A model generated the notes under the pieces. It searched no databases. It was not told the origin of the DNA and saw only the letters and a program-made list of their open reading frames with translations. Source: Gemmata sp. (GTDB taxonomy: Bacteria > Planctomycetota > Planctomycetia > Gemmatales > Gemmataceae). Taken from it: a stretch of DNA of 64,000 nt. Positions 1 to 64,000 of this stretch are shown piece by piece; within the stretch, counting starts at the first letter, position 1, and each line of letters starts with the position of its first letter. The position numbers and the translations under genes were made by a program. The DNA lies in assembly GCA_025055115.1 (NCBI GenBank), contig JANWYJ010000080.1:1-64000 (forward strand), in the 5' to 3' direction.

Positions 1-1392
1 TTCCTGAATAGAACGAATCAACCGGCTCCACAGATCGCCCACCGGGGCATCCGCAGGTTTCTCAGCACGCGGTGTTGGGCCGAAATTCCCATTTGATAAC
101 GACTTAGGTCTTACCTCATCCTTTTTTTTTACGGCACCTGCAGCAGACGCCGCCGGCGCAGCCACCGCGCCATTCCCTTGCACCAGCGTTTGAACAAGCT
201 GCCCAACCGGCAGTAAATCCCCCAAACGGGCCAATCGTACCACGGCCATTTCCAGTAGCACTTGGGTATGCAGACTGCCGCGAAGACGGGCTTTCGTCGC
301 CGTCAGAACCTCCAAACCTGCCAAAATGGCATCCAGAGAAATCCGTTGTACTTGTTCGCGTATTGCGGCCTGTTGCGCGGGGGAAACGGGTAATTGCCGA
401 ATCTCCGGCCCCCCGCAACTGACGAGCATCAACGATCGCCAATAGTCGATTAGCTGATCGAGTAGTTCCCCGGGTTGCAAACCGCGTTCGACCCACTGGG
501 CGATCCGCTCGAGGGCGGTTTTGGGGTCGGCGTGGAGGATGGCTTCGGCCAGTTCGATGACCCGGTCGTCGGTGGCCGTGCCCAGCACCGCGGTCACATG
601 TTCAGCCGTCAGATGCCCTTGGGACGACGCTAGAAGTTGATCCAGAAGGGATTGCGCATCGCGGAGCGAACCGCCGGCGCGGTGGGCGATCTGCCGCAGG
701 GCGTCATCCTCGGCCACCAGGCCCTCATTTTTTACAATACGCTGCAATTGCTCATAGATCTTCGGCGCTCCGATGTGAGCGAAATCGAAACGCTGACAGC
801 GGGAGAGGATCGTGATAGGGATCTTCTGAACTTCGGTGGTGGCCAGAATAAACTTGACATGCTCCGGGGGTTCTTCGAGGGTTTTCAGCAGGGCATTGAA
901 GGCACTGGTTGTCAGCATGTGAACTTCGTCGATGATGTAGATTCGGTAGCGACTGCGGGTGGGTCGAAACCCCACCGCCTGACGGAGATCGCGAATCTCT
1001 TCGACCTTGTTGTTGCTGGCTCCGTCGATTTCGAGAACGTCGACATCATCGCCTGCGGCGATGGCTAGGCAACTGGGGCAGCGATCGCAGGGAGTGGGAG
1101 TCGGTTGTGGGGCGTTTTCACAATTGAGCGCTTTGGCCAGGATGCGGGCCGCACTGGTTTTGCCCACACCCCGCGCCCCGGTGAAGAGATAGGCATGCGC
1201 GATGCGGCCGGCTTGCAGCGCGTTGACCAGTGCTCCGGCGACATGGTCTTGACCGACCAGCTCCGCGAATTGTTGCGGTCGATACCGCCGTGCGACCACG
1301 GTATACGGGGTAGAACCTGGTGCCGGCCCGCGGTTGGTCGGCACGGATTGCCCGGTCGAAGCCTGAGGTGGTGTCGTTTTCCTTTGGGCCAT
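1..1392 (-). CDS. dnaX: DNA polymerase III subunit gamma/tau (3' end outside window)
   Basis: Clamp-loader ATPase of the replisome. The frame starting at ATG 1392 (MAQRKTTPP) stays open for 464 codons to base 1, so the C-terminal tau part lies outside the window. Visible are the GARGVGKTSAARIL Walker A loop, a zinc-binding cluster with Cys residues in CDRCPSC, the DEVHMLT Walker B region, the LLKTLEEPPEH segment and the SRCQRFDF sensor region, all in the order usual for DnaX. At codons 421-424 the frame crosses nine consecutive A residues containing A AAA AAG; a -1 shift there ends at TGA 118-116 after 425 residues, close to the 431 residues of E. coli gamma. The product identity is certain from these motifs; production of two forms is inferred. 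Confidence 0.97.
   Translation of the reverse strand, partial: MAQRKTTPPQASTGQSVPTNRGPAPGSTPYTVVARRYRPQQFAELVGQDHVAGALVNALQAGRIAHAYLFTGARGVGKTSAARILAKALNCENAPQPTPTPCDRCPSCLAIAAGDDVDVLEIDGASNNKVEEIRDLRQAVGFRPTRSRYRIYIIDEVHMLTTSAFNALLKTLEEPPEHVKFILATTEVQKIPITILSRCQRFDFAHIGAPKIYEQLQRIVKNEGLVAEDDALRQIAHRAGGSLRDAQSLLDQLLASSQGHLTAEHVTAVLGTATDDRVIELAEAILHADPKTALERIAQWVERGLQPGELLDQLIDYWRSLMLVSCGGPEIRQLPVSPAQQAAIREQVQRISLDAILAGLEVLTATKARLRGSLHTQVLLEMAVVRLARLGDLLPVGQLVQTLVQGNGAVAAPAASAAGAVKKKDEVRPKSLSNGNFGPTPRAEKPADAPVGDLWSRLIRSIQE
116..139 (-). other. Putative dnaX -1 frameshift / slippage site
   Basis: On the minus strand the dnaX zero frame reads GTA AAA AAA AAG GAT GAG. The heptamer A AAA AAG (127-121) is in exactly the phase used by E. 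coli dnaX, and the -1 frame gives one glycine codon and then TGA at 118-116. An SD-like AGGTG lies at 139-135, 7 nt before the heptamer. The uninterrupted run of nine A also resembles the Thermus dnaX site, where transcriptional slippage is known. I see only a weak 4-bp stem downstream, so transcriptional slippage is as plausible as ribosomal shifting. Confidence 0.7.
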
Positions 1393-1527
1393 GGCGACAT
1401 CCTGACGCTGAGTTCTCTCCTGTGAATCTACCGCGACCGTGGAGTGGGCACAATTCCGGCACGTTGCCGTCGCCGCAGTTTTCTGTTCAACGAGTGTAGG
1501 AAGTTATTATTGTGTGGGGGATGTTGG

Positions 1528-2688
1528 ATGTCTGCTGCTGTGTCGCGCTTCCCGTCGGCGCTGGCCTCGGGCCAGCGGCGAGGCGGTAAAGAAGCTTCAT
1601 CGTCGCGGAAACGGGAATGGGCACCCCGGGTTTGGGAAGGCTTGGATTGCTTCGCGTGGCTGCGGTTATTGGCCGTGAACCGCTTTGCGGTGTCTCCTAG
1701 TCATTGGTATATTGCTGGTATTATATCCATCAGTTCCGTGATGAATTTCACCTTGCGCTGCCTTCTGAACGGTTGGTTAGGCCCGCAGGTCCGCCACACA
1801 CCGGTTCGAGCACCGCTTTTTGTCATCGGTCATTGGCGAACCGGTACGACGCTGTTACACGAACTGCTGATCCGCGATCCACAATTCGGTTTTCCGGATA
1901 TGCAGGATTGCTTCAATCCCCACCATGCCCTTTTGACACACCATTTCTTCAAACGCTACTGCCGCTGGATGCTGCCCGAGAAGCGGCCGATGGATAACAT
2001 GCTCTTCGGCTGGGAGCGGCCGCAAGAGGATGAATTCGCTTTGGCCTTGATGGGTCTACCCTCCACCTACACCGACTTTGCTTTCCCGCAACAGCCCCAT
2101 CGTGATGGGGTTCTCGACCTCAGCGGTCTTCAACCCCACGAACGACGACGCTGGAAGCGACTGTTTCTCCGTTTTCTCCAAGAAGTGACAGTCCGGACCG
2201 GAAAGCGCTTGGTGCTGAAGTCGCCCCCTCATACCGCCCGCATCCCCCTGCTGCTCGAATTGTTCCCGGAGGCGCAGTTCCTCCATATTGTTCGCGATCC
2301 CCGCGTCGTTTTTCCCTCAACGGTCAATCTGTGGAAGTCGTTGGCTCGTCACCATGGCTTACAGAAGCCGCGCTGGCCCAATCTGGAGGAAAAGGTCTTC
2401 CGGGAGTTTCGGGTGATCTACGAACGGCTCGACGAAGCTCGACCGCTGTTGAAACCCCACCAGTTCCACGAAATCCGTTACGAAAACCTTATCGCCAACC
2501 CGATGGCGGAGCTGGAACAGGCCTACGAGAAGCTCGCCTTACCGGGTTTCGACCAGGCTCGCCCCCATATGGAAGCGTATTGGCAACAGAATGCAGGTTA
2601 TGAAACGAATAAGTATCACCTTTCCCCAGAACAGGAGGCCGAAATCATCCGCCGTTGGGGCGATATCATGCAGCGGTATGGTTATTGA
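1528..2688 (+). CDS. Sulfotransferase family protein
   Basis: Predicted PAPS-dependent sulfotransferase of about 386 residues. The 5'-phosphosulfate loop is seen in GHWRTGTTLLHELL and the 3'-phosphate-binding region in HIVRDPRVVFPST, in the usual order, with a C-terminal half typical of the Sulfotransfer_3 type. The frame extends upstream to 1444, but ATG 1528 is preceded by GTGGGGG at about 7 nt and removes a basic low-quality N-terminus, so I prefer it. A hydrophobic stretch before the PAPS loop may give weak membrane association. Its stop overlaps the stop of the convergent fumarylacetoacetase gene by 7 bp. The acceptor substrate (carbohydrate, lipid or protein) cannot be told. Such sulfotransferases are common in planctomycetes. 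Confidence 0.85.
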   Translation: MSAAVSRFPSALASGQRRGGKEASSSRKREWAPRVWEGLDCFAWLRLLAVNRFAVSPSHWYIAGIISISSVMNFTLRCLLNGWLGPQVRHTPVRAPLFVIGHWRTGTTLLHELLIRDPQFGFPDMQDCFNPHHALLTHHFFKRYCRWMLPEKRPMDNMLFGWERPQEDEFALALMGLPSTYTDFAFPQQPHRDGVLDLSGLQPHERRRWKRLFLRFLQEVTVRTGKRLVLKSPPHTARIPLLLELFPEAQFLHIVRDPRVVFPSTVNLWKSLARHHGLQKPRWPNLEEKVFREFRVIYERLDEARPLLKPHQFHEIRYENLIANPMAELEQAYEKLALPGFDQARPHMEAYWQQNAGYETNKYHLSPEQEAEIIRRWGDIMQRYGY

Positions 2689-3878
2689 GGTCGAATCGTT
2701 CCTCGGCAATGGCCTAAGCCAATCCGGACCCAACCCGGCCGTTCACAATACCCCGTCAGAATGACCTCATCGCCGTCGTGGAGAAACGTCCGTGTTTCAC
2801 CGGTTGGCAAACGCAACGGTTCGGCCCCTTTCGCGGTCAGTTCCAGCAAACAACCGCGGTTGTCGGGCTGTGGCCCAGACACCGTACCGCTGGCGATCAA
2901 GTCCCCTGGCTGCAATGGGCAACCGTTGACGGTATGATGGGCGATCATTTGCCCAGCAGTCCAGTACATGTCCTTGAACGCAGCGTGGCTGAGGCGAATC
3001 GGCTCCGTCATGGCTGCGGTGCGAAACCAGACTTCGACCGTCAGATCGAGCGCCCCCGGGACTGGTTCGCGCAGGTAGGGCAAAATCGGCACATCGTGGG
3101 GGGGAGGCTCTGTCCAGAATGGGGCCAGAGCCTCGGCCGTCACCACCCACGGGGAAATGCTGGTGGCGAAGTTTTTCGCCAGAAACGGCCCCAGCGGCTG
3201 ATATTCCCAACGTTGGATGTCGCGCGCGGACCAATCATTGACCAAACACACCCCCGCGATGTGGGATCGGGCTTTGGCAATCGCTATCGGCTCACCCAAG
3301 GCGTTGCCCGGGCCGACGAAGAAACCGACTTCGACTTCATAATCCAGTTCCTGTGTCGGTCCGAATCGTCCTTCGCCCAACTGCCCCTGCGGCCGCTTCA
3401 CCGGTGTGCCACTGACAACAATCGACGATGCCCGACCATGATAGGCAATCGGCACATGTTTGTAATTGGGCAACAGGGGATTCTCGGGGCGAAACAATTT
3501 CCCCACGTTGGTGGCATGGTCAATGGAGGCGTAAAAATCGGTATAATCGCCGATCGTCACTGGGCGATGCAACCGGCATTCGGTCTGAGAATACAATGCG
3601 CACGGTTTGGCCCCCGCCTCGAGCCGCCGTACACAGTGGCGGCGAAAATCGGCCCGATCGGCGGATGAGAGGGCCATATAGGCATTGAGCTGATCGCCAG
3701 GAAGCCAGTCGCTGACATCGAGGATGGCCTCGCCAATCGCCACGCCAATCCGCGCTGTCGCAGACCCGGGGGGAGTAAAGACCCCCAGCGGCAGATTCTG
3801 AATTGGAAAGTCACAGCCGGGACGATTGGCCGATTCGACCCAACTGCGGCGGGCCGGATCATGCGTCTCGTCGATCAT
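2682..3878 (-). CDS. fahA: Fumarylacetoacetase
   Basis: Hydrolyses 4-fumarylacetoacetate to fumarate and acetoacetate, the last step of tyrosine breakdown through homogentisate. About 398 residues, normal for the two-domain family: an N-terminal domain followed by the mixed beta-roll catalytic domain. Metal-binding acids are visible in DFYASIDHATNVGKLFRP, in the ELDYEVEVGFF pair and in VNDWSARDIQRWE, and the C-terminal SGTVSGP and GDEVILTGYC segments are intact. ATG 3878 overlaps the TGA of the upstream gene (ATGA), indicating translational coupling; a start 15 nt earlier is possible but would lengthen the overlap. The other homogentisate-pathway genes are not in the window. Confidence 0.95.
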   Translation of the reverse strand: MIDETHDPARRSWVESANRPGCDFPIQNLPLGVFTPPGSATARIGVAIGEAILDVSDWLPGDQLNAYMALSSADRADFRRHCVRRLEAGAKPCALYSQTECRLHRPVTIGDYTDFYASIDHATNVGKLFRPENPLLPNYKHVPIAYHGRASSIVVSGTPVKRPQGQLGEGRFGPTQELDYEVEVGFFVGPGNALGEPIAIAKARSHIAGVCLVNDWSARDIQRWEYQPLGPFLAKNFATSISPWVVTAEALAPFWTEPPPHDVPILPYLREPVPGALDLTVEVWFRTAAMTEPIRLSHAAFKDMYWTAGQMIAHHTVNGCPLQPGDLIASGTVSGPQPDNRGCLLELTAKGAEPLRLPTGETRTFLHDGDEVILTGYCERPGWVRIGLGHCRGTIRPQ

Positions 3879-4639
3879 GACAGCAGCCCCCACGTTTGCA
3901 GATCATGAACCGGTTCTTCAAACGAACACGAGCCAAAGGCATGGGCAAAGTGACGACGCGCGGCCTCGATCTGGGCAGCATCGAGCGACCAATCCCGCCA
4001 GTGGGCGCTGTCGTCGAAACGGAAAGCGGCCGGGTCGGTCTCTTCTAGCAAGGGTTCAATGGCGTTTTTCCCATGCCACAGAAACGCCGCGGCCAAAAAC
4101 AGATTGAGAAAGCCGTGCATGACCGCGCGCGGTGAATCGTCAGCGTATGTCAAGGCGTACTCACCGCGGAGGGGATGGTGAAGGCCGGCAGTCGCTTTGA
4201 ATGCCAACTGGCGTTGGGCACAGGCTCGCAAAAAGTCGGCGACGACCGCCACGGAGGGAATAGCGTCTGGCTGAATACCGCCGGTGCGAAGTTTTGCCAA
4301 GCAGCCCCGAGCTTTCACTTCGTCGAGTTGCTCTTGGGGAACCTCACAATACACCGGTTTCCTGGCGGCCAAGGGGCGCTTCGACTCAATCGCCGCGGCT
4401 CGGGGCTGATCGCTATCCGCCAGCACGGAGAGCAGTCCATCATACTCCGCAGGAACGTTTCCGAGATCGCTGGCACTGACCACTAACCAACGCAACATCC
4501 AGGCATGCGGGCCGGCGCGGTAGCGACCGTAGTTGTCGATCGTTTGCCGGCAAGGCAACCGGGCCGGCGGAAACGTCCCGGCATAGTCGATCACATGGCT
4601 CAGTAAAGCCCGGAGGGCAGGAGAAGCCGCTTGGCTCAT
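3875..4639 (-). CDS. Unknown protein coupled to fumarylacetoacetase
   Basis: Soluble protein of about 254 residues with no signal peptide or membrane segment; I do not recognise the family with certainty. ATG 4639 (MSQAASPALRALL) follows GAGGTG closely, while the frame upstream to 4768 is low-complexity and unlikely to be translated. Conserved-looking motifs are the N-terminal DYAGTFPPARL, a central KLRTGG and FKATAGLHHPLRG with neighbouring His residues, which give it the feel of an enzyme of the (beta/alpha) barrel kind. It is first in a two-gene unit with the fumarylacetoacetase gene (ATGA overlap), so a role in aromatic amino acid breakdown or stress linked to it is a reasonable guess, not a demonstration. 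Confidence 0.7.
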   Translation of the reverse strand: MSQAASPALRALLSHVIDYAGTFPPARLPCRQTIDNYGRYRAGPHAWMLRWLVVSASDLGNVPAEYDGLLSVLADSDQPRAAAIESKRPLAARKPVYCEVPQEQLDEVKARGCLAKLRTGGIQPDAIPSVAVVADFLRACAQRQLAFKATAGLHHPLRGEYALTYADDSPRAVMHGFLNLFLAAAFLWHGKNAIEPLLEETDPAAFRFDDSAHWRDWSLDAAQIEAARRHFAHAFGSCSFEEPVHDLQTWGLLS

Positions 4640-4767
4640 GACACCTCGGGGTGAGGGAGGCGAGGATTGTTGACCATCTGACGATAGAGGTATGAATCCG
4701 CAGGATTGTTGGCCGGAAAGGAAAACGGGCCGCGAATGTCGGATTCGTGGCCCATGAGAAGAATGCA

Positions 4768-4848
4768 TCAGATTCTGAGGAGGCTGCTGATTCCTCAGAT
4801 TCTGAGAAGGCTACTGATTCCTCAGATTCTGAGAAGGCTATTGATCGC
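4768..4848. repeat. Three tandem 27-bp repeats across a gene end
   Basis: Copies begin at 4768, 4795 and 4822, each opening TCAGATTCTGAG and differing at a few positions. Each copy holds the small palindrome CTCAG-ATT-CTGAG, so a transcript could fold into up to three short hairpins. The third copy covers the stop codon of the minus-strand gene ending at 4838. On the plus strand the array could be read as SDSEKATDS repeats, but no convincing gene uses it. Confidence 0.85.
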
Positions 4849-6394
4849 GCAATTCCATATCGAGGGTGGAGGCAATGCCGCGGATCAGGGGAGCCGCGGG
4901 TTTACGCGGTTGTTGGTAGCCCCACATCGTGTTGAGGAGTTCGTAGCCGATGATGGCCCCCAAAAGGATCACCACCACTGAGGGAGCAAGGACCAGTGCT
5001 GGCAAGACCCCCCAGGGCTGGGTCGGACGTTCGACCAGGGTCGCCCCCGCGGCCAGGGTTTCGTCTTCGTCCTCGTCTTCGTCGCGTGACCGTTTTTTGA
5101 CACCGGCCAAGGCTGTTGCGATGCCGCCCTCATCGTCGTCATCGTCAAGAAGCCGGCGCGAGCGTCGGCGGGTCACCGGCTCGATTTCCTCATCTTCATC
5201 CGTCAGCGGGGCGACGTCATCGGGTTCCAGAACGACGTCACTGGCTTCGGTGGCCAGTTCCGCGGCTTCGAGGTCCGTGTCGGAGTCGATAGCGACGGCT
5301 TCGGAAGCCGATTCGTCTGGCATGGGTGGAATTTCGAAGTCCGTCTCAAAGATATCCCCCTTGTCGGAAACCTCTTCGAGACCCGCATCGCCGAGGGCGG
5401 CATGTTCGAGGCTGGAGCCGCTGGAATCGTCGAGGGTCAGTTCAAATTCACTGTCCGAATCGGCCGTTTCGATCGCTTGAGAGCCGGATTGGGGCGCTCC
5501 CAATTTCGTGCCTGAGGCCGTAGCCAAGGATTCATCAACCGACAGCTCAAAATCGACATCCGAGTCGCTGTTTGTGTCATTCTTGGTGGATGAATCTTTG
5601 GCGAGGGGAATTCCACTATCGGCGGGGTCGCGGAGATTGATTCCGCTTTTGCTAGCGAGCGCCTTGCCACTGCTGCCAGGCTTATCTTGCGGCATCGTGC
5701 CCAGATCGACTTCTTCACTACTATCGGACTCCAATTGCAGCTCGAAGTCGCTACTATCGGCGTCCAGATTCAACTCAAATTCGCTGCTATCCGGCGCAGC
5801 GATTTGCGTGGGGTCCTGGCTAGCACTGCCCGCGGACAATTTTCCCGATTTCGGGGCCGTCAATTTGGCCGAGCTGCCGCTTTTGATCACCGCACTGCCG
5901 GGTCCGGCCAAATCGAGGGTGATTTCTTCCGTGGGGATTGCCGATTCGTCGCTACTGTCACTGGTAGGTTTCTTAGAATCGAGCCGCACATCGCTATCGG
6001 AGCCGGTTTTGCTGCCAGCCGAGGTCCTGGATTGGGACTCCGAGGCCACCGCATCTTCCGAAAGTTGGAAAATGTCGTCTTCCGAAGTATCGAACTCGAT
6101 CGGATCATCCGACAAGCGGGCCGACGATTTGGAACTGGCGGGAACCTCAAATTCATCGGAAGATGGGACAGCATCGGTGGGTAAAGGGGCCAGCTGCAGG
6201 TCCGGGCTGCTGGCAGCGCCGCGTTGACGGGCTAATTCTTCGATGGCACTGCGCTTGAGCCGAATCGTCGAGCCATCGCGGATTTGGCTCAGTTTGATGA
6301 AATCCGGGTCGGTCTTCAAAAGTCGCCGCAAATCTTCGGGGGTCAGGCCTAGAATCGTGGCAGCTTCTTCGAGGGTAATCAGTTGCTGTGCCAT
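4838..6394 (-). CDS. Acidic HTH protein with C-terminal membrane anchor
   Basis: About 518 residues in three parts. Residues 3-58 form an excisionase/MerR-like winged helix (LITLEEAATILGLTPEDLRRLL, then a basic RLKRSAIEELARQRG). Residues 60-440 are highly acidic, Ser/Asp/Glu-rich and carry repeats of the type SSEFELNLD, SSDFELQLE, SDVDFELSVD and SDSEFELTLD. A basic patch (RRRSRRLL) and one strong transmembrane helix (WGVLPALVLAPSVVVILLGAI) follow, with a short polar tail. ATG 6394 was chosen because the HTH begins there; the open frame to 6676 has no family features. A DNA- or peptide-binding head tethered to the membrane by a long flexible acidic linker is implied. The composition makes the opposite strand spuriously open. 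Confidence 0.8.
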   Translation of the reverse strand: MAQQLITLEEAATILGLTPEDLRRLLKTDPDFIKLSQIRDGSTIRLKRSAIEELARQRGAASSPDLQLAPLPTDAVPSSDEFEVPASSKSSARLSDDPIEFDTSEDDIFQLSEDAVASESQSRTSAGSKTGSDSDVRLDSKKPTSDSSDESAIPTEEITLDLAGPGSAVIKSGSSAKLTAPKSGKLSAGSASQDPTQIAAPDSSEFELNLDADSSDFELQLESDSSEEVDLGTMPQDKPGSSGKALASKSGINLRDPADSGIPLAKDSSTKNDTNSDSDVDFELSVDESLATASGTKLGAPQSGSQAIETADSDSEFELTLDDSSGSSLEHAALGDAGLEEVSDKGDIFETDFEIPPMPDESASEAVAIDSDTDLEAAELATEASDVVLEPDDVAPLTDEDEEIEPVTRRRSRRLLDDDDDEGGIATALAGVKKRSRDEDEDEDETLAAGATLVERPTQPWGVLPALVLAPSVVVILLGAIIGYELLNTMWGYQQPRKPAAPLIRGIASTLDMELRDQ

Positions 6395-6626
6395 GGCACC
6401 ACTCGTGGCCGCGGGTAGACGACGGGTTCGACCTACACACCGGTTGGGCGATGACTTAAGTGTGATAACTTGATTGTAAACCCCCGCCCGGCAAGTACAA
6501 GTGATGATGGCACCACAAATTGAACCGAAGCAACTTCCGCGCTTGCGCGGTTGATATAACCCCAACGGGATGTCGTGGTGAATGAACCTGGTGGAGCCAC
6601 TTGCCGATACGTCTAAGAAGTCCGGG

Positions 6627-6641
6627 GAATAACGATTATTC
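6627..6641. promoter_or_regulatory. Palindrome GAATAA-CGA-TTATTC upstream of arsR
   Basis: Perfect 6-bp inverted repeat with a 3-nt centre in the 560-bp gap between two divergent genes. A related core (GGGRAATAAC) recurs at 6713 and 6735. It could be an operator for the neighbouring ArsR-type regulator, though its distance from the candidate promoter (about 170 bp) leaves this open. Confidence 0.4.
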
Positions 6642-6660
6642 GGCCATTGCCTATTCGGCC

Positions 6661-6694
6661 ATCGACAGCAGAACATCCGCCATCGGCTGTCGAT
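6661..6694. other. Inverted repeat ATCGACAGC / GCTGTCGAT
   Basis: Nine-base arms at 6661-6669 and 6686-6694 match perfectly around a 16-nt spacer. There is no T-tract, so a terminator is unlikely. It may be a binding site or a relic in the intergenic gap 6395-6956, which holds no credible gene. Confidence 0.4.
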
Positions 6695-6735
6695 ACAATA
6701 CTCAGGGGAATCGGGGAAATAACCATAAGGAATTG

Positions 6736-6753
6736 GGAAAATAACGATTTTCC
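6736..6753. promoter_or_regulatory. Palindrome GGAAAAT-AACG-ATTTTCC
   Basis: Perfect 7-bp arms with a 4-nt centre, sharing the AATAACGATT core with the palindrome at 6627. It lies about 55 bp upstream of the candidate -35 box for the arsR gene, a plausible place for an activator or distal operator site. Confidence 0.45.
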
Positions 6754-6809
6754 GCAGAAAGTCGCACCAGTGCCTTGGACATTAGCCGGGAATAGTTGAT
6801 GTCGCGGTC

Positions 6810-6840
6810 TTGTTTCTGGGTGAGTCGTGCGTATTATAAT
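6810..6840 (+). promoter_or_regulatory. Candidate sigma70-type promoter of the arsR gene
   Basis: TTGTTT at 6810-6815 and TATTATAAT at 6832-6840 form a recognisable -35/-10 pair; spacing is 16 or 19 bp depending on whether TATTAT or TATAAT is the -10. Transcription would begin near 6846 and leave an untranslated leader of about 110 nt before ATG 6957. Confidence 0.45.
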
Positions 6841-6956
6841 TATTGGATAACTCTACGGGATGTTGCGTATCTCCTGATAGGGCTTCCACTTCCGCCCACA
6901 AGACTCTGGGTTTTTCACCCAATGTCACCGCAAACCTGAAAAAAGGACCTGAAGCA

Positions 6957-7268
6957 ATGACTGACAAAGAGCAGGCCAAAAAGTGTGCTGACATGCTGCA
7001 AGCGATCGCCGAACCGAATCGCATTCGCATTATTGAGTGCCTTCGGACCGGCTCCAAGAACGTCACAGAGCTTGCGAAGGCTCTGAACGTCGAGATTGTC
7101 AACGTGTCGCACCATTTGGGCGTGCTGCGCACCGCGGGGTTAGTTGAGGACATCAAAGAGGGTCGCTTTGTGGTTTACTCTTTGCATCCCAAGGTGTTCC
7201 GCAACGACAACTCCAAGGCCACTTACCTCGACTTAGGCTGGTGCCGGGTCGAAATTCCCCATAACTAA
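6957..7268 (+). CDS. ArsR/SmtB-family transcriptional regulator
   Basis: Small winged-helix repressor of 103 residues. MLQAIAEPNRIRIIECL and NVTELAKALNVEIVNVSHHLGVLRTAGLVEDIKEGRFVVYSL are the classic ArsR helix-turn-helix and wing. ATG 6957 has AAAAGGAC about 10 nt upstream; an in-frame extension to 6843 lacks family features. I see no CxC metal site: the Cys residues are isolated (KKCADML and the C-terminal GWCRVEIPHN), so classical arsenic or zinc sensing is uncertain and the signal is unknown. No obvious transporter target lies beside it. It is a single-gene unit closed by the hairpin at 7285. Confidence 0.9.
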   Translation: MTDKEQAKKCADMLQAIAEPNRIRIIECLRTGSKNVTELAKALNVEIVNVSHHLGVLRTAGLVEDIKEGRFVVYSLHPKVFRNDNSKATYLDLGWCRVEIPHN

Positions 7269-7284
7269 CCCCTCCGAGCCGGTT

Positions 7285-7309
7285 CCTCCGGCCATACCCT
7301 GGCCGGAGG
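7285..7309 (+). terminator. Strong hairpin downstream of arsR
   Basis: CCTCCGGCCA (7285-7294) pairs perfectly with TGGCCGGAGG (7300-7309) around a 5-nt loop. It sits 17 bp after the arsR stop and before the convergent gene ending at 7369. The following bases are pyrimidine-rich but not a true T-tract; it can serve both strands. Confidence 0.65.
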
Positions 7310-7368
7310 CGTCTCTCCCATCCCATCACGGGGGGCGCTTCCGTAGTCACGCCCACGATCCACCACAC

Positions 7369-8298
7369 CTACCCCCGTTTCCCATAGAGAGCCGGCGGGT
7401 ACACCTCAACTTGTAACCGTCGGGGGAGCACCTCGATCTGAATGTCCAGAATCTGGTCAGCCGGCACGCACACAAACTCGCCATCGGCGTGAACACACAA
7501 CGGTGATTCGCACTGCACCCGGATGCGTTGGGCTTGTCCTAACGTCAAAAGTGGGTGTTTCTCCGGCAGTTTTCCGCGAATCATGGCGGGTAGATAGCGG
7601 AGCAACTGTCCGCGGGATAGCCGCGTCGCATGGAGGTAATCCAACCAACCGTCGGTCAAACTCGCCTGAGGCCGTAGGGGAAAGTTGCCCTCACGCTGAC
7701 CATTGAGAACCGATAGGGCCAGCGTAGGGGTTTTCACTTCTTTTTCATCAAAGCGGATGGTCATCATGGGTGTGGCGAAGTGTTTCACGATCGATTTCAG
7801 AAAGGCCCAAGCGTAGAGCGGCAATCCTTTCAGCCAGCGCGTCTGGCGGGCTTCCCCCGTGATCATCCCGTTGAAGCCAACGCCCAAGTTGCAAACGAAA
7901 TAGCGTTCACGATCGCCAGCGCGCACAATTCCCACATCGATAGTCAGTAGCTCGGTCGGCGGAGTATCCTTATGGCGGTTCCACCACACATCCATGCCCA
8001 AGGAGTAAGCAAAGTCGTTGGCCGAACCAATCGGCCAAACGCTGAAGATGACGTCGCGACGACCCGACTGGAGAACACCGTTGGCCACTTCGTGAACGGT
8101 ACCATCCCCACCCGCCGAAACCACCTTCTCGAAACCTTCCCAACACGCCTGCCGTGCCAGTTCCACTGCTTGCCCACAATGGGTGGTGGGTCGCAGTTCC
8201 ACTCCCCGTGTTAACACGGGGGGCAAGTCTTTGAGGAATTGCTCGGCCAACCCACGACCCGCGGTGGGATTGTAAATCACGCAGGTTTTTCCTGGCAT
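7369..8298 (-). CDS. Diacylglycerol kinase-like lipid kinase (YegS/DgkB family)
   Basis: Predicted cytosolic lipid kinase of 309 residues using ATP to phosphorylate diacylglycerol or a related lipid. The N-terminal IYNPTAGRG, the catalytic SAGGDGTVHEVANGVL and the IGSANDFAYSLG motif are all present in order, followed by the C-terminal beta-sandwich ending with VHADGEFVCVP, as usual in DAGK_cat proteins. Length is normal. ATG 8298 has GAGG about 6 nt upstream. It is divergent from truB, with 74 bp between the starts that must hold both promoters. Lipid specificity cannot be read from sequence. Confidence 0.9.
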   Translation of the reverse strand: MPGKTCVIYNPTAGRGLAEQFLKDLPPVLTRGVELRPTTHCGQAVELARQACWEGFEKVVSAGGDGTVHEVANGVLQSGRRDVIFSVWPIGSANDFAYSLGMDVWWNRHKDTPPTELLTIDVGIVRAGDRERYFVCNLGVGFNGMITGEARQTRWLKGLPLYAWAFLKSIVKHFATPMMTIRFDEKEVKTPTLALSVLNGQREGNFPLRPQASLTDGWLDYLHATRLSRGQLLRYLPAMIRGKLPEKHPLLTLGQAQRIRVQCESPLCVHADGEFVCVPADQILDIQIEVLPRRLQVEVYPPALYGKRG

Positions 8299-8372
8299 GG
8301 GAACCTCGTTACCGGTGCAACTGTCCCATAGCTTAACTGCTGGGGCGCTCTTGGCATCTGGGGAAGCGAACC

Positions 8373-9257
8373 GTGGATGGACTTCTCGTTATTGATAAAC
8401 CCTCCGGAATGACCTCCCGCGATGTGGTGAACCGGGTTCAAACATGGTTTCCGCGCAGAACCAAAATCGGCCACACCGGAACCCTCGACCCGCTTGCTAC
8501 GGGGGTGTTAGTCATCTGTGTCGGTGCGGCAACACGCTTGGCCGATGTGATCCAATCGTTCGGGAAAACGTACCAGGCGGTCTTTCAACTGGGCGTGACA
8601 AGCCCCAGCGACGATGCCGACGGGCCAATTCAGCCCTACCCCGACGCCCGGATTCCCACCCGCGCGGCGATTGAGCAGACCTTATCGCATTGGATTGGTT
8701 GGATCGAGCAAGTTCCGCCTGTTGTCAGTGCATTAAAAATCGCAGGTCGGCGTGCTCACGAGCTGGTCCGTCAGGGAGAAGACGTTCGTCTGCAGGCACG
8801 GCCGGTGCGGATTGATGCCATCCGCCTGGGTAACTACGACTGGCCGTTTCTCGAACTCGAAGTGGATTGCGGCAAGGGGACGTACATTCGCTCGCTGGCA
8901 CGCGATCTGGGAGCAGCCCTTCACTGTGGTGGGATCGTCCACAAGCTTCGCCGCACCCGGGTCGGCCCCTTCACCACGCAGGACGCGCTCAGCATCGATA
9001 CACCCCCGGAAGCGATCCGGCTGCGTCCCGTGGCTGATGCTCTCAAGGCGTTGCCGACCATCACGCTTGTGGACTGCGAAGCTACGCAATTCGCGCACGG
9101 CCAGCCACTGCAACTCCGCAGTGGTCTGGCAGTCCACAACGACGCGCTAGCAACAACGGTGGGAGTTTTCGACGCCCACGGGCAACCATTAGGAGTTGGA
9201 ATTCTCAGCAACAACCGCTTGCGACCCAGTATCGTATTACCACGAGCAACATCGTAA
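8373..9257 (+). CDS. truB: tRNA pseudouridine(55) synthase
   Basis: Converts U55 in the T-loop of tRNAs to pseudouridine. The 294-residue protein starts GLLVIDKPSGMTS and has the catalytic Asp in HTGTLDPLATGVL, the KTYQAVFQLG strand, VPPVVSALKIAGRRAHELVRQG and the GTYIRSLARDLG motif, all hallmark TruB segments. The C-terminal part is a short PUA-like extension. It is not beside rbfA, rpsO or infB, the usual partners; here it stands alone, divergent from the lipid kinase. A small palindrome (CGACGTG-ATCA-CACGTCG, 9261-9278) directly follows the stop. Confidence 0.96.
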   Translation: MDGLLVIDKPSGMTSRDVVNRVQTWFPRRTKIGHTGTLDPLATGVLVICVGAATRLADVIQSFGKTYQAVFQLGVTSPSDDADGPIQPYPDARIPTRAAIEQTLSHWIGWIEQVPPVVSALKIAGRRAHELVRQGEDVRLQARPVRIDAIRLGNYDWPFLELEVDCGKGTYIRSLARDLGAALHCGGIVHKLRRTRVGPFTTQDALSIDTPPEAIRLRPVADALKALPTITLVDCEATQFAHGQPLQLRSGLAVHNDALATTVGVFDAHGQPLGVGILSNNRLRPSIVLPRATS

Positions 9258-9427
9258 GTCCGACGTGATCACACGTCGCGTTACCCCAACCGAACCGTCG
9301 CGTTCCCCCAACCGAATGTGTTATCAATTGGCGACGATCAGCAGTGGGTGAGCCTCCCGGTAGCGATCTGGGGGGGTCATGAAACTTGGCATGCTCCATC
9401 GCCATGTTAACGGCGGATCGTGAGACT
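9258..9427. other. Spacer with a palindrome and two tandem duplications
   Basis: Palindrome at 9261-9278 (7-bp arms, 4-nt loop). GTCGCGTT[A/C]CCCCAACCGAA is repeated at 9275 and 9297 (22-bp period). GGCGGATCGTG[A/T]GACTTT is repeated at 9412 and 9433 (21-bp period), the second pair running into the stop region of the minus-strand gene ending at 9428. No gene is evident. Confidence 0.7.
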
Positions 9428-10399
9428 TTAAGGGCGGATCGTGTGACTTTCGGGGTGGGACGGGGAAAGATTCAGACCGTTGAGCAAATGCCCCTTACGG
9501 TGGCTGCGGTACACGGTGTAGTGCGTGCCGTAGAAGGATTTGTCCACATCATGTTGGAAGGCGCCGAGTGTGCCCCATTTCCCTTCCACGATCATTGGTC
9601 GATCATCATCGGGAACGGAATGAACAATCGCGGTGTGGATGATGGTGCCATCTTGGCGGTAAACCACTAGGTCGCCACTGCGCGGCCGCTCGGGTGGAGC
9701 AACGACGAAATAGCCGTTGTCTTGAAGGATCAGCTCGACATCATCGGGTGAGAGGAGGAATTGCCCCCCGGTGAACACCCAGCCGTGACAGTTGCTGCGG
9801 TCGGTGGCGGGGGCCAGACGCACGACACGTTCGGCGTAAGGGGTGCCTTTGAGTGTTCGCTCTTCCGCGGCTTTGAGCCGTTCGATCGGTCGTGGTTCGA
9901 GAGGTTCTTTCAACACGATGACAGTACCGCGGTCGGTGGTCGCGCGAATCCCTTCGACAGGTCGCGATGGCGGACGACCGACGACCAACTCGAGTTCTTT
10001 GAGTTCTTCATCGAGATAGGCTTCGTCAGCGGTGTCGAAGGCGATCCCGGAGCTGAGGACCAGCGTCAAGCCCGCGCCCGCAAGCAAGCCCCAACGGGGT
10101 GCCGGACCTCGCAGTGCATGGAAAAGTTGACTGATCTGCCGCACCACCCAATCGGAACCCAACCCCGCAGTGATAATAACCCCGGCGAGCATCATCGCCC
10201 CAGCGCGCAGGCCTAGACGAAGGTCGGTGCAAGCCGTCAGTCCTCCTACCACCACTGCAGCCAACGCCACCGTCAAGACAACACGCAGCGCAGTCCAGCG
10301 ACTCTTAGCTCCCAACGCGAGATTCAAAAGCCCCGCAACGACCAACCCCAGGCCGGCCGTAGAGAAGGTGAAAAACGCGTCGTAGTGTGCCAGTGTCAT
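9428..10399 (-). CDS. Membrane-anchored NlpC/P60- or CHAP-like protein
   Basis: About 323 residues. The first 125 are four hydrophobic segments (for example AALRVVLTVALAAVVVGG and a helix near residues 105-122). After a charged linker the C-terminal 130 residues look like a papain-fold amidase: a Cys in SNCHGWVFTGG (near residue 204), PRSGDLVVYR, a His in IIHTAIVHSV (near residue 255) and GKWG..GAFQHD. The Cys-His pair and spacing fit NlpC/P60 or CHAP enzymes that cut peptidoglycan peptides or amides, but this is a motif-level match only. ATG 10399 is chosen over a GTG 9 nt upstream. The gene stands alone. Confidence 0.65.
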   Translation of the reverse strand: MTLAHYDAFFTFSTAGLGLVVAGLLNLALGAKSRWTALRVVLTVALAAVVVGGLTACTDLRLGLRAGAMMLAGVIITAGLGSDWVVRQISQLFHALRGPAPRWGLLAGAGLTLVLSSGIAFDTADEAYLDEELKELELVVGRPPSRPVEGIRATTDRGTVIVLKEPLEPRPIERLKAAEERTLKGTPYAERVVRLAPATDRSNCHGWVFTGGQFLLSPDDVELILQDNGYFVVAPPERPRSGDLVVYRQDGTIIHTAIVHSVPDDDRPMIVEGKWGTLGAFQHDVDKSFYGTHYTVYRSHRKGHLLNGLNLSPSHPESHTIRP

Positions 10400-10618
10400 C
10401 AGTAGCACTCGTGGTTGGAAACCTCACCGACGATACCGGACTTCCCACCAGCATCTAACACCACAAACCGGCGGAAGTAATGCTCTAGGACACTGAGAAA
10501 TTGGTGATAAAACGGGGTGCTTTCTGAGATTTCGATGAACCACTCCGCAGCGATTTTCAGAGATTGGTCAACGCGCCCCTGCCACCGCCGCGGCGGTGGT
10601 GGGTGTTCCGTCCATCTC

Positions 10619-10885
10619 TCACTTTTTGTTCATTAATTCCTTCACCAATTGGGCCAAAGCTTCGATGTCTTGCGCGGCGGCAATGGCGTGGATGCGGGCG
10701 GGCGGAATTTTCAATTTCTGCATATATCCCACCGCGGAAGCCCACAATTTCTCCCGCTTTTTGCCTTCCGCCAGATACAGATCGGCCACCAGTTCCGATA
10801 AGCGCTGCCACGACACCTGATCGAGATTGGCATAGTAGCGCTTGATGATGCCCTGCTGATAGGGTGTGTAATCTTCCATCCCCAT
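10619..10885 (-). CDS. Small conserved-looking protein of unknown function
   Basis: About 88 residues, soluble and mostly helical, beginning MGMEDYTPYQQGIIKRYY and continuing with LSELVADLYLAEGKKREKLW and a C-terminal IEALAQLVKEL helix. ATG 10885 follows AAGGAG at 8 nt, one of the better ribosome sites here, which argues for a real gene; the upstream in-frame extension to 11029 is not credible. It lies divergent to pheS with about 200 bp between. I do not recognise a characterised family. An all-helical adaptor or regulator is possible; no catalytic motif is visible. Confidence 0.7.
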   Translation of the reverse strand: MGMEDYTPYQQGIIKRYYANLDQVSWQRLSELVADLYLAEGKKREKLWASAVGYMQKLKIPPARIHAIAAAQDIEALAQLVKELMNKK

Positions 10886-11086
10886 GATCCGCGCTCCTTG
10901 GGTTGTGTCGTCCTCTTTCAGCTGATACGAGCTGCCGCTGCGCGTCAAGGTGAGTCGTTGTGATGGAGGACAGAAAAAGGACTGGGCCACAAGAAAAACT
11001 TGACCAACCCTGGTGGCTGAACCTGCCACGTCTGGAGCAAGGTCCTATTCTTGCCTGAAGAATTGCCCTAAGCCGCACACAGAACT

Positions 11087-12115
11087 ATGGCTACCGACGA
11101 CCTCCGCCGCTTAGAAGCTCAAGCGTTGGAGCAGCTTCAACAATGCTCCGATGAAGCCGCCCTCCGCGCCTGGAATACGCACTATTTTGGCGATAACGGC
11201 TTGATGAAAGCCGCGTTCGGCAAGTTGAAGGAGATTCCCAAAGAGCAAAAAGCCGCTTTCGGGGCTGAAGCCAATCGCGTCAAGGCAGCTCTGACCGAGG
11301 CCTACGAGAAAGCCCTCGCTGCCGCAAAAGAGCGGGCCTTGCAGATCAGCCTAACGACCAACCCCTTGGATGTGACCCTCCCCGGACGGATGCCCCGCCG
11401 CGGTCGGCTGCACCCGGCCACGCAGATTCTCCGGCAAATTTACGCCATTTTCGCCGACCTGGGCTTCCAAATCTACCGGACCCGCGAAGTCGAAACCGAT
11501 GCGATGAACTTCGAATACCTCAATATGCCCGCGCATCATCCGGCCCGCGACATGTGGGACACATTCTTCACCACCACACCCAACGTCGTTCTTCGCACCC
11601 ATACTTCCCCCGGGCAAATCCACGTCATGCGTGCTGCGGCTGGTCGCCCGATCCGCGTCATTCTTCCCGGCATGTGCTATCGCAACGAGGCCATCAGCAC
11701 ACGGAGCGAAATTCAGTTCTATCAGGTGGAAGGCTTGGTCGTCGGGGAAGGAGTAACGATGGCCGACTTGAAAGGCACGATCACCGCATTTGCCCGGCGC
11801 ATGTTCGGACCAGATCGGCAAGTGCGCATCCGCAGCAGCTACTTTCCTTTCACAGAACCGTCCATCGAAGTGGACATTGACTGGCCTCACGACGACCCCA
11901 ACCGCGATCGGCTCACCAAAGGCACCGGATGGCTGGAAATCCTGGGTGCCGGCATGGTTCATCCCAACGTACTACGAGCGGGAGGCTACGATCCGCAGAA
12001 AGTCACCGGATTTGCCTTCGGCATGGGGCCGCAGCGGATGTTGATGCTGCAACATGCCATCGACGATATCCGCCTGTTTTGGCAAAATGATTTGCGTTTC
12101 CTGCAACAGTTCTGA
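11087..12115 (+). CDS. pheS: Phenylalanine--tRNA ligase alpha subunit
   Basis: Catalytic alpha subunit of the class II PheRS. At 342 residues it is normal length: an N-terminal helical hairpin (residues 1-90) for tRNA binding, then the class II core with MPRRGRLHPATQ, motif 1 around FADLGFQIYRTREVETDAMNFE, motif 2 in MCYRNEAISTRSEIQFYQVEGLVV and motif 3 in FAFGMGPQRMLML. It is a complete, unbroken gene. The beta-subunit gene pheT, commonly next downstream, is absent: the next gene is a convergent sigma factor, so pheT must be elsewhere. Confidence 0.97.
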   Translation: MATDDLRRLEAQALEQLQQCSDEAALRAWNTHYFGDNGLMKAAFGKLKEIPKEQKAAFGAEANRVKAALTEAYEKALAAAKERALQISLTTNPLDVTLPGRMPRRGRLHPATQILRQIYAIFADLGFQIYRTREVETDAMNFEYLNMPAHHPARDMWDTFFTTTPNVVLRTHTSPGQIHVMRAAAGRPIRVILPGMCYRNEAISTRSEIQFYQVEGLVVGEGVTMADLKGTITAFARRMFGPDRQVRIRSSYFPFTEPSIEVDIDWPHDDPNRDRLTKGTGWLEILGAGMVHPNVLRAGGYDPQKVTGFAFGMGPQRMLMLQHAIDDIRLFWQNDLRFLQQF

Positions 12116-12268
12116 AGGACCAATCAGCGTCTGAAGAACCCATTAGCCACCGCGAGGGCCTCTGTGGCCGCCTCCACAGGAGTGGAGTTACAAGAGATGC
12201 AGAGGCTCCTCGACCCAAAAGCGACCGCAAGGCTGTTCACGGCCGTCCACCATCCGAACCCAGCCGGG

Positions 12269-12991
12269 TTATTCCTTCGCCTCTGGTTTCGGCTCGGTGT
12301 GTGGCTCAGCCTTGGGTGGTGTTTTGCCCGGTTTGGTCGGCTTCAGGAGGGATGAGCTTTTGGCGGCACCTTCCGCGCCCGATGGGCTGATAGCCGATAG
12401 ACTGGTCGTGGATTGTTTGGCCATCTCGCGTAGTTTTTTCCGCGCCCGCGACAGAATAGCCCCAATCGTATTCACGGGCACATCCACTTCGGTGCTGATC
12501 TCCTCATAAGTACGGCCTTCGAGGTAGTACATCCGCACAATTTCGCGATCCTTTCCACGTAAGCGGCGCAGAAGCCGTTCAACTTCGTCCAACCGCTCCA
12601 AGCTCTTCTGCGCCGCCACATCCTCCGGTTCCGGTTGAGCTAACAAAGCATCGCCACGCTGAATCGCTTCTTTGACTTTTTGCCGGCGGGCGATTTCGTG
12701 AACTGCGATGCGGCGGGCAATCACGGTAATATAAGTCGCCAAGCTCGATTCTTTGCGGAAATCACGCAACACCTTGAAGTTGTCGGCCACAATACGCAGG
12801 AGGATTTCTGCGGCAATGTCTTCAACATCTTCAGGGGTGATCCGGGCGCTGCGCAGGTGAGCAGTGTAACCTATCGTGTGGTAAATGAGACTGAGAAACC
12901 GGTCGACGAAATCGTTCCACGATCCCGGTTCCCGGTTCAAGCACCGTCTGAGTAGGTCACGATCGACCGCGGTGAAGGGTTTGTCGGCCAC
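12269..12991 (-). CDS. ECF-like RNA polymerase sigma factor
   Basis: Sigma-70 family factor of 240 residues. Region 2 runs about residues 20-95 (NDFVDRFLSLIYHTI, EDVEDIAAEILLRIV, SSLATYITVIARRIA) and region 4 about 125-180 (LRRLRGKDREIVRMYYLEGRTYEEISTEVDVPVNTIGAILSRARKKL, a full sigma-4 helix-turn-helix). The last 50 residues are a Lys/Pro/Glu/Ser-rich tail not needed for the fold. The start is GTG 12991, read from the sequence; a GAGG lies about 11 nt upstream. No anti-sigma gene adjoins it, so it may be one of the many planctomycete ECF factors controlled by distant partners or by its own tail. Confidence 0.9.
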   Translation of the reverse strand: MADKPFTAVDRDLLRRCLNREPGSWNDFVDRFLSLIYHTIGYTAHLRSARITPEDVEDIAAEILLRIVADNFKVLRDFRKESSLATYITVIARRIAVHEIARRQKVKEAIQRGDALLAQPEPEDVAAQKSLERLDEVERLLRRLRGKDREIVRMYYLEGRTYEEISTEVDVPVNTIGAILSRARKKLREMAKQSTTSLSAISPSGAEGAAKSSSLLKPTKPGKTPPKAEPHTEPKPEAKE

Positions 12992-13256
12992 GGTTGAACA
13001 GCCTCAGGAGGAACAATGTTGCGAGGCGAACAACAACTGTACGCTAGCCGCTAGGCCCCGTTCCCACAACGGCTTAGGGCGAGTTCTCCACTTTTTCTAT
13101 TCTACTCGAACTCCCTAGCTCTGGCATAATCGAATTGTTAGACGCAATCCAACCCTAGCACCAATGAAAACTTCTCATCAACTTCTCGGTTCCCCGAGCC
13201 TCGGCGGGGAGCTACAACAGGGTCAGGGTTGCCATTCACTGCCACGAGGATGATCT

Positions 13257-14483
13257 ATGTTCCGCCAGGGTTGTACATTCGCGATTCTCTGTAGCCTGAC
13301 GATCGCCTTGAGTGCCGCGGATTGGCCGCAGTGGCGCGGTCCGAATCGCGATGGCATTTCGCACGACACCGGACTGTTGCAGGAATGGCCCAAGGAGGGT
13401 CCTAAGCTGCGATGGAAACGTACCGACATCGGCCCCGGTTATTCGTCACCTGTGGTGGTCGCGGGCCGTGTGTATATTCAAACCACCAAAGACAAAGATG
13501 AATACGCCCTCTGCCTCGACGAAAAAACCGGCCAGGACATCTGGAAAACTCCCATCGGCAAGGTCGGCCCCAACAAAGGCCCCCAATACCCCGGAACCCG
13601 CTCGACCCCCACGGTCGACGGCGACCATCTCTATTGCTTGGCCTCCGATGGCCAATTGGCCTGCCTGAGTACCGATGGCAAAGTGAAGTGGTCACGGAAT
13701 TTGGCTAAGGATTTCAAGGGAAGTGTTGGGAATTGGGCTTATACTGAGTCCGTCTTGGTGGATGGCGATGCTGTGATCTGCACCCCCGGTGGAGCCGAAG
13801 CGACACTGGCCGCGTTGAACAAGAAAACGGGCGATGTTATCTGGAAGTGCGCGGTGCCCGATGGCGATATTGCGGATTATGCTTCCATTATGATTGTTAA
13901 CGCGGGCGGCGTGAAACAGTACGTGCAGTTCATGCGTAAAGGAGTGGTCGCCTGCGATGCCAAAACCGGTAAGTTCTTGTGGCGCTACAATGGCACAGTC
14001 GATTTCGGGGCCAACATGCTGACCCCTATTGTCTATCAAGATAAAGTTTACGTCTCCTCCCGTTCGGGTGGCGGGATGGTCGAAATCAAGGCCGACGGGG
14101 ACAAGGTCATCGCCAAACAAATGTACCTGGAAAAACAACTGACCGGTGGCATCGGCGGTGCGGTGCTGGTCGACGGTTATCTCTACGGCGGCACCAGTAA
14201 TGCCCTTTTCTGCGCCGACTTCAAAACGGGCAAAGTCCTCTGGACGGAACCCAAAGCCGGCAATGTCAGCGTCTGTTACGCCGATGGTCGCGTCTATGCC
14301 CGCAGCCACAACACGGGAGATGTTGTGATCTTCGAGCCGAACGCCAAAGAGTATGTCGAAAAAGGTCGGCTCAAACAACCCGATCGCAGCAAAACCCCCG
14401 CTTGGCCCCACCCGGTGGTCGCCAACGGCGGCCTGTATCTTCGAGACATGAGTACACTTCTGTGCTACGATGTCAAAAAGTGA
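13257..14483 (+). CDS. Secreted PQQ-binding-like beta-propeller protein
   Basis: Exported protein of 408 residues. A signal peptide (FAILCSLTIALSAA) is followed directly by DWPQWRGPNRDGIS, the typical opening of planctomycete and verrucomicrobial PQQ_2 beta-propeller proteins, then repeated blades with W-x-T or ALNKKTGDVIWK and DFKTGKVLWTE patterns. These proteins are usually annotated as outer-membrane-assembly BamB-like or pyrrolo-quinoline quinone proteins, but lack the catalytic residues of quinoprotein dehydrogenases, so binding or scaffolding is more likely. ATG 13257 follows GAGGA by 8 nt. Stands alone. Confidence 0.9.
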   Translation: MFRQGCTFAILCSLTIALSAADWPQWRGPNRDGISHDTGLLQEWPKEGPKLRWKRTDIGPGYSSPVVVAGRVYIQTTKDKDEYALCLDEKTGQDIWKTPIGKVGPNKGPQYPGTRSTPTVDGDHLYCLASDGQLACLSTDGKVKWSRNLAKDFKGSVGNWAYTESVLVDGDAVICTPGGAEATLAALNKKTGDVIWKCAVPDGDIADYASIMIVNAGGVKQYVQFMRKGVVACDAKTGKFLWRYNGTVDFGANMLTPIVYQDKVYVSSRSGGGMVEIKADGDKVIAKQMYLEKQLTGGIGGAVLVDGYLYGGTSNALFCADFKTGKVLWTEPKAGNVSVCYADGRVYARSHNTGDVVIFEPNAKEYVEKGRLKQPDRSKTPAWPHPVVANGGLYLRDMSTLLCYDVKK

Positions 14484-14620
14484 ACCTCTGACGCGGATGG
14501 GCCACCACGTACGCACGTGGCGAAATCTTTAGGCGGAAAGCCGTCGGATGATGGAGTGCCGGGGGCGTTCAGTTTCTGAACACCCCTGAGATCCGTTCCG
14601 AGGATCCCCTCGAAGCGGCC

Positions 14621-14734
14621 GAAAGCGGCTTGAGGGACCGGAAACCCTACCTGGCATCGCAAGGCTTCGGCCAGCGCGGCCGCCTTGGTCCTTTTGAAAG
14701 CGGCCTGAGCGACTGGAAACCCTACCTGGCATCG
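14621..14734. repeat. Pair of 39-bp direct repeats
   Basis: 14621-14659 and 14696-14734 are the same 39-bp sequence with three mismatches, spaced 75 bp apart, both containing GGAAACCCTACCTGGCATCG. They lie in the 280-bp gap between two convergent genes. I see no coding or tRNA feature in them. Confidence 0.85.
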
Positions 14735-14766
14735 TTGCGGACGTTGCGTCGTTGACGCCTTCGGTT

Positions 14767-15114
14767 TCAGATAGCCTCGGGGCCGCGTTCTCCCGTGCGG
14801 ATGCGGATGCAGTCTTCAAGAGGCAGGATGAAGATTTTCCCATCGCCGATGCGGCCTTCGGGTCCGGTCCGGGCCGCAGACATGATCGCGTTGACCGTTG
14901 GTTCCACAAAGTCTTCATTCACGGCAATTTGCAATTGCACTTTCCGCAACATGTTGACCGTCAGTTCATGCCCACGATACACCTCGGTGTGCCCTTTCTG
15001 CCGGCCAAAGCCCAAAACATCAACTATCGTCAATCGAAAGACCTCGACCTGATTCAAGGCCTCTTTCACCGCATCCAATTTGGAGGGCTGAATGATGGCG
15101 AGGATCAATTTCAT
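14767..15114 (-). CDS. PII-family nitrogen regulator lacking Tyr51
   Basis: Trimeric signal protein that senses ATP/ADP and 2-oxoglutarate. 115 residues, with the signature GFGRQKGHTEVYRG, K58 and the C-terminal signature RIGDGKIFILPLEDCIRIRTGE. The T-loop reads RGHEL, placing Leu (codon CTG, 14964-14962) where GlnB/GlnK have the uridylylated Tyr51. The ligand-binding residues around Q39 and the GDGK loop remain, so ligand sensing may persist while GlnD modification cannot occur at that site. No amtB or glnA is adjacent, so its target is unknown. Identification as PII is secure; the gene symbol glnB is withheld because of the substitution. Confidence 0.95.
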   Translation of the reverse strand: MKLILAIIQPSKLDAVKEALNQVEVFRLTIVDVLGFGRQKGHTEVYRGHELTVNMLRKVQLQIAVNEDFVEPTVNAIMSAARTGPEGRIGDGKIFILPLEDCIRIRTGERGPEAI

Positions 15115-15205
15115 AAAAAAATCCCAAATAAAAATCTCAAATTGCGCTTGCTTTTGGGAGAATATTGCTCATATACATAATACCAGGCCGAAGGACCTTC
15201 CCCAA

Positions 15206-16234
15206 CTAGCGCATTTTGCGGATCACTTCTTCGGCAAAGCGTTCCATTTCCTCGTATTGAGGGCTGCATTGGAGCAGAAGGAGATTGACACCGGCCGACT
15301 CAAAGGCCGCAATTCGGTCTATCACTTGCTGCGGTGTGCCGATGAGGCCACTGCGCAGGCCACGGTTTGAGACGCTGTAATCTTCTAAGGAAACCCGCTG
15401 TTCGAGCTGTGTGCCGGCCAGCCATTGTTGATAGTTGTGATAACCCGCTTTCGATTGCTGCACATCGGTGATGCGTGCCAGCTCGGCTCGGGCTTCGGCT
15501 TCGGTGTTGCGCACGATCGTGTACGCGGCCACACCAAAGATCAAGGGCGGTAACCCGTACGCTTCGCGGCGGCGGCGCATATCGGCGATTTTTTCGGCAA
15601 TCCGCGACGGCGGGTCGCCATGCATCACATAGGCGTCGCACAGGCGTGCGATGAGGTTTTTCGCGGCTTCAGATTCCCCCCCGGCGTAGATCGTGGGCCG
15701 CGGCTGCGTTCGCGGTTTGGGCTGAAGCACATTATCCACGATCTTGTAATACTGACCCTGGAAACTGAAATGATCCTGCTTCCACACTCCATCCACCACT
15801 TGCAACCACTCAGCAGTTCGGGCATAGCGGTCGTCGTGCTGTTCAAACTGAACCCCGTATTTCGTCGCTTCGTCTTTCCACCAACTGGAAACGACATTCA
15901 GCGACAGCCGCTGACCGCCGCCAATGTGGTCGATGTTGGCGGCTTGCTTGGCAAGCAGAGCCGGGTTGTGGAACGTAGGGCGCACGGCCACCATGAGTTC
16001 CAACCGTGATGTGACGGCCGTGAGGGCGGCGGCCGTACTCCACGCATCAAGCGACGGCGCTTGCTCGCCCTTGATATCGTTGAGATTCAATTCCGCGACA
16101 AGTGACAGATCGTAGCCGATTTGTTCCGAGCGCTGGGCCAGGCGTTTGTTGTACTCCCACGTGGCCGCCATGTTTTCATCGTCCACATTGCGAAGCCAAC
16201 CGCCGAAAACCGGCATCCAATAACCGTACCGCAT
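15206..16234 (-). CDS. LLM-class flavin-dependent monooxygenase, SfnG/SsuD-like
   Basis: Luciferase-like FMN-dependent monooxygenase of 342 residues. It opens YGYWMPVFGGW, and has the HNPALLAKQAANIDHIGGGQ, NVVSSWWKDE, DRYARTAEWLQVVDGVW and FSFQGQYYKI..LQPKP blocks typical of the alkanesulfonate/dimethylsulfone monooxygenase (SsuD/SfnG) branch. ATG 16234 has AAGGA about 8 nt upstream; the ORF running to 16450 is out of the family. It is 61 bp downstream of an ATP-grasp gene on the same strand, so the two may be co-transcribed and work on one pathway. Organosulfur oxidation is likely from family, not shown. Confidence 0.85.
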   Translation of the reverse strand: MRYGYWMPVFGGWLRNVDDENMAATWEYNKRLAQRSEQIGYDLSLVAELNLNDIKGEQAPSLDAWSTAAALTAVTSRLELMVAVRPTFHNPALLAKQAANIDHIGGGQRLSLNVVSSWWKDEATKYGVQFEQHDDRYARTAEWLQVVDGVWKQDHFSFQGQYYKIVDNVLQPKPRTQPRPTIYAGGESEAAKNLIARLCDAYVMHGDPPSRIAEKIADMRRRREAYGLPPLIFGVAAYTIVRNTEAEARAELARITDVQQSKAGYHNYQQWLAGTQLEQRVSLEDYSVSNRGLRSGLIGTPQQVIDRIAAFESAGVNLLLLQCSPQYEEMERFAEEVIRKMR

Positions 16235-16295
16235 GGAGGGTTCCTTGTTTGCAATCCAGTTGAGTACGTTCAAGTTGAGTAGGTTCTGCGGCGCT

Positions 16296-17270
16296 CTAAC
16301 GGGGTGTTGCGTTTCCGTCAGCAGCCCGTCGTTCCAGATAATCGACAAGCCGCACAAAGGGATCGAAGCCCACAACATTGACTGCGTCGGCCACGAAGTT
16401 CGAAAGCGCGTTGATGTCGTAGAAAACCTCTTGACCATCACGGTCATCAATCATGTATTCGATACCGCCGACATCGATACCTGCGGTTTGCATGATCCGC
16501 TCGCAGGCGGCAATCACCTCGGGAGGGGGAGTGTAGGAGGCCACTTTCAAGCCAGTCTTGGGGGCATCAACAGGGCAAGCGGTGCGGACCAGTTCGACAC
16601 CGTCGGCACGTTGGCAGATGTCCGCCGGGCAAAGGTTGAAGGACTCGCCCGTGGTGAAGACGTTGATCGCATACAGAAACCGGCCGCCCAGAGTTTCGAC
16701 ACGGGTGATATGCCCTGCTCGGGCAGGAATGTACTCCTGGACCAACGCGGTATGATCGACGCCAAAATCGAGTTGGCTCGCTTCGACAGCAGCCCGCAAC
16801 GCCTCCCGATCAGCGAACTTGACAATACCAGCGCCACTACCGCCGACGTTGGCCTTCACCACCACTGGAAAGCGCAAACCCTCAGTCGCAGCAACTGCTT
16901 GGGAGGGATGATTGATGACACGGGTTCGTGGATAAGGCAGGCCCAACGCTTGCAGCAGGGTCAATTGCCGTGCTTTGGAAATTTCGATCTCGAAGGCCCT
17001 CCGACCATTCACCACCGGCACGCCCAACCGTTCCAGATGAGTCAGGTAGGCCACCGTGAAGAATATCCCCTGCACACCACCACGCAGATAGGCCGAGGGA
17101 CTCATGCGGTTGAACACCAACGCATAGGGGGATTCCTTCTCCGCCGGATCATAGCTGTGCCGGCGCGGATCCAGCCGCACAAAGGGTCTGGCGCGCCGTT
17201 CGAGTTCCGCAAACAGTGGGCGGAACCAATCCGGATGTTCGTGATAGATCGCCCAAGGTTTCTGCCGCAT
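16296..17270 (-). CDS. ATP-grasp ligase (RimK/glutathione-synthetase-like)
   Basis: About 324 residues. ATP-grasp core: the substrate-side GVPVVNGRRAFEIEISKARQL, the Lys and glycine loop in VVVKANVGGSGAGIVKF, VQEYIPARAGHITRVETL, and the metal-binding VGGIEYMIDDRDGQEVFYDINALS. These give the carboxylate-amine ligase fold of the RimK/DdlA/GshB superfamily; the second Gly-rich loop and the D and N metal ligands are intact, so an active enzyme is expected. Start ATG 17270 (MRQKPWAIYHEHPDWF) is preferred to 17303. It is followed 61 bp on by the flavin monooxygenase, suggesting a peptide- or amino-acid-derived product, and preceded by gmhB. Substrate unknown. Confidence 0.85.
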   Translation of the reverse strand: MRQKPWAIYHEHPDWFRPLFAELERRARPFVRLDPRRHSYDPAEKESPYALVFNRMSPSAYLRGGVQGIFFTVAYLTHLERLGVPVVNGRRAFEIEISKARQLTLLQALGLPYPRTRVINHPSQAVAATEGLRFPVVVKANVGGSGAGIVKFADREALRAAVEASQLDFGVDHTALVQEYIPARAGHITRVETLGGRFLYAINVFTTGESFNLCPADICQRADGVELVRTACPVDAPKTGLKVASYTPPPEVIAACERIMQTAGIDVGGIEYMIDDRDGQEVFYDINALSNFVADAVNVVGFDPFVRLVDYLERRAADGNATPR

Positions 17271-17323
17271 ATGCCCCCCCCCACTCGCTGGCACCGGGGC
17301 CATTCTAGCGGCCAGAGCCGCTG

Positions 17324-17914
17324 CTAGTAGCCCGCTGGCGCTGCCTTTTGGGCAGCGCGAATGATCTCAACTGCGTGCGCAAGATCATCAACGATCGCGG
17401 CCAGGCGCAGTTCATCGGTGGGAAGTGTGGGCGGAAGTTCACTACCTGGACCGGTACGAACCAAGATCGTGCGGCAGCCGGCCGCAGCCCCCGCTTGGGC
17501 ATCAGAGATCTTATCGCCGATCATCCACGATCGGGTAAGGTCAATAGGCAGTTGGCTTGCGGCTTTGTAGAGCAAACCTGGCGCTGGCTTGCGACAAGCG
17601 CAGCGGATGCGATAACTTCCGATTCCTTCGTCTTCATGATGTGGGCAAAAATAGTAGGCATCGATGCGAGCACCCGACTGGCTCAGAAGTTCAGAGAGCC
17701 GCTGATGGACGGCATACACCTGACTTTCTGGGAAATAGCCACGAGCTACACCCGATTGATTGGTCACAACAACGACCCACATTCCCAACGCCTTGAGGTG
17801 GCAAATCGCTTCCGCCACCCCCGGCAACAACTGAACCTGTTGAGGATCGCTCAGGTAATGAACATCGGGAATCAGCGTACCATCGCGATCGAGGAAAACG
17901 GCGGCCTGCAACAT
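17324..17914 (-). CDS. gmhB: D-glycero-D-manno-heptose 1,7-bisphosphate 7-phosphatase
   Basis: HAD-IIIA phosphatase of 196 residues that removes the 7-phosphate from heptose bisphosphate during ADP-heptose synthesis. Motif I DRDGTLIPD, motif II VTNQSGVARGYF, the zinc-site region CPHHEDEG with CACRKP (Cys-x-His and Cys-x-Cys), and motif III GDKISDAQAGAAAG are all present. The zinc site separates GmhB from the histidinol-phosphate phosphatase branch, though the two are close. The start ATG overlaps the 5' side of the divergent radical SAM gene. With UDP-glucose dehydrogenase nearby it points to envelope sugar metabolism. Confidence 0.9.
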   Translation of the reverse strand: MLQAAVFLDRDGTLIPDVHYLSDPQQVQLLPGVAEAICHLKALGMWVVVVTNQSGVARGYFPESQVYAVHQRLSELLSQSGARIDAYYFCPHHEDEGIGSYRIRCACRKPAPGLLYKAASQLPIDLTRSWMIGDKISDAQAGAAAGCRTILVRTGPGSELPPTLPTDELRLAAIVDDLAHAVEIIRAAQKAAPAGY

Positions 17915-17939
17915 GCCGCGGAGTGTATCGCAAGCAAAA

Positions 17940-19310
17940 ATGAAAGATCAATGGCGAGTGTTCTCGCCATCGGGGATTGCGGATAAACTACTGAAAACGT
18001 CGATCATTCTGGGAGCCAAGAACGTGACACTTCGTGCCAGCTTCCAACTCGCCAAACGCGTGTTGTGGGAAACTGATAAGCGGCTGTTGTGGAAGCTCGT
18101 GTACACTATGGGCTTCAAAGGAGCGTTGTCGGTCCATCGTCACAAACGGCGGCTGAAACGCGGCCAGGTTTTCCCCCCCTTTCTTTATGTCAGCATCATC
18201 AACAGTTGCAACCTGCGTTGCCAAGGCTGTTGGGTCGATGTCAACATGAAGCAAGAGATTATCGAGCCGGCGGCGTTCCATGAATTGGTGCGGGAAGCCA
18301 AGGCGATGGGGAATGTGTTTTTTGGCATCGTCGGTGGTGAGCCATTCATGCACCCGCACCTGCTGGAGATGCTCGCCGAACATCCGGATTGCTACTTCCA
18401 GATTTTTACCAACGGCCATTTCATTACCCCCGCGAAGGCCAAAACGATGTGGCGGTTGGGGAACGTCACGCCGTTGATTTCGGTCGAGGGTACGGAAATC
18501 ACCTCCGATGAGCGCCGCGGCCGCCGCGGCGTGCTGAGCAGAACCCTGCAGGGGTTACACAATGCTCTCGACGCTGGCGTGTTCACCGGTGTTTGTACGA
18601 GTTTGGCTCGGACGAACATTGATGATCTTTTGCGTGAGGAGTGGATCGACCGGCTGATCGAAATGGGGGTTCTGTATACCTGGTTCCATGTCTACCGGCC
18701 GATGGGGCCTCACCCCAACCCGGAGTTGTGCCTGACACCCGAACAAGTTCTCCGCGCCCGCCGGTTTGTCGTGGAAATGCGCGCCAAAAAGCCAATTATC
18801 ATCATTGACGCCTATTACGATGGTGAGGGGAAAGCCCTCTGCCCTGCGGCCACCGGTATCAGCCATCACATCAACCCCTGGGGTGACATTGAGCCGTGCC
18901 CGATTGTGCAATTCTCCAAAGAGTCCATTCACCGGACAAAGGATGGACGACGCTTGCGCGAGAAGTTTTTCCAATCGGCCTTTCTTGCGGATTTTCGCAA
19001 ACTGGCTGCCGAAACGACGCGCGGCTGCATCGTGTTGGAGCGTCCTGATTTGCTCAAAAAACTCATCGAAGCCCACGGTGCCAAGGATGCCACGGCCCGA
19101 CAAACGGCGATGGACGAACTTGCCGCGATGACCCCACGGACCAGCCAATATAACCCCGCACAGGAAATCCCTGAGAAGAACTTTTTCTATCGCCTCGCCA
19201 AACGATTCTTTTTCAACGACTTTGGCATCTACACTCCTTACGCGGCGCAACATGCCCGCGCGTCGGCCCCGGCATTGTTACAACAACCCGCGGTGGGTCT
19301 TGAGGCTTGA
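17940..19310 (+). CDS. Radical SAM protein with SPASM-like C-terminus
   Basis: About 456 residues. The [4Fe-4S] motif is the CxxxCxxC in SIINSCNLRCQGCWVD, followed by the GGEPFMHP and FTNGHFITP stretches and ISVEGTEITSDERRG, as in the radical SAM TIM barrel. A C-terminal part has further Cys residues (ALCPAATGISHHINPWGDIEPCP, TTRGCIVL) like auxiliary-cluster SPASM domains. Family relation is to the HpnH/peptide-modifying type but the substrate is not evident, and no small precursor peptide was recognised beside it. ATG 17940 is preferred over ATG 17913, which would overlap the divergent gmhB; a downstream start is not excluded. Confidence 0.85.
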   Translation: MKDQWRVFSPSGIADKLLKTSIILGAKNVTLRASFQLAKRVLWETDKRLLWKLVYTMGFKGALSVHRHKRRLKRGQVFPPFLYVSIINSCNLRCQGCWVDVNMKQEIIEPAAFHELVREAKAMGNVFFGIVGGEPFMHPHLLEMLAEHPDCYFQIFTNGHFITPAKAKTMWRLGNVTPLISVEGTEITSDERRGRRGVLSRTLQGLHNALDAGVFTGVCTSLARTNIDDLLREEWIDRLIEMGVLYTWFHVYRPMGPHPNPELCLTPEQVLRARRFVVEMRAKKPIIIIDAYYDGEGKALCPAATGISHHINPWGDIEPCPIVQFSKESIHRTKDGRRLREKFFQSAFLADFRKLAAETTRGCIVLERPDLLKKLIEAHGAKDATARQTAMDELAAMTPRTSQYNPAQEIPEKNFFYRLAKRFFFNDFGIYTPYAAQHARASAPALLQQPAVGLEA

Positions 19311-19383
19311 AGACCAGCCACCAGAGAGCTTGATTCTCCAGAAGCTTCGAACAACCCCCAGTCTTAGCGTTCGCCCCGGGGTC

Positions 19384-20709
19384 TTAGCGTTCGCCCCGTC
19401 CGACGCCGTAGTAGTGGAAGCCCAGTTCACGAAGAGTATTTTCGTGACGTGCCAAGAGGTTGCGACCATCAAAAATCACCGGGCTGCGGAGCCGGCGCTG
19501 GACTTCGTGCCAATCCGGTGAGCCAAACTCGGGCCACTCGGTGACCACGGCCAGGGCATCGGCTCCGTCGAGAGCCGCCAGGGCGGAGTCGGCGTAGCGG
19601 ATAGCTGTGTTGTAGATTTTCTTCACATTGTTCATCGCCTGAGGGTCGAAGGCTTGCACCTGCGCGTTAGCGGCCAAGAGCGCTTCGATGAGGGTGAGTG
19701 CGGGAGCTTCGCGAATGTCGTCGGTTTTGGGTTTGAAGGCCAATCCCCAGATGGCGATGGTTTTACCCGACACTTGCCCGGCGAAATGCCGGCGGATTTT
19801 GGTGAAGAGCAGTTCTTTTTGAACGTCGTTGGCGGCATCAACGGCTTCAGCGACCCGCAAAGCAACGCCCAGTCGCCGCCCGACAGCGATCAGACCTTTG
19901 ACATCCTTGGGGAAACAACTGCCCCCGTAACCAGCCCCTGGAGCTAGAAATTGCGTACCAATCCGTGGATCGTAGCCAATGCCTTCGCGGACGCGGTTCA
20001 CATCCGCCCCGGTCGCTTCGCACAGATTGGCGATTTCATTGATGAAGCTGATTTTGGTGGCCAAGAAAGCATTCGCCGCATACTTGGTCATTTCGGCGGA
20101 TTCGGGCGACATGACAAGAAACGGCCGTTCGGGGCTGCAATAAGGTTCGTAAAGTTGACGCAAAACCTCGGCACTGAACGTATCACGGACACCGACAATG
20201 ACGCGATCGGGTTTCATGAAGTCGTCGACCGCTGCGCCTTCCTTGAGAAATTCCGGGTTACTGGCCACCACCACATGAGCGCAGCCAGCCGCGGCCAAAC
20301 GATCCGCTACCATGCGATTGGTGCCGGGCGGGACCGTGCTTTTCAGCACCAGGATAGGCCGCGACAGCGGATGATGGCGAAACACCGCCACCACATCATC
20401 GACAACCTTGTTGACATACTGCAGGCCCACATGCCCTGAAGGCAACTCCGGCGTTGGCACGGCCACAAAAATGAGCTGCGCGGTTTCGACGGCTGCCGCA
20501 AAATCCAAAGTGAACGACAGGCGGCCGGCCGCACGATTGATACGAACCAATTCGGCCAACCCCGGCTCGAAGATGGGAATTTCCCCGGCGTTAAGCTTGG
20601 CGACAATCTCCGCGTTGATGTCCACACACACGACGTGGTTACCCGTGTGCGCAAGACAAGTACCGGTAACCAAGCCGACATACCCGGTGCCAATGACTGC
20701 AATCTTCAC
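19384..20709 (-). CDS. ugd: UDP-glucose 6-dehydrogenase
   Basis: NAD-dependent oxidation of UDP-glucose to UDP-glucuronate, a precursor of envelope polysaccharides. About 441 residues. The Rossmann start KIAVIGTGYVGLVTG, the SPESAEMTKYAANAFLATKISFINEIANLCEATG block and the catalytic-Cys region GAGYGGSCFPKDVKGL are diagnostic, and the C-terminal NAD domain has AIWGLAFKPKTDDIREAPAL. GTG 20709 is taken as start because the family begins there and GGGAGT precedes it by about 9 nt; the frame extends to 20886 without family features. Convergent with the radical SAM gene. Confidence 0.95.
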   Translation of the reverse strand: MKIAVIGTGYVGLVTGTCLAHTGNHVVCVDINAEIVAKLNAGEIPIFEPGLAELVRINRAAGRLSFTLDFAAAVETAQLIFVAVPTPELPSGHVGLQYVNKVVDDVVAVFRHHPLSRPILVLKSTVPPGTNRMVADRLAAAGCAHVVVASNPEFLKEGAAVDDFMKPDRVIVGVRDTFSAEVLRQLYEPYCSPERPFLVMSPESAEMTKYAANAFLATKISFINEIANLCEATGADVNRVREGIGYDPRIGTQFLAPGAGYGGSCFPKDVKGLIAVGRRLGVALRVAEAVDAANDVQKELLFTKIRRHFAGQVSGKTIAIWGLAFKPKTDDIREAPALTLIEALLAANAQVQAFDPQAMNNVKKIYNTAIRYADSALAALDGADALAVVTEWPEFGSPDWHEVQRRLRSPVIFDGRNLLARHENTLRELGFHYYGVGRGER

Positions 20710-21360
20710 GATGCAGACTCCCTGTCGGAAATTCGATGAGCCAGCCAATACAAAACTAGCAGGTTCAGCCGTGCAAGCTCGGAATTTTTTCTGGGAAGTC
20801 GATAGACTCAGATCGTCCGCACAATAGGTAGTCAAGTCAAGGCCGATCGGATCTTCACCTTCAGAACGCGGATGGTTGTCGGACAATTCACCCTCAGAAC
20901 GCGGATGGTTGTCGGACCAAGAGATACCAAGAGAAACGGTCTGGGTTGTCGCAAGAGTTGCTGAAGATCGGAGTGGAATGGGAGCAGTATCCGCCTCAGT
21001 CAGAGGGAGGAAAAACCGATTGAGGGAAAAACCACAAGCCAGGACGTTGGCGATTCGGACACATGGACATCGGGTGCGGGGACAACGGAAAGAGACGTAA
21101 AGGTTATTTCACAACACCGGTGATGTTGCTAGAAGACGCTGATTGTGCAGCCTTTTGGGGTTTTGCAACGGCCTCTGGTAGCTTTTAGCCAAGGATACCC
21201 GAGTCAGACATGGCACGGAGGATACGACGGTAGACATCCGATATGGCACGGAGGATATGACGATAGACAACGAAAACCCGCCTGGAGACTTTCCAGGCGG
21301 GTGGAGGCTGTCCGAAGCTGAACACGTGGCGATGGCTAACACTTGCAGCAGTTACGGCTA
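20710..21360. other. 650-bp intergenic region with two tandem duplications
   Basis: No convincing gene. Two direct duplications with a 33-bp period: 20854-20886 / 20887-20919 (TTCACC.TCAGAACGCGGATGG unit) and 21210-21236 / 21243-21269 (ATGGCACGGAGGATA unit). At 21158-21176 there is GGGTTTTGCAACGGCCTCT, the same end sequence found in the IS-like relic at 45608-45625. The region lies upstream of ugd and downstream of the first pseudopilin gene. Confidence 0.7.
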
Positions 21361-22464
21361 TTACCAATCGCTGCCAGGCAGGTCGCCACTATTGTATGTA
21401 CCAAGGGCTGAGAAGGTGGATTGGGAGACGTTGTTCGAGATGGATCGCACAGAGCCATCACACAGAGCTACCATCACGCCACCGGGGGTGCTGGATTGCA
21501 AACTGTAGTAGTTGCACTGACCTTTGGGAGGCATCACTTCGAAGGGAACGTAGTAGCCCCGACCGCTGGGATCGGTTCTATAAATGCCGTAGGTGTAGAA
21601 GTAGGGGTAAGTCGTGCCCGAAGAGGTACCTTCGTATTTGTAGAAGGGAGGACGACGATTCCAGTCAGCTTCGTAGGTGTATTCACCCACATACTCATAC
21701 ATGTTCGGGTCGTAGTTCCAGACGCGATCGTAGGCACTCGACCACTTGTAATAGGACCCAGGGGCGTAGCCATATTGAGAGTAGTCGTAGTAGTATTGGT
21801 CTGCGCAACGGGAATAGCTTTCACCGAACAGGAGGGTATTGGCAGTGCCGTCGGTGATCTTTTCAATGTTCAGGCCATATCGGTAGTTCGAATACGGGAA
21901 ATTCCCACCATAGGTGTAGATGTAACCATAGATGTTGCCGTTCATGCTATAGCTAGCGGGTGATTCCACGTCGTCTGCGGTGGGGTCGAGTTTGTTGAGG
22001 AAAGGTTTCAGTTTTCCGCGACCACGTTGAGCTTGATAGGCCGTGCTGCCATTGTAAGGTTGGCTGTAGTTGTAGTTATAGGTGTAGGTCTGACCACCAT
22101 AAGTGTATTTATAATTGTATCGATAACCATAAACCAGAGTACCCAGTGTCGATTTGAACATAGGATCCTGCTCAACGAAGGGTAGCAGAGCAAACGTCCA
22201 ACTGCCGGTGGAGGCTCCGGACAGGTTACCGTAATATGACATCGCATACATATACGTAGGCGGCATCATATTATTGACGTCGTGGTAGTTGTGCGCTGCA
22301 AGTGCCAGTTGGTGCAGGTTGTTGCTAATTTCGGTGCGAGCTGCGGCTTGGCGGACTTTCTGGACTGCTGGTAGCAACAGGCCAATGAGAATCGCGATGA
22401 TGGCGATGACCACCAGAAGTTCGATCAGCGTGAACGCGGATCGATTACGAGAGGAAGGTTTCAC
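21361..22464 (-). CDS. DUF1559 prepilin-like protein, tyrosine-rich
   Basis: Planctomycete pseudopilin-type protein of 367 residues. GTG 22464 with GGGGG before it gives a short basic leader then [21 protein letters not shown], the type IV pilin/pseudopilin N-terminus cut by prepilin peptidase and then methylated. The central part (residues 100-300) is strikingly rich in Tyr, Asn and Gly, with runs such as [21 protein letters not shown] and [19 protein letters not shown]. The end has [16 protein letters not shown], the conserved DUF1559 C-terminus. Last of a three-gene unit with a lipoprotein and a second DUF1559 protein. Role: surface fibre or secretion-associated pseudopilus, inferred. Confidence 0.9.
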
Positions 22465-22509
22465 GGCAAATCCCCCAATCAGGATAAGTGAAGGTTCAAC
22501 GGAATAAAA

Positions 22510-23283
22510 CTACTTCAACTCAATATCGAAGGTTTGCGTCCCTTCGCGAACTACGATCAGCCGGGTCGACTTATCGAGACTGCCGTATTTGGTGTGTACT
22601 TCGCGAAGTAAGCGTTTTTCGGCATCCGACATCTTGTCCGCTTTCGGGTTGGGCATCTTGGGCACCGGGAAGTCGAGTTTGACCGGTGGTGGAGCCGTCG
22701 GCGGTCCTTCGCTCGGCTCGGCAGGTTTCTGCCCTTTCGTGGCTTTGGGTGGTGGCGGCGGTGCAAATTTGCCATCCTTGCCCTTGGCTGGTGGGCCAGG
22801 AATGCCGGGAGGTCCGCCCGGTGGCCCGATAGGAGGGCCACCGGGGGGCATACCGGGAGGGCCGCCTGGAGACGTCATGTTGGTCGGCGGACCGATGTTG
22901 CCTTCCAACGGAATTGGCCGGGTATAGCTCATCACATCCTGATCAGGATCGGTGGCCACCACCAGTCGGTGGACGCCCAGGGGGGCGTTTTCCAACGTGT
23001 ATGTGCCATCGGATTGAATCGGACCGAAGGCGATGGGAGCGAAGGTTCTTTTTTCAGGGCTGAAACTGTGTTCGTCGTTATAAAGGAGCACAAGTCCGTA
23101 GGTGACTGGTTCCCCTTTATAAGTCACTTTCCCTTGGACCCTCTGACCATAAACCAACGGTGATTTTTCTTTTTCCGTGGTCTCTTCCGGTGACTCTTTC
23201 TCACCACACCCGATCGTCAGGATGAAAAGCGTGGCCGCCAAAGTGCTCGGGACAGCCACATGTAACAAACTGCGGATCAACAT
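22510..23283 (-). CDS. Lipoprotein with transthyretin-like and Gly/Pro-rich domains
   Basis: 257 residues. The N-terminal LAATLFILTIGC gives a lipobox and likely lipidated Cys. Residues 45-130 form a transthyretin/carboxypeptidase-regulatory-like beta sandwich (QGKVTYKGEPVTYGLVLLY, SDGTYTLENAPLGVHRLVV). Residues 135-200 are a collagen-like Gly/Pro tract (PGGPPGMPPGGPPIGPPGG) and a Pro/Lys stretch. A helical charged tail (DAEKRLLREVHTKYGSL) ends the protein. ATG 23283 follows AGGAG by 8 nt. Located between two pseudopilin genes on the same strand, so likely co-expressed and part of the same surface structure. Specific function unknown. Confidence 0.75.
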   Translation of the reverse strand: MLIRSLLHVAVPSTLAATLFILTIGCGEKESPEETTEKEKSPLVYGQRVQGKVTYKGEPVTYGLVLLYNDEHSFSPEKRTFAPIAFGPIQSDGTYTLENAPLGVHRLVVATDPDQDVMSYTRPIPLEGNIGPPTNMTSPGGPPGMPPGGPPIGPPGGPPGIPGPPAKGKDGKFAPPPPPKATKGQKPAEPSEGPPTAPPPVKLDFPVPKMPNPKADKMSDAEKRLLREVHTKYGSLDKSTRLIVVREGTQTFDIELK

Positions 23284-23308
23284 GGGGCGGCTCCTGGGCG
23301 GGGTTAGG

Positions 23309-24373
23309 TCACCAGTTGGCCAACGTTTCGCCGCCGGCTGGTGTCAACGCCCCAAACCATGTGGTGGAGTTGATGTTGGAGGTGATGCTGCGAATGCTGC
23401 CGTCACCCAACAGCACTTGGCATGGGCCGCCCAGACCTTGCGGCACTGAGGCATCGCATTGATACTGGGGCGGCGTATTTTGCGGCACTTTGCCAGCTAC
23501 CGGGGTGAATTTCGGATTGAAGCCTTGCTTGTAGCTGTAGTTGTACACGTAATTCGTCATACCTAGGTTACGGTAGTACGAGCCGGTGTAGGTGATTTCG
23601 TAGGAATAGCTGTATTCGTAATCGTCGTAGTAGTAGCCCGGCCAATACATGTAGCGGTAGCTGTAGCTTGAGCCGGTATAGCCGTAGCAGTAGGCATAAC
23701 CTTCCGCGACCATCACAGTGTTGCTGGTGCCGTCAGTGATGCCGAGAATCGAGATGCCCGGATCGAAAACCGCCCCGTTCATCATGTAGCTGCACATCGC
23801 TCCGGAGCTCCAGGTGTTGGATGGATCCGTGGGAGCGGTGTAGAGCTTCATGGCGTAGCTCAACAGTGAGGTGCCCCAATAGGCTCGGACAGCGGGGCGG
23901 AGTTGAACATATTGGGGTGTATTCGAGTAACTCACTGAATAGTTGTAGCGGTAACCATAAGTCGGGTCGTTGTACTCCCACGAGCTGGTCGAGGTTGAGC
24001 CGGGCCCCATCACATACGTCCAGGATTGCGTGGTATAGGACGCCCGATACATCGCATCTTGCTCGACAAACGGCAGAATGTGGAAGAAACCACTGCCATA
24101 CGCTCCTTCCGGCACGGCGTTCTGCCCTGTTTGGAGCCGTGGACGCCAACCGACCGAAGGCGGTAGCACCCCGTTGACATCGTTGAAGTTGTGGAACGCA
24201 AGGCCTTGTTGTTTCAGGTTGTTAGCGCTGGTCATGCGCGAGGCTGCCACGCGCACTTTTTGCACCGCGGGGAGCAAAAGACCAATCAGAATGGCGATAA
24301 TGGCAATGACCACCAACAGCTCGATCAGCGTAAACGCTTTTCGAGAAATCACGATGCGATGAACCCGTGGCAT
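23309..24373 (-). CDS. Second DUF1559 prepilin-like protein, tyrosine-rich
   Basis: About 354 residues, the first gene of the three-gene unit. ATG 24373 has GGAGGG about 7 nt upstream and gives [26 protein letters not shown], a prepilin leader followed by the methylation helix; the extended frame to 24535 lacks sense. Central Tyr-rich segments ([32 protein letters not shown]) echo the sister protein at 21361, as does the N-terminal helix. The C-terminus [17 protein letters not shown] matches the DUF1559 end motif. The pair therefore looks like two related pseudopilins around a lipoprotein. Confidence 0.9.
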
Positions 24374-25456
24374 CGGGTACCCTCCAGACAAACACCGCGA
24401 TGACGCTGTTAGGAACGCACCCCGGTGATCGTCTAAAAAGTGATGAAGATGAAAAAGGAACGAGCCGACAGCACAAAGCAAGGAGCCGGACAGATAATTT
24501 TCCCCACGTCCGGAGAGCTCCACACTTGAGTGCATGTGACGTTTCAGGAACTGGGAGTTCTCGACCTAACGAATTTTTCCACAATTTCTGAAACGTAACT
24601 ACAAACCCTGCGTCGTCATTCAGGATTCGTTTTTTTTGCACCCAATCTTTCCTAGAGATTCATCGACAGAACACCGGTTGTCAATACCCCAGTTTCATCT
24701 TTTTGCGTTCGGTGATTGTCGTGGCGTGCTCGTAAGCTCCTCAGGTTGCACTTCAGCAAATATGTAGCAAATGCGGTGCCACCTGAAGCTGTGACAGTTT
24801 TCACATGACGCAAATAGTTTCACAACAATTACTTACGGTCGAAAAGAATTGCGCGACAAAACAACACACAGAACCTTCACTCGTGCTGTGAAAATTTGCA
24901 CAAACTGCTCACAACCTTAGCGAAAAAAAATTGTAACAAATAGCTCTCATTTATTAAAACAGCCAGTCGTTGTCACTCACCGAGCATCGCCAGCTACGAC
25001 CCCTTCTGAAGACACGAAGACGAAATGGGTCGGACGACGGCGCACGACCAAAGCGACCGTCGCGAAACGGACACCTTTTGGAGTCACGGAGACGAGATGG
25101 GGAGAGTTGACCATTGCTACCCAGTCATCACATCCGATACGTTGGTTGGAGCGTTCTTCTAACAAGTGGGATTCAGCAGGGACAGAAGACTGACGGATCG
25201 TGGGGTAGGTCGAATTGGAGCGGGGTTTGCTGTGGGGAAATGAACCATCTTGTCGTCGTCTGAACCATCCTACAAGCCCGGTCGAACTGGAGCTAAGCGG
25301 ACCTTGGATAAACTAAGCTATCTCGTGGAAAACTGAGCTATCTTATTGGGGGGCTTATTGGGGGGAGGCCCACGGATCGTCGGGTAGGTTGAGCGTGAGC
25401 CAACCCCCGTGTATGGCGGTCGTGCCCGAGTTGTCTTCTCGGCACTAATAAAATCC
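24374..25456. other. 1.1-kb spacer with an AT-rich stretch
   Basis: No credible gene. ACGTTTCAG (24539-24547) and CTGAAACGT (24588-24596) form a perfect inverted pair around 40 nt. From about 24590 to 24965 the sequence is distinctly AT-rich, ending in a run of A/T near 24925-24960, unlike neighbouring DNA. From 25000 there are degraded direct repeats: the segment near 25005 resembles that near 25070, and ACGGATCGT[G/C]GGGTAGGT recurs at 25193 and 25372. A weak 62-codon frame on the minus strand (24977-25165) is made of these repeats and is not believed. Confidence 0.6.
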
Positions 25457-27046
25457 TCACCGATCTTTGAGAATCTCCCGGGCGGCATTGAGGCCGCAAG
25501 CCCCCATGACGCCGCCGCCTGGGTGAGCGGCCGCCCCACAGAGGTAAAGACCTTTGATCGGTGTTCGGTAATTGGCATAACCCAGAGCTGGCCGGAAACT
25601 GAACATACTGTGTAGGTTCATCGCGCCGTGCATGATATTTCCGCCCGTGATGCCCCACAGTCGCTCCATATCAGGCGGGGGAATCACCATGCGGTGCAAG
25701 ACACTCGACTTAAAACCTGGGGCGTATTCTTCCATGATGTCGAAGCAACGATCGGCGAATTTGTCCTTCTCCACTTCCCAACTGGTTCCCTTCAGGTGAT
25801 AGGGAGCGTATTGAATGAACATGCTGAGAATGTGCTTGCCAGGTGGGGCGAGCGAATCATCCAACGCCGTGGCCATGGTGCATTCGAGCATGGGGTTTTG
25901 TGCCCAGCGGCCATATTTGGCGTCGTCGTAGGCCCGTTCGATGTAATCAAGATCGGGGCAGATATGCATCGTGCCGTGGTGTTGCGGTCCGACTTTTCCA
26001 TCCGACGGCAGGGCTTTCCAATTGGGTGGCCGGTCGAGGGCAACGTTGATCTTCACCGTGGCCGAGGAATAGTCGATTTTTTGGATTTGCGTGACGAATT
26101 CGGGTGGTAATTCCTTGGGTTCCAATAACTTGAGGAATGTGACGTGCGCATCTGCACAACTGGCCACGCGTGTCGCGGAAAACTCCGTGCCGTCGCGCAG
26201 TGCAACGCCGCTGACGCGGCCATCGCGGACGAGGATGCGTCCCACCTCGGCATTGGTGCGAATTTCGGCTCCCTTGCTCCGTGCGGCTTCGGCAATGCTG
26301 TGAGAAATCATCCCCATACCGCCGCGAACGTATCCCCAAACACCCCGAACACCATTGCATTCGCCCATCACATGGTGAAACAGCACATACCCCGTGCCCG
26401 GGTGCGATGGTGGGGCAAACGCCCCAATGACGGCATCGGTGGCTATCGTGGCTTTCAGCTCTTGCGATTCAAACCAACGATCGAGAATCGGCCAGGCAGC
26501 TCCGGTGAGAATTTCCACCGCATCCGCAGCCACCGTGCGACCCAATTTGCGAAAAGCCCATCCGAGCTGACCGATTTTCCACAAAGAACCCAGTCCGCCG
26601 AAGGGGTCCGGAGGGGTTTGCGTCAATAGCGGTTCAAGGAAATCGGCAACACGTGTGAGCATTTCCTCGTACTTGGGGTACGCGTCCGCATCTTTCTTAG
26701 AGAATTTCGCGATTTCGCGCAGCGTCAGTGCCCGATCTGGCCCCATCATCAGGTAGCGACCATCGGGAAACGGTGTAAACGACGATGGGCTGCGGGGAAT
26801 CATCTCGAAGCCGTATTTCTTCAACTCCAGATCGCGGATGATCTCCGGACGCAACAGACTGTTGACATACGCAGCCGTCGAGACCTTGAAACCCGGCCAC
26901 ACTTCTTCGGTGATGCAGCAACCACCGATGATCTCCCGGCGTTCCAGGACCAAGACTTTGTAACCCGCACGAGCCAAGTAGGCGGCGGTGACCAATCCAT
27001 TGTGCCCGGCTCCGATAATGATGGCGTCGTAAGTGGTGCTTGGCAT
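25457..27046 (-). CDS. FAD-dependent phytoene-desaturase-like oxidoreductase
   Basis: Flavin amine oxidase/CrtI superfamily protein of 529 residues. The FAD-binding GxGxxG is in YDAIIIGAGHNGLVTAAYLARAG, followed by VLVLERREIIGGCC, the conserved mid-domain GYVRGGMGMISHSIAEAA, and the C-terminal FAD motif GLYLCGAAAHPGGGVMGACGLNAAREI. The overall form fits the crtI/PYROXD2-like branch; no carotenoid genes are beside it, so the substrate remains open. ATG 27046 has AGAGGA upstream; the frame to 27103 is longer by 19 residues. Stands alone between a spacer and the exported methyltransferase. Confidence 0.85.
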   Translation of the reverse strand: MPSTTYDAIIIGAGHNGLVTAAYLARAGYKVLVLERREIIGGCCITEEVWPGFKVSTAAYVNSLLRPEIIRDLELKKYGFEMIPRSPSSFTPFPDGRYLMMGPDRALTLREIAKFSKKDADAYPKYEEMLTRVADFLEPLLTQTPPDPFGGLGSLWKIGQLGWAFRKLGRTVAADAVEILTGAAWPILDRWFESQELKATIATDAVIGAFAPPSHPGTGYVLFHHVMGECNGVRGVWGYVRGGMGMISHSIAEAARSKGAEIRTNAEVGRILVRDGRVSGVALRDGTEFSATRVASCADAHVTFLKLLEPKELPPEFVTQIQKIDYSSATVKINVALDRPPNWKALPSDGKVGPQHHGTMHICPDLDYIERAYDDAKYGRWAQNPMLECTMATALDDSLAPPGKHILSMFIQYAPYHLKGTSWEVEKDKFADRCFDIMEEYAPGFKSSVLHRMVIPPPDMERLWGITGGNIMHGAMNLHSMFSFRPALGYANYRTPIKGLYLCGAAAHPGGGVMGACGLNAAREILKDR

Positions 27047-27169
27047 GGCGTCCTCTCTTCCCGTGTGAGGTTTGACATAGCGACTGCGCAAGAAAAAGCC
27101 CACGGAGCTATATCCGTGGGCTATCCGAGATGATCAACGGCGCGGTTACTTCTTCTTAATCGTCCGCGA

Positions 27170-27769
27170 TTACTTCTTCTTGATCGTCCACAGGTAAATA
27201 GTGTGGGTGTAGGGGCGATCCGACATCACTTCTTCTTTCTTGTCTTCTTTCCAATCGTCACCCATATCGAAGTCGTGGGACACGACACGGGCGCCATCTT
27301 TCAAGCCCTTCTGCAGAATGGGTTTGAGTTTACGATTGATATCGGGCAAAAGATAAAGTGTGACCACATCGACATCTTTGAGGTCTTCCGGCTGGAGTTT
27401 CAGGACATCCCCCTGCTTGAAGGTCAGCGATTGGGCCTGTTCGGGGGTGAGGCGTTTTTCATCGAGGGCCTTTTTGAGATTGGCTTGGCAATCTTTGATA
27501 CGTTCAGGGTCGAGGTCAATGCCCACGCCCCGTTTGGCTTTGAATTTCTCCACCGCAGTGATCACAATCCGACCATCGCCACAACCCAGATCGTAGACCA
27601 CATCCCCCTCTTTCACATTCGCCAGCTTGAGCATGGCCTCCACAACCACCGGTTTTGTCGGCACATACGGTACATCCAGACGCGGTTTGTCGTCGGCTGC
27701 CGCCGGCCGCGTCAGGACAATCCCGACCAACAGCGCGATCGTAATCGTTGCCCCAACAATTGTGCGCAT
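27170..27769 (-). CDS. Exported SAM-dependent methyltransferase-like protein
   Basis: 199 residues. A signal peptide (MRTIVGATITIALLVGIVLTRPAAAD) precedes a Rossmann methyltransferase core: DVVYDLGCGDGRIVITAVEKF with the SAM motif I, GVGIDLDPERIKDC, FKQGDVLKL and DVVTLYLLPDINRKL. The LPDINR (post-I/IV) motif resembles bacterial proteins of the Dot1-like or PrmA-type class. ATG 27769 follows AGGAG at about 9 nt; the upstream frame to 27832 would hide the signal peptide. Secretion of a methyltransferase is unusual since SAM is cytoplasmic, so the signal peptide may be a membrane anchor instead. Confidence 0.75.
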   Translation of the reverse strand: MRTIVGATITIALLVGIVLTRPAAADDKPRLDVPYVPTKPVVVEAMLKLANVKEGDVVYDLGCGDGRIVITAVEKFKAKRGVGIDLDPERIKDCQANLKKALDEKRLTPEQAQSLTFKQGDVLKLQPEDLKDVDVVTLYLLPDINRKLKPILQKGLKDGARVVSHDFDMGDDWKEDKKEEVMSDRPYTHTIYLWTIKKK

Positions 27770-27856
27770 GATGCTAACTCCTGTAAGTGTGGACCACTGG
27801 TGGGTTGCAGCGTACCAAGGCCGATTATGCACGCCCCAGAGCCGTTGTGAAGAGGC

Positions 27857-28795
27857 TTAATGATGAATTCTTGTGTTGAGCAATTCCACGTAGACGGCCA
27901 GCAGCCGCTGGCGCAGCGGCTGAGCCTGCGTGGCTAAGCCCCGTTGCAGCTCGATATAGCATTCGCGTCCTTCGCGAGTTTCGATGGGGATTGGCTCGAA
28001 ACCATAGGCCCGTAAGTCGTAGGGGCTGGCCCGCATATCCAGCTGCCGAGCCGCGACTGCCAATTCGAAGGCGTCGGCGAGTAATTCGGCGGGGCAGAAA
28101 GGAGCGATCTTGTAGGCCAAACGGTACAGGTCCATATTGGCATGGACGCAACCGGGCTGATCGTAGTCGACAGTGGTCGCTCGGGTCAGCGGCCAACGAT
28201 TGCGGGGAACGGCCGCTGGGGTAAAAAACCGGAACGCATCGTAATGTGTACAACGTAACACCTGCGCTTCCACGACAGCGTCGATCTCCTTCCGCGACAA
28301 GCGGAGGGGGACCGAGCTATGGCGAACCTGCTCACTGCGATACACCATCGCCCATTCATGGAGTCCCAAACACGAGAACGAAGGTTCCCGCTTCAGAACC
28401 GCGTCGAGATACTGCACCGCCCACTGTAAATAGGGAACACGGTGTTCAGGAAATGTACTGGCTGGAAGAAGCAGTCCACCATCATCAGGGACAAATTCCT
28501 TCCAACCGAGATCGGAATGAGTCGCCCCTTCGAGCCAGACGTTGAATCCAGGTGTCCATCGCAGCAGATGCGCTGGGCGAAACGAGTAATATTCAAACAA
28601 GAAATCGTACACCGGATGCTTCTGATGATGAGCCATCCGCCGAACCCGATCTTCCGCCCACGGGGCCATCCGAGCCTGGTAGGCCTGCCGGGCCAAAAGC
28701 CAATCTTTTTGAAAAATTCGCTGGATTTTGGAAATTGATTGCGCAGAATTGGATAAGATTATTGCTTCTGGTGCAATCGGCATAATCGCCACCAT
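27857..28795 (-). CDS. Protein of the '3-methyladenine DNA glycosylase'-labelled family
   Basis: 312 residues with no signal peptide. Strong family-like landmarks are KHPVYDFLFEYYSFRPAHLLRWTPGFNVWLEG, CLGLHEWAMVYRSEQVRHSSVPLRL, LRCTHYDAFRFFTPAAVPRNRWPLTR, DQPGCVHANMDLYRLAYKI and the closing LDMRASPYDLRAYGFEPIPIETREG. I recall these motifs from actinobacterial proteins annotated as 3-methyladenine DNA glycosylase. They are unlike AlkA or Tag, and I see no helix-hairpin-helix, so the annotation may be inherited rather than proven. ATG 28795 has GAGGA just upstream. Divergent from the chemosensory operon with 71 bp between. Confidence 0.7.
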   Translation of the reverse strand: MVAIMPIAPEAIILSNSAQSISKIQRIFQKDWLLARQAYQARMAPWAEDRVRRMAHHQKHPVYDFLFEYYSFRPAHLLRWTPGFNVWLEGATHSDLGWKEFVPDDGGLLLPASTFPEHRVPYLQWAVQYLDAVLKREPSFSCLGLHEWAMVYRSEQVRHSSVPLRLSRKEIDAVVEAQVLRCTHYDAFRFFTPAAVPRNRWPLTRATTVDYDQPGCVHANMDLYRLAYKIAPFCPAELLADAFELAVAARQLDMRASPYDLRAYGFEPIPIETREGRECYIELQRGLATQAQPLRQRLLAVYVELLNTRIHH

Positions 28796-28866
28796 TACTT
28801 CCTCGGAGCCGTTACATTCCGAATTGCTGACTTTTCTTTCTCATCTTTTCGGTTTGTAATAGGTTC

Positions 28867-30027
28867 ATGCTCGACTCGCAAACGGTCAAGGTTCTTTTAG
28901 TTGACGACCAACCTATGGTCGGCGAGACGGTTCGGCGCATGCTCGCCGACGAAGCGGATGTCGAATTCCGCTACTGTCCAGACCCGGCGTTGGCCCTCGA
29001 TACGGCCAACGAATTCCGGCCAACGGTCATTTTGCAAGATTTGGTCATGCCGGAAATCGACGGCTTACAGCTCGTCCGATATTTTCGGGCCAATCCCAGT
29101 ACGCGGCAGACGCCCTTGGTCGTCTTGTCGAGCAAGGAAGAACCGGTTGTGAAGGCCAAGGCGTTTGCCTTGGGAGCCAATGACTATTTGGTGAAACTGC
29201 CGGATAAGCTCGAAGTGGTCGCTCGAGTGCGCTATCACTCCCGCGGCTACATCAACCTGCTGGAGCGGAACGAGGCCTATCGGCAACTGGCCGAAACGCA
29301 ACGGGAAATGGCCGCCGAATTAGCGCAGGCGGCGCGGTATGTCCGCTCGCTCTTACCAGCGCCTCTGACCAGCGGCCCGGTGTCGATTCGCTGGAAATTT
29401 GTACCTTCGACCCAGCTAGCCGGCGACATGTTCGGGTATCACTGGATCGATTCTGAACATCTGGCGATCTACCTGCTCGATGTCAGCGGCCATGGAGTCG
29501 GCTCGGCGCTATTGGCGGTTTCGGCGGCTAACGTCATATCCTTCACCGGAATGCCGGATGTGGACATGCGCAACCCCGGCGCGGTCATCACCCGGCTCAA
29601 TGATATGTTCCCAATGGATCGCCAAGACGGCAAATACTTTACCATCTGGTATGGGGTTTACACCCCCACCAGCCGCACTTTGGACTATTGCAACGCGGGC
29701 CACCCCCCGGCTCTGCTCCAGGCCGCCGGGGAATTGTGCCAATTAACGGCCGACGCCCCAGCCGTCGGTATGGTGCCGGAGCTTCCTTACGATAGCCAAC
29801 GCCAGACGGTTCCCGAAGGCTCGCGGTTGTTGGTATTCAGCGACGGCATCTTTGAAATTGAGCAAACCAATGGCATCATGTGGCCCTTCGAGGAGTTCCT
29901 GGCCCGCATGCGTCAGGAACTCTCGCACGACGACGACCTGATCGAACGGCATTGGCAGTTTGTTCAACAACTGCACGGAAAAGAGACTTTAGCGGACGAT
30001 TTCTCGATGCTCGACGTGCGCTTCTAA
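28867..30027 (+). CDS. WspR-type receiver fused to SpoIIE/PP2C phosphatase
   Basis: 386 residues. Residues 1-125 are a response regulator receiver with acidic D13/D14, phospho-acceptor D58 and K110. Stretches such as PTVILQDLVMP, LSSKEEPVVK, GANDYLVKLPD and VRYHSR closely resemble the receiver of pseudomonad WspR. A coiled linker (ERNEAYRQLAETQREMAAEL) leads to a SpoIIE-type PPM phosphatase, residues 165-386, with every metal-binding motif: AGDMFG (D187), LLDVSGHG (D205), CNAGHPP, FSDG (D326) and ADDFS (D377, D378). Hence phosphorylation by the downstream kinase probably controls a serine/threonine phosphatase rather than a diguanylate cyclase. First gene of the operon. Confidence 0.95.
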   Translation: MLDSQTVKVLLVDDQPMVGETVRRMLADEADVEFRYCPDPALALDTANEFRPTVILQDLVMPEIDGLQLVRYFRANPSTRQTPLVVLSSKEEPVVKAKAFALGANDYLVKLPDKLEVVARVRYHSRGYINLLERNEAYRQLAETQREMAAELAQAARYVRSLLPAPLTSGPVSIRWKFVPSTQLAGDMFGYHWIDSEHLAIYLLDVSGHGVGSALLAVSAANVISFTGMPDVDMRNPGAVITRLNDMFPMDRQDGKYFTIWYGVYTPTSRTLDYCNAGHPPALLQAAGELCQLTADAPAVGMVPELPYDSQRQTVPEGSRLLVFSDGIFEIEQTNGIMWPFEEFLARMRQELSHDDDLIERHWQFVQQLHGKETLADDFSMLDVRF

Positions 30028-30156
30028 ACGCTTATACCGAAGAGGCCAGCGACGTAAGCTCGGGAAGATGACCGGTTGGCGAGAAGGTTCTGGACGGATC
30101 GTTACGAGCCGTTAGTATCGCTGATGCCGATACCTGCTCCCCCATGGCTCGCAACC

Positions 30157-31809
30157 ATGTTTCAGCTCAGAAATCTGACCCTGCGAACGAAACTCTATAC
30201 CCTGCTCATCACGTACACCGTGGTGATGGGCGCGATCATTGGTGTACGGGCTTATATCATCGCGCGCCATAGCATTGGCGGACCGGTGTATCGCGAGTTG
30301 AGCGCGCGCAAGGAGTTGGTCAACGAAATGCTTCCGCCGCCGCTGTTGATCGGCCGGCCGTACCTGTCACTGTTAGAGATTCACACGGCTGAACGACCGG
30401 ACGCGATCAGCCGGGCTAGGGTCGCCTTTGAAGATTACGAAACGCAATACCTGATGCGCCGCGACTATTGGTTTGGCCGCTTAGAGCGCGACCACCCCAC
30501 GCGGCAGGCCTTGGAGCTGGCTGATAAAAAAGCCAGCCGTTTCTTTGAAATCGCCAAAACCCGCTACCTGCCCAATGCCCACAGTAACGACCCGGCCCGC
30601 AAAAAACTGGCCGATGAAGCCTTGGCCGAAATCAAAGAGGTCTATCGCGAGCAAAGCCAACTGATCCAGGAAGCCGGGCGAAAGGAAGAAGCCGCGACGG
30701 CCGCCGCGGAGGACGAGCTGGCTCGCAGCATTGCCAGTTGGCAGAACATCACCCTCGTCTTTACCGTTCTGGCTCTTGTCCTTTTCTGTTTTTTCGGCTG
30801 GATTATTATTCGGAGCATCACGCAATCGGCGTCGCTGCTGTTGGAACGCATCCGACAAATGGCCAGTGGCGAGGCCGACCTGACAGCACGGCTGGCGGTC
30901 GAGGGGAAGGATGAAATGGCCCAACTTGCCGCCGGGATCAATGCTCTCATTGCCAAAGTCCAGGGGATTGTGGTCAAGGTTCGCGAATCGAGTTTACAAC
31001 TGCTGTCGACTGCGGCCCAAATCGCCATGACAGCCCGCAATCAAGAGCAAACCGTCAACAACCTCAGTGCCTCTACAACCCAAGTGGCCGCCAGTGTGCG
31101 GGAGGTTTCCGCCACCAGCAAAGACCTCTCAGGCACGATGAATGAAGTCAGTGAAAGTGCACGCCACGCGGCTGAATTGGCCACGACCGGCCGCGACAAC
31201 ACCACGAAAATGGCCAATGAAATGAAACAGTTGGTCGAATCGACCACCAGCGTATCCAACAAATTGGGCATGATTCGCGAAAAGGCCGATAGCATCAACG
31301 CGGTCGTCACAACGATCACAAAGGTTGCGGATCAAACCAATCTGTTGTCGATCAATGCCGCGATTGAGGCCGAAAAAGCGGGTGAGTACGGGCGGGGATT
31401 CCTGGTCGTAGCGCGCGAAATCCGCCGCTTGGCGGACCAAACCGCGGTGGCGACCCTCGACATTGAAACCATGGTTCGCCAAATGCAAGATGCCGTGTCC
31501 GCCGGCGTGATGCAAATGGACAAGTTTGCCGACGAGGTCCGCTCCGGAGTCGCTCAAGTCACCCGCTTGAATCAGATGACCTGGGAGATTATCAACGAGG
31601 TACAAAATCTCAGTAGCCGGTTTCAGTTGGTCAACGATGGCATGCGCAACCAAGCCGCCGGGGCGCAGCAGATCAATGACGCGATGACACAGATTGCCGA
31701 AGCCACCCGGCGTTCGGCGCAGTCGATTCAGGAATTTGAACGCGCGACCTCGGCCCTGCGTGAAGCGGTGGAAGGCTTAAACCAAGAAATCGCCCAGTTC
31801 AAAGCCTAA
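30157..31809 (+). CDS. WspA-like methyl-accepting chemotaxis receptor
   Basis: About 550 residues. Two transmembrane segments ([18 protein letters not shown] and [17 protein letters not shown]) flank a helical periplasmic sensor domain with the [21 protein letters not shown] motif. HAMP follows, then a long coiled signalling domain whose tip is [40 protein letters not shown]; this tip and the following [18 protein letters not shown] match WspA closely. The start is uncertain: ATG 30157 gives a conventional N-terminus, ATG 30124 and TTG 30076 are in frame upstream. Stop is 12 bp before the next gene. The first TM should be near residues 10-30. Confidence 0.93.
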
Positions 31810-31821
31810 ACAGGCCGACGT

Positions 31822-32283
31822 ATGCTCGGTTTGGTATTCCAAGTGGGGGCCGATAAAGTGGCCGTCGATGTCCGGCGGGTGCGGGAGGTGATTCCGCGGG
31901 TCCGCCTGACGGTCATTCATGGGGCACCGCCGTGGATTGCCGGAGTTTTCATCTATCGCGGACGTGTCGTCCCGGTGGTTGATCTCCACGAGTTGGCGGG
32001 GGTCGGGGCATGCCCGGCACTTCTCAGTAGCCGGATCATCCTCTTCCCCTACCCCCTCGATGTTCCCGAGGCACTGGTGGGTTTATTGGCCACTCAAGTG
32101 GCTGAAATCCGCCCTATCAAGCCAGGCGTGGCCCAACCGATTCCGGGTCCGCCCGGCCGCCCCAGCTTAGGACCAGCGTTGGCCGATGGCGAAGGGATTT
32201 TGCGCTTACTGGACCCCGATTGGCTCCTCGCCCAAGTCGCCCAAGGGGCCGGCGGCCTGATTGAAATGGAACATCAGCCGTGA
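31822..32283 (+). CDS. CheW-like coupling protein, WspB position
   Basis: 153 residues forming a single CheW domain (LGLVFQVGADKVAVDVRRVREVIPRV, IAGVFIYRGRVVPVVDLHELAG). It links receptors to the CheA-type kinase encoded three genes downstream. The gene follows the receptor by 12 bp, and its TGA overlaps the GTG start of the methyltransferase gene (GTGA). It occupies the same place as wspB in Pseudomonas, and a second CheW (WspD position) is present, so this operon keeps the paired-coupler arrangement. Confidence 0.92.
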   Translation: MLGLVFQVGADKVAVDVRRVREVIPRVRLTVIHGAPPWIAGVFIYRGRVVPVVDLHELAGVGACPALLSSRIILFPYPLDVPEALVGLLATQVAEIRPIKPGVAQPIPGPPGRPSLGPALADGEGILRLLDPDWLLAQVAQGAGGLIEMEHQP

Positions 32284-33470
32284 ATTTTCGCTCCATCGAA
32301 GCGATTGTTCGCGACCAGCTAGGGCTGGACCCTGCCAGCCTCGGCCCGCCTTTTGTCGAACGGGCGGTCGAAGCCCGCATGGCCGCCTGCGCCCTTGATG
32401 ACCTGACTGATTACGCCAGCCGGCTGAAAAGCGACCCGCGCGAACGCGACGCCCTGGCCGCCGAATTGGTGGTCCCAGAAACCTGGTTTTTCCGCGGCGG
32501 CTACCCATTATTCAGCCGCTTGGCTGGTATCGTGGCCGAACGCCTTCATCATCTCGGCTCGGCTCCACCGGCCCGGGTATTGAGCATCCCCTGCAGCACT
32601 GGCGAAGAGCCGTATTCCCTGGCGATCGCCTTGCATGAGCGCTTCATTCAGAGTGATCAGGTGCACATCGACGCGGTCGATGTCTCGCAACGCGCCTTGG
32701 ACAAAGCGCGGCTTGCCCGCTATGGGTCATTCTCCTTCCGCGAAGCCAATCCCGAACTCCGCACCCTCTACTTTCTGCCCCATCACGACCTGTGGGAATT
32801 GCTCCCTCACCTGCGGGCGTATGTCCACTTCCACCACGGCAACCTCACCGACCCCCGGCTGTTGGCCGGCGAACGCCCCTACGATCTGATTATCTGCCGG
32901 AATTTATTCATCTACCTGACGCCCGAAGCACGGCAGCAGGCCCTCTTCAACCTGGAACGGCTGCTGACGACTGATGGGCGATTGTGTTTGACCGCGGCGG
33001 AGGCCGACCGACTACCCACGGATCGTTTTGTCCGCGATGGACCCACCGAAATGGGTATCTATCGGCGCCTGGACCGCGCGTATCGCGTCGATATTTCTCA
33101 ACCAACCCCGCTACCCAGCGATGAGAGAATGATTCCCACACCGGTTGTTCCACCTGCCGACAAGACTTTACAAACTGCCCGATCACTGGCCGACGCTGGG
33201 CACCTCGAACAGGCGCGTCGGCTGTGCGAAGAATTACTGGCTCAGACCCCCACCGATGCCGACACCCTGGCTCTCTTGGGCGTGATCCATTTGGCACTCG
33301 GCCAGACCGAAACAGCTTTCGATCTTTTCCGCAAAACGCTGTACCTGATGCCCGATCATGTCGAGGCTTTGTCACACATGCTGGCATTGTGTGAACGCAA
33401 AGGCGACCGGGACCGTGCTGCTGTGCTGCGTCGCCGCCTGCAGAACGCCACGCCTGGAGAAACGCCATGA
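32280..33470 (+). CDS. CheR-type methyltransferase with TPR tail, WspC position
   Basis: 396 residues. Residues 1-270 are a CheR protein methyltransferase: an N-terminal helical part, ETWFFRGGYPLF, SAM-binding VLSIPCSTGEEPYSLAIAL, and DLIICRNLFIYLTPEARQQAL. A C-terminal 100 residues form tetratricopeptide repeats (AGHLEQARRLCEELLAQTPTDADTLALLGVIHLALGQTETAFDLFRKTLYLMPDHVEAL). WspC of pseudomonads has the same CheR-TPR layout. Expected to methylate glutamates of the receptor. Start GTG 32280 overlaps the previous stop; the end overlaps the next ATG (ATGA). Confidence 0.95.
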   Translation: MNFRSIEAIVRDQLGLDPASLGPPFVERAVEARMAACALDDLTDYASRLKSDPRERDALAAELVVPETWFFRGGYPLFSRLAGIVAERLHHLGSAPPARVLSIPCSTGEEPYSLAIALHERFIQSDQVHIDAVDVSQRALDKARLARYGSFSFREANPELRTLYFLPHHDLWELLPHLRAYVHFHHGNLTDPRLLAGERPYDLIICRNLFIYLTPEARQQALFNLERLLTTDGRLCLTAAEADRLPTDRFVRDGPTEMGIYRRLDRAYRVDISQPTPLPSDERMIPTPVVPPADKTLQTARSLADAGHLEQARRLCEELLAQTPTDADTLALLGVIHLALGQTETAFDLFRKTLYLMPDHVEALSHMLALCERKGDRDRAAVLRRRLQNATPGETP

Positions 33471-34135
33471 GCCGGTCGCCACTCCCCGTTTTGACCACCG
33501 ACAGTTCATGTTGGAAAACCATCGGTATCCGCGGCGATCGCTCGTGCCCCGAACTGTCCACGTACATCCATTGCAACAATTGCCCTGTATTTGCCGCTGC
33601 GGGTCGGCGCTTCCTCGATGCTCCTTCCCCTCCCGGGTATGTCGATGAATGGACAGCCCGCTTGGCGATCCCGGAAGAAGAGATCGACGGAGACATTATC
33701 AGTGTACTGGTGTTTCGCGTAGGTCCCGAGTGGCTGGCCTTACCGGTCGCCACATTGACGGAAGTCACACGTCCGCGCCGGGTGCACCGCATCCCCCACC
33801 GCGGTGGTATCCTCGCTGGCTTGGTGAATATCCGCGGGGAATTGCTGTTGTGCGTTCACCTCCATCTTTTGCTGGGTATCGAGGGAGACCCTCACCCCAA
33901 TCACGAGCAGCAGCGCTTGGTCGTCATCCAGCGCGACCCGGACACTTGGGTTTTCCAAGCCGATGCCGTTGATCAGGTTCACCGCGTCACGCTGCAAAAC
34001 CTCCTCCCCCCTGCCCCAACACTCGACCGCGCCCACGCCAAATTGACCCGCGGTGTCTTCTCGGACCAATCCCGATCGGTGGGTTTACTCGACGAAACTC
34101 GGCTCTTCCCAACTCTCCGGGAGCGGCTGCGATGA
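33467..34135 (+). CDS. CheW-like coupling protein with Cys-rich N-terminus, WspD position
   Basis: 222 residues. The C-terminal half is CheW (VLVFRVGPEWLALPVATLTEVTRPRRVHRIPHRGG, LVNIRGELLLCVHL). The N-terminal 75 residues have the conserved segment SCPELSTYIHCNNCPVFAAAGRRFL, three Cys and a His that recall WspD of pseudomonads and could bind metal. ATG 33467 overlaps the preceding TGA, and its TGA overlaps the start of the kinase gene, so the four genes from wspB to wspE form an overlapping chain. Confidence 0.93.
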   Translation: MSRSPLPVLTTDSSCWKTIGIRGDRSCPELSTYIHCNNCPVFAAAGRRFLDAPSPPGYVDEWTARLAIPEEEIDGDIISVLVFRVGPEWLALPVATLTEVTRPRRVHRIPHRGGILAGLVNIRGELLLCVHLHLLLGIEGDPHPNHEQQRLVVIQRDPDTWVFQADAVDQVHRVTLQNLLPPAPTLDRAHAKLTRGVFSDQSRSVGLLDETRLFPTLRERLR

Positions 34136-37116
34136 TCCCCGTCGACGACGCAATGTTCGAGCTGTTCCGTGAAGAAGTCCGGGCGCATGCGGATACGTTG
34201 GCCGCGGGGCTGATCACTCTCGACCCGCATTCCCCCGATCCGGCCCTGCTGGAATCGCTCATGCGGGCGGCACACTCCATCAAAGGCGCGGCCCGGATTG
34301 TTGGGATCGATGCCGCGGTTCGCCTGGCCCATGTGATGGAAGATGCCTTGGTCGCCGCTCAAGCCGGCAGTATCCGTCTGACGGCCGAGGATATTGATGA
34401 TTTGCTGCAAGGAACCGATCGGTTGGCCCAACTGGCGACCCTGACAAGCCAAACGGTGGCCCAATGGGAAACCGACAACGCCGCCGCGGTTGAGCAACTC
34501 GAACCGCGCTTCCGCGCCATGGCCCAGGGCACACAGCGCACGCCAGCCTCATCCCCAACGCCCTCGGTATCCCCGCAATCCCCTCCATCCTCCTCCCCAA
34601 CACCCCCGCGGCCTTCTGAAACCTCGCCCCAGCAACGCGCTGAAACTCCACCCCAGGAACGCGGCGAACAACCCACTGCCGACACGCCTTCCCCCACGGT
34701 GGGATTCCCCCCTCCGCCGGCGTTCGAACGGGCCAACATCCCCAAAGACCCCTTCCCTCTGCCGCCGGAGCATGGAATATTCGACTTGTTCCGGGAAGAG
34801 GTTCGGAGCTACTTGCTGAGCCTGCAGAAATTAGTTCCCGCATTGGCCACGGATCCCACCGCCACCGATACCGCTCTGGAAACGCTCAAATTCCTCCGTG
34901 GGGCCGCCCGATTGGCCAAGTGCGAACCCGTAGCCGAGTTGGCCCGTGCGATCACGCAGTATCTGCACGCCACACGCGAACAACACCAAACCATTTCGCC
35001 GGAAGGGCAAAATTGGCTGCACTATGCCATCGCCACCCTAGCCCCCCTTCTGACGACCGATGAGGAGAACTTCCCGGCCTGGGTCGCTTCCGAGGAAGCG
35101 CGCTTGGCCGAAGTCAGCCGGGTTTTTCTGGGCGTGGTCGCTGCTTCCGCACGCCGTCAAGCGATCGCTCCTTCTCCACCTGTTCCCCCCTCTGCCCCCC
35201 CGTCCTCGCAACCTGAACCCAAAACCGCGTCGGCGGCAGCGGCGGCCAGTACCCGTCCTTCCATCACGACCGACCGTGAAGATGCCCCGCGGAAGGTTTT
35301 TCCGCAAATGGCGGAATCCTCACCAGCTTCTCAGACATCAAGCACTAAAGCATCCTCGACGGCACCTGCGGAAGCTGTTGTTCGCGTCACAGCGCAAAGT
35401 TTGAGCCGTTTGATGGGCTTGGCAGGGGAATCGTTGGTACAAGCCCGTTGGCTACCGACGTTTTCCACAGCGTTGTTGAAATTGAAAAAGCAGCACGATC
35501 TGTTAGCGACGATGTTGGACAGTGTTTTCCACGCGGCCGTAGGGGGGGCACCCCCGGCCCTGTGGGCCGATTGGATCGCCCAAACCCGACAGCAGTTGGG
35601 GCAGTGTCGGCGTATTTTGCAAGCCGAGATGGCGAATTTTGACGATCACGCGGCCCGGGCCGAGGACCTCAACACCCGTTTGTATCGCGAAGTCATTACC
35701 AGTCGGATGCGGCCCTTTGCCGACGGTGTTCATGCTCTGCCGCGGCTCGTTCGCGACATGGCCCGGACCTTAGGGAAAGAAGCTCGTCTGGTGGTGCTGG
35801 GCGAGCGCACCGAAGTGGATCGGGATATTCTGGAACGGCTGGAGTCGCCACTGGCCCATCTCGTTCGCAATGCGGTCGATCACGGGTTGGAAACCCCCGA
35901 TGTCCGTACGGCCCACGGGAAATCCCCCGCCGGCACCATTACCATTGAAGCCCGCCATCGTGCCGGCATGTTGCTGGTCACCGTCAGCGACGATGGGGCG
36001 GGGATCGATTTGCAACGCTTGCGTCAGAAGGTCATTGAGAAAGGCTTGAATACCCCGGAGGTCGTAGCCCGTCTGACGGACAACGAGCTGCTGGAATTTC
36101 TCTTTCTGCCAGGGTTTAGTACGGCACCGCAGGTGACGGAATTTTCGGGTCGCGGGGTGGGATTGGATGTCGTCCAAGACACCATTCGCCGTGTTGGTGG
36201 TAATGTCCGCATCACCACCACCCGCGGCCAGGGAACAACCTTTCACCTGCAACTGCCGCTGACCCTCTCGGTCATTCGGGCCGTGGTGGCAGATATTGCC
36301 GGCGAACCCTACGCCTTCCCGCATACACGCATCGACCGACTCATCCGCGTTCGCCGCGATCAGGTCAGGTCCTTGGAACATCGGCAGTTTGTCACGGTGG
36401 ATGGTCAGAATGTCGGCTTGGTGATGGCATCCCAAATGTTGGACATTCCGTCCCAAACCCCGCCTGTGGATGAATTACCCGTCATTCTCTTGAGCGATGC
36501 CAGTGGGGAATACGGCCTGGTCGTGGATCGTTTCCACGGGGAGCAAGATTTGGTCGTCCGTCCTCTCGATCCGCGTTTGGGGAAAGTTCCGAATTTGAGT
36601 GCCGCGGCCATTCTCGACGATGGCTCCCCGGTACTGATTGTCGATGTCGAGGATATGATCCGTTCGATGGACCAATACATCCAAACGGGTTCGTTGGTCC
36701 CCTGCGATACGCGCCCCCCCGGTCGCCAACGGCGCAAACGAGTTTTGGTCGTGGATGATTCGATCACGGTCCGGGAAGTGGAACGCCAATTGCTGCTCAA
36801 CCAAGGCTACGAGGTCAGCGTGGCCGTGGATGGAGCCGATGGCTGGAACCAGGTTCGTGCGGGCACTTACGATTTACTGATCACCGATGTTGACATGCCG
36901 CGCATGAATGGTCTGCAACTGGTTCAAGCGGTGCGAGCCGATGAGAAACTCCGCGATTTGCCCGTAATCATTGTATCCTATAAAGAACGCGACGAAGACC
37001 GCACCCGGGGACTAGAAGTGGGAGCCAACGCTTACCTCACCAAAAGCAGTTTCCACGACAACCGTTTCATTGAAGCGGTCGTCGATTTAATTGGACCGGC
37101 CGATCAACTATACTAA
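34132..37116 (+). CDS. CheA-type hybrid kinase, WspE position, with two Hpt domains
   Basis: 994 residues. Hpt1 at residues 7-115 with phospho-His H48 (AAHSIKGAAR). A Pro-rich linker, then a degenerate second Hpt-like domain at 214-330, opening FDLFREEVRSYL as the first does but with K253 in place of His. After another flexible linker come the dimerisation helix (417-570), HATPase with RNAVDHGLETP, VSDDGAGID and GRGVGLDVV (572-710), a CheW-like regulatory domain (710-850), and a C-terminal receiver (867-994) with D919. The hybrid CheA-receiver is the WspE layout. Expected to phosphorylate the receiver-phosphatase and WspF. Confidence 0.95.
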   Translation: MIPVDDAMFELFREEVRAHADTLAAGLITLDPHSPDPALLESLMRAAHSIKGAARIVGIDAAVRLAHVMEDALVAAQAGSIRLTAEDIDDLLQGTDRLAQLATLTSQTVAQWETDNAAAVEQLEPRFRAMAQGTQRTPASSPTPSVSPQSPPSSSPTPPRPSETSPQQRAETPPQERGEQPTADTPSPTVGFPPPPAFERANIPKDPFPLPPEHGIFDLFREEVRSYLLSLQKLVPALATDPTATDTALETLKFLRGAARLAKCEPVAELARAITQYLHATREQHQTISPEGQNWLHYAIATLAPLLTTDEENFPAWVASEEARLAEVSRVFLGVVAASARRQAIAPSPPVPPSAPPSSQPEPKTASAAAAASTRPSITTDREDAPRKVFPQMAESSPASQTSSTKASSTAPAEAVVRVTAQSLSRLMGLAGESLVQARWLPTFSTALLKLKKQHDLLATMLDSVFHAAVGGAPPALWADWIAQTRQQLGQCRRILQAEMANFDDHAARAEDLNTRLYREVITSRMRPFADGVHALPRLVRDMARTLGKEARLVVLGERTEVDRDILERLESPLAHLVRNAVDHGLETPDVRTAHGKSPAGTITIEARHRAGMLLVTVSDDGAGIDLQRLRQKVIEKGLNTPEVVARLTDNELLEFLFLPGFSTAPQVTEFSGRGVGLDVVQDTIRRVGGNVRITTTRGQGTTFHLQLPLTLSVIRAVVADIAGEPYAFPHTRIDRLIRVRRDQVRSLEHRQFVTVDGQNVGLVMASQMLDIPSQTPPVDELPVILLSDASGEYGLVVDRFHGEQDLVVRPLDPRLGKVPNLSAAAILDDGSPVLIVDVEDMIRSMDQYIQTGSLVPCDTRPPGRQRRKRVLVVDDSITVREVERQLLLNQGYEVSVAVDGADGWNQVRAGTYDLLITDVDMPRMNGLQLVQAVRADEKLRDLPVIIVSYKERDEDRTRGLEVGANAYLTKSSFHDNRFIEAVVDLIGPADQLY

Positions 37117-37135
37117 TTAACAGGATAAGCTGCGA

Positions 37136-38176
37136 ATGCGCATCGCGATTGTGAACGATTCCGCCCTCGCACGCGAAGTCCTCCGCCGGGTGGTCTTGTC
37201 GCAACCGGGCTATGTCGTGGCCTGGCAAGCCGAGGATGGTGAAGAAGCGGTGGCCCGAGCCACGGCCGATCCGCCCGATGTGATTCTCATGGACCTCATC
37301 ATGCCCCGGCTCGATGGGGTGGCCGCTACCCGGCAGATCATGAAACACGCGCCGTGTCCGATTCTTGTCGTCACCGTCAGTGTCTCAAACAATTACGCTC
37401 TCGCCTGCCAAGCGATGGGTGCTGGGGCGCTGGATGCCGTCGACACACCTCAACTCAGCCCCACAGGAACGATTCTCAATGCCGAAAAGCTCATAAGACG
37501 CTTAAAACAACTCGAAGCAGAATTAGCCGGCGTCACCGGTTCGAGTGTCATCGCCGTGCAGAAAGTGGGACCGGCGCCCGCCGATTTCCCCCCCCTGGTT
37601 CTTCTGGGAGCTTCCACCGGCGGTCCGGAAGCCCTGACCCACATCCTCTCCAGCTTCCCGAAAGATTTTCCTGCCGCGGTGCTCATCAGCCAGCATATTG
37701 GAGTCGATTTTGCCCCTGGGCTGGTCCAACAATTGGCCACCTGGTGCCGGCTCCCCGTGCGGGCCGCGAAATCGGGCGATGCCCCCAACCCCGGATGGGT
37801 TTATGTCGCGGTCAGCAACGATCATCTGGAGCTGGGGCCGGACCGCCTGTTACGATACACCGCTCATCCCCGCCATTGCCCCTATCGACCGTCCATTGAT
37901 GTCTTGTTCACCAGTGCGGCGGCTCACAGTGCTCGCTTGGGTGTCGCGGCGCTGTTGACAGGGATGGGGGCCGATGGCGCTGCCGGCCTACTCCGCCTCC
38001 GCAGCGTTGGTTGGCACACTATTGCTCAGGATGAAGCCACCTGCGTGGTTTATGGCATGCCCAAAGCCGCCATGGAACGCCGCGCAGCGGTCGAAGTGCT
38101 GCCACTGCAACACATCGGCGACAGCATTGTGTCGAAAATCTTGGCGCAGACGCGCAATAGTCCCCGACCCGACTAG
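37136..38176 (+). CDS. CheB-type methylesterase, WspF position
   Basis: 346 residues. Receiver (residues 1-120) with D53 as phospho-acceptor; the usual acidic pair is N7-D8. The methylesterase domain has the catalytic triad in LLGASTGGPEAL (S160), SQHIGVDF (H187) and GMGADGAAG (D280). It removes methyl groups from the receptor, giving adaptation. ATG 37136 follows AGGATAAG at about 10 nt and lies 19 bp after the kinase gene; it is the last gene of the operon. In pseudomonads wspF is followed by wspR; here the corresponding receiver gene is at the front. Confidence 0.95.
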   Translation: MRIAIVNDSALAREVLRRVVLSQPGYVVAWQAEDGEEAVARATADPPDVILMDLIMPRLDGVAATRQIMKHAPCPILVVTVSVSNNYALACQAMGAGALDAVDTPQLSPTGTILNAEKLIRRLKQLEAELAGVTGSSVIAVQKVGPAPADFPPLVLLGASTGGPEALTHILSSFPKDFPAAVLISQHIGVDFAPGLVQQLATWCRLPVRAAKSGDAPNPGWVYVAVSNDHLELGPDRLLRYTAHPRHCPYRPSIDVLFTSAAAHSARLGVAALLTGMGADGAAGLLRLRSVGWHTIAQDEATCVVYGMPKAAMERRAAVEVLPLQHIGDSIVSKILAQTRNSPRPD

Positions 38177-38372
38177 CCCACATCAATCCCTGACCTGACT
38201 CGCCCGCGTCGACCGAAAGCCGGCCCCAACCCGCATCGACCCAAAGCCAGCCGAAAGCTATCCTCGGTCGCACTGCCGGCTTCATTCCAATTGTGAAGAG
38301 CGGAAATTGTGGAGAGCGGAAGGCGATGAGAGGCAAGCCCTCGTCGTCCGCAAGCATCGTCTTATGATCAAA

Positions 38373-38512
38373 GTGATATCATCGGAACTGTAAGGGAAGC
38401 GATCAGCCGACACGTTGGGTGGGATTCACGATTTCCAGCAAATCGTGATATCATCGGAACTGTAAGGAAAGCGATCAGCCGACACGTTGGGTGGGATTCA
38501 CGATTTCCAGCA
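38373..38512. repeat. Near-perfect tandem 72-bp duplication
   Basis: GTGATATCATCGGAACTGTAAGG starts both copies, at 38373 and 38445, and the second runs to about 38512 before diverging. Only one base in the shared part differs (GGG versus GGA). It lies between the chemosensory operon and a tRNA gene. There are no spacers, so it is not a CRISPR array. The high identity suggests a recent event. Confidence 0.95.
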
Positions 38513-38538
38513 CCATCTGGCGGCAAGGCAATTCACAG

Positions 38539-38613
<75 letters not shown>

Positions 38614-39062
38614 AACCTTCGACATTGGCGTTGTAATCCTTCCGCCACGAAATGGCAACCGCGATTCTCCCCACCCTGGCCAACTCCATGCCGACCCACT
38701 CGCCACGAACCTCGCCGAACGGCCACCGCGCCACCCCGTTATCATCACCGGACGGCGACTCATCTCGCGATCCCCCCTTCCTCTGCTCAATCGGAAAAAT
38801 CACCACCCTCCCACGAGGCTCACGGAAACTCAACGGCCATGCCGACGGCTCATCACTCCCGCGGTTGGAACAGTCTTACGCTGCCGAAGCCAAGACTTGC
38901 AACGAATGAACGGCCCGATTTCCTCCCCCGCCGGGCTTCCCGTCCCTTGCAAGCCGACTTCTAGACCGTTAGCCTGACAAATATCGCCAACAACTGTTGA
39001 ACAAGAACAGTTATCGTTTTAGGGCATAGTCACTCTCACTGGTTTACGGTTCGGGGTCATCG
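38614..39062. other. 450-bp spacer, no feature supported
   Basis: Several short overlapping frames on both strands run through this stretch, but none has a plausible start site or any recognisable protein motif. I see no strong hairpin or repeat. Confidence 0.5.
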
Positions 39063-40496
39063 ATGAAATTCCCTTCGCGGCTCCTGATGCTTCGGACACT
39101 GGCACTGACCATCGGGTTCGCACTTTTCGCGCCAAAAGCCGGTTCGCAACCCGATGACACCAAATACCCGGTCTGGCCGTCGGCCGTGGCCAACGACTTG
39201 CGGCAAAACCAGAAGGGTCGTCTGCAGGGTATCCCCGAGGCGGAAATTCCGGCCGTGCGGGCCAAATTCAAAACGATGGCCGAGTATTTCGCCGCGATTG
39301 TCGCTCACCCGGCCACCTGGAAAACCTCACAAGACCTTAAAGCCAAAGCCCCCAATGATGGGCGGATGGCTTTGGAGGGGGATAACGGCGTTTTTGCGGA
39401 ATTGGATCGGTTCTTGCTGGAACCGGTCTTGGGTGGCACGCGTGTGGGCAGAGATCAGACCGTCTACATTCATGAATTCGGGGCCGCTCTCGATGCCGCG
39501 TTTGCACAACTGTTCACACACGATGAACAGATTGTCCGCATCAATGCGGCCCGAGTCTATGCGCATTTTGCCCGCACCGGGGCACCGGCCCACTATCCGA
39601 CGATCACGAAAATTTTGGCCAATCCGGAGGCCCCCACCGAATTGAAGTATTACCTATTCCAAGCCGCTGCGGCACTGTTGGCTGCTCCCGATGTCACGGA
39701 GTTGGAAACGCGGAAGCATTCTGGCTCACCGGAAGCTGTGGGTGCGTTAGTGAAAGCCCTGATGGATTGCGTGACCGAACCGGCCATGCTTCTCCCAGGT
39801 TTTAAGCGCGAATCGGCCACACCGGAGCAACTCTCGGTGATCGGCATGGTCCGCCGTCAGGCCGTTCGGGCTTTGGCGCAAGTGAAATTTGTGAAAATTC
39901 CCGGACCGGACGGCAAAACACCTCTTTATCCGGTCTATCCGCTGGTGCGCGTGGCCATGAGTGATCCGAACTTGCTCCCCGCGCCAACGCCGGCGGAGGT
40001 GGCCGAGGCGGCGATCGGCATCATGAACATGGCCCCGATCGAATTCCGCGTCAACCGCTTTGTGAAAGTGACGGAATACAACGTGGATGTGGCGATCGAA
40101 GCGATTACGCAAGCTCTCATCACCTTCGCCACGCCGCGGGCCGCCAACGCCAACGATCGTTCGATCCCCTGGCGCAATTACGCTCTGCGCCTGGCCGAAG
40201 CGATGTTCAAATGGCGAACCCTCTTCACCACCGATTACGACCCCAAACAGCCCACGAAGTTCGATCCGGCGGCCATTCCCCCCCTCTTCAAAGAACTGTA
40301 TGATGAAGCTATTCCCAAAGTTCTGGCGCGGATTGAAAAGGTGGATGCGACCGGCCGGCCGGGGGTCGAACCCGTAGAAGTCGGCGTTCTCCGCAATCTG
40401 CTGAAGAAGATGCAAGCCAATCCGCAACGGAAGACGGTGCTCATTGAAGGGCTACCGGAAACCACGATTCTCTTCCCGGCGCCCGCGAAGAAATGA
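39063..40496 (+). CDS. Secreted protein with helical repeats, unknown function
   Basis: 477 residues with a signal peptide (LLMLRTLALTIGFALFAPKAGS). The rest is mainly helical with HEAT/ARM-like repetition (IVRINAARVYAHFARTG, LKYYLFQAAAALLAAPDV, VRRQAVRALAQVKFVKIP, VAEAAIGIMNMAPIEFRVNR), suggesting a superhelical scaffold. I see no catalytic motif. It is 125 bp upstream of another secreted protein on the same strand, separated by a tandem duplication, so the two may be co-transcribed. No family assigned. Confidence 0.75.
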   Translation: MKFPSRLLMLRTLALTIGFALFAPKAGSQPDDTKYPVWPSAVANDLRQNQKGRLQGIPEAEIPAVRAKFKTMAEYFAAIVAHPATWKTSQDLKAKAPNDGRMALEGDNGVFAELDRFLLEPVLGGTRVGRDQTVYIHEFGAALDAAFAQLFTHDEQIVRINAARVYAHFARTGAPAHYPTITKILANPEAPTELKYYLFQAAAALLAAPDVTELETRKHSGSPEAVGALVKALMDCVTEPAMLLPGFKRESATPEQLSVIGMVRRQAVRALAQVKFVKIPGPDGKTPLYPVYPLVRVAMSDPNLLPAPTPAEVAEAAIGIMNMAPIEFRVNRFVKVTEYNVDVAIEAITQALITFATPRAANANDRSIPWRNYALRLAEAMFKWRTLFTTDYDPKQPTKFDPAAIPPLFKELYDEAIPKVLARIEKVDATGRPGVEPVEVGVLRNLLKKMQANPQRKTVLIEGLPETTILFPAPAKK

Positions 40497-40536
40497 TAGC
40501 GTTCGCACCCCGGGAAGCAGGACGGACCGACTTCTA

Positions 40537-40584
40537 AGGAAGGGCATTCCACCAACGACTGAGGAAGGGCATTCCACCAACGAC
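40537..40584. repeat. 25-bp tandem duplication
   Basis: AGGAAGGGCATTCCACCAACGAC occurs at 40537 and 40562 without mismatch over 23 bases, between two secreted-protein genes. It may carry a duplicated ribosome-binding-like AGGAAGGG, but both copies are too far from ATG 40621 to be obvious. Confidence 0.9.
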
Positions 40585-40620
40585 CTTGTCGCCGGCCTGC
40601 GCCGGCTTCGGGAGTATCAC

Positions 40621-42828
40621 ATGAGGCGTGCATTTCTGGCGGTGGCAATCCTGCTAACGGCGGCCGTATCCCCCACCTTCGCGGGTTATATCATCATCCG
40701 CGTCTTATTGGAAACGACCGACCCCGGTCCGACCCTGCCCGGCATGCCCGGCCCCGGGGAACCGGGGGATTTCTACGACGACGACGACCGCGGCGGCAAG
40801 TTCGGTAACTTCCCCCCGCGCGGTAGTATCGGCCCATTGCCCCCCCCCGGCATGGGTTCCCCGGGTGCCCCCACCGATCCGAGCAAAACGCCTCCGGACC
40901 ACGACCCGCGCCGCTCCATCGTCGTCATCATTCCCACCGAAACCGATCTGGTGTCCAAACCATTGGACGAATCGAAAGCGTTTAATGAATATCACAACCC
41001 CTACTACCGCAAATTCGTCACCCACTGGTACGGTCGCCGTCTGACGCCGATTCTGTTTGTCGATAGCACCTCGATTCAGCTCTACGAGCAACTCTTGGAT
41101 AAGCCGGATCGCCGGAAAACCTATGCCACGCTCTTGCGGCAACAGTATCAGGCGTGGCTGAAATCGAAAACCGACGTCAACGCCCTCTACGAGGCTCTCA
41201 TCGCGGCCTTGCGCGCGGGGATCATCCGCGACCTCAATCCCCCGAAAGAAGACCTGCCCCCTGCCGATGCCCTGAAAATCGCCCAAGAACTTCTCGACGT
41301 GGCCGCGGCGAAAAAAATCCCCTTGCCGGAGAAAGTGCAACGCTTTGTTCAAGCCTGGCGACCCATGCACGAAGCGATCAAAACACCGGTCAGCCTTCGG
41401 AGCAGTACCGCCGAAAATTGGAAGAGCGTTCTCGACGCTCGCAAGGTGAAAGTGATCGGCCACTACGCCCTCATTTACTGGGATACTCCCGACTCCCCCC
41501 CCAACGACGAAGTGGGTCGGCGCGCCACTCAGCTCAACGACCACTTCTACGCTTACTTTTTGTGGCACGCAACACGCGGGATTGTTCTTCCCGTGCCCAC
41601 CAAGCCGCTTTTGGTCGTGTTAGCGGCCGAAGGCAAACAAATGCGGCCTTTGCGTCAAGCCCTCGACGGCCTGCCCATGCACACCGCGGCCTTCTATTCG
41701 ACCGAACATAGCCTGTTGGTGCTGTCCCCCGAGCGGCTCGATAACATTGCACAGACTTTCATTCGGCAAAATGACCAGATTTTCAAGCGCGGTCTCAGTC
41801 GCGACCCCCTGTTGCGGGGTGAAATCCCAAAACTCGACGCCACGGGGGAAAAAGGCTCCAAACCCGCCGATGTCGCCCGGGCCAGTACTCTCGCTTTGGT
41901 AGAAAAGTTCTTCGCCGACGACTCGGAAATAGCCGCGGTGACGGCGGAAGGCACCCGGCAATTGCTCTTCGAAACCGGTCAACTCCCGCAGTATGTGGCC
42001 ATTCCTCATTGGCTCAGCTTCGGGGCTGTCAGCTTCTTCAGCCGCCCCCGAACACCTGCCTACGTGAAGCTGGGCGAAGACGAGAAGCCCACCATGGCCG
42101 TGGCCCTGCGCGATGGCTACGATCTCCCCAACTTCTATCATCATCGGTACTTCCGCGATCTAGAAGATAAGAAAGAATTGAATCCCAACCGAGCCAAATT
42201 GCTCGAACATGTCCTCACGGATGCCTATTTTGCCGGCATCAAAAACGGCGACGACCCCGACCCGGCCCCCGAAACCAAAAAGAAGGACAAAGACAAACCC
42301 AAAGGCCCTGTCACCGGGAAAGGGCCGATCGGCAGCCCCGGCCCGTTCCCAGGCCCTGGCTATGGCCCCGGCGACGACCCCACCGGTGGCCTACTACCGC
42401 CGCCGGATGTCGAAAATCCCATCGTGTTACTTCGCAAGAAACGCGAACGGCTGACGATCAAAGCGCAAGCGACCGCGTGGGCACTCTACTACTACCTGGC
42501 TCAGGAGAAACCGGCCCAACTCCAACAGTATCTCGCGGAACTTAACAAGTTCCCCCGCGACCTGCCCATTGATGGCCGCACGGCCTTCACCATTTTCATC
42601 CGCGTCTTCGACCTCACGAACCCTTCCAACGGCACCGTCGATTCAGCCAAGTTCCAGAAATTCGCTGAAGAATGGGTGGCGGCCATTCTCAACGAATCGC
42701 CCACATGGATCGACCTGCCGGTGGTCATCCCCGAGAAGCCCAAAGACCCCGATCCGAAGAATCCCATGACGCCTGTGCCCAAATTCGGTTCTCCTCCCAT
42801 GGGTCCGGGTGTCCCGGCCCGGCCGTAA
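40621..42828 (+). CDS. Secreted DUF1570-like protein without HExxH
   Basis: 735 residues. ATG 40621 starts a signal peptide (MRRAFLAVAILLTAAVSPTFAG); the frame to 40444 is an extension. A Gly/Pro/Asp linker (residues 32-92) precedes the body. The segment TAEGTRQLLFETGQLP..PHWLSFGAVSFF (residues 441-473) aligns with the planctomycete DUF1570 peptidase motif HExxHQ...G...P.WL.EG...YF, but the metal-binding His residues are replaced (A442-E-G-T-R446), and E is lost from the later SFGAV. A Gly/Pro tract follows (GPFPGPGYGPGDDP) and the protein ends Pro-rich. Probably a non-catalytic relative; the family call is moderate. Confidence 0.7.
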   Translation: MRRAFLAVAILLTAAVSPTFAGYIIIRVLLETTDPGPTLPGMPGPGEPGDFYDDDDRGGKFGNFPPRGSIGPLPPPGMGSPGAPTDPSKTPPDHDPRRSIVVIIPTETDLVSKPLDESKAFNEYHNPYYRKFVTHWYGRRLTPILFVDSTSIQLYEQLLDKPDRRKTYATLLRQQYQAWLKSKTDVNALYEALIAALRAGIIRDLNPPKEDLPPADALKIAQELLDVAAAKKIPLPEKVQRFVQAWRPMHEAIKTPVSLRSSTAENWKSVLDARKVKVIGHYALIYWDTPDSPPNDEVGRRATQLNDHFYAYFLWHATRGIVLPVPTKPLLVVLAAEGKQMRPLRQALDGLPMHTAAFYSTEHSLLVLSPERLDNIAQTFIRQNDQIFKRGLSRDPLLRGEIPKLDATGEKGSKPADVARASTLALVEKFFADDSEIAAVTAEGTRQLLFETGQLPQYVAIPHWLSFGAVSFFSRPRTPAYVKLGEDEKPTMAVALRDGYDLPNFYHHRYFRDLEDKKELNPNRAKLLEHVLTDAYFAGIKNGDDPDPAPETKKKDKDKPKGPVTGKGPIGSPGPFPGPGYGPGDDPTGGLLPPPDVENPIVLLRKKRERLTIKAQATAWALYYYLAQEKPAQLQQYLAELNKFPRDLPIDGRTAFTIFIRVFDLTNPSNGTVDSAKFQKFAEEWVAAILNESPTWIDLPVVIPEKPKDPDPKNPMTPVPKFGSPPMGPGVPARP

Positions 42829-43151
42829 CCCGCCCCAAGCCCAGGCCACAGCACCGCGTCCTCCCCACGCATCGACACCTGGGGGAAGACGAACACAGTG
42901 ATATTGTGGCCGGGTTTTTCTGGTCAGCCCATGTTTGACGCCCGGCATCGACCCTTGAGGAAGCGAACAACCTCCCTGACGCCTAGCATTTTCGCCCACA
43001 GCCCAGCGGGCTTGCTAGTCGACGTTTGGAAGCGACGAACGACCTGACTTGCGCCGATCCGGATACAATCGCATCCGCAAGATGGAATTGACGGGCGCTG
43101 TGGCGGTGGAGTAAGGTTAGTGGTGGAGTAAGGTTAGCGGTACGATGTGAG
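42829..43151. other. 320-bp spacer with 17-bp tandem duplication
   Basis: GGTGGAGTAAGGTTAG is repeated at 43105 and 43122 just before the methyltransferase gene. A looser pair, CGCATCGACACCTGGGGGAAG and CGGCATCGACCCTTGAGGAAG, lies at about 42868 and 42943. No gene is seen. Confidence 0.6.
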
Positions 43152-44153
43152 ATGAGGCTCAAGGAAGGGCCGCTGGGAATGATCACCAACCGCCCCGTCG
43201 TTGGACGACTCGACACGCCCCCACATTTCCCCGCGATCGAATGGGAGGAGGCCGCCTGCCCCCAATGCGGGTCGAACTCCACCGAGCTATTCTTGGAAGC
43301 TCCCGACCCCCTTCCGCCCGAAAACCAAGGCCTCATTTTCGCCGTTGTACGCTGTTGCGAATGCCATTTGATCTACACCAATCCCCGACCTTCACCAAAC
43401 TCGATCAGCCGCTTTTATCCTGCGGACTATCGTCCACACCGCCGCGCCAGCAAAATGCGGCAAACTCGATCTGTACACAATTTGTACAGCCGTCTTTTTG
43501 GTCGCCCTTGCCAAGAGCGTCGCGGCTTGTTGCCCTGGCCGAAGCCGGGGCGCTTGCTCGACTTCGGCTGCGGCGGCGGAAGTTTTTTGAAAACGATGGC
43601 CGAGCAAGGCTGGCAAGTGACTGGCCTGGATGCCGCGGTGGGCGCTGTCGAACATGTGCGCGATCAACACGGGCTGACCGCCCTCGTCGGCACCCTGCCC
43701 CATCCCGATCTGCAACCCTGTTCGTTCGACGTCATCACCATGTGGCACTCGCTGGAACATGTCCATCAACCGTTGACGATCCTGCGGGAAGCTTATCAGC
43801 TCCTCATTCCCGGTGGGCAGTTGATCGTCGCGACTCCGAATATTGCGAGCTGGCCTTTCCGCTTTTTCCGCACGTCCTGGTTCGGTCTCGATCTGCCGCG
43901 GCATCTGACGCACTTCACGCCCACAACGCTCCGGATGATACTTGAGAATGCCGGGTTTCGCCTGAAATCGCTGCGGCCGCTACGGCATAGCGATTGGCTC
44001 CGCTCCAGTGCCCGATTGGCTCAGCGGCACCACCACGGTGGACTTCTCACCCAAACCCTGCGCTGGAAACCGCTGGCTAAGTTGGCCGCTTGGCTGTGCT
44101 ACCTGGCCGGGCAAAGCGACTGCATCCTCGCCATCGCCGAGCGCCCCGCCTGA
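43152..44153 (+). CDS. Class I SAM methyltransferase with zinc-ribbon N-terminus
   Basis: 333 residues. Residues 35-75 contain the CPQCG and CCECHLIY pairs of a treble-clef/zinc ribbon typical of sugar or lipid methyltransferases. The Methyltransf_23-like core follows: LLDFGCGGGSFLKTMAEQGWQVTGLD, MWHSLEHVHQPLTILREAYQLLIPGGQLIVATPN and the LPRHLTHFTPTTLRMILENAGF segment. Such proteins are often encoded in polysaccharide or O-antigen clusters; here it stands alone. The start may be ATG 43152 or ATG 43182 (MITNRP). The substrate is unknown. Confidence 0.85.
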   Translation: MRLKEGPLGMITNRPVVGRLDTPPHFPAIEWEEAACPQCGSNSTELFLEAPDPLPPENQGLIFAVVRCCECHLIYTNPRPSPNSISRFYPADYRPHRRASKMRQTRSVHNLYSRLFGRPCQERRGLLPWPKPGRLLDFGCGGGSFLKTMAEQGWQVTGLDAAVGAVEHVRDQHGLTALVGTLPHPDLQPCSFDVITMWHSLEHVHQPLTILREAYQLLIPGGQLIVATPNIASWPFRFFRTSWFGLDLPRHLTHFTPTTLRMILENAGFRLKSLRPLRHSDWLRSSARLAQRHHHGGLLTQTLRWKPLAKLAAWLCYLAGQSDCILAIAERPA

Positions 44154-44170
44154 GACCGGCCGCCGGGACT

Positions 44171-44953
44171 CTACAATTGATGCCGAATCGCCCACAAATC
44201 CGGGAAAACCGGTAAAAACAACGATTTCTTGAGAAACTCCACGCCCAACGATCCCCCCGTACCCCGTTTACTGCCAATCGTCCGCTCCACCAACTTGATG
44301 TGCCGATAACGCCATTCCTGCAAGCCTTCATCAAAGTCCGTCATCATTTCAAAGAGGATTTCAATATCAGGCCGGGTTTTGTACAGACGCAGCATACCTT
44401 CCTGAAGGTTGGGATGCGGAATGGTCGGCAACGTCCGGTCGCGGGTGCGTAACTCCTCGGGAATTTCGATTCCGCAGTGGGCGAGAAAGTCGTAGAACGC
44501 CTCAACGACAGAGGGTTGGTGAAGCCGCTGCAGCAGCCGTTCATACGCAGGCGATCCGGGAGGATGAAAGCGAAGCATCTCAGCGCGCTTGTAACCGAGG
44601 ATGAACTCCAATTCCCGAAATTGGACCGATTGAAAGCCGGAGGCCGTTTCCAACCGATCCCGGAAACTGTTGAACGACATCGGCGTGAGGGTTTCCACGA
44701 TATCAACTTGCTCGACCGCGACCTTCATAATCGTTCGCAACCGTTTGAAGGTACTGATCGACTCATAGACGCGGTGTTCGCGGAGATCGACTTGGACTTT
44801 TTCCAACTCATGCAGCATCAATTTGAACCACAACTCATACACCTGATGAACGATGATGAAGAGCATCTCATCATGTTCGGGGGGCTGAGACCGCGGCTGT
44901 TGCAAGGCCAACAGTTGATCGAGATGGAGGTAATCGCTGTAGGTCAGTTCCAC
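44171..44953 (-). CDS. kynA: Tryptophan 2,3-dioxygenase
   Basis: Heme enzyme that opens the indole ring of tryptophan to N-formylkynurenine, the first step of the kynurenine pathway. About 260 residues, normal for bacterial TDO. Signature segments are DEMLFIIVHQVYELWFKLMLHELEKV, SFNSFRDRLETASGFQSVQFRELEF, and the heme-proximal His in YRHIKLVERTIGSKRGTGGSLGVEFL. The start GTG 44953 (VELTYSDYLHL) follows CGAGGATTAAC; the frame extends upstream to 45070 without family features. Later kynurenine-pathway genes are not here, but a fumarylacetoacetase elsewhere in the window shows another aromatic route. Confidence 0.95.
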   Translation of the reverse strand: MELTYSDYLHLDQLLALQQPRSQPPEHDEMLFIIVHQVYELWFKLMLHELEKVQVDLREHRVYESISTFKRLRTIMKVAVEQVDIVETLTPMSFNSFRDRLETASGFQSVQFRELEFILGYKRAEMLRFHPPGSPAYERLLQRLHQPSVVEAFYDFLAHCGIEIPEELRTRDRTLPTIPHPNLQEGMLRLYKTRPDIEILFEMMTDFDEGLQEWRYRHIKLVERTIGSKRGTGGSLGVEFLKKSLFLPVFPDLWAIRHQL

Positions 44954-45427
44954 GGCCGTTAATCCTCGAAGGCGATCGCGACCTGATCCACGGGCTGATG
45001 TGGATGTAATGTATCCGATTTCTGAGCGGAAGAGAGTTCGGCTCGGTCGGTCACTCCTCGCAAAAGCCAAGGAGGAACAATTCCGGGAACGGTGTCAAGG
45101 CCAGAATAGCGATTCGCCGATGAAATGCTTGCGATGGTTTGCGGTGGATTCACAACCCCACAGACATGAGTTGCGCGGATGGCGTCACCGGACCCCAGCC
45201 CGGCACGACCGCCATCCGGTGGGTGGGGAATGGCACAGCAGAAGACCTCACGGCCGCATTCCAGCCCGAGGTTGCCACGCTGCTGTCGCTGGTCGATCGG
45301 CTGCTTCGGCCCCCGACGAGAGGCCGGTCCCACAACCTCCCACCCCGACCGATCGGTTCCGGCTCGAGAGTTGTGCACCAGAGAGCAGACCGGCCACAGA
45401 TCGTGGCCACAGGCTGGCCTCTCCATG

Positions 45428-45495
45428 AAGCGACACCGCCGGAACCGATTCGGCCTGCCTCAGCAGAAGCGACACCGCCGGAACCGATTCGGCCT
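45428..45495. repeat. Direct duplication with 39-bp period
   Basis: AAGCGACACCGCCGGAACCG plus ATTCGGCCT occurs without mismatch at 45428-45456 and 45467-45495. The intervening 10 bp are unique. Part of the intergenic gap upstream of enolase. Confidence 0.9.
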
Positions 45496-45559
45496 ATCTC
45501 ACCATCATCCCCCTGCTCACCGAGGCTTCGCTCGATAGAGTAATGAATCCGCTGGCCTA

Positions 45560-45625
45560 GAGGTTGTTTCGAAACACCAGGATGGTTGTGGAATGCGGCG
45601 TATTTTCGGGTTTTGCAACAGCCTC
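45560..45625. mobile_element. IS-end/MITE-like relic, 66 bp
   Basis: Imperfect terminal inverted repeats GAGGTTGTTTCGAAAC (left) and GTTTTGCAACAGCCTC (right) enclose 34 bp, flanked on the outside by CTA and TAG. The right end resembles ends of several transposase-bearing insertion sequences of the IS4/IS5/IS1182 type (recollection, not a database match). A related end sequence, GGGTTTTGCAACGGCCTCT, stands alone at 21158-21176. No transposase gene is present. Confidence 0.45.
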
Positions 45626-45798
45626 TAGCTAAAACGCCGGTGCAAATATCCACCAATTGGCCTTCTTGGAAGCCATTCTCTTGACCAAATAGGCCAAGCA
45701 CATATCCCCAGATGCAGAGGTCGGCGCTGTGGTGTGAAACGTCCCCTCAGAGCTGTCGGGGTTTCCGGCAACGACCTGCGTGAATGACCGAATGTTGA

Positions 45799-47106
<1,308 letters not shown>

Positions 47107-47118
47107 TGGGGTGCCACC

Positions 47119-47709
47119 ATGCCGACATTTCTCATCGACCCGCCGCAGGGTGTTTATCTGCTTCTGGGCGGGTTGCTCATCGTCACGGGCTTGATCGCAG
47201 CGCAGAAGCCGGGTCGGCGGGCCATCATTCCCTTTGTGGTGGCCTTTTTCCTTCTTTTGGGGGTTTTCATCCTCGATCGCCTCGTCGAAAGCCCTCGCGA
47301 AGAGGCCCAACGCCGTTCGTATTTACTGGCTCTGGCGGCCGATGCCAAAAACCCGGACTTATTCACCGAGCAGATCGCCGACAACCTGCTGGTTCACACG
47401 ACGGGTGGCCAGACCAAAACCTTGACGCGGCAAGAAGTCCAGGAACATCGCTTCTGGGACGCGCTACGAAACTTTGAGGTCCGCATCACGGTTTGGGACT
47501 TCTCTCGGGACGATGTCCACTATCCGGATGACGACAGCGTGGAAATCGGGTTTATGGGCAAAGGAGAGGTTCGCGGCGGACCCACCATCCCTGTCTACAT
47601 TCGGACAACCTACCGTCGCCAAGCCGACGGTTCGTTCAAATTGAGTGCCCTACGGACTTTTGAAGCGCTCAATCGCAGCCAACCGTATGCGATTCCCCAG
47701 TTCCCGTAA
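47119..47709 (+). CDS. Small membrane protein with NTF2-like domain
   Basis: 196 residues. Two N-terminal membrane helices (GVYLLLGGLLIVTGLIAA and AIIPFVVAFFLLLGVFIL) followed by a soluble domain that looks like an NTF2/SnoaL fold: DAKNPDLFTEQIADNLLVH, FEVRITVWDFSRDDVHYPDD, VEIGFMGKGEVRG, VYIRTTYRRQADGSFKLSALRTFEAL. Probably membrane-anchored ligand-binding or adaptor; no catalytic motif. It is 12 bp after enolase. Its last nine codons are part of a 26-bp tandem duplication that crosses the stop. Confidence 0.75.
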   Translation: MPTFLIDPPQGVYLLLGGLLIVTGLIAAQKPGRRAIIPFVVAFFLLLGVFILDRLVESPREEAQRRSYLLALAADAKNPDLFTEQIADNLLVHTTGGQTKTLTRQEVQEHRFWDALRNFEVRITVWDFSRDDVHYPDDDSVEIGFMGKGEVRGGPTIPVYIRTTYRRQADGSFKLSALRTFEALNRSQPYAIPQFP

Positions 47710-47734
47710 CGTATGCGATTCCCCAGTTCCCGTA
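47684..47734. repeat. 26-bp tandem duplication across a stop codon
   Basis: CGTATGCGATTCCCCAGTTCCCGTA begins at 47684 and again at 47710. The first copy encodes the last residues and stop of the membrane protein; the second follows outside the gene, showing that the duplication was tolerated at the 3' end. Confidence 0.93.
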
Positions 47735-47891
47735 CTACGAACCGTTCGCGAACGCTCAACAGACGTGTTGATCCTGCTGCTCTCGGGGCCGTCAGGGGCC
47801 AGCTGTTTGAGGACTTCCTTGCTGTCCGCACCCCGAGTGCAAGTGGTCCAGAGTAACTCTGAAGATCGTCACTCTGAAGGGAGACGAGGAA

Positions 47892-50570
47892 TCACGGTTG
47901 CCGTTGCGGTGGTGGTGTCACGGGTCGGTACCAGCGTTCGGGAATCACCAGGGCTTGGCCTTCACCGATGCCTGCACTTTTGAAGACGTTCGGCCCCCGG
48001 AAACGGGCTTGGACCAGCAAGGCCGCTGTCCCCCCCGCGAAAGCGGTCGCCACACCCGGCCCATGAACCACGTCTGGGCCGATCACCGCGCGGGCCGGAG
48101 CCAGAATATCGGGTTTGACACGCAGAGTCAGGCCTGGGCCGCCGCCGGTCAGGGCGTTTTGGTCGCGGATGCCCACGGTAGTGGCCCCCAAGGCATCTCC
48201 GGGCAGACCCACCCCCGCCGCTGGCGTTGTGAATGACCGAAACACCACACGCGGTTCTTGCGGTTTGGTATTGAGGGTTTCCACAACAATCCGCGGATGG
48301 ATTTCCAAATCTCTGCGGAGCGCGGGTAGCGGCGGCTCGGCGGGAATGGGTGATGCGACAACCAGTGCATACCGACCATCCGCGGGCACGGTCCATTCCA
48401 ACATCTGCTCGAATACCAGATAACGGGCAGTCCGATAGACGATGTTGGGTGAACCGACCGAGCGGGCCACTTCGGCCATTTCGTCACTGGAACGGGTTTC
48501 GCCTCGGGGATCGATCTGCCGCCACACTGCCAGCTGCAGGGGGTAATAGGGAATGTCACTTTCGGGGAAGTTCGGATTGGCCGCTTCGCGCCATTGGACG
48601 ATGAAGCGAAGTTTTGTGTCTTTGCGTAGTTCGGTTTGGACCTGTCCGGTCGGCGTGCGAACGCCCAGGAAATTCATCTGTGGCGACCATTGACCCTCGG
48701 GCCATTGTGCCCCCGGCGGGGCGAATTCCATCAACCCATCCTGGTTGACATCGCGGAAAGGCCCCCCCCAGACACGATCAGCCGCAGGGCTAGCGGCTTG
48801 AATCCACACCAACGGCGGGGGGGGAAATGCCGCGGGGTCGCCGGCGCGCTTGACGATCCGCGGCTGTTGGGGGAAAGCCAAGCGATCCAAGGTGTTGGCC
48901 ATGTCGTGCAATGCGTCGAGAGGATAGCCAGATTCCCAAACGAGCGTGTTGACGAAAACCTGTGCGCCAGCCAAGGCGGTGGCGATTTCTCGTTGATAGG
49001 CATTAAAACGGCGAATCAAGGCCGCTACTTCCTCCTCCTTCTTCAAGATCGCTTCCAAGGCGGCCCGGGTTTTCTTACGTTGTTCGATGGCCGGTTGGGT
49101 ATCGCTGATGTCAGCCAGTGCGGCCCGATAGGCGAGGATAGCCTCGGTTTTGTCGCGTTCGAGGGTTTCCGCTTGTAACGTCAATTCGGCCAAACGCAGT
49201 TGTAGGGCATCCGTGTACGTCATTTCGCCGCGGGCTAGCCGCACAACGGTTTGTAGGAGGAAGAAACTTCCAGGGTCGATCCGGACAAGCACCAACTCGC
49301 ACTCGGGGGCTAAGGCCGCTAAGGCCCGTGCCGCCACGGTGCCTTGGCCCAGCCGCAGCGGGTCCGCAGGGGCCGGGGTCAATTCCGGGGTCAGGTCAAA
49401 CGTCAGGTCGATCATCTTCGTACGTGCCGGAAGTTCTTGCCCTATCAGCTTTTCGGCGCCGGTGAAGTCTGATCCCAGCACAACGACCTTAACGCCTGCG
49501 CCCTTGTAGCCCAACTTGTGCAGCTCCCCGACACCGGTGCTTTTGAGTATTTCCGCGACGGAGGCACCGTGGCCGTCTGGCTCGATGTGGATGGTCTCGG
49601 CCGCCTGTCGTGGTAAACGCACGTGGAGCACGCGCGGTTCTTGAGCCAAACGTTCAACAAATGCCAGGCGCGGTACGCGAATGCTAGCTACATTCCCAAT
49701 CACGCCATCCAACGATGCCCCCGCATACTGCCCCAACACCACACCGCGTAAGGCTTCCCGATCGGTGATGTTCTCATCCCAGACGACCTCCACCCGCAAG
49801 GGGCGATTTTGCGAATTGGGATCGAGCATCATGGCACGGAGGTCGGGCGAATATTTCAATTGGATCGGCACCAGTGGAGGTGGGTTGTAGCGTTCCGGCC
49901 GTTGGAGGTTAGGAACGATTTCCGCCCACTGAATCGGGTTGCGGTCCCGGAGGGGTGCGGGCAACTTTTCGACGGGAATGGCCGGTAAAAACCAACCACT
50001 GGGTTCGTAGCGCAGATCGTTTAAGAGACGTTCGAGATATTGGGCCGGCAGGTAGCCACGAATCAGCGTGTGCTGTTGGGTGTCGTAACCCAAAGCTTCG
50101 TGAAAGTCCAACATTTGGAGGTGGTGAACGACTTGCCGGTGCAGTTGCTGCTGGTAGAGTGCTGGCAAACCAGTACGAAGCCCGAGTTTGACTGCCACGA
50201 GCTGATCGGGTTCGGGGGTTGTGAATCCCGCCGGTGCAAAGAGGATGTTCTGAACGCGAACATCCTTCAAAACATCCATCACCTTGTCGCTCGGAATGGT
50301 GCCGATATGGCGTTCCGCGGTGGGGTCGAGGATGTCGAGGTCACGATCCGGGTCGTTTTTGCGCGCATCGTCGAAGCCGAGCGACTGCAGGTGCTGCTCG
50401 AGGGCCCGGTATTGACGGATGCGCTCGTCACGGTCGGCACGGATGCGGAAGCGGATTTGGATATCCAATTTCTCGGCTCGCGGTGGTTCCTTCACTTGCG
50501 CCAGGGCCGACGCCCCAGCAAGAAGCCCCCCCAATACCGCTAAAGCCAGTCGCGTGATGCTCGTGGTCAT
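47892..50570 (-). CDS. Secreted subtilase-like protein lacking the catalytic triad
   Basis: 892 residues with signal peptide (LALAVLGGLLAGASALAQ). Residues 30-325 are an unknown N-terminal region with beta-rich repeats. From 357 a subtilase fold is visible: GAGVKVVVLGSDFTG aligned to the Asp motif (D to G), GQGTVAARALAALAPECELVLVRI aligned to the His motif HGTxVA (H to Q), VWIQAASP where AAGN should be, and GPGVATAFAGGTAALL where GTSMAAPHVAG should be (Ser to Gly). A helical insertion (about 450-530) interrupts it. All three catalytic positions are therefore replaced, indicating a pseudoprotease used for binding. ATG 50570 chosen by the signal peptide. Stands alone. Confidence 0.75.
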   Translation of the reverse strand: MTTSITRLALAVLGGLLAGASALAQVKEPPRAEKLDIQIRFRIRADRDERIRQYRALEQHLQSLGFDDARKNDPDRDLDILDPTAERHIGTIPSDKVMDVLKDVRVQNILFAPAGFTTPEPDQLVAVKLGLRTGLPALYQQQLHRQVVHHLQMLDFHEALGYDTQQHTLIRGYLPAQYLERLLNDLRYEPSGWFLPAIPVEKLPAPLRDRNPIQWAEIVPNLQRPERYNPPPLVPIQLKYSPDLRAMMLDPNSQNRPLRVEVVWDENITDREALRGVVLGQYAGASLDGVIGNVASIRVPRLAFVERLAQEPRVLHVRLPRQAAETIHIEPDGHGASVAEILKSTGVGELHKLGYKGAGVKVVVLGSDFTGAEKLIGQELPARTKMIDLTFDLTPELTPAPADPLRLGQGTVAARALAALAPECELVLVRIDPGSFFLLQTVVRLARGEMTYTDALQLRLAELTLQAETLERDKTEAILAYRAALADISDTQPAIEQRKKTRAALEAILKKEEEVAALIRRFNAYQREIATALAGAQVFVNTLVWESGYPLDALHDMANTLDRLAFPQQPRIVKRAGDPAAFPPPPLVWIQAASPAADRVWGGPFRDVNQDGLMEFAPPGAQWPEGQWSPQMNFLGVRTPTGQVQTELRKDTKLRFIVQWREAANPNFPESDIPYYPLQLAVWRQIDPRGETRSSDEMAEVARSVGSPNIVYRTARYLVFEQMLEWTVPADGRYALVVASPIPAEPPLPALRRDLEIHPRIVVETLNTKPQEPRVVFRSFTTPAAGVGLPGDALGATTVGIRDQNALTGGGPGLTLRVKPDILAPARAVIGPDVVHGPGVATAFAGGTAALLVQARFRGPNVFKSAGIGEGQALVIPERWYRPVTPPPQRQP

Positions 50571-50763
50571 AGGTGAGTCTTCAACGCAGGCGTGGAATCT
50601 CACCTTCATCCTGACCGCCAATCCGTGAATTGCCAAGCCTCGGCGTGCAACAAATCGCCCGCCCCACCGGGAATCAAGCGAATAACCGGAACTCAGTCCA
50701 GCCCGAAACCGCGGAATTCCGGGATGAAACGATCGTATCGGCTCTCCGCCCTGGGGTGAGTGG

Positions 50764-52167
50764 TCACTTCACACGATCGGGCGCGAGTTTACCCAGGTTA
50801 TCGAAAAGGTGAACCAACGATGCCATCAGCTTCTTGAAATCGCCCTCATGCAAACTCTCATTGGGGGCGTGCGCGTTGCTGGCGGGGTCCTCGATGCCCA
50901 GCAACAGGGCCGGTGCGCCGCCAAACAGCTCGCACAATGGGCCGACAAAACCTATCGTACCGCCACAACCGATCGCCACCGGGTCGCAATCGAAGCCACT
51001 GCGCATGGCCGACAGAGCGGCTTCAAACGCGGGGCCGTTGGGGTCGGTCATCCACCATTCGACCGGTGGTCCTACCGGCGTCACCACGACGTCGCAGCCC
51101 CAAGGTGGGTTGCTCGTCAAGAAGGCCGTCAGTTGCTGAAGGACTTCATCCGGTTTCTGGTCAGGGACGATGCGGCAACTGACCAAGGCGGTCGCTTTAG
51201 GTAAAACCTGGTTCGACGCGCCTTTGATGGAACTTGCTTCTTGGGCGATCACCGTCACGGCGGGTCGGCGCCAGGTTTGAGCGTAGAAGTTATAGCCTTG
51301 TTCCATCGCGAATCGTGCGGTACCCACCATCCCGCACGTGGTGCGGAATTTTGCCTCATCGAAGGGGAGTTTATTGAACGCTTGCCGCTCTTTGTCGGTC
51401 AAGGGGCGCACGCGGTCGTAGAATTGGGGAATCGGCAGGGGGCTATTGTTCCAGTACAACCGGCCCAAAATGGCGTTGAGCGCGATTGCGGCATCGGGTA
51501 ACGCCCCGCCGACCATGCCACTGTGGACCGGAATTTTGGCCGTGTTCACTTCCACCTTGACGGTTACGATTCCGCGTAGCGAATAGGTGATGCTTGGAAT
51601 GCCGACTTGAATGTTTTCAGTGTCACAAACGATAATCACATCCGATTTGAGACGATTACGATGTGTCTCAAAGAATTTGAGGAGATTTTTGGAACCGATT
51701 TCCTCCTCACCTTCGACGAGCATTTTAACGTTCACCGGGAGGGTATTGCCAGTTTTCCGGTAGGCCGCGATTGCCGCCAGTTGTCCGACGATGGCTCCTT
51801 TGTCGTCGGCCGCTCCGCGAGCGTAGAGCCGTCCATCGCGACGGGTCAGCTTCCAGGGATCACTCTGCCATTGTTCGACGAAATTGACCGGTTGGACGTC
51901 GTGGTGGGCATAGAGAAAGACAGTCGGCTTGCCGGGGGCCTCGAGCCACTCCCCATAGGCATAGGGCATCGATTGCCCAACTCGCAGTATTTCCACATTG
52001 TGAAGCCCCGCATCGCGCATCTGATCGCAGGTCAGCTTCGCGGTACGGTCAATTTCCGGATTGTGTTCCCCATCGGTGCTGATGCTCTGAATCGCCACAA
52101 GGTCAGCCAGGTTGTGGACGATGTCTTCGTGGTTCTTCTCAAGCCAATTCAACGCCGCTTGTTTCAT
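50764..52167 (-). CDS. M20-family dipeptidase
   Basis: Metallopeptidase of 467 residues, probably cytosolic. Zinc-binding and catalytic motifs are complete: FLYAHHDVQPV (His and Asp), GAADDKGAIVGQLAA (bridging Asp), VEGEEEIGS (catalytic Glu pair), and the C-terminal SNAHAPNESLHEGDF (His). The bacterial-exopeptidase dimerisation domain lies near residues 210-370 (VPVHSGMVGG, ASNQVLP). The usual substrates are dipeptides or beta-alanyl peptides. ATG 52167 has GGAGG at about 9 nt. Solitary. Confidence 0.93.
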   Translation of the reverse strand: MKQAALNWLEKNHEDIVHNLADLVAIQSISTDGEHNPEIDRTAKLTCDQMRDAGLHNVEILRVGQSMPYAYGEWLEAPGKPTVFLYAHHDVQPVNFVEQWQSDPWKLTRRDGRLYARGAADDKGAIVGQLAAIAAYRKTGNTLPVNVKMLVEGEEEIGSKNLLKFFETHRNRLKSDVIIVCDTENIQVGIPSITYSLRGIVTVKVEVNTAKIPVHSGMVGGALPDAAIALNAILGRLYWNNSPLPIPQFYDRVRPLTDKERQAFNKLPFDEAKFRTTCGMVGTARFAMEQGYNFYAQTWRRPAVTVIAQEASSIKGASNQVLPKATALVSCRIVPDQKPDEVLQQLTAFLTSNPPWGCDVVVTPVGPPVEWWMTDPNGPAFEAALSAMRSGFDCDPVAIGCGGTIGFVGPLCELFGGAPALLLGIEDPASNAHAPNESLHEGDFKKLMASLVHLFDNLGKLAPDRVK

Positions 52168-52807
52168 AACACGTGCCTCCGAAGTTCCGGTCAGATCACT
52201 GTACCGGTCGGGGCAGTCAGGGTAAACCCGCTTCCGGAAGCTAGTCGAGGCATGAATCCGGAGGCTCGTCGAGGCATGGAGGATAGTATCAAGGCATGGA
52301 GGATAGTAGAGGCATGAACATGGAGTGCGTCACGCTCCTCAAGCAGGCGTTAGGGTGAACCCACTCCCGGAAGCGAAAAGAGGCCCAGGCCCCGTGGCAC
52401 GGTCGTGGTCTGCTGGCCATGGAGAGTCGTTTCCTTTGCTGGTGTCGGCGTTGCGGGCGGCGTCGGTGGCACGGTCGTGGTCTGCCGGCCATGGAGAAAT
52501 GCTCACTTGCTGAGGATGTCGGCCGAGTTGGAAAATGATGACAGGATTTCGACAAGATACTGCACGGTGGCCCCTAAAAAATGGGTCGAGCCGGCTCGTT
52601 GAAGGGACGCTGCCAACCCTTCAACAACACCGGCTCGACACTGTCGCTCCCACACGAGAAGGGGACGCTGCCAAACAACCCCCTCTCACTTTCTATGATG
52701 CGCCCGGCTGACCAATTATTGCCCAACTTGTGCATTTTTTCCTCTTGCTGCTGTAAATCGAAAGAGGATCATTAGTTCCGCCCACTCACGACTGACGGAC
52801 CATCACC
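52168..52807. other. 640-bp spacer with repeats and a long hairpin
   Basis: Three duplicated families: GAGGCATGGAGGATAGTA near 52270 and 52292; a 32-bp segment starting GTGGCACGGTCGTGGTCTGC at 52394 and again at 52466 (72-bp period); and GGGACGCTGCCAA at 52604 and 52661. Also the hairpin listed separately. Short frames in it follow these repeats and are not believed. Confidence 0.65.
52585..52639. other. Long imperfect hairpin upstream of sugar isomerase gene
   Basis: GTCGAGCCGG (52585-52594) pairs with CCGGCTCGAC (52630-52639), and inside it TTGAAGGG (52599-52606) pairs with CCCTTCAA (52617-52624), leaving a 10-nt apical loop and an internal loop. No T-run follows. It is about 170 bp upstream of ATG 52808 and could shape the 5' leader of that transcript or be a relic. 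Confidence 0.55.
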
Positions 52808-53704
52808 ATGAACCCACAACTATCCCGCCGAGCGTTCCTTCAAACCGCAACCGCCGCGACTGTGGCACTGGCCCACCCCCGCCCCACCCTCGCGACACAA
52901 CCCGCACGTTTCCAGTTGGGCTTGGTCACATACAACGTGGCGAAAGATTGGGACCTGCCCACCCTCCTGAAAGTCTGCCAACAGGTCGGAATCGCTGCCG
53001 TTGAATGTCGCACCACTCACAAACATGGTGTCGAACCTTCCCTAACCCCCCCACAGCGCAAAGCCGTTCGCCAACAATTCGCGGATAGCGGGGTGGTCTT
53101 CTGGGGCTGCGGAACCGTCTGTGAGTTCCATTCCGACAATCCCCAAGTTGTGACCAAAAACATCGAAGATTGCAAGCAGTTCATCGAATTGGTGAAAGAC
53201 CTCGGTGGCCGGGGCGTGAAAGTACGCCCCAATGGTGTGCCCAAAGGGGCTGATGAACAGAAAACGTTTGTGCAGATCGGGCAAGCTCTCCAGAAGTGCG
53301 GCAAAGCGGCCGCCGATGCCGGAGTGGAAATTTGGGTGGAAGTTCACGGAGCCATCACACAAATTCCCCGCAATATGAAAACCATCATGGAAGCCTGCGA
53401 TCACCCGGCGGTCGGCGTCTGTTGGAATTCCAACAACACTGATATCGACGACCCCAAAGCCACGCCCAAGTCCATTACCAAGTCTTTCGACCTACTCAAA
53501 AAATGGATTAAGTCCTGTCATATCAACGACTTAGAAAACGAGGCCAAAGGCACATACCCCTACCGCGAACTCTTCGGCCATCTCCGCCGCCTCGGCTACG
53601 ACCGCTACACGCTCTGCGAAGTGGGACGAGCCTACAACGTGGACGAGGGTATCGCATTCCTGAAGAAGTACAAAGCCCTGTGGGAAGAACTCACGAAAGG
53701 TTGA
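52808..53704 (+). CDS. Tat-exported sugar phosphate isomerase/epimerase-like protein
   Basis: 298 residues. The N-terminus SRRAFLQTATAATVALAHP is a twin-arginine signal peptide. The rest is a TIM barrel of the xylose-isomerase-like (AP_endonuc_2) family: FQLGLVTYNVAKDW, VECRTTHKHG, VKVRPNGVPKGADEQ, VEIWVEVHGAITQIP (conserved Glu and His), VGVCWNSNNTD, KSCHINDLENEAKGTYPYRELFGHLRRLGYDRYTLCEVG. Such exported members are plentiful in planctomycetes and are thought to act on sugars; the reaction cannot be named. A 15-bp duplication (GTTGATTCGACATCG) straddles the stop at 53702. Confidence 0.88.
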   Translation: MNPQLSRRAFLQTATAATVALAHPRPTLATQPARFQLGLVTYNVAKDWDLPTLLKVCQQVGIAAVECRTTHKHGVEPSLTPPQRKAVRQQFADSGVVFWGCGTVCEFHSDNPQVVTKNIEDCKQFIELVKDLGGRGVKVRPNGVPKGADEQKTFVQIGQALQKCGKAAADAGVEIWVEVHGAITQIPRNMKTIMEACDHPAVGVCWNSNNTDIDDPKATPKSITKSFDLLKKWIKSCHINDLENEAKGTYPYRELFGHLRRLGYDRYTLCEVGRAYNVDEGIAFLKKYKALWEELTKG

Positions 53705-53797
53705 TTCGACATCGCGTTGTCGAGATCGAGTTGATTCGACATCGACATGGAAAGTAGCATCCACAAGACAAAGTGGCATCCGCAAGACAACGGAATG

Positions 53798-53838
53798 TTC
53801 CCTCCCAACCGTCCGCGCGGAGGACGGTTGGAAGGGAG
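53798..53838 (+). terminator. Strong hairpin after the sugar isomerase gene
   Basis: Arms 53798-53814 and 53822-53838 pair at 16 of 17 positions (CCAACCGTCC / GGACGGTTGG core) around a 7-nt loop. It lies about 95 bp past the stop codon and upstream of the next gene. No T-tract follows (GGGCAATTG), so it may be an mRNA-stabilising or intrinsic-like terminator. Confidence 0.6.
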
Positions 53839-53999
53839 GGCAATTGTATGCCGAACCGATTCGCCTACGGTCCAGATGGGTTGCACCGGCACCGACTCTC
53901 CGCACGCACCGCTTGCTTCCTTCATCGAGTTGCGACACAATAACTGTAAGGGGTGGAGGGGCTATCAGGGTCTCTTCCCAATCACGAGGAGGCGACCTC

Positions 54000-55862
54000 A
54001 TGTTCGGCGGTCGTCGCGGACTGTTTCTGTGTGCGTGTTTTGTCATCATCTGGCTCGGGTTGTTCACCGACCACCACCCGTTGGCGGCCCAACCGCCGCA
54101 ACGTGGCTGGGGCCGCGACCGCGAGTTCTTCCCCACCGACCCGGCAACCGGGCGTCACAAAATTTGGCGCGAAACCGTCAATCCTGATGAAGTGCGGGAA
54201 TTCTTGGCGCAAATGGGTTCCCACCCTTCCGCCACCGACGACGCCTTCATGAACTTGCTCAAGCGGATGGTGAAGGAAAAAAATCCCAACGCAACCGATG
54301 CCGAAATCGAAGCCGCCGCGCAACGACTTCTGAGCGACAAAGCTTTCCGCGACCGGCTCACCGATCTGATCCAAAAATACAAAAACCAGCCCCTCCCGCC
54401 AGGCCCAGGTGGCCGTGTGCCGCAGCAACCCAGCGCAGAAGAAGTCGCGAAGTTGTTACAGTCTCTGCGGTCCAACGGCCAAGTCCCCGGTGATCCTTTC
54501 AAACTCCCACCGTCGCCAAAGCTACCCCCCACATCGGCCCCCCCCTCGGAGCCTAAGAATCCGCCATTCGATCCGGGTCAGCTGCCTGGTGGAACACCAA
54601 AAACGCCGCCACCGTTCAGCCCCCTACCAATCGACCCGAAAACGGGCCAACCGTTCAATCCCCGCACGGGGGAAGTGTTGGAGCCGCATGAATTACGTCC
54701 CTTTAACCCGAAAAACCCCCACTTCGACCCCCGGCGTTTCCCTGCTATCGATCCCAAGAATCCACCCGAATTTGATAAAAAAACGGGCTTCCCCATCGAC
54801 CCCAAAACCGGCAAACTCTTCGATCCGCGCACCGGGCAGGAAATCGACCCCGACAATCCGCCCCCCATCGAACCAGTGCCCGCCCCACCACCAAGTATTG
54901 AGCCGAAGATTCCTACCGAGCCGAAGATTCCCTCGGAGCCGCTACCCACTAAACCACAACCCAAACCACAACCCGCGGTCCCTCCCCCAGGGGTCGATGA
55001 ACCGCCGGCCAACGATATCCGCCGCTTCGACCCCGACCAACCTTTGGGACCTGTTGAGGAATCTCCCGAAAAAATCGCCAAAACCCGGGCTTTAGAAGCC
55101 GCTACAGCACTCTGGGAACGCAACGTCGGGCCGATTGATGAATCGCCCGCGGTCAAACGGGCCTTACAGGAGTTGGTCAACGACAACGACGTGATGAATT
55201 CCCTCTTCGATGAGAAGGGAAACTCGTTCTTTGATAGCCTCAAAGGCGATAGCGACAAAGATTGGGCCGATTGGTTCCGCTTCGACGACGGCTGGGAGTG
55301 GCCAGACTTTAACTTCGGCTGGCGATGGGGCACTATCGATTGGGGCTTGGGTTCCGGCCGTGGCCGCGATCACACCCTAAACCTCGATGGTGCTTCCGCG
55401 TCATCGCGCTCATCGTCAGCGTGGGATAGCCTTGGTACCGTCCACATCGGCACCCTGAAGGTGCCCATGCTGTTGGTGCTGATCATCGTGGCGGTTATCA
55501 TCGCCATCGTGCTGTGGCGCAAATGGGACGCCCTGCGACCCTGGCGCCGGCATGACGGGCGAGCTGTGGCCGAGAGCGGCTGGCCCCTTGATCCGCGCAC
55601 GATCAATTCCCGCGAGGATGTCGTGAAAGCCTTCGAGTATCTGAGTGTTCTGTTGTGTGGCCACGACGCAAAAACATGGACCCACTCGACGATCGCCGAT
55701 GCTCTTGTATCGCTTGCGCGAACCCATGTGGAAACGGCGATCAAGTTGGCCCGGTTGTATGAGTTGGCCCGCTATACCCCGCTCGATGAACCGCTGACGC
55801 GAGTGGAGGTACTCGAAGCACGGCGGTTGGTATGCGAACTGGCGGGGGTTGACGAAGTATGA
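54000..55862 (+). CDS. DUF4129-domain membrane protein with Pro-rich repeats
   Basis: 620 residues with a signal peptide/anchor (LFLCACFVIIWLGLF). A long region (about 170-380) is rich in Pro, Asp and Lys and contains repeats such as IDPKTGQPFNPRTGEVLEP and IDPKTGKLFDPRTGQEIDP. A later membrane helix (KVPMLLVLIIVAVIIAIVLW) precedes a DUF4129-like C-terminal domain (HVETAIKLARLYELARYTP with following LEARRLVCELAG), typical of proteins in transglutaminase/MoxR clusters. ATG 54000 follows GAGGAGG by 8 nt; the frame to 53844 is not used. First gene of a co-oriented six-gene cluster. Confidence 0.85.
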   Translation: MFGGRRGLFLCACFVIIWLGLFTDHHPLAAQPPQRGWGRDREFFPTDPATGRHKIWRETVNPDEVREFLAQMGSHPSATDDAFMNLLKRMVKEKNPNATDAEIEAAAQRLLSDKAFRDRLTDLIQKYKNQPLPPGPGGRVPQQPSAEEVAKLLQSLRSNGQVPGDPFKLPPSPKLPPTSAPPSEPKNPPFDPGQLPGGTPKTPPPFSPLPIDPKTGQPFNPRTGEVLEPHELRPFNPKNPHFDPRRFPAIDPKNPPEFDKKTGFPIDPKTGKLFDPRTGQEIDPDNPPPIEPVPAPPPSIEPKIPTEPKIPSEPLPTKPQPKPQPAVPPPGVDEPPANDIRRFDPDQPLGPVEESPEKIAKTRALEAATALWERNVGPIDESPAVKRALQELVNDNDVMNSLFDEKGNSFFDSLKGDSDKDWADWFRFDDGWEWPDFNFGWRWGTIDWGLGSGRGRDHTLNLDGASASSRSSSAWDSLGTVHIGTLKVPMLLVLIIVAVIIAIVLWRKWDALRPWRRHDGRAVAESGWPLDPRTINSREDVVKAFEYLSVLLCGHDAKTWTHSTIADALVSLARTHVETAIKLARLYELARYTPLDEPLTRVEVLEARRLVCELAGVDEV

Positions 55863-57427
55863 AATCGCGACCGTGGGGACTGACCGTTCATGGACTCGGA
55901 ATCATCGTCATTCTCACCAGTGTCGTGATCATTCCGGCCCTGAACGCCGATGAGCGACGGCCCCAAGCCCACAAACCGCAGTTGTTGATTCCCGGAGGGG
56001 GAACGGAACTTTTCCGCGCCCTTCTCGACAAAGCCGGGATCAAACCGGTCACGCTTCAGGACATTCGCACCCGCCCCTGGGCCGAAGATGATCTGATCGT
56101 GATCACCTTGGGGAATCCACAACATCAGGTTTTCAACGCCGAGCCTCTGATTTGGGCACGCCTGACCATTGAGGCCAATGGCGCAGCCCTCATCGCTTCG
56201 GACGATCGTTTCAGCGTCTACTCCGCGGTGCAGCCGGGGGGGTTCAATCCCGTCACGAACTTCACGGGCATTCCGGTACGCGCGCATCACCGGGATTGCT
56301 TTCAAGGCGACGAAGATTGCCCCTGGGTGGTCCCTTACTCACCCGCCCAATGGCCTCAACCCATCGACAATCCCGGTCCGGTGTGGGGATTATTCCGTGG
56401 GCTGAACAAACTGGCCACCAACCAGCCCACCTACCTCGAAGAACCCCAGCAATACCGCGGTGAATACCAATATCCCCTGGCCCGCCTCCCACGCTCGGCG
56501 CGCACGGATTGGGCCGCACGATTCATCCCGCCCCCGCTTTTTGCCATCGGTGGCGATGGTCCGCAGCAAGCCAACGGCCGCCCGGGCTATGCCTTCCTGG
56601 CGGTCGCCGATGCCAGCTTGTACATCAACCAAATGTTGATGGAACGAGAAACGGATAATCTCGAATTGGCTCTACGCACCATCGAATATCTGCAAGGACC
56701 GCAAAAGCATCGCAAACGCTGTCTGTTTTTTGAAAATGGTCGCGTGATGGAGAATTTCGATGGTCTGAAACAGGCTTTGGCTCGGCCGCCCCAGAAGGTT
56801 CCGCCACAAGCCATGCCCGACCTGGGTACATTTTTGAGCAAAAACCAAGAAAAGTTAGTGGACTTGGGGGAAGAATTGATTGATCGGTTGGAAAGCCAGG
56901 ATGCACTTCAGAAACTGTTGTTGGGTCCTGAAGGTTCGGAACGGCAAGCCCGCCGCTTCGCGCGATGGATGGAGTGGCTGGCAGCAACAGCGGCCATCAT
57001 GATAGCCGTTTTTTTACTCGGGCGTACTTTCAGTAGTCGTCATCCCCTCGATGCTCCGCCAGCCCCTTCCACCGGAGCCGGAGCGGCTCCCACCGGCCCG
57101 CCGGGGGTGTTCGAGCGGCGGCAACGCGAATTGCTCGCCAACAACAACCTTTATGAGCCGGTCCACCAGTTGATGCGTGATTTCTTCATTTCTGCCGGCG
57201 CCCGGCCCGACCCGGAAGGTCGTCCGCCATCCGTGGAGATCGCTGCGACAGTTCGCAAACCCGATTCGCTCCGGTGCGCCATCCGCGACATGTGGCGGAT
57301 CGCCTTTGGCCCGCCTATTGCCATCAGCCCGCAACGCTGGCACGAACTCGAACCCTATTTCCGACGGCTGCGCCAAGCTCACGCCGATGGTCTGTGGCGT
57401 TTCTTGCCTACAACCCAGGCCACCTAG
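55859..57427 (+). CDS. DUF4350-like membrane protein
   Basis: 522 residues. ATG 55859 overlaps the TGA of the preceding gene (ATGA). N-terminal helix (VHGLGIIVILTSVVIIPAL), a soluble region carrying a GATase/DUF4350-like fold (LIPGGGTELFRALLDKAGIKPVTLQ, DDLIVITLGNP, GAALIASDDRFSVYSAVQPGG), a membrane helix near residue 385 (MEWLAATAAIMIAVFLLG) and a C-terminal helical domain resembling the DUF4129 type (VHQLMRDFFISAGARP). Such proteins accompany MoxR and DUF58 genes and are thought to act in cell envelope assembly. The domain name is a match by arrangement and short motifs. Confidence 0.8.
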   Translation: MKSRPWGLTVHGLGIIVILTSVVIIPALNADERRPQAHKPQLLIPGGGTELFRALLDKAGIKPVTLQDIRTRPWAEDDLIVITLGNPQHQVFNAEPLIWARLTIEANGAALIASDDRFSVYSAVQPGGFNPVTNFTGIPVRAHHRDCFQGDEDCPWVVPYSPAQWPQPIDNPGPVWGLFRGLNKLATNQPTYLEEPQQYRGEYQYPLARLPRSARTDWAARFIPPPLFAIGGDGPQQANGRPGYAFLAVADASLYINQMLMERETDNLELALRTIEYLQGPQKHRKRCLFFENGRVMENFDGLKQALARPPQKVPPQAMPDLGTFLSKNQEKLVDLGEELIDRLESQDALQKLLLGPEGSERQARRFARWMEWLAATAAIMIAVFLLGRTFSSRHPLDAPPAPSTGAGAAPTGPPGVFERRQRELLANNNLYEPVHQLMRDFFISAGARPDPEGRPPSVEIAATVRKPDSLRCAIRDMWRIAFGPPIAISPQRWHELEPYFRRLRQAHADGLWRFLPTTQAT

Positions 57428-57510
57428 GCCCAGAAGGTCAATAACCCTCAAGCCATGACGACACTATCGATGATTTCTCTGCACACGGCCCATCGCGACG
57501 GGAGTCGGGC

Positions 57511-58521
57511 ATGACGTTAGCTTCAACATCCACCCCCGGCCTGCCGGCACCACCCAGTGATCTGCGCGCCGCGGCTCACGAATTGGCGCAACAGGCCAGA
57601 CAACTTTGCCACAAAGTCACAGCAGAAGTGGCCCGGGTCGTGGTCGGTGCCGAGGAAGTCACCAAGCAGCTGCTGATCGCTCTGCTGGCCGGCGGCCACG
57701 TCTTACTTGAGGGTGTGCCGGGCGTGGCGAAAACGACGCTCTCGAAAGTGTTCTCCCGTCTGCTGGGCTGCCAATACCAACGGGTGCAGTTCACCCCCGA
57801 TTTGCTTCCTTCCGACGTCACCGGGACATCCATTTTCGACCGCAACGTGAATGATTTTGTCCTCCGCAAAGGCCCCATCTTCACACAAGTGTTGTTGGCG
57901 GATGAAATCAACCGTGCCCCCGCCAAAACGCAAGCAGCCCTTCTGGAAGCGATGCAAGAATACCAGGTGACGGTCGATGGTATTTCGCTGCCGTTGCAGT
58001 TGCCCTTTCTCGTCTTGGCCACTCAGAACCCCGTGGAGCAGGAGGGCGTTTACCGCCTTCCGGAAGCGCAGCTGGACCGCTTCTTATTGCGTGTGGAAAT
58101 GGGTTATCCGGGCTTCCAGCATGAGGTCAATTTGCTGAAATTGCACAGTCAGCCTGTGGCCGAAGTGCAACCGATGTTCAACCCGGAGATGATCTTGGAT
58201 TTGCAGCGGAAGCTGCCCGCGGTGTATGGAGCGGAATCGTTGTATGAGTACATTTGCCAGCTGGCCGCGGAGAGTCGGCGTCACCCCGATGTATCCCTCG
58301 GGGCCAGCCCGCGTGCCGCACTCAACTTGCTACGCTGTGCCCGGGCACGCGCCGCCCTGGACGGGCGGCATTACTTCACGCACGAAGACGTGCAAGCCGT
58401 CGCCCTAGGGGTGTTAGGGCATCGCTTGATTCTTCGACCCGAAGCCGAAATCGAAGGTAAACAGGTCGCGGATGTCGTCCGCGAAATTCTGGACGCTGTT
58501 CCTGTACTCGAAACCGTCTAG
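57511..58521 (+). CDS. MoxR-family AAA+ ATPase
   Basis: 336 residues. Walker A GVPGVAKTTLSKVF (with the MoxR-type G-V-A-K-T), the pore-loop-like FTPDLLPSDVTGTSIFDR, Walker B VLLADEINRAPAKTQAALLEAMQE and sensor 1 FLVLATQNPVEQEGVYRLPEAQLDRF are canonical. MoxR ATPases are chaperones that insert metal or activate VWA-domain partners; the DUF58 gene directly downstream is the normal partner. ATG 57511 follows GGGAG by 8 nt, 83 bp after the preceding gene. Confidence 0.95.
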   Translation: MTLASTSTPGLPAPPSDLRAAAHELAQQARQLCHKVTAEVARVVVGAEEVTKQLLIALLAGGHVLLEGVPGVAKTTLSKVFSRLLGCQYQRVQFTPDLLPSDVTGTSIFDRNVNDFVLRKGPIFTQVLLADEINRAPAKTQAALLEAMQEYQVTVDGISLPLQLPFLVLATQNPVEQEGVYRLPEAQLDRFLLRVEMGYPGFQHEVNLLKLHSQPVAEVQPMFNPEMILDLQRKLPAVYGAESLYEYICQLAAESRRHPDVSLGASPRAALNLLRCARARAALDGRHYFTHEDVQAVALGVLGHRLILRPEAEIEGKQVADVVREILDAVPVLETV

Positions 58522-58624
58522 CTCGCACTCATGCCGCACTTCCGGCAGCGACCGGAAGAACAAAGGTCACTGACTGCTTCTCCGCGGCGGCGGTGGGACG
58601 ATCCGCTGCGGCCGCCTTGTGGAA

Positions 58625-60694
58625 ATGCCTATGCTCACTTCGCGTGGTTGGTGGTTTCTCATCATCGTTCTTTTTATCTTTGCCCTGGGGGCGTTCGTCG
58701 TGGCCAATTACACCACGCTCCCGGCGATTTTGGCGCTGACGCTTTTGCTATGGTTCCTCGGCGAATGGATTGTCTTCAACTTCTCCGTGCACGGAGCTGT
58801 GGCCCATTTGCGCGCCGAACGCTGGGTTCTCCAAGGTGGGCGTACCACCCCGATATTATGGGCCAATGTTCCGTTTCAGGTTCAACTCCGCGTTTTTCAC
58901 CGGGGGCGGTTCACGATCCGGTATGCGTTGATGGAAGATCGCTTCCCCGCGGCCACTGACTTGCTGGAGGGCCGCACGGACACGACCGCGACTATCCGGC
59001 GCGGCGAGGCGGTGGAAATTCTTTACACGGCCCGCTGCCCTGCCCCGGGCGTTGTGCGCTTTGAAGGAGTTCGCGTCCGAGTCGCCGACGTGCAGGGTTT
59101 TTTCTACCGCCGGGTCTTTCTGCGGGATCCGGTCGAATTTCTCATTCTCCCCCCGTTGGTCGATGAGGAAGGCAATCAACGCGCTGATAAGCGGTTCAAC
59201 GTCCTTCCCCCCCCGGGGATTCACCGGCTGCGTCGCCCTGGCGCCGGTGATGAACTGCATGATCTGCGGGATTATCAGCCGGGTGATCCTCCCAAAATGA
59301 TCGCCTGGAAAGCCTCCGCGCGCAAGGACAAGCTCATTACCAAAGAATATGAAAGTGACGTTCCCGTACGCTGCACGCTTTTTCTCGATACCTCCGAGGG
59401 CGTACGCCTCGGACCGACCGGCAACACTCTGCTCACGCGCCTGGCGGGCATCAGTGCCGTTATCGCGCAGGCCGCTGCGGCCAACCGCGACCTGGTCGGT
59501 TTGACCACCTTTGATGATCGCTCAGCGCAGGTCCTGCGCCCGGCCCGCACGCAAACACACATGATCAACGTCCTGCGTACCTTAGCGGAGGTCGCGGCGT
59601 TACAACCCAGCATGCGGGGAGTGCCCATCGAAACAATGATGCGTCGCGCCTACCCACTGGCGCATGAACTGTATCCCGAGTTGATGACGAAAAAAATCAA
59701 TACCCTGCCGCTGAGCCGGCTGTGGCAACCGCTGTTGGATCGCTGGTGGGGCTGGATCGTCTTATTCATCCTCGTGGCCCCGCCGGCCTTGGCGGCATAC
59801 AAGCTAGCCAATATCCTGGGCGGCCCCCCCTTGCCCGGGCCGCTGCAGAAAATCTACCAAACGTGGATGGCGGCAACCTTCGATTTCGCGGTCCGTGTCA
59901 CACCCAAAGTCTATTGGGTCCTTCGTATCGCTCTGGCCTTGGTCATCTGGTTTGTGGTGCTCTGTTTACCGTCGGTGTTGGCTGCAGGGCTTTGGTTGCT
60001 GTATGGTATTCGTGGCTGGTTTGGGCAACGCGCGGCAGAATTGCGCCAGCGCAAGCAGCTTGCGGCGCTACTTTCTCTGCAAGACGGTGCGGGTCCCGAT
60101 GCCATTGAACGCTACATCCACGACGATAACGCCCTGGCCCGCCGTATCAGCGCGTTTCTGGAGCACCACCGGCTCCGTTGCCCCGTGCCGATGTACGATG
60201 ACGACGGCCGCTATCGCTACCGTTGCGCAGAGAAAGCCCACGTGTTGGCCTATCAACTGATTCGCGCAGTCGGTGTGGCCCGCGACAACGAACTGTATGT
60301 TATCTTGGCCGATCTTGCTGAACTGGGCGACGATCTCGAACCTCTGGTACGGGCCTGCCGCGTGGCTCGGGCACGGCGGCATCATGTGATGGTGATTGTG
60401 CCCTGGCCGGCTGATATTCCCATCGCCAACGCGCCGCTATCACCAGTGCCTGAATCGGCCTCTCCCAGCGGCCGGCGGAAAGCGGGCGAGCAGTGGCCTG
60501 CCAGCAAGCGTCAGCGCCGCATCGCCCAGATTGTTCAGGACACCCTGACTCGTCAGTATCACGAAGCATTCCGCGCGATGCGGCGAGCCTTGTCGCAGGT
60601 GGGGGCCAGTGTCTTCCGCGTCAACGATGGCGACCCTGTTCGGTTGGTGTTGGATCACCTCGACCGGCTTCGGGGCATGAGGAGTCGACGATGA
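58625..60694 (+). CDS. DUF58 protein with membrane insertion in its VWA region
   Basis: About 689 residues. N-terminal two membrane helices (WWFLIIVLFIFALGAFVV, LPAILALTLLLWFLG), then the DUF58 signature LHDLRDYQPGDPPKMIAWKASARKDKLITKEYES (near 212-245) and the start of a VWA fold with LFLDTSEGV (the second Ser of the DxSxS metal site is Gly). About 200 residues follow that contain two more membrane helices (WGWIVLFILVAPPALAAY and WVLRIALALVIWFVVLCL), before the VWA-like end (ELYVILADLAELGDDL, RHHVMVIVPWP). DUF58 proteins partner MoxR. The start could also be 58619 or 58631. Its stop overlaps the next ATG. Confidence 0.9.
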   Translation: MPMLTSRGWWFLIIVLFIFALGAFVVANYTTLPAILALTLLLWFLGEWIVFNFSVHGAVAHLRAERWVLQGGRTTPILWANVPFQVQLRVFHRGRFTIRYALMEDRFPAATDLLEGRTDTTATIRRGEAVEILYTARCPAPGVVRFEGVRVRVADVQGFFYRRVFLRDPVEFLILPPLVDEEGNQRADKRFNVLPPPGIHRLRRPGAGDELHDLRDYQPGDPPKMIAWKASARKDKLITKEYESDVPVRCTLFLDTSEGVRLGPTGNTLLTRLAGISAVIAQAAAANRDLVGLTTFDDRSAQVLRPARTQTHMINVLRTLAEVAALQPSMRGVPIETMMRRAYPLAHELYPELMTKKINTLPLSRLWQPLLDRWWGWIVLFILVAPPALAAYKLANILGGPPLPGPLQKIYQTWMAATFDFAVRVTPKVYWVLRIALALVIWFVVLCLPSVLAAGLWLLYGIRGWFGQRAAELRQRKQLAALLSLQDGAGPDAIERYIHDDNALARRISAFLEHHRLRCPVPMYDDDGRYRYRCAEKAHVLAYQLIRAVGVARDNELYVILADLAELGDDLEPLVRACRVARARRHHVMVIVPWPADIPIANAPLSPVPESASPSGRRKAGEQWPASKRQRRIAQIVQDTLTRQYHEAFRAMRRALSQVGASVFRVNDGDPVRLVLDHLDRLRGMRSRR

Positions 60695-61716
60695 CAACCG
60701 CGCCAGAGGATAGTCTGGAATTCGAAGAGAAATCCAGCCAGCATCGCTTGTCACAACGGCAGGTGGTGGAACATCTTCTTCAGGATGAGCGCATCCGCCC
60801 TTATACGTTCGCGGCCATTGGGTCGCTGGCCATGACGGCCCTCGTCCTTTACCTCAGTGGCAGCGAGATCGGGGCGGCCCTCGTGATGCTCCTCGGTAGC
60901 GCCTCCATCCTACTCCGCTGGACAGCCGGACCCATCGTCGTGCTGTTGCTGCTTCTGTACTTCACCGTGTTCCCTTTTGGGTATTTGGAACTTGGTTACA
61001 ACAACCCGCTGCAAGTTCGGGAAACGCATTTTCGTATCTCCGACATGATTCTGGTCATGGCGGCTTTGGTGTATTTTGCCACAGTTTATCGCCTCTTCGG
61101 ACTCATTCATCAATCCGTCCCGTTGGAAAATACTCCGCGTAGACAGGCTGTACCACCGCGGCGGCCGAGTTCTCACATTGGGGCGAATGAGGTCACGCAG
61201 TTGGTGGTTGCTTCGGCTGTGTTGGTCGTGCTTGGTCAGGTGGCTTGGTGGCTGCTGAATGCTTTCGACTTCACGCCCACCGAGGCCGGTTTTCCTCTGC
61301 AGTGGGCCGATCGGGAATCGTTTGCTCGTTACCGCAGTGGGCCTTTTCCTCCAGGAGAATTCAGTGCCGGGCAAAGTCGGTTTTTCCTCACGATGGGGGT
61401 ATTGTTTTTCGGCTATTTGTTCTTTCGGCTATTTTTTGGCTATTGGCGTTTGCGGGTGATGAGTCCGGCGGAGGGGGCATTGATGTTAGCCAACAGTAGT
61501 TGGGCCGAGTCGCATCGGGAGCGAGTTCGCATTGAGAAATGGCGCGTGTGGGGCCGCGAGCGTGCCAAGGCCCGCCGCCGCAAGGAGCAACAGCGCCTCC
61601 TCCAGGCCCAAGACGGTTCACCCGTCCGTGCCCGGCCAACAACCCAGGTAAGTTCTCGTCTTCCCAAGCCCACAAGCGACAAGACGTCTGTCAACCCTCC
61701 GAGGACCAAACCATGA
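60691..61716 (+). CDS. Multi-helix membrane protein of the MoxR cluster
   Basis: 341 residues. ATG 60691 overlaps the preceding TGA (ATGA) and its own TGA overlaps the next ATG. Membrane helices at about residues 43-60, 65-105, 115-140, 175-195 and 230-255, with a charged N-terminus and a basic C-terminal tail (ERVRIEKWRVWGRERAKARRRKEQQR). I do not recognise the family. It is bracketed by overlapping genes, so it is part of the envelope-associated complex of this cluster. Confidence 0.8.
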   Translation: MTTAPEDSLEFEEKSSQHRLSQRQVVEHLLQDERIRPYTFAAIGSLAMTALVLYLSGSEIGAALVMLLGSASILLRWTAGPIVVLLLLLYFTVFPFGYLELGYNNPLQVRETHFRISDMILVMAALVYFATVYRLFGLIHQSVPLENTPRRQAVPPRRPSSHIGANEVTQLVVASAVLVVLGQVAWWLLNAFDFTPTEAGFPLQWADRESFARYRSGPFPPGEFSAGQSRFFLTMGVLFFGYLFFRLFFGYWRLRVMSPAEGALMLANSSWAESHRERVRIEKWRVWGRERAKARRRKEQQRLLQAQDGSPVRARPTTQVSSRLPKPTSDKTSVNPPRTKP

Positions 61717-62048
61717 AGTTGGTATACTGGAGCCGTGAGTTAGCCGGTTGGGCCCTCATCGCCTGTGGATTGTGGTTTTTCTGGGAAGCCTATCTACTCG
61801 TGATGAACAAGCGGCTGTTTGCGGCCGCTCCCACCGTGTTCATCGCTTTCATCATCTTTCGCGGTGGGGTTCATTTTCTGAAGGTGGCTGTTGCGGCCCA
61901 AGCGGCCCGTTCGTTGGCGGAATCGTATGCCCAGCCGCCCACGCGCATGGCCAGTCGCATGGCGGGGAAATCATATGCCCCAACTCCCGTTCAAGCTGTG
62001 ATGCCAGGCCCACGGTCGCGGTCAATCGGTCAACCGACACAAAATTAA
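61713..62048 (+). CDS. Small membrane protein closing the MoxR cluster
   Basis: 111 residues. Starts ATG 61713, overlapping the previous stop. Two hydrophobic segments (AGWALIACGLWFFWEAYLLVM and AAPTVFIAFIIFRGGVHFLKVAVAA) followed by a basic, Pro-rich tail. No family recognised. The tight overlap supports translation; the position at the end of the cluster suggests a subunit or assembly factor of the same membrane system. Confidence 0.75.
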   Translation: MKLVYWSRELAGWALIACGLWFFWEAYLLVMNKRLFAAAPTVFIAFIIFRGGVHFLKVAVAAQAARSLAESYAQPPTRMASRMAGKSYAPTPVQAVMPGPRSRSIGQPTQN

Positions 62049-62080
62049 CATGCGCCCAGCGCTCAATTCATCCGAACACC

Positions 62081-62773
62081 ATGCCGCGAATTCCTAACAC
62101 CGTGCGTGCCATCTACTTCGATGCGGTGGGCACGCTGCTTTTTCCCGAACCGCCGGCCCCCGTGGTCTACGCGCAAACCGCGCAACGTCATGGGCTTGGT
62201 ATTTCCGCCGAAGATGTTCGTGGCCGGTTCTGGACAGCGTATCAGCTTGAAGAACACGCAGACCGCGCCAGCAATTGGCAGACCAACGAAGACCGCGAAC
62301 GTTTGCGTTGGTATCGGATTGTCACTCAAAGCCTTGCTGGGGTCGCCAACCCGGAGCAATGTTACCGTGAACTTTTTGATCACTTTGCTGCCCCTCATTC
62401 GTGGCGGTTGGCTCCCGGCGTTCTGGCTACCCTGACCCAACTGCAGAAGCGAGGGATCGAGTTGGGGTTGGGGTCGAATTACGATGACCGCTTGAGGAAG
62501 GTACTGTCAGGGTTTCCGGAGTTGGCGGGTTTGCACGATCGCGTGGTGATTAGCGCCGAAGTAGGTATCCGCAAACCGGGTCGCGGCTTCTTCGAGGAAG
62601 CCGCCCGACGGGCCTCTCGACACCCCCACGAACTTCTCTTTGTCGGGGATGATCGCTTGAACGATTACGAGGGAGCCGTGCAAGCCGGTTGGCATGCCAT
62701 TCTGTTCGATCCGCACAACCGCCATCCCGACGTGCCCCAACGGATCACTCAATTGACGCAACTCGTGGAGTGA
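62081..62773 (+). CDS. HAD-family hydrolase
   Basis: 230 residues. Motif I is YFDAVGTLLFPEP (nucleophile Asp, with the usual second Asp absent as in the haloacid-dehalogenase/REG-2 branch), motif II LGLGSNYDDRL, motif III Lys in EVGIRKPGRGFFEEA, and motif IV VGDDRLNDYEGAVQAGWHAILFD. A cap domain is indicated by residues 25-90. Phosphatase or dehalogenase activity cannot be told apart. ATG 62081 begins 32 bp after the MoxR cluster; it may be read through with it but need not be related. Convergent with the gene ending at 62784. Confidence 0.88.
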   Translation: MPRIPNTVRAIYFDAVGTLLFPEPPAPVVYAQTAQRHGLGISAEDVRGRFWTAYQLEEHADRASNWQTNEDRERLRWYRIVTQSLAGVANPEQCYRELFDHFAAPHSWRLAPGVLATLTQLQKRGIELGLGSNYDDRLRKVLSGFPELAGLHDRVVISAEVGIRKPGRGFFEEAARRASRHPHELLFVGDDRLNDYEGAVQAGWHAILFDPHNRHPDVPQRITQLTQLVE

Positions 62774-62783
62774 AAGGGAAAAA

Positions 62784-64000
62784 TCAGAATGTCTTGTCGC
62801 ACATCATGCAATAACGTTGGCCCGGTGCACCGGGGATAACCCTCCCACACCCTGGGCAGGCGTTGGGATTTTTGACGGTGGGCTTGATGGCCGGCTGAAT
62901 CTTGGGAATGGCTGGCTTCACCGGCTGGGCCGTTTTTTCGGGTAGCGGCGACCCCTGCGCGGTCGATGTTGCCACTGGGCTGGTGGTTCGCGGAGGTACA
63001 GGGGCCGCCGATGCTGGCACCGCCGATGAGCGAGAGGGTGTTACCGGCAGAGGCAGTTCGAAGCCGTCGTCGTCGGCCGATTCTGATCGTGCGGCAGTAG
63101 CAACAGGCACTCCTTTCGCAGGTTGTTGGCGCGCGACGGTGGTATGGGCCGCAGCCTGTCCGGTGCGTACGCAAACGGTCAGTGTCCCGACTTCTTTTTG
63201 GAATCCATCGCTGGCCACCACTTCGCGACCTTGGGTCAATTCGTCACAAATCACTTGGCCATCACGAAGGAAAAAGCGCAGCGCAACGGGTGGTGCTCCG
63301 CGGGCCCAGACCGTGCAGTTTTTGGCATCACTGCCAATTTTCACGGGTTCTGGTCCTAAGGTGACCGTGATGGTTTCTCGTGCACCGTAGCGGATTTCCA
63401 GCCAAGCATTACGGAACACGGTTTCGGCGATAGTCACCATCAAGCCGATGCACAGGCCCAGCGCCAGCCCCCCACTCAAGCGACCCAACGAGTCGGCGAC
63501 GCCCCCCGGCAGTTGAGAAGAACTGAGCCAGCCCGACACCGCCAGGTAGCAACCACAGCCGAGCGCTCCACCCAACGCACCACCCAATAAACCCAAAGTC
63601 CACTTCATGTTGGGAATGAACATCGACAATCCCGCGCCGGCTAAAGCGCCCAACAACGACCAGCCAAGAACTTGAAAGATGATCGACAGCGCTTCATTTC
63701 CTTTCGCGAGTAAATACAAGCCCTGCCCGGCTGCCCCACCCAGGCAACCGACACCAAAACCGCCCATCAAAGCCAAGCAAATTCCTCCGACCGACAGCCA
63801 CGACCCACGCAAGTAATGATGCTGCCCAGCCACCAGGGCCAAGCCGATCCAAGCCGCGATAGCTGCGGTCCACACACCACTGCGAACCACAGTCTGACCT
63901 TCACTGCCCGCCGCCGTTTGTTCACGCGATTGGAGACTTTTGACCACACGCGGCACGTCCTGGCTTTTCTCGGCGATCCGCGGTTGATTCGCGGGATTTT
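62784..64000 (-). CDS. Zinc-ribbon membrane protein with FHA-like domain (5' end outside)
   Basis: The frame is open through the right edge; GTG 63956 is an internal codon since upstream codons (NPANQPRIAEKSQDV) continue the same style. Glycine-zipper-rich membrane helices come first (AGQGLYLLAKGNEAL nearby, WTLGLLGGALGGALGCGCYLAV, LALGLCIGLMVTIAE). A domain with ETITVTLGPEPVKIGSDAKNCTV and ALRFFLRDGQVICDEL is FHA-like, which would bind phospho-threonine peptides. A Pro/Thr/Ala-rich linker leads to a C-terminal zinc ribbon (CPGCGRVIPGAPGQRYCMMC). Function unknown; kinase-linked signalling is plausible. Confidence 0.75.
   Translation of the reverse strand, partial: NPANQPRIAEKSQDVPRVVKSLQSREQTAAGSEGQTVVRSGVWTAAIAAWIGLALVAGQHHYLRGSWLSVGGICLALMGGFGVGCLGGAAGQGLYLLAKGNEALSIIFQVLGWSLLGALAGAGLSMFIPNMKWTLGLLGGALGGALGCGCYLAVSGWLSSSQLPGGVADSLGRLSGGLALGLCIGLMVTIAETVFRNAWLEIRYGARETITVTLGPEPVKIGSDAKNCTVWARGAPPVALRFFLRDGQVICDELTQGREVVASDGFQKEVGTLTVCVRTGQAAAHTTVARQQPAKGVPVATAARSESADDDGFELPLPVTPSRSSAVPASAAPVPPRTTSPVATSTAQGSPLPEKTAQPVKPAIPKIQPAIKPTVKNPNACPGCGRVIPGAPGQRYCMMCDKTF

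Follow-up and report, generated by a model that had tools for sequence, protein, structure and literature searches.

The dnaX locus and its A9 run

The window, i.e., the whole 64-kb stretch of DNA analysed here (contig C35), opens inside a dnaX gene on the minus strand, and its features are collected in Table 1. Once C35 and contig C31 are joined, the frame is open throughout and encodes a tau of 600 aa, with a ybaB-like gene lying 3' of dnaX on C31. The T9 at 122-130 of the plus strand is the sense-strand A9 of dnaX, which starts at the third base of Val421 and lies ~70% along the 600-codon gene. In the sense context GTA AAA AAA AAG GAT GAG, the -1 reading past the run is GGA TGA and the +1 reading is ATG AGG TAA. 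The 425-aa and 426-aa products predicted from these readings would retain domains I–III and lack the C-terminal part, like the gamma subunit of Escherichia coli.

Table 1. Features of the dnaX locus, with positions in the window
Feature	Position	Strand	Remarks
dnaX, first 464 codons	1392..1	minus	TIGR02397, 448.7 bits; truncated by the contig end at base 1
DnaX domains			PF13177; PF22608 (lid); PF12169 (domain III), last residue 403
A9 run (putatively slippery), codons GTA AAA AAA AAG (Val421-Lys424)	122..130	minus
In-phase heptamer A AAA AAG	121..127	minus
TGA, stop in the -1 frame	116..118	minus	1 codon past the run; putative gamma of 425 aa
TAA, stop in the +1 frame	111..113	minus	2 codons past the run; putative gamma of 426 aa
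17 bases shared with the beginning of contig C31, TTCGTTCTATTCAGGAA	1..17	minus	C31 holds the last ~136 tau codons

A preliminary description of this DNA had reported an A9 with an in-phase A AAA AAG in dnaX and had proposed that a -1 shift ends at TGA after one codon, giving a 425-residue gamma. Both statements agree exactly with our reading, with the heptamer at 127..121, and the TAA of the +1 frame (426 aa) had been missed. The same description equated the location with that in E. coli, which is correct insofar as the run occupies the analogous linker past domain III and incorrect in distance, as 349 codons separate it from the Walker A motif compared with 383 in E. coli.

Distribution and natural variants of the run

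The dnaX genes of 58 relatives and ~100 further Planctomycetota genomes were compared. The class was taken as families f1-f9, and a run was counted when it comprised at least 8 A and lay 320-410 codons past the Walker A motif. Both the sample of the phylum and the loci retrieved for the comparison are biased to high-scoring matches, and the phylum loci L187-L189, L193, L196 and L203 were left out of the counts after failing the ORF/motif filter. The preliminary description had named a missing run in related genomes as a refutation, a check that the site passes: an A8-A10 run is found at the linker position in 69 of the 87 class dnaX genes (A9 in 46, A10 in 22 and A8 in one), including all 18 other genomes of the same genus. 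Outside the class, the run recurs at the equivalent dnaX position in families f41, f51, f56, f57, f60 and f29, and it is present in named Phycisphaerae, Schlesneria and Aporhodopirellula. It is absent from the Bacillus, the Lachnospiraceae and most of the delta-proteobacterial dnaX loci compared. A Verrucomicrobia MAG (L233) and an Ignavibacteria MAG (L249) carry A9 at the equivalent position, with a nearby stop in each off frame.

The remaining 18 of the 87 class members are without the run, among them the entire sister family f2 (7/7), and gamma, or making gamma by means of the run, is therefore dispensable. The run length within the class is bimodal, being either 9-10 or none, with a single intermediate (L019, A7) and all others at or below A5-A6. 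On a DnaX tree of 157 rows, the run/no-run label changes 17 times, 11 of them within the class, compared to 53 changes for random labels. These label changes fit an old trait that would have been lost repeatedly, family f2 being among the losses.

Several loci display other arrangements at the gamma boundary. In L055 (genome G027, from the window's family), the zero frame stops 14 codons past an A10, and the C-terminal region of tau is found in the -1 frame, which is open for 162 codons. In L194 (G061, from another family), a TAA occurs five codons past an A10, the -1 frame encodes the tau C-terminus, and a ybaB-like gene comes next. These two genes have the two-ORF arrangement described by Antonov et al. 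2013, so that tau would need a slip, although a homopolymer error is also possible. If they are not draft homopolymer errors, they would represent single-indel swaps that are tolerable only with an efficient slip. One genus of family f4 (L014, L015, L113, L115, L117, L123, L125 and L127) has two tandem A9/A10 runs in the linker, with TGA in the -1 frame right after the second.

Loci without an A-run also vary in this region. In L181, L204 and L213 (f16), the zero frame ends at gamma length and a tau-like C-terminal stretch is found in the -1 frame; in L177 (f42), which likewise ends at gamma length, the tau-like stretch occupies the +1 frame and has an ATG of its own. The tau-like stretch of the f16 and f42 loci may be reached via a separate start or another shift. 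The DnaX of four f26 loci (L199, L205, L206 and L209) ends ~370-410 residues past Walker A, with a ybaB-like gene next in another frame, and the tau C-terminal region was seen in no frame of these loci.

Off-frame stops and the route to gamma

Stop codons within 10 codons past the run occur in the -1 frame of 96% and in the +1 frame of 88% of the 69 class sites, and 84% have both. After shuffling of the downstream 60 codons, both stops were found in 15%, and the observed value was reached in 0 of 500 trials; at control positions elsewhere in the 69 dnaX genes, the proportion was 7%. Taking one gene per genus (37 genera) gave the same 84%, versus 12% after codon shuffling. At the equivalent position of 17 run-less class members, both stops were present in 2%. 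By these comparisons of sequences, selection acts on the nucleotides in both off frames. The stops in two frames favor transcriptional slippage, because a -1 ribosomal shift would gain nothing from a stop in the +1 frame, whereas slippage would. The run lengths of 9-10 or none point in the same direction, because A6 plus G would be enough for the ribosomal heptamer, and a length threshold is expected from the 9-10 bp RNA-DNA hybrid (PMC5009743).

We therefore favor, at a probability of about 0.75, a programmed slippage site that would let one dnaX gene supply two clamp-loader subunits. The frame change would be mainly transcriptional, with RNA polymerase slipping on A9/A10 and generating an mRNA pool with varying run lengths. 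Transcripts whose run is altered by a multiple of three, zero included, would encode tau, and all other lengths would lead within a few codons to one of the two off-frame stops and thus to gamma. In the window gene, transcripts with one extra A would end at the TGA at 118..116 and yield the 425-aa gamma, and those lacking one A or carrying two extra would end at the TAA at 113..111 and yield the 426-aa form. Such a gamma, comprising domains I–III and having lost the C-terminal third, would be expected to accumulate and to function in the clamp loader.

The best-surviving alternative is a programmed -1 ribosomal frameshift of the E. coli type at A AAA AAG, with uniform A9 in the mRNA. As in E. 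coli, the heptamer is in phase and the -1 frame reaches a TGA after one codon. The tRNA genes of the genome also match E. coli, with one tRNA-Lys (UUU) and no CUU seen. The two-lysine-tRNA argument made for Thermus (PMC5009743) therefore fails here, and ribosomal shifting at AAG could take place; we dropped this argument for Thermus-like slippage and treat the tRNA set as neutral. However, the in-phase A AAA AAG is present in only 11 of the 69 class sites. The base 3' of the run is C in 42, G in 17 and T in 10, so most sites read A AAA AAC or AAT, which are poor shift sites in E. coli (PMC5009743), and five further possible classes occur among the 69 sites beyond the commonest phase/length class. 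E. coli-type shifting also leaves unexplained both the run length of 9-10 and +1 stops as close as the -1 stops.

Accessory signals of ribosomal shifting were compared with E. coli dnaX as the single control. An internal Shine-Dalgarno sequence was sought ~10 nt upstream and not found, at -2.2 kcal/mol here versus -7.2 kcal/mol for E. coli on the same measure. Across the site set, the mean of -2.9 kcal/mol against a same-gene background of -2.2 gave no Shine-Dalgarno signal. The 79-nt downstream region has a folding z of 0.30, a score low in power, as the known hairpin of E. coli itself gives -0.4. Over the site set, the mean MFE was -12.5 versus -14.5 elsewhere in the genes, so the downstream region is less folded, on what is a weak test. 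Taken with the sequence features above, these results make E. coli-type shifting unlikely. The label "E. coli-like" given in the preliminary description hence suits the site poorly, as its run is 9-10 A instead of 6. Its broader suggestion, that planctomycetes make gamma by a frame change, very probably holds, as judged from a site of recoding type that is conserved where gamma and tau part; the E. coli mode attached to it probably does not.

Gamma could also arise from uniform transcripts if ribosomes slid in both directions (-1 and +1, or a mixture) on the poly-A. Ribosomes do slide on A-runs in laboratory work, and sliding would likewise select a long A-run with stops in two frames, but it would not need the sharp threshold at 9-10. 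We know of no case of programmed bidirectional ribosome sliding in dnaX, and we regard this route as improbable.

A lysine-rich linker without recoding, in which the A-run is incidental, would draw on the tolerance of a variable linker for lysines and on the expectation of one A9 per such window by chance. A single A9 within 64 kb is indeed not rare by itself, since at least one is present in 40 of 100 dinucleotide-shuffled versions of the window. The whole genome (4.93 Mb) has 18 separate A/T runs of at least 9, counted with overlapping matches merged, and only a few of them sit in sense inside convincing genes. Two of the genome's loci (L299 and L309) have an A9 in sense within long ORFs, encoding proteins of 361 aa (GTPase-like) and 586 aa, where slippage is possible. 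Against an incidental run, the A-run recurs at one position, and runs of at least 9 A/T are rare elsewhere: outside the linker site, 290 kb of dnaX loci contain 8, all of them second linker runs of the one f4 genus. The protein does not explain the run either, because the encoded peptides differ although the run is retained, with 20 types in all, e.g., AKKN, EKKN, QKKT, VKKK, EKKS, KKK and KKN. Given the residues and the codon usage of each gene, 4.4 runs are expected compared with 69 present, a figure conditional on sites picked for having a run and thus a guide rather than a p-value. The run is not due to chance and is conserved at the nucleotide level with varying residues; together with the enrichment of stops in two frames, this makes an incidental run very improbable. 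A homopolymer sequencing or assembly error, conceivable at the end of a contig in a draft genome, was rejected for the A9, as the frame is open across the run here and in dozens of relatives with independent genomes, several of them single-contig.

Programmed RNA polymerase slippage thus remains our preferred explanation for the window gene. A wider proposition would make transcriptional slippage at an A9/A10 run old and the usual route to gamma in the class and beyond, with selected stops in two frames, several losses, and an efficiency sufficient in some lineages for indel-swapped products (tau by slippage) or a tandem second run; we consider the odds on it to be even. The clade-wide set offers many natural variants, including A8-A10 lengths, phases, 3' bases, losses and swapped frames, which make the determinants of slippage efficiency testable. 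The purpose of gamma likewise becomes testable, by comparing near relatives that have the site with others that do not. For genome annotation, the dnaX entries of these genomes would miss gamma, and what look like homopolymer "frameshifts" in dnaX may be genuine.

Comparison with known dnaX systems

The window gene shares with E. coli dnaX the in-phase A AAA AAG, a TGA that closes the -1 frame after one codon, a gamma that would keep domains I–III, and the ybaB-like gene after dnaX. It differs in having A9 where E. coli has A6, and in being without an internal Shine-Dalgarno sequence or a comparable hairpin, the folding test being weak. In addition, the G after the run is not conserved in relatives, and the +1 stop follows after 2 codons, compared with 11 in E. 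coli.

In two-ORF dnaX genes, a frame change is needed for tau (Antonov et al. 2013, PMC3711429; Chlorobium, PMC5009743). The poly-A run at the gamma boundary is common to these genes and to ours, whereas the window gene has tau in frame and would make gamma by the shift.

Programmed RNA polymerase slippage in a housekeeping gene is experimentally well documented for Thermus dnaX. According to PMC1088944 and PMC5009743, which describe Larsen et al. 2000, the Thermus thermophilus gene has an A9 with stops in both non-zero frames; in-frame run lengths yield tau, and lengths other than 9 + 3n yield gamma. No earlier report of dnaX slippage in planctomycetes was found in the openly readable papers searched; one of them, PMC3711429, names both planctomycetes and transcriptional slippage. 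The site described here is probably a dnaX slippage site of the known Thermus kind found across a phylum for which these papers gave no earlier report, as its sequence and those of its relatives suggest. There are differences from Thermus: the run lies ~70% along the gene here and at seven-eighths in Thermus (PMC1088944); A10 replaces A9 in a third of the relatives; one tRNA-Lys is present; and slippage here is predicted. The two genes are alike in that each is a single-ORF dnaX with an A9 towards its end and a stop nearby in the -1 as well as the +1 frame, and the likeness to the Thermus A9 that the preliminary description had pointed out is, in run length and in the stops of both off frames, a better match than that to E. 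coli.
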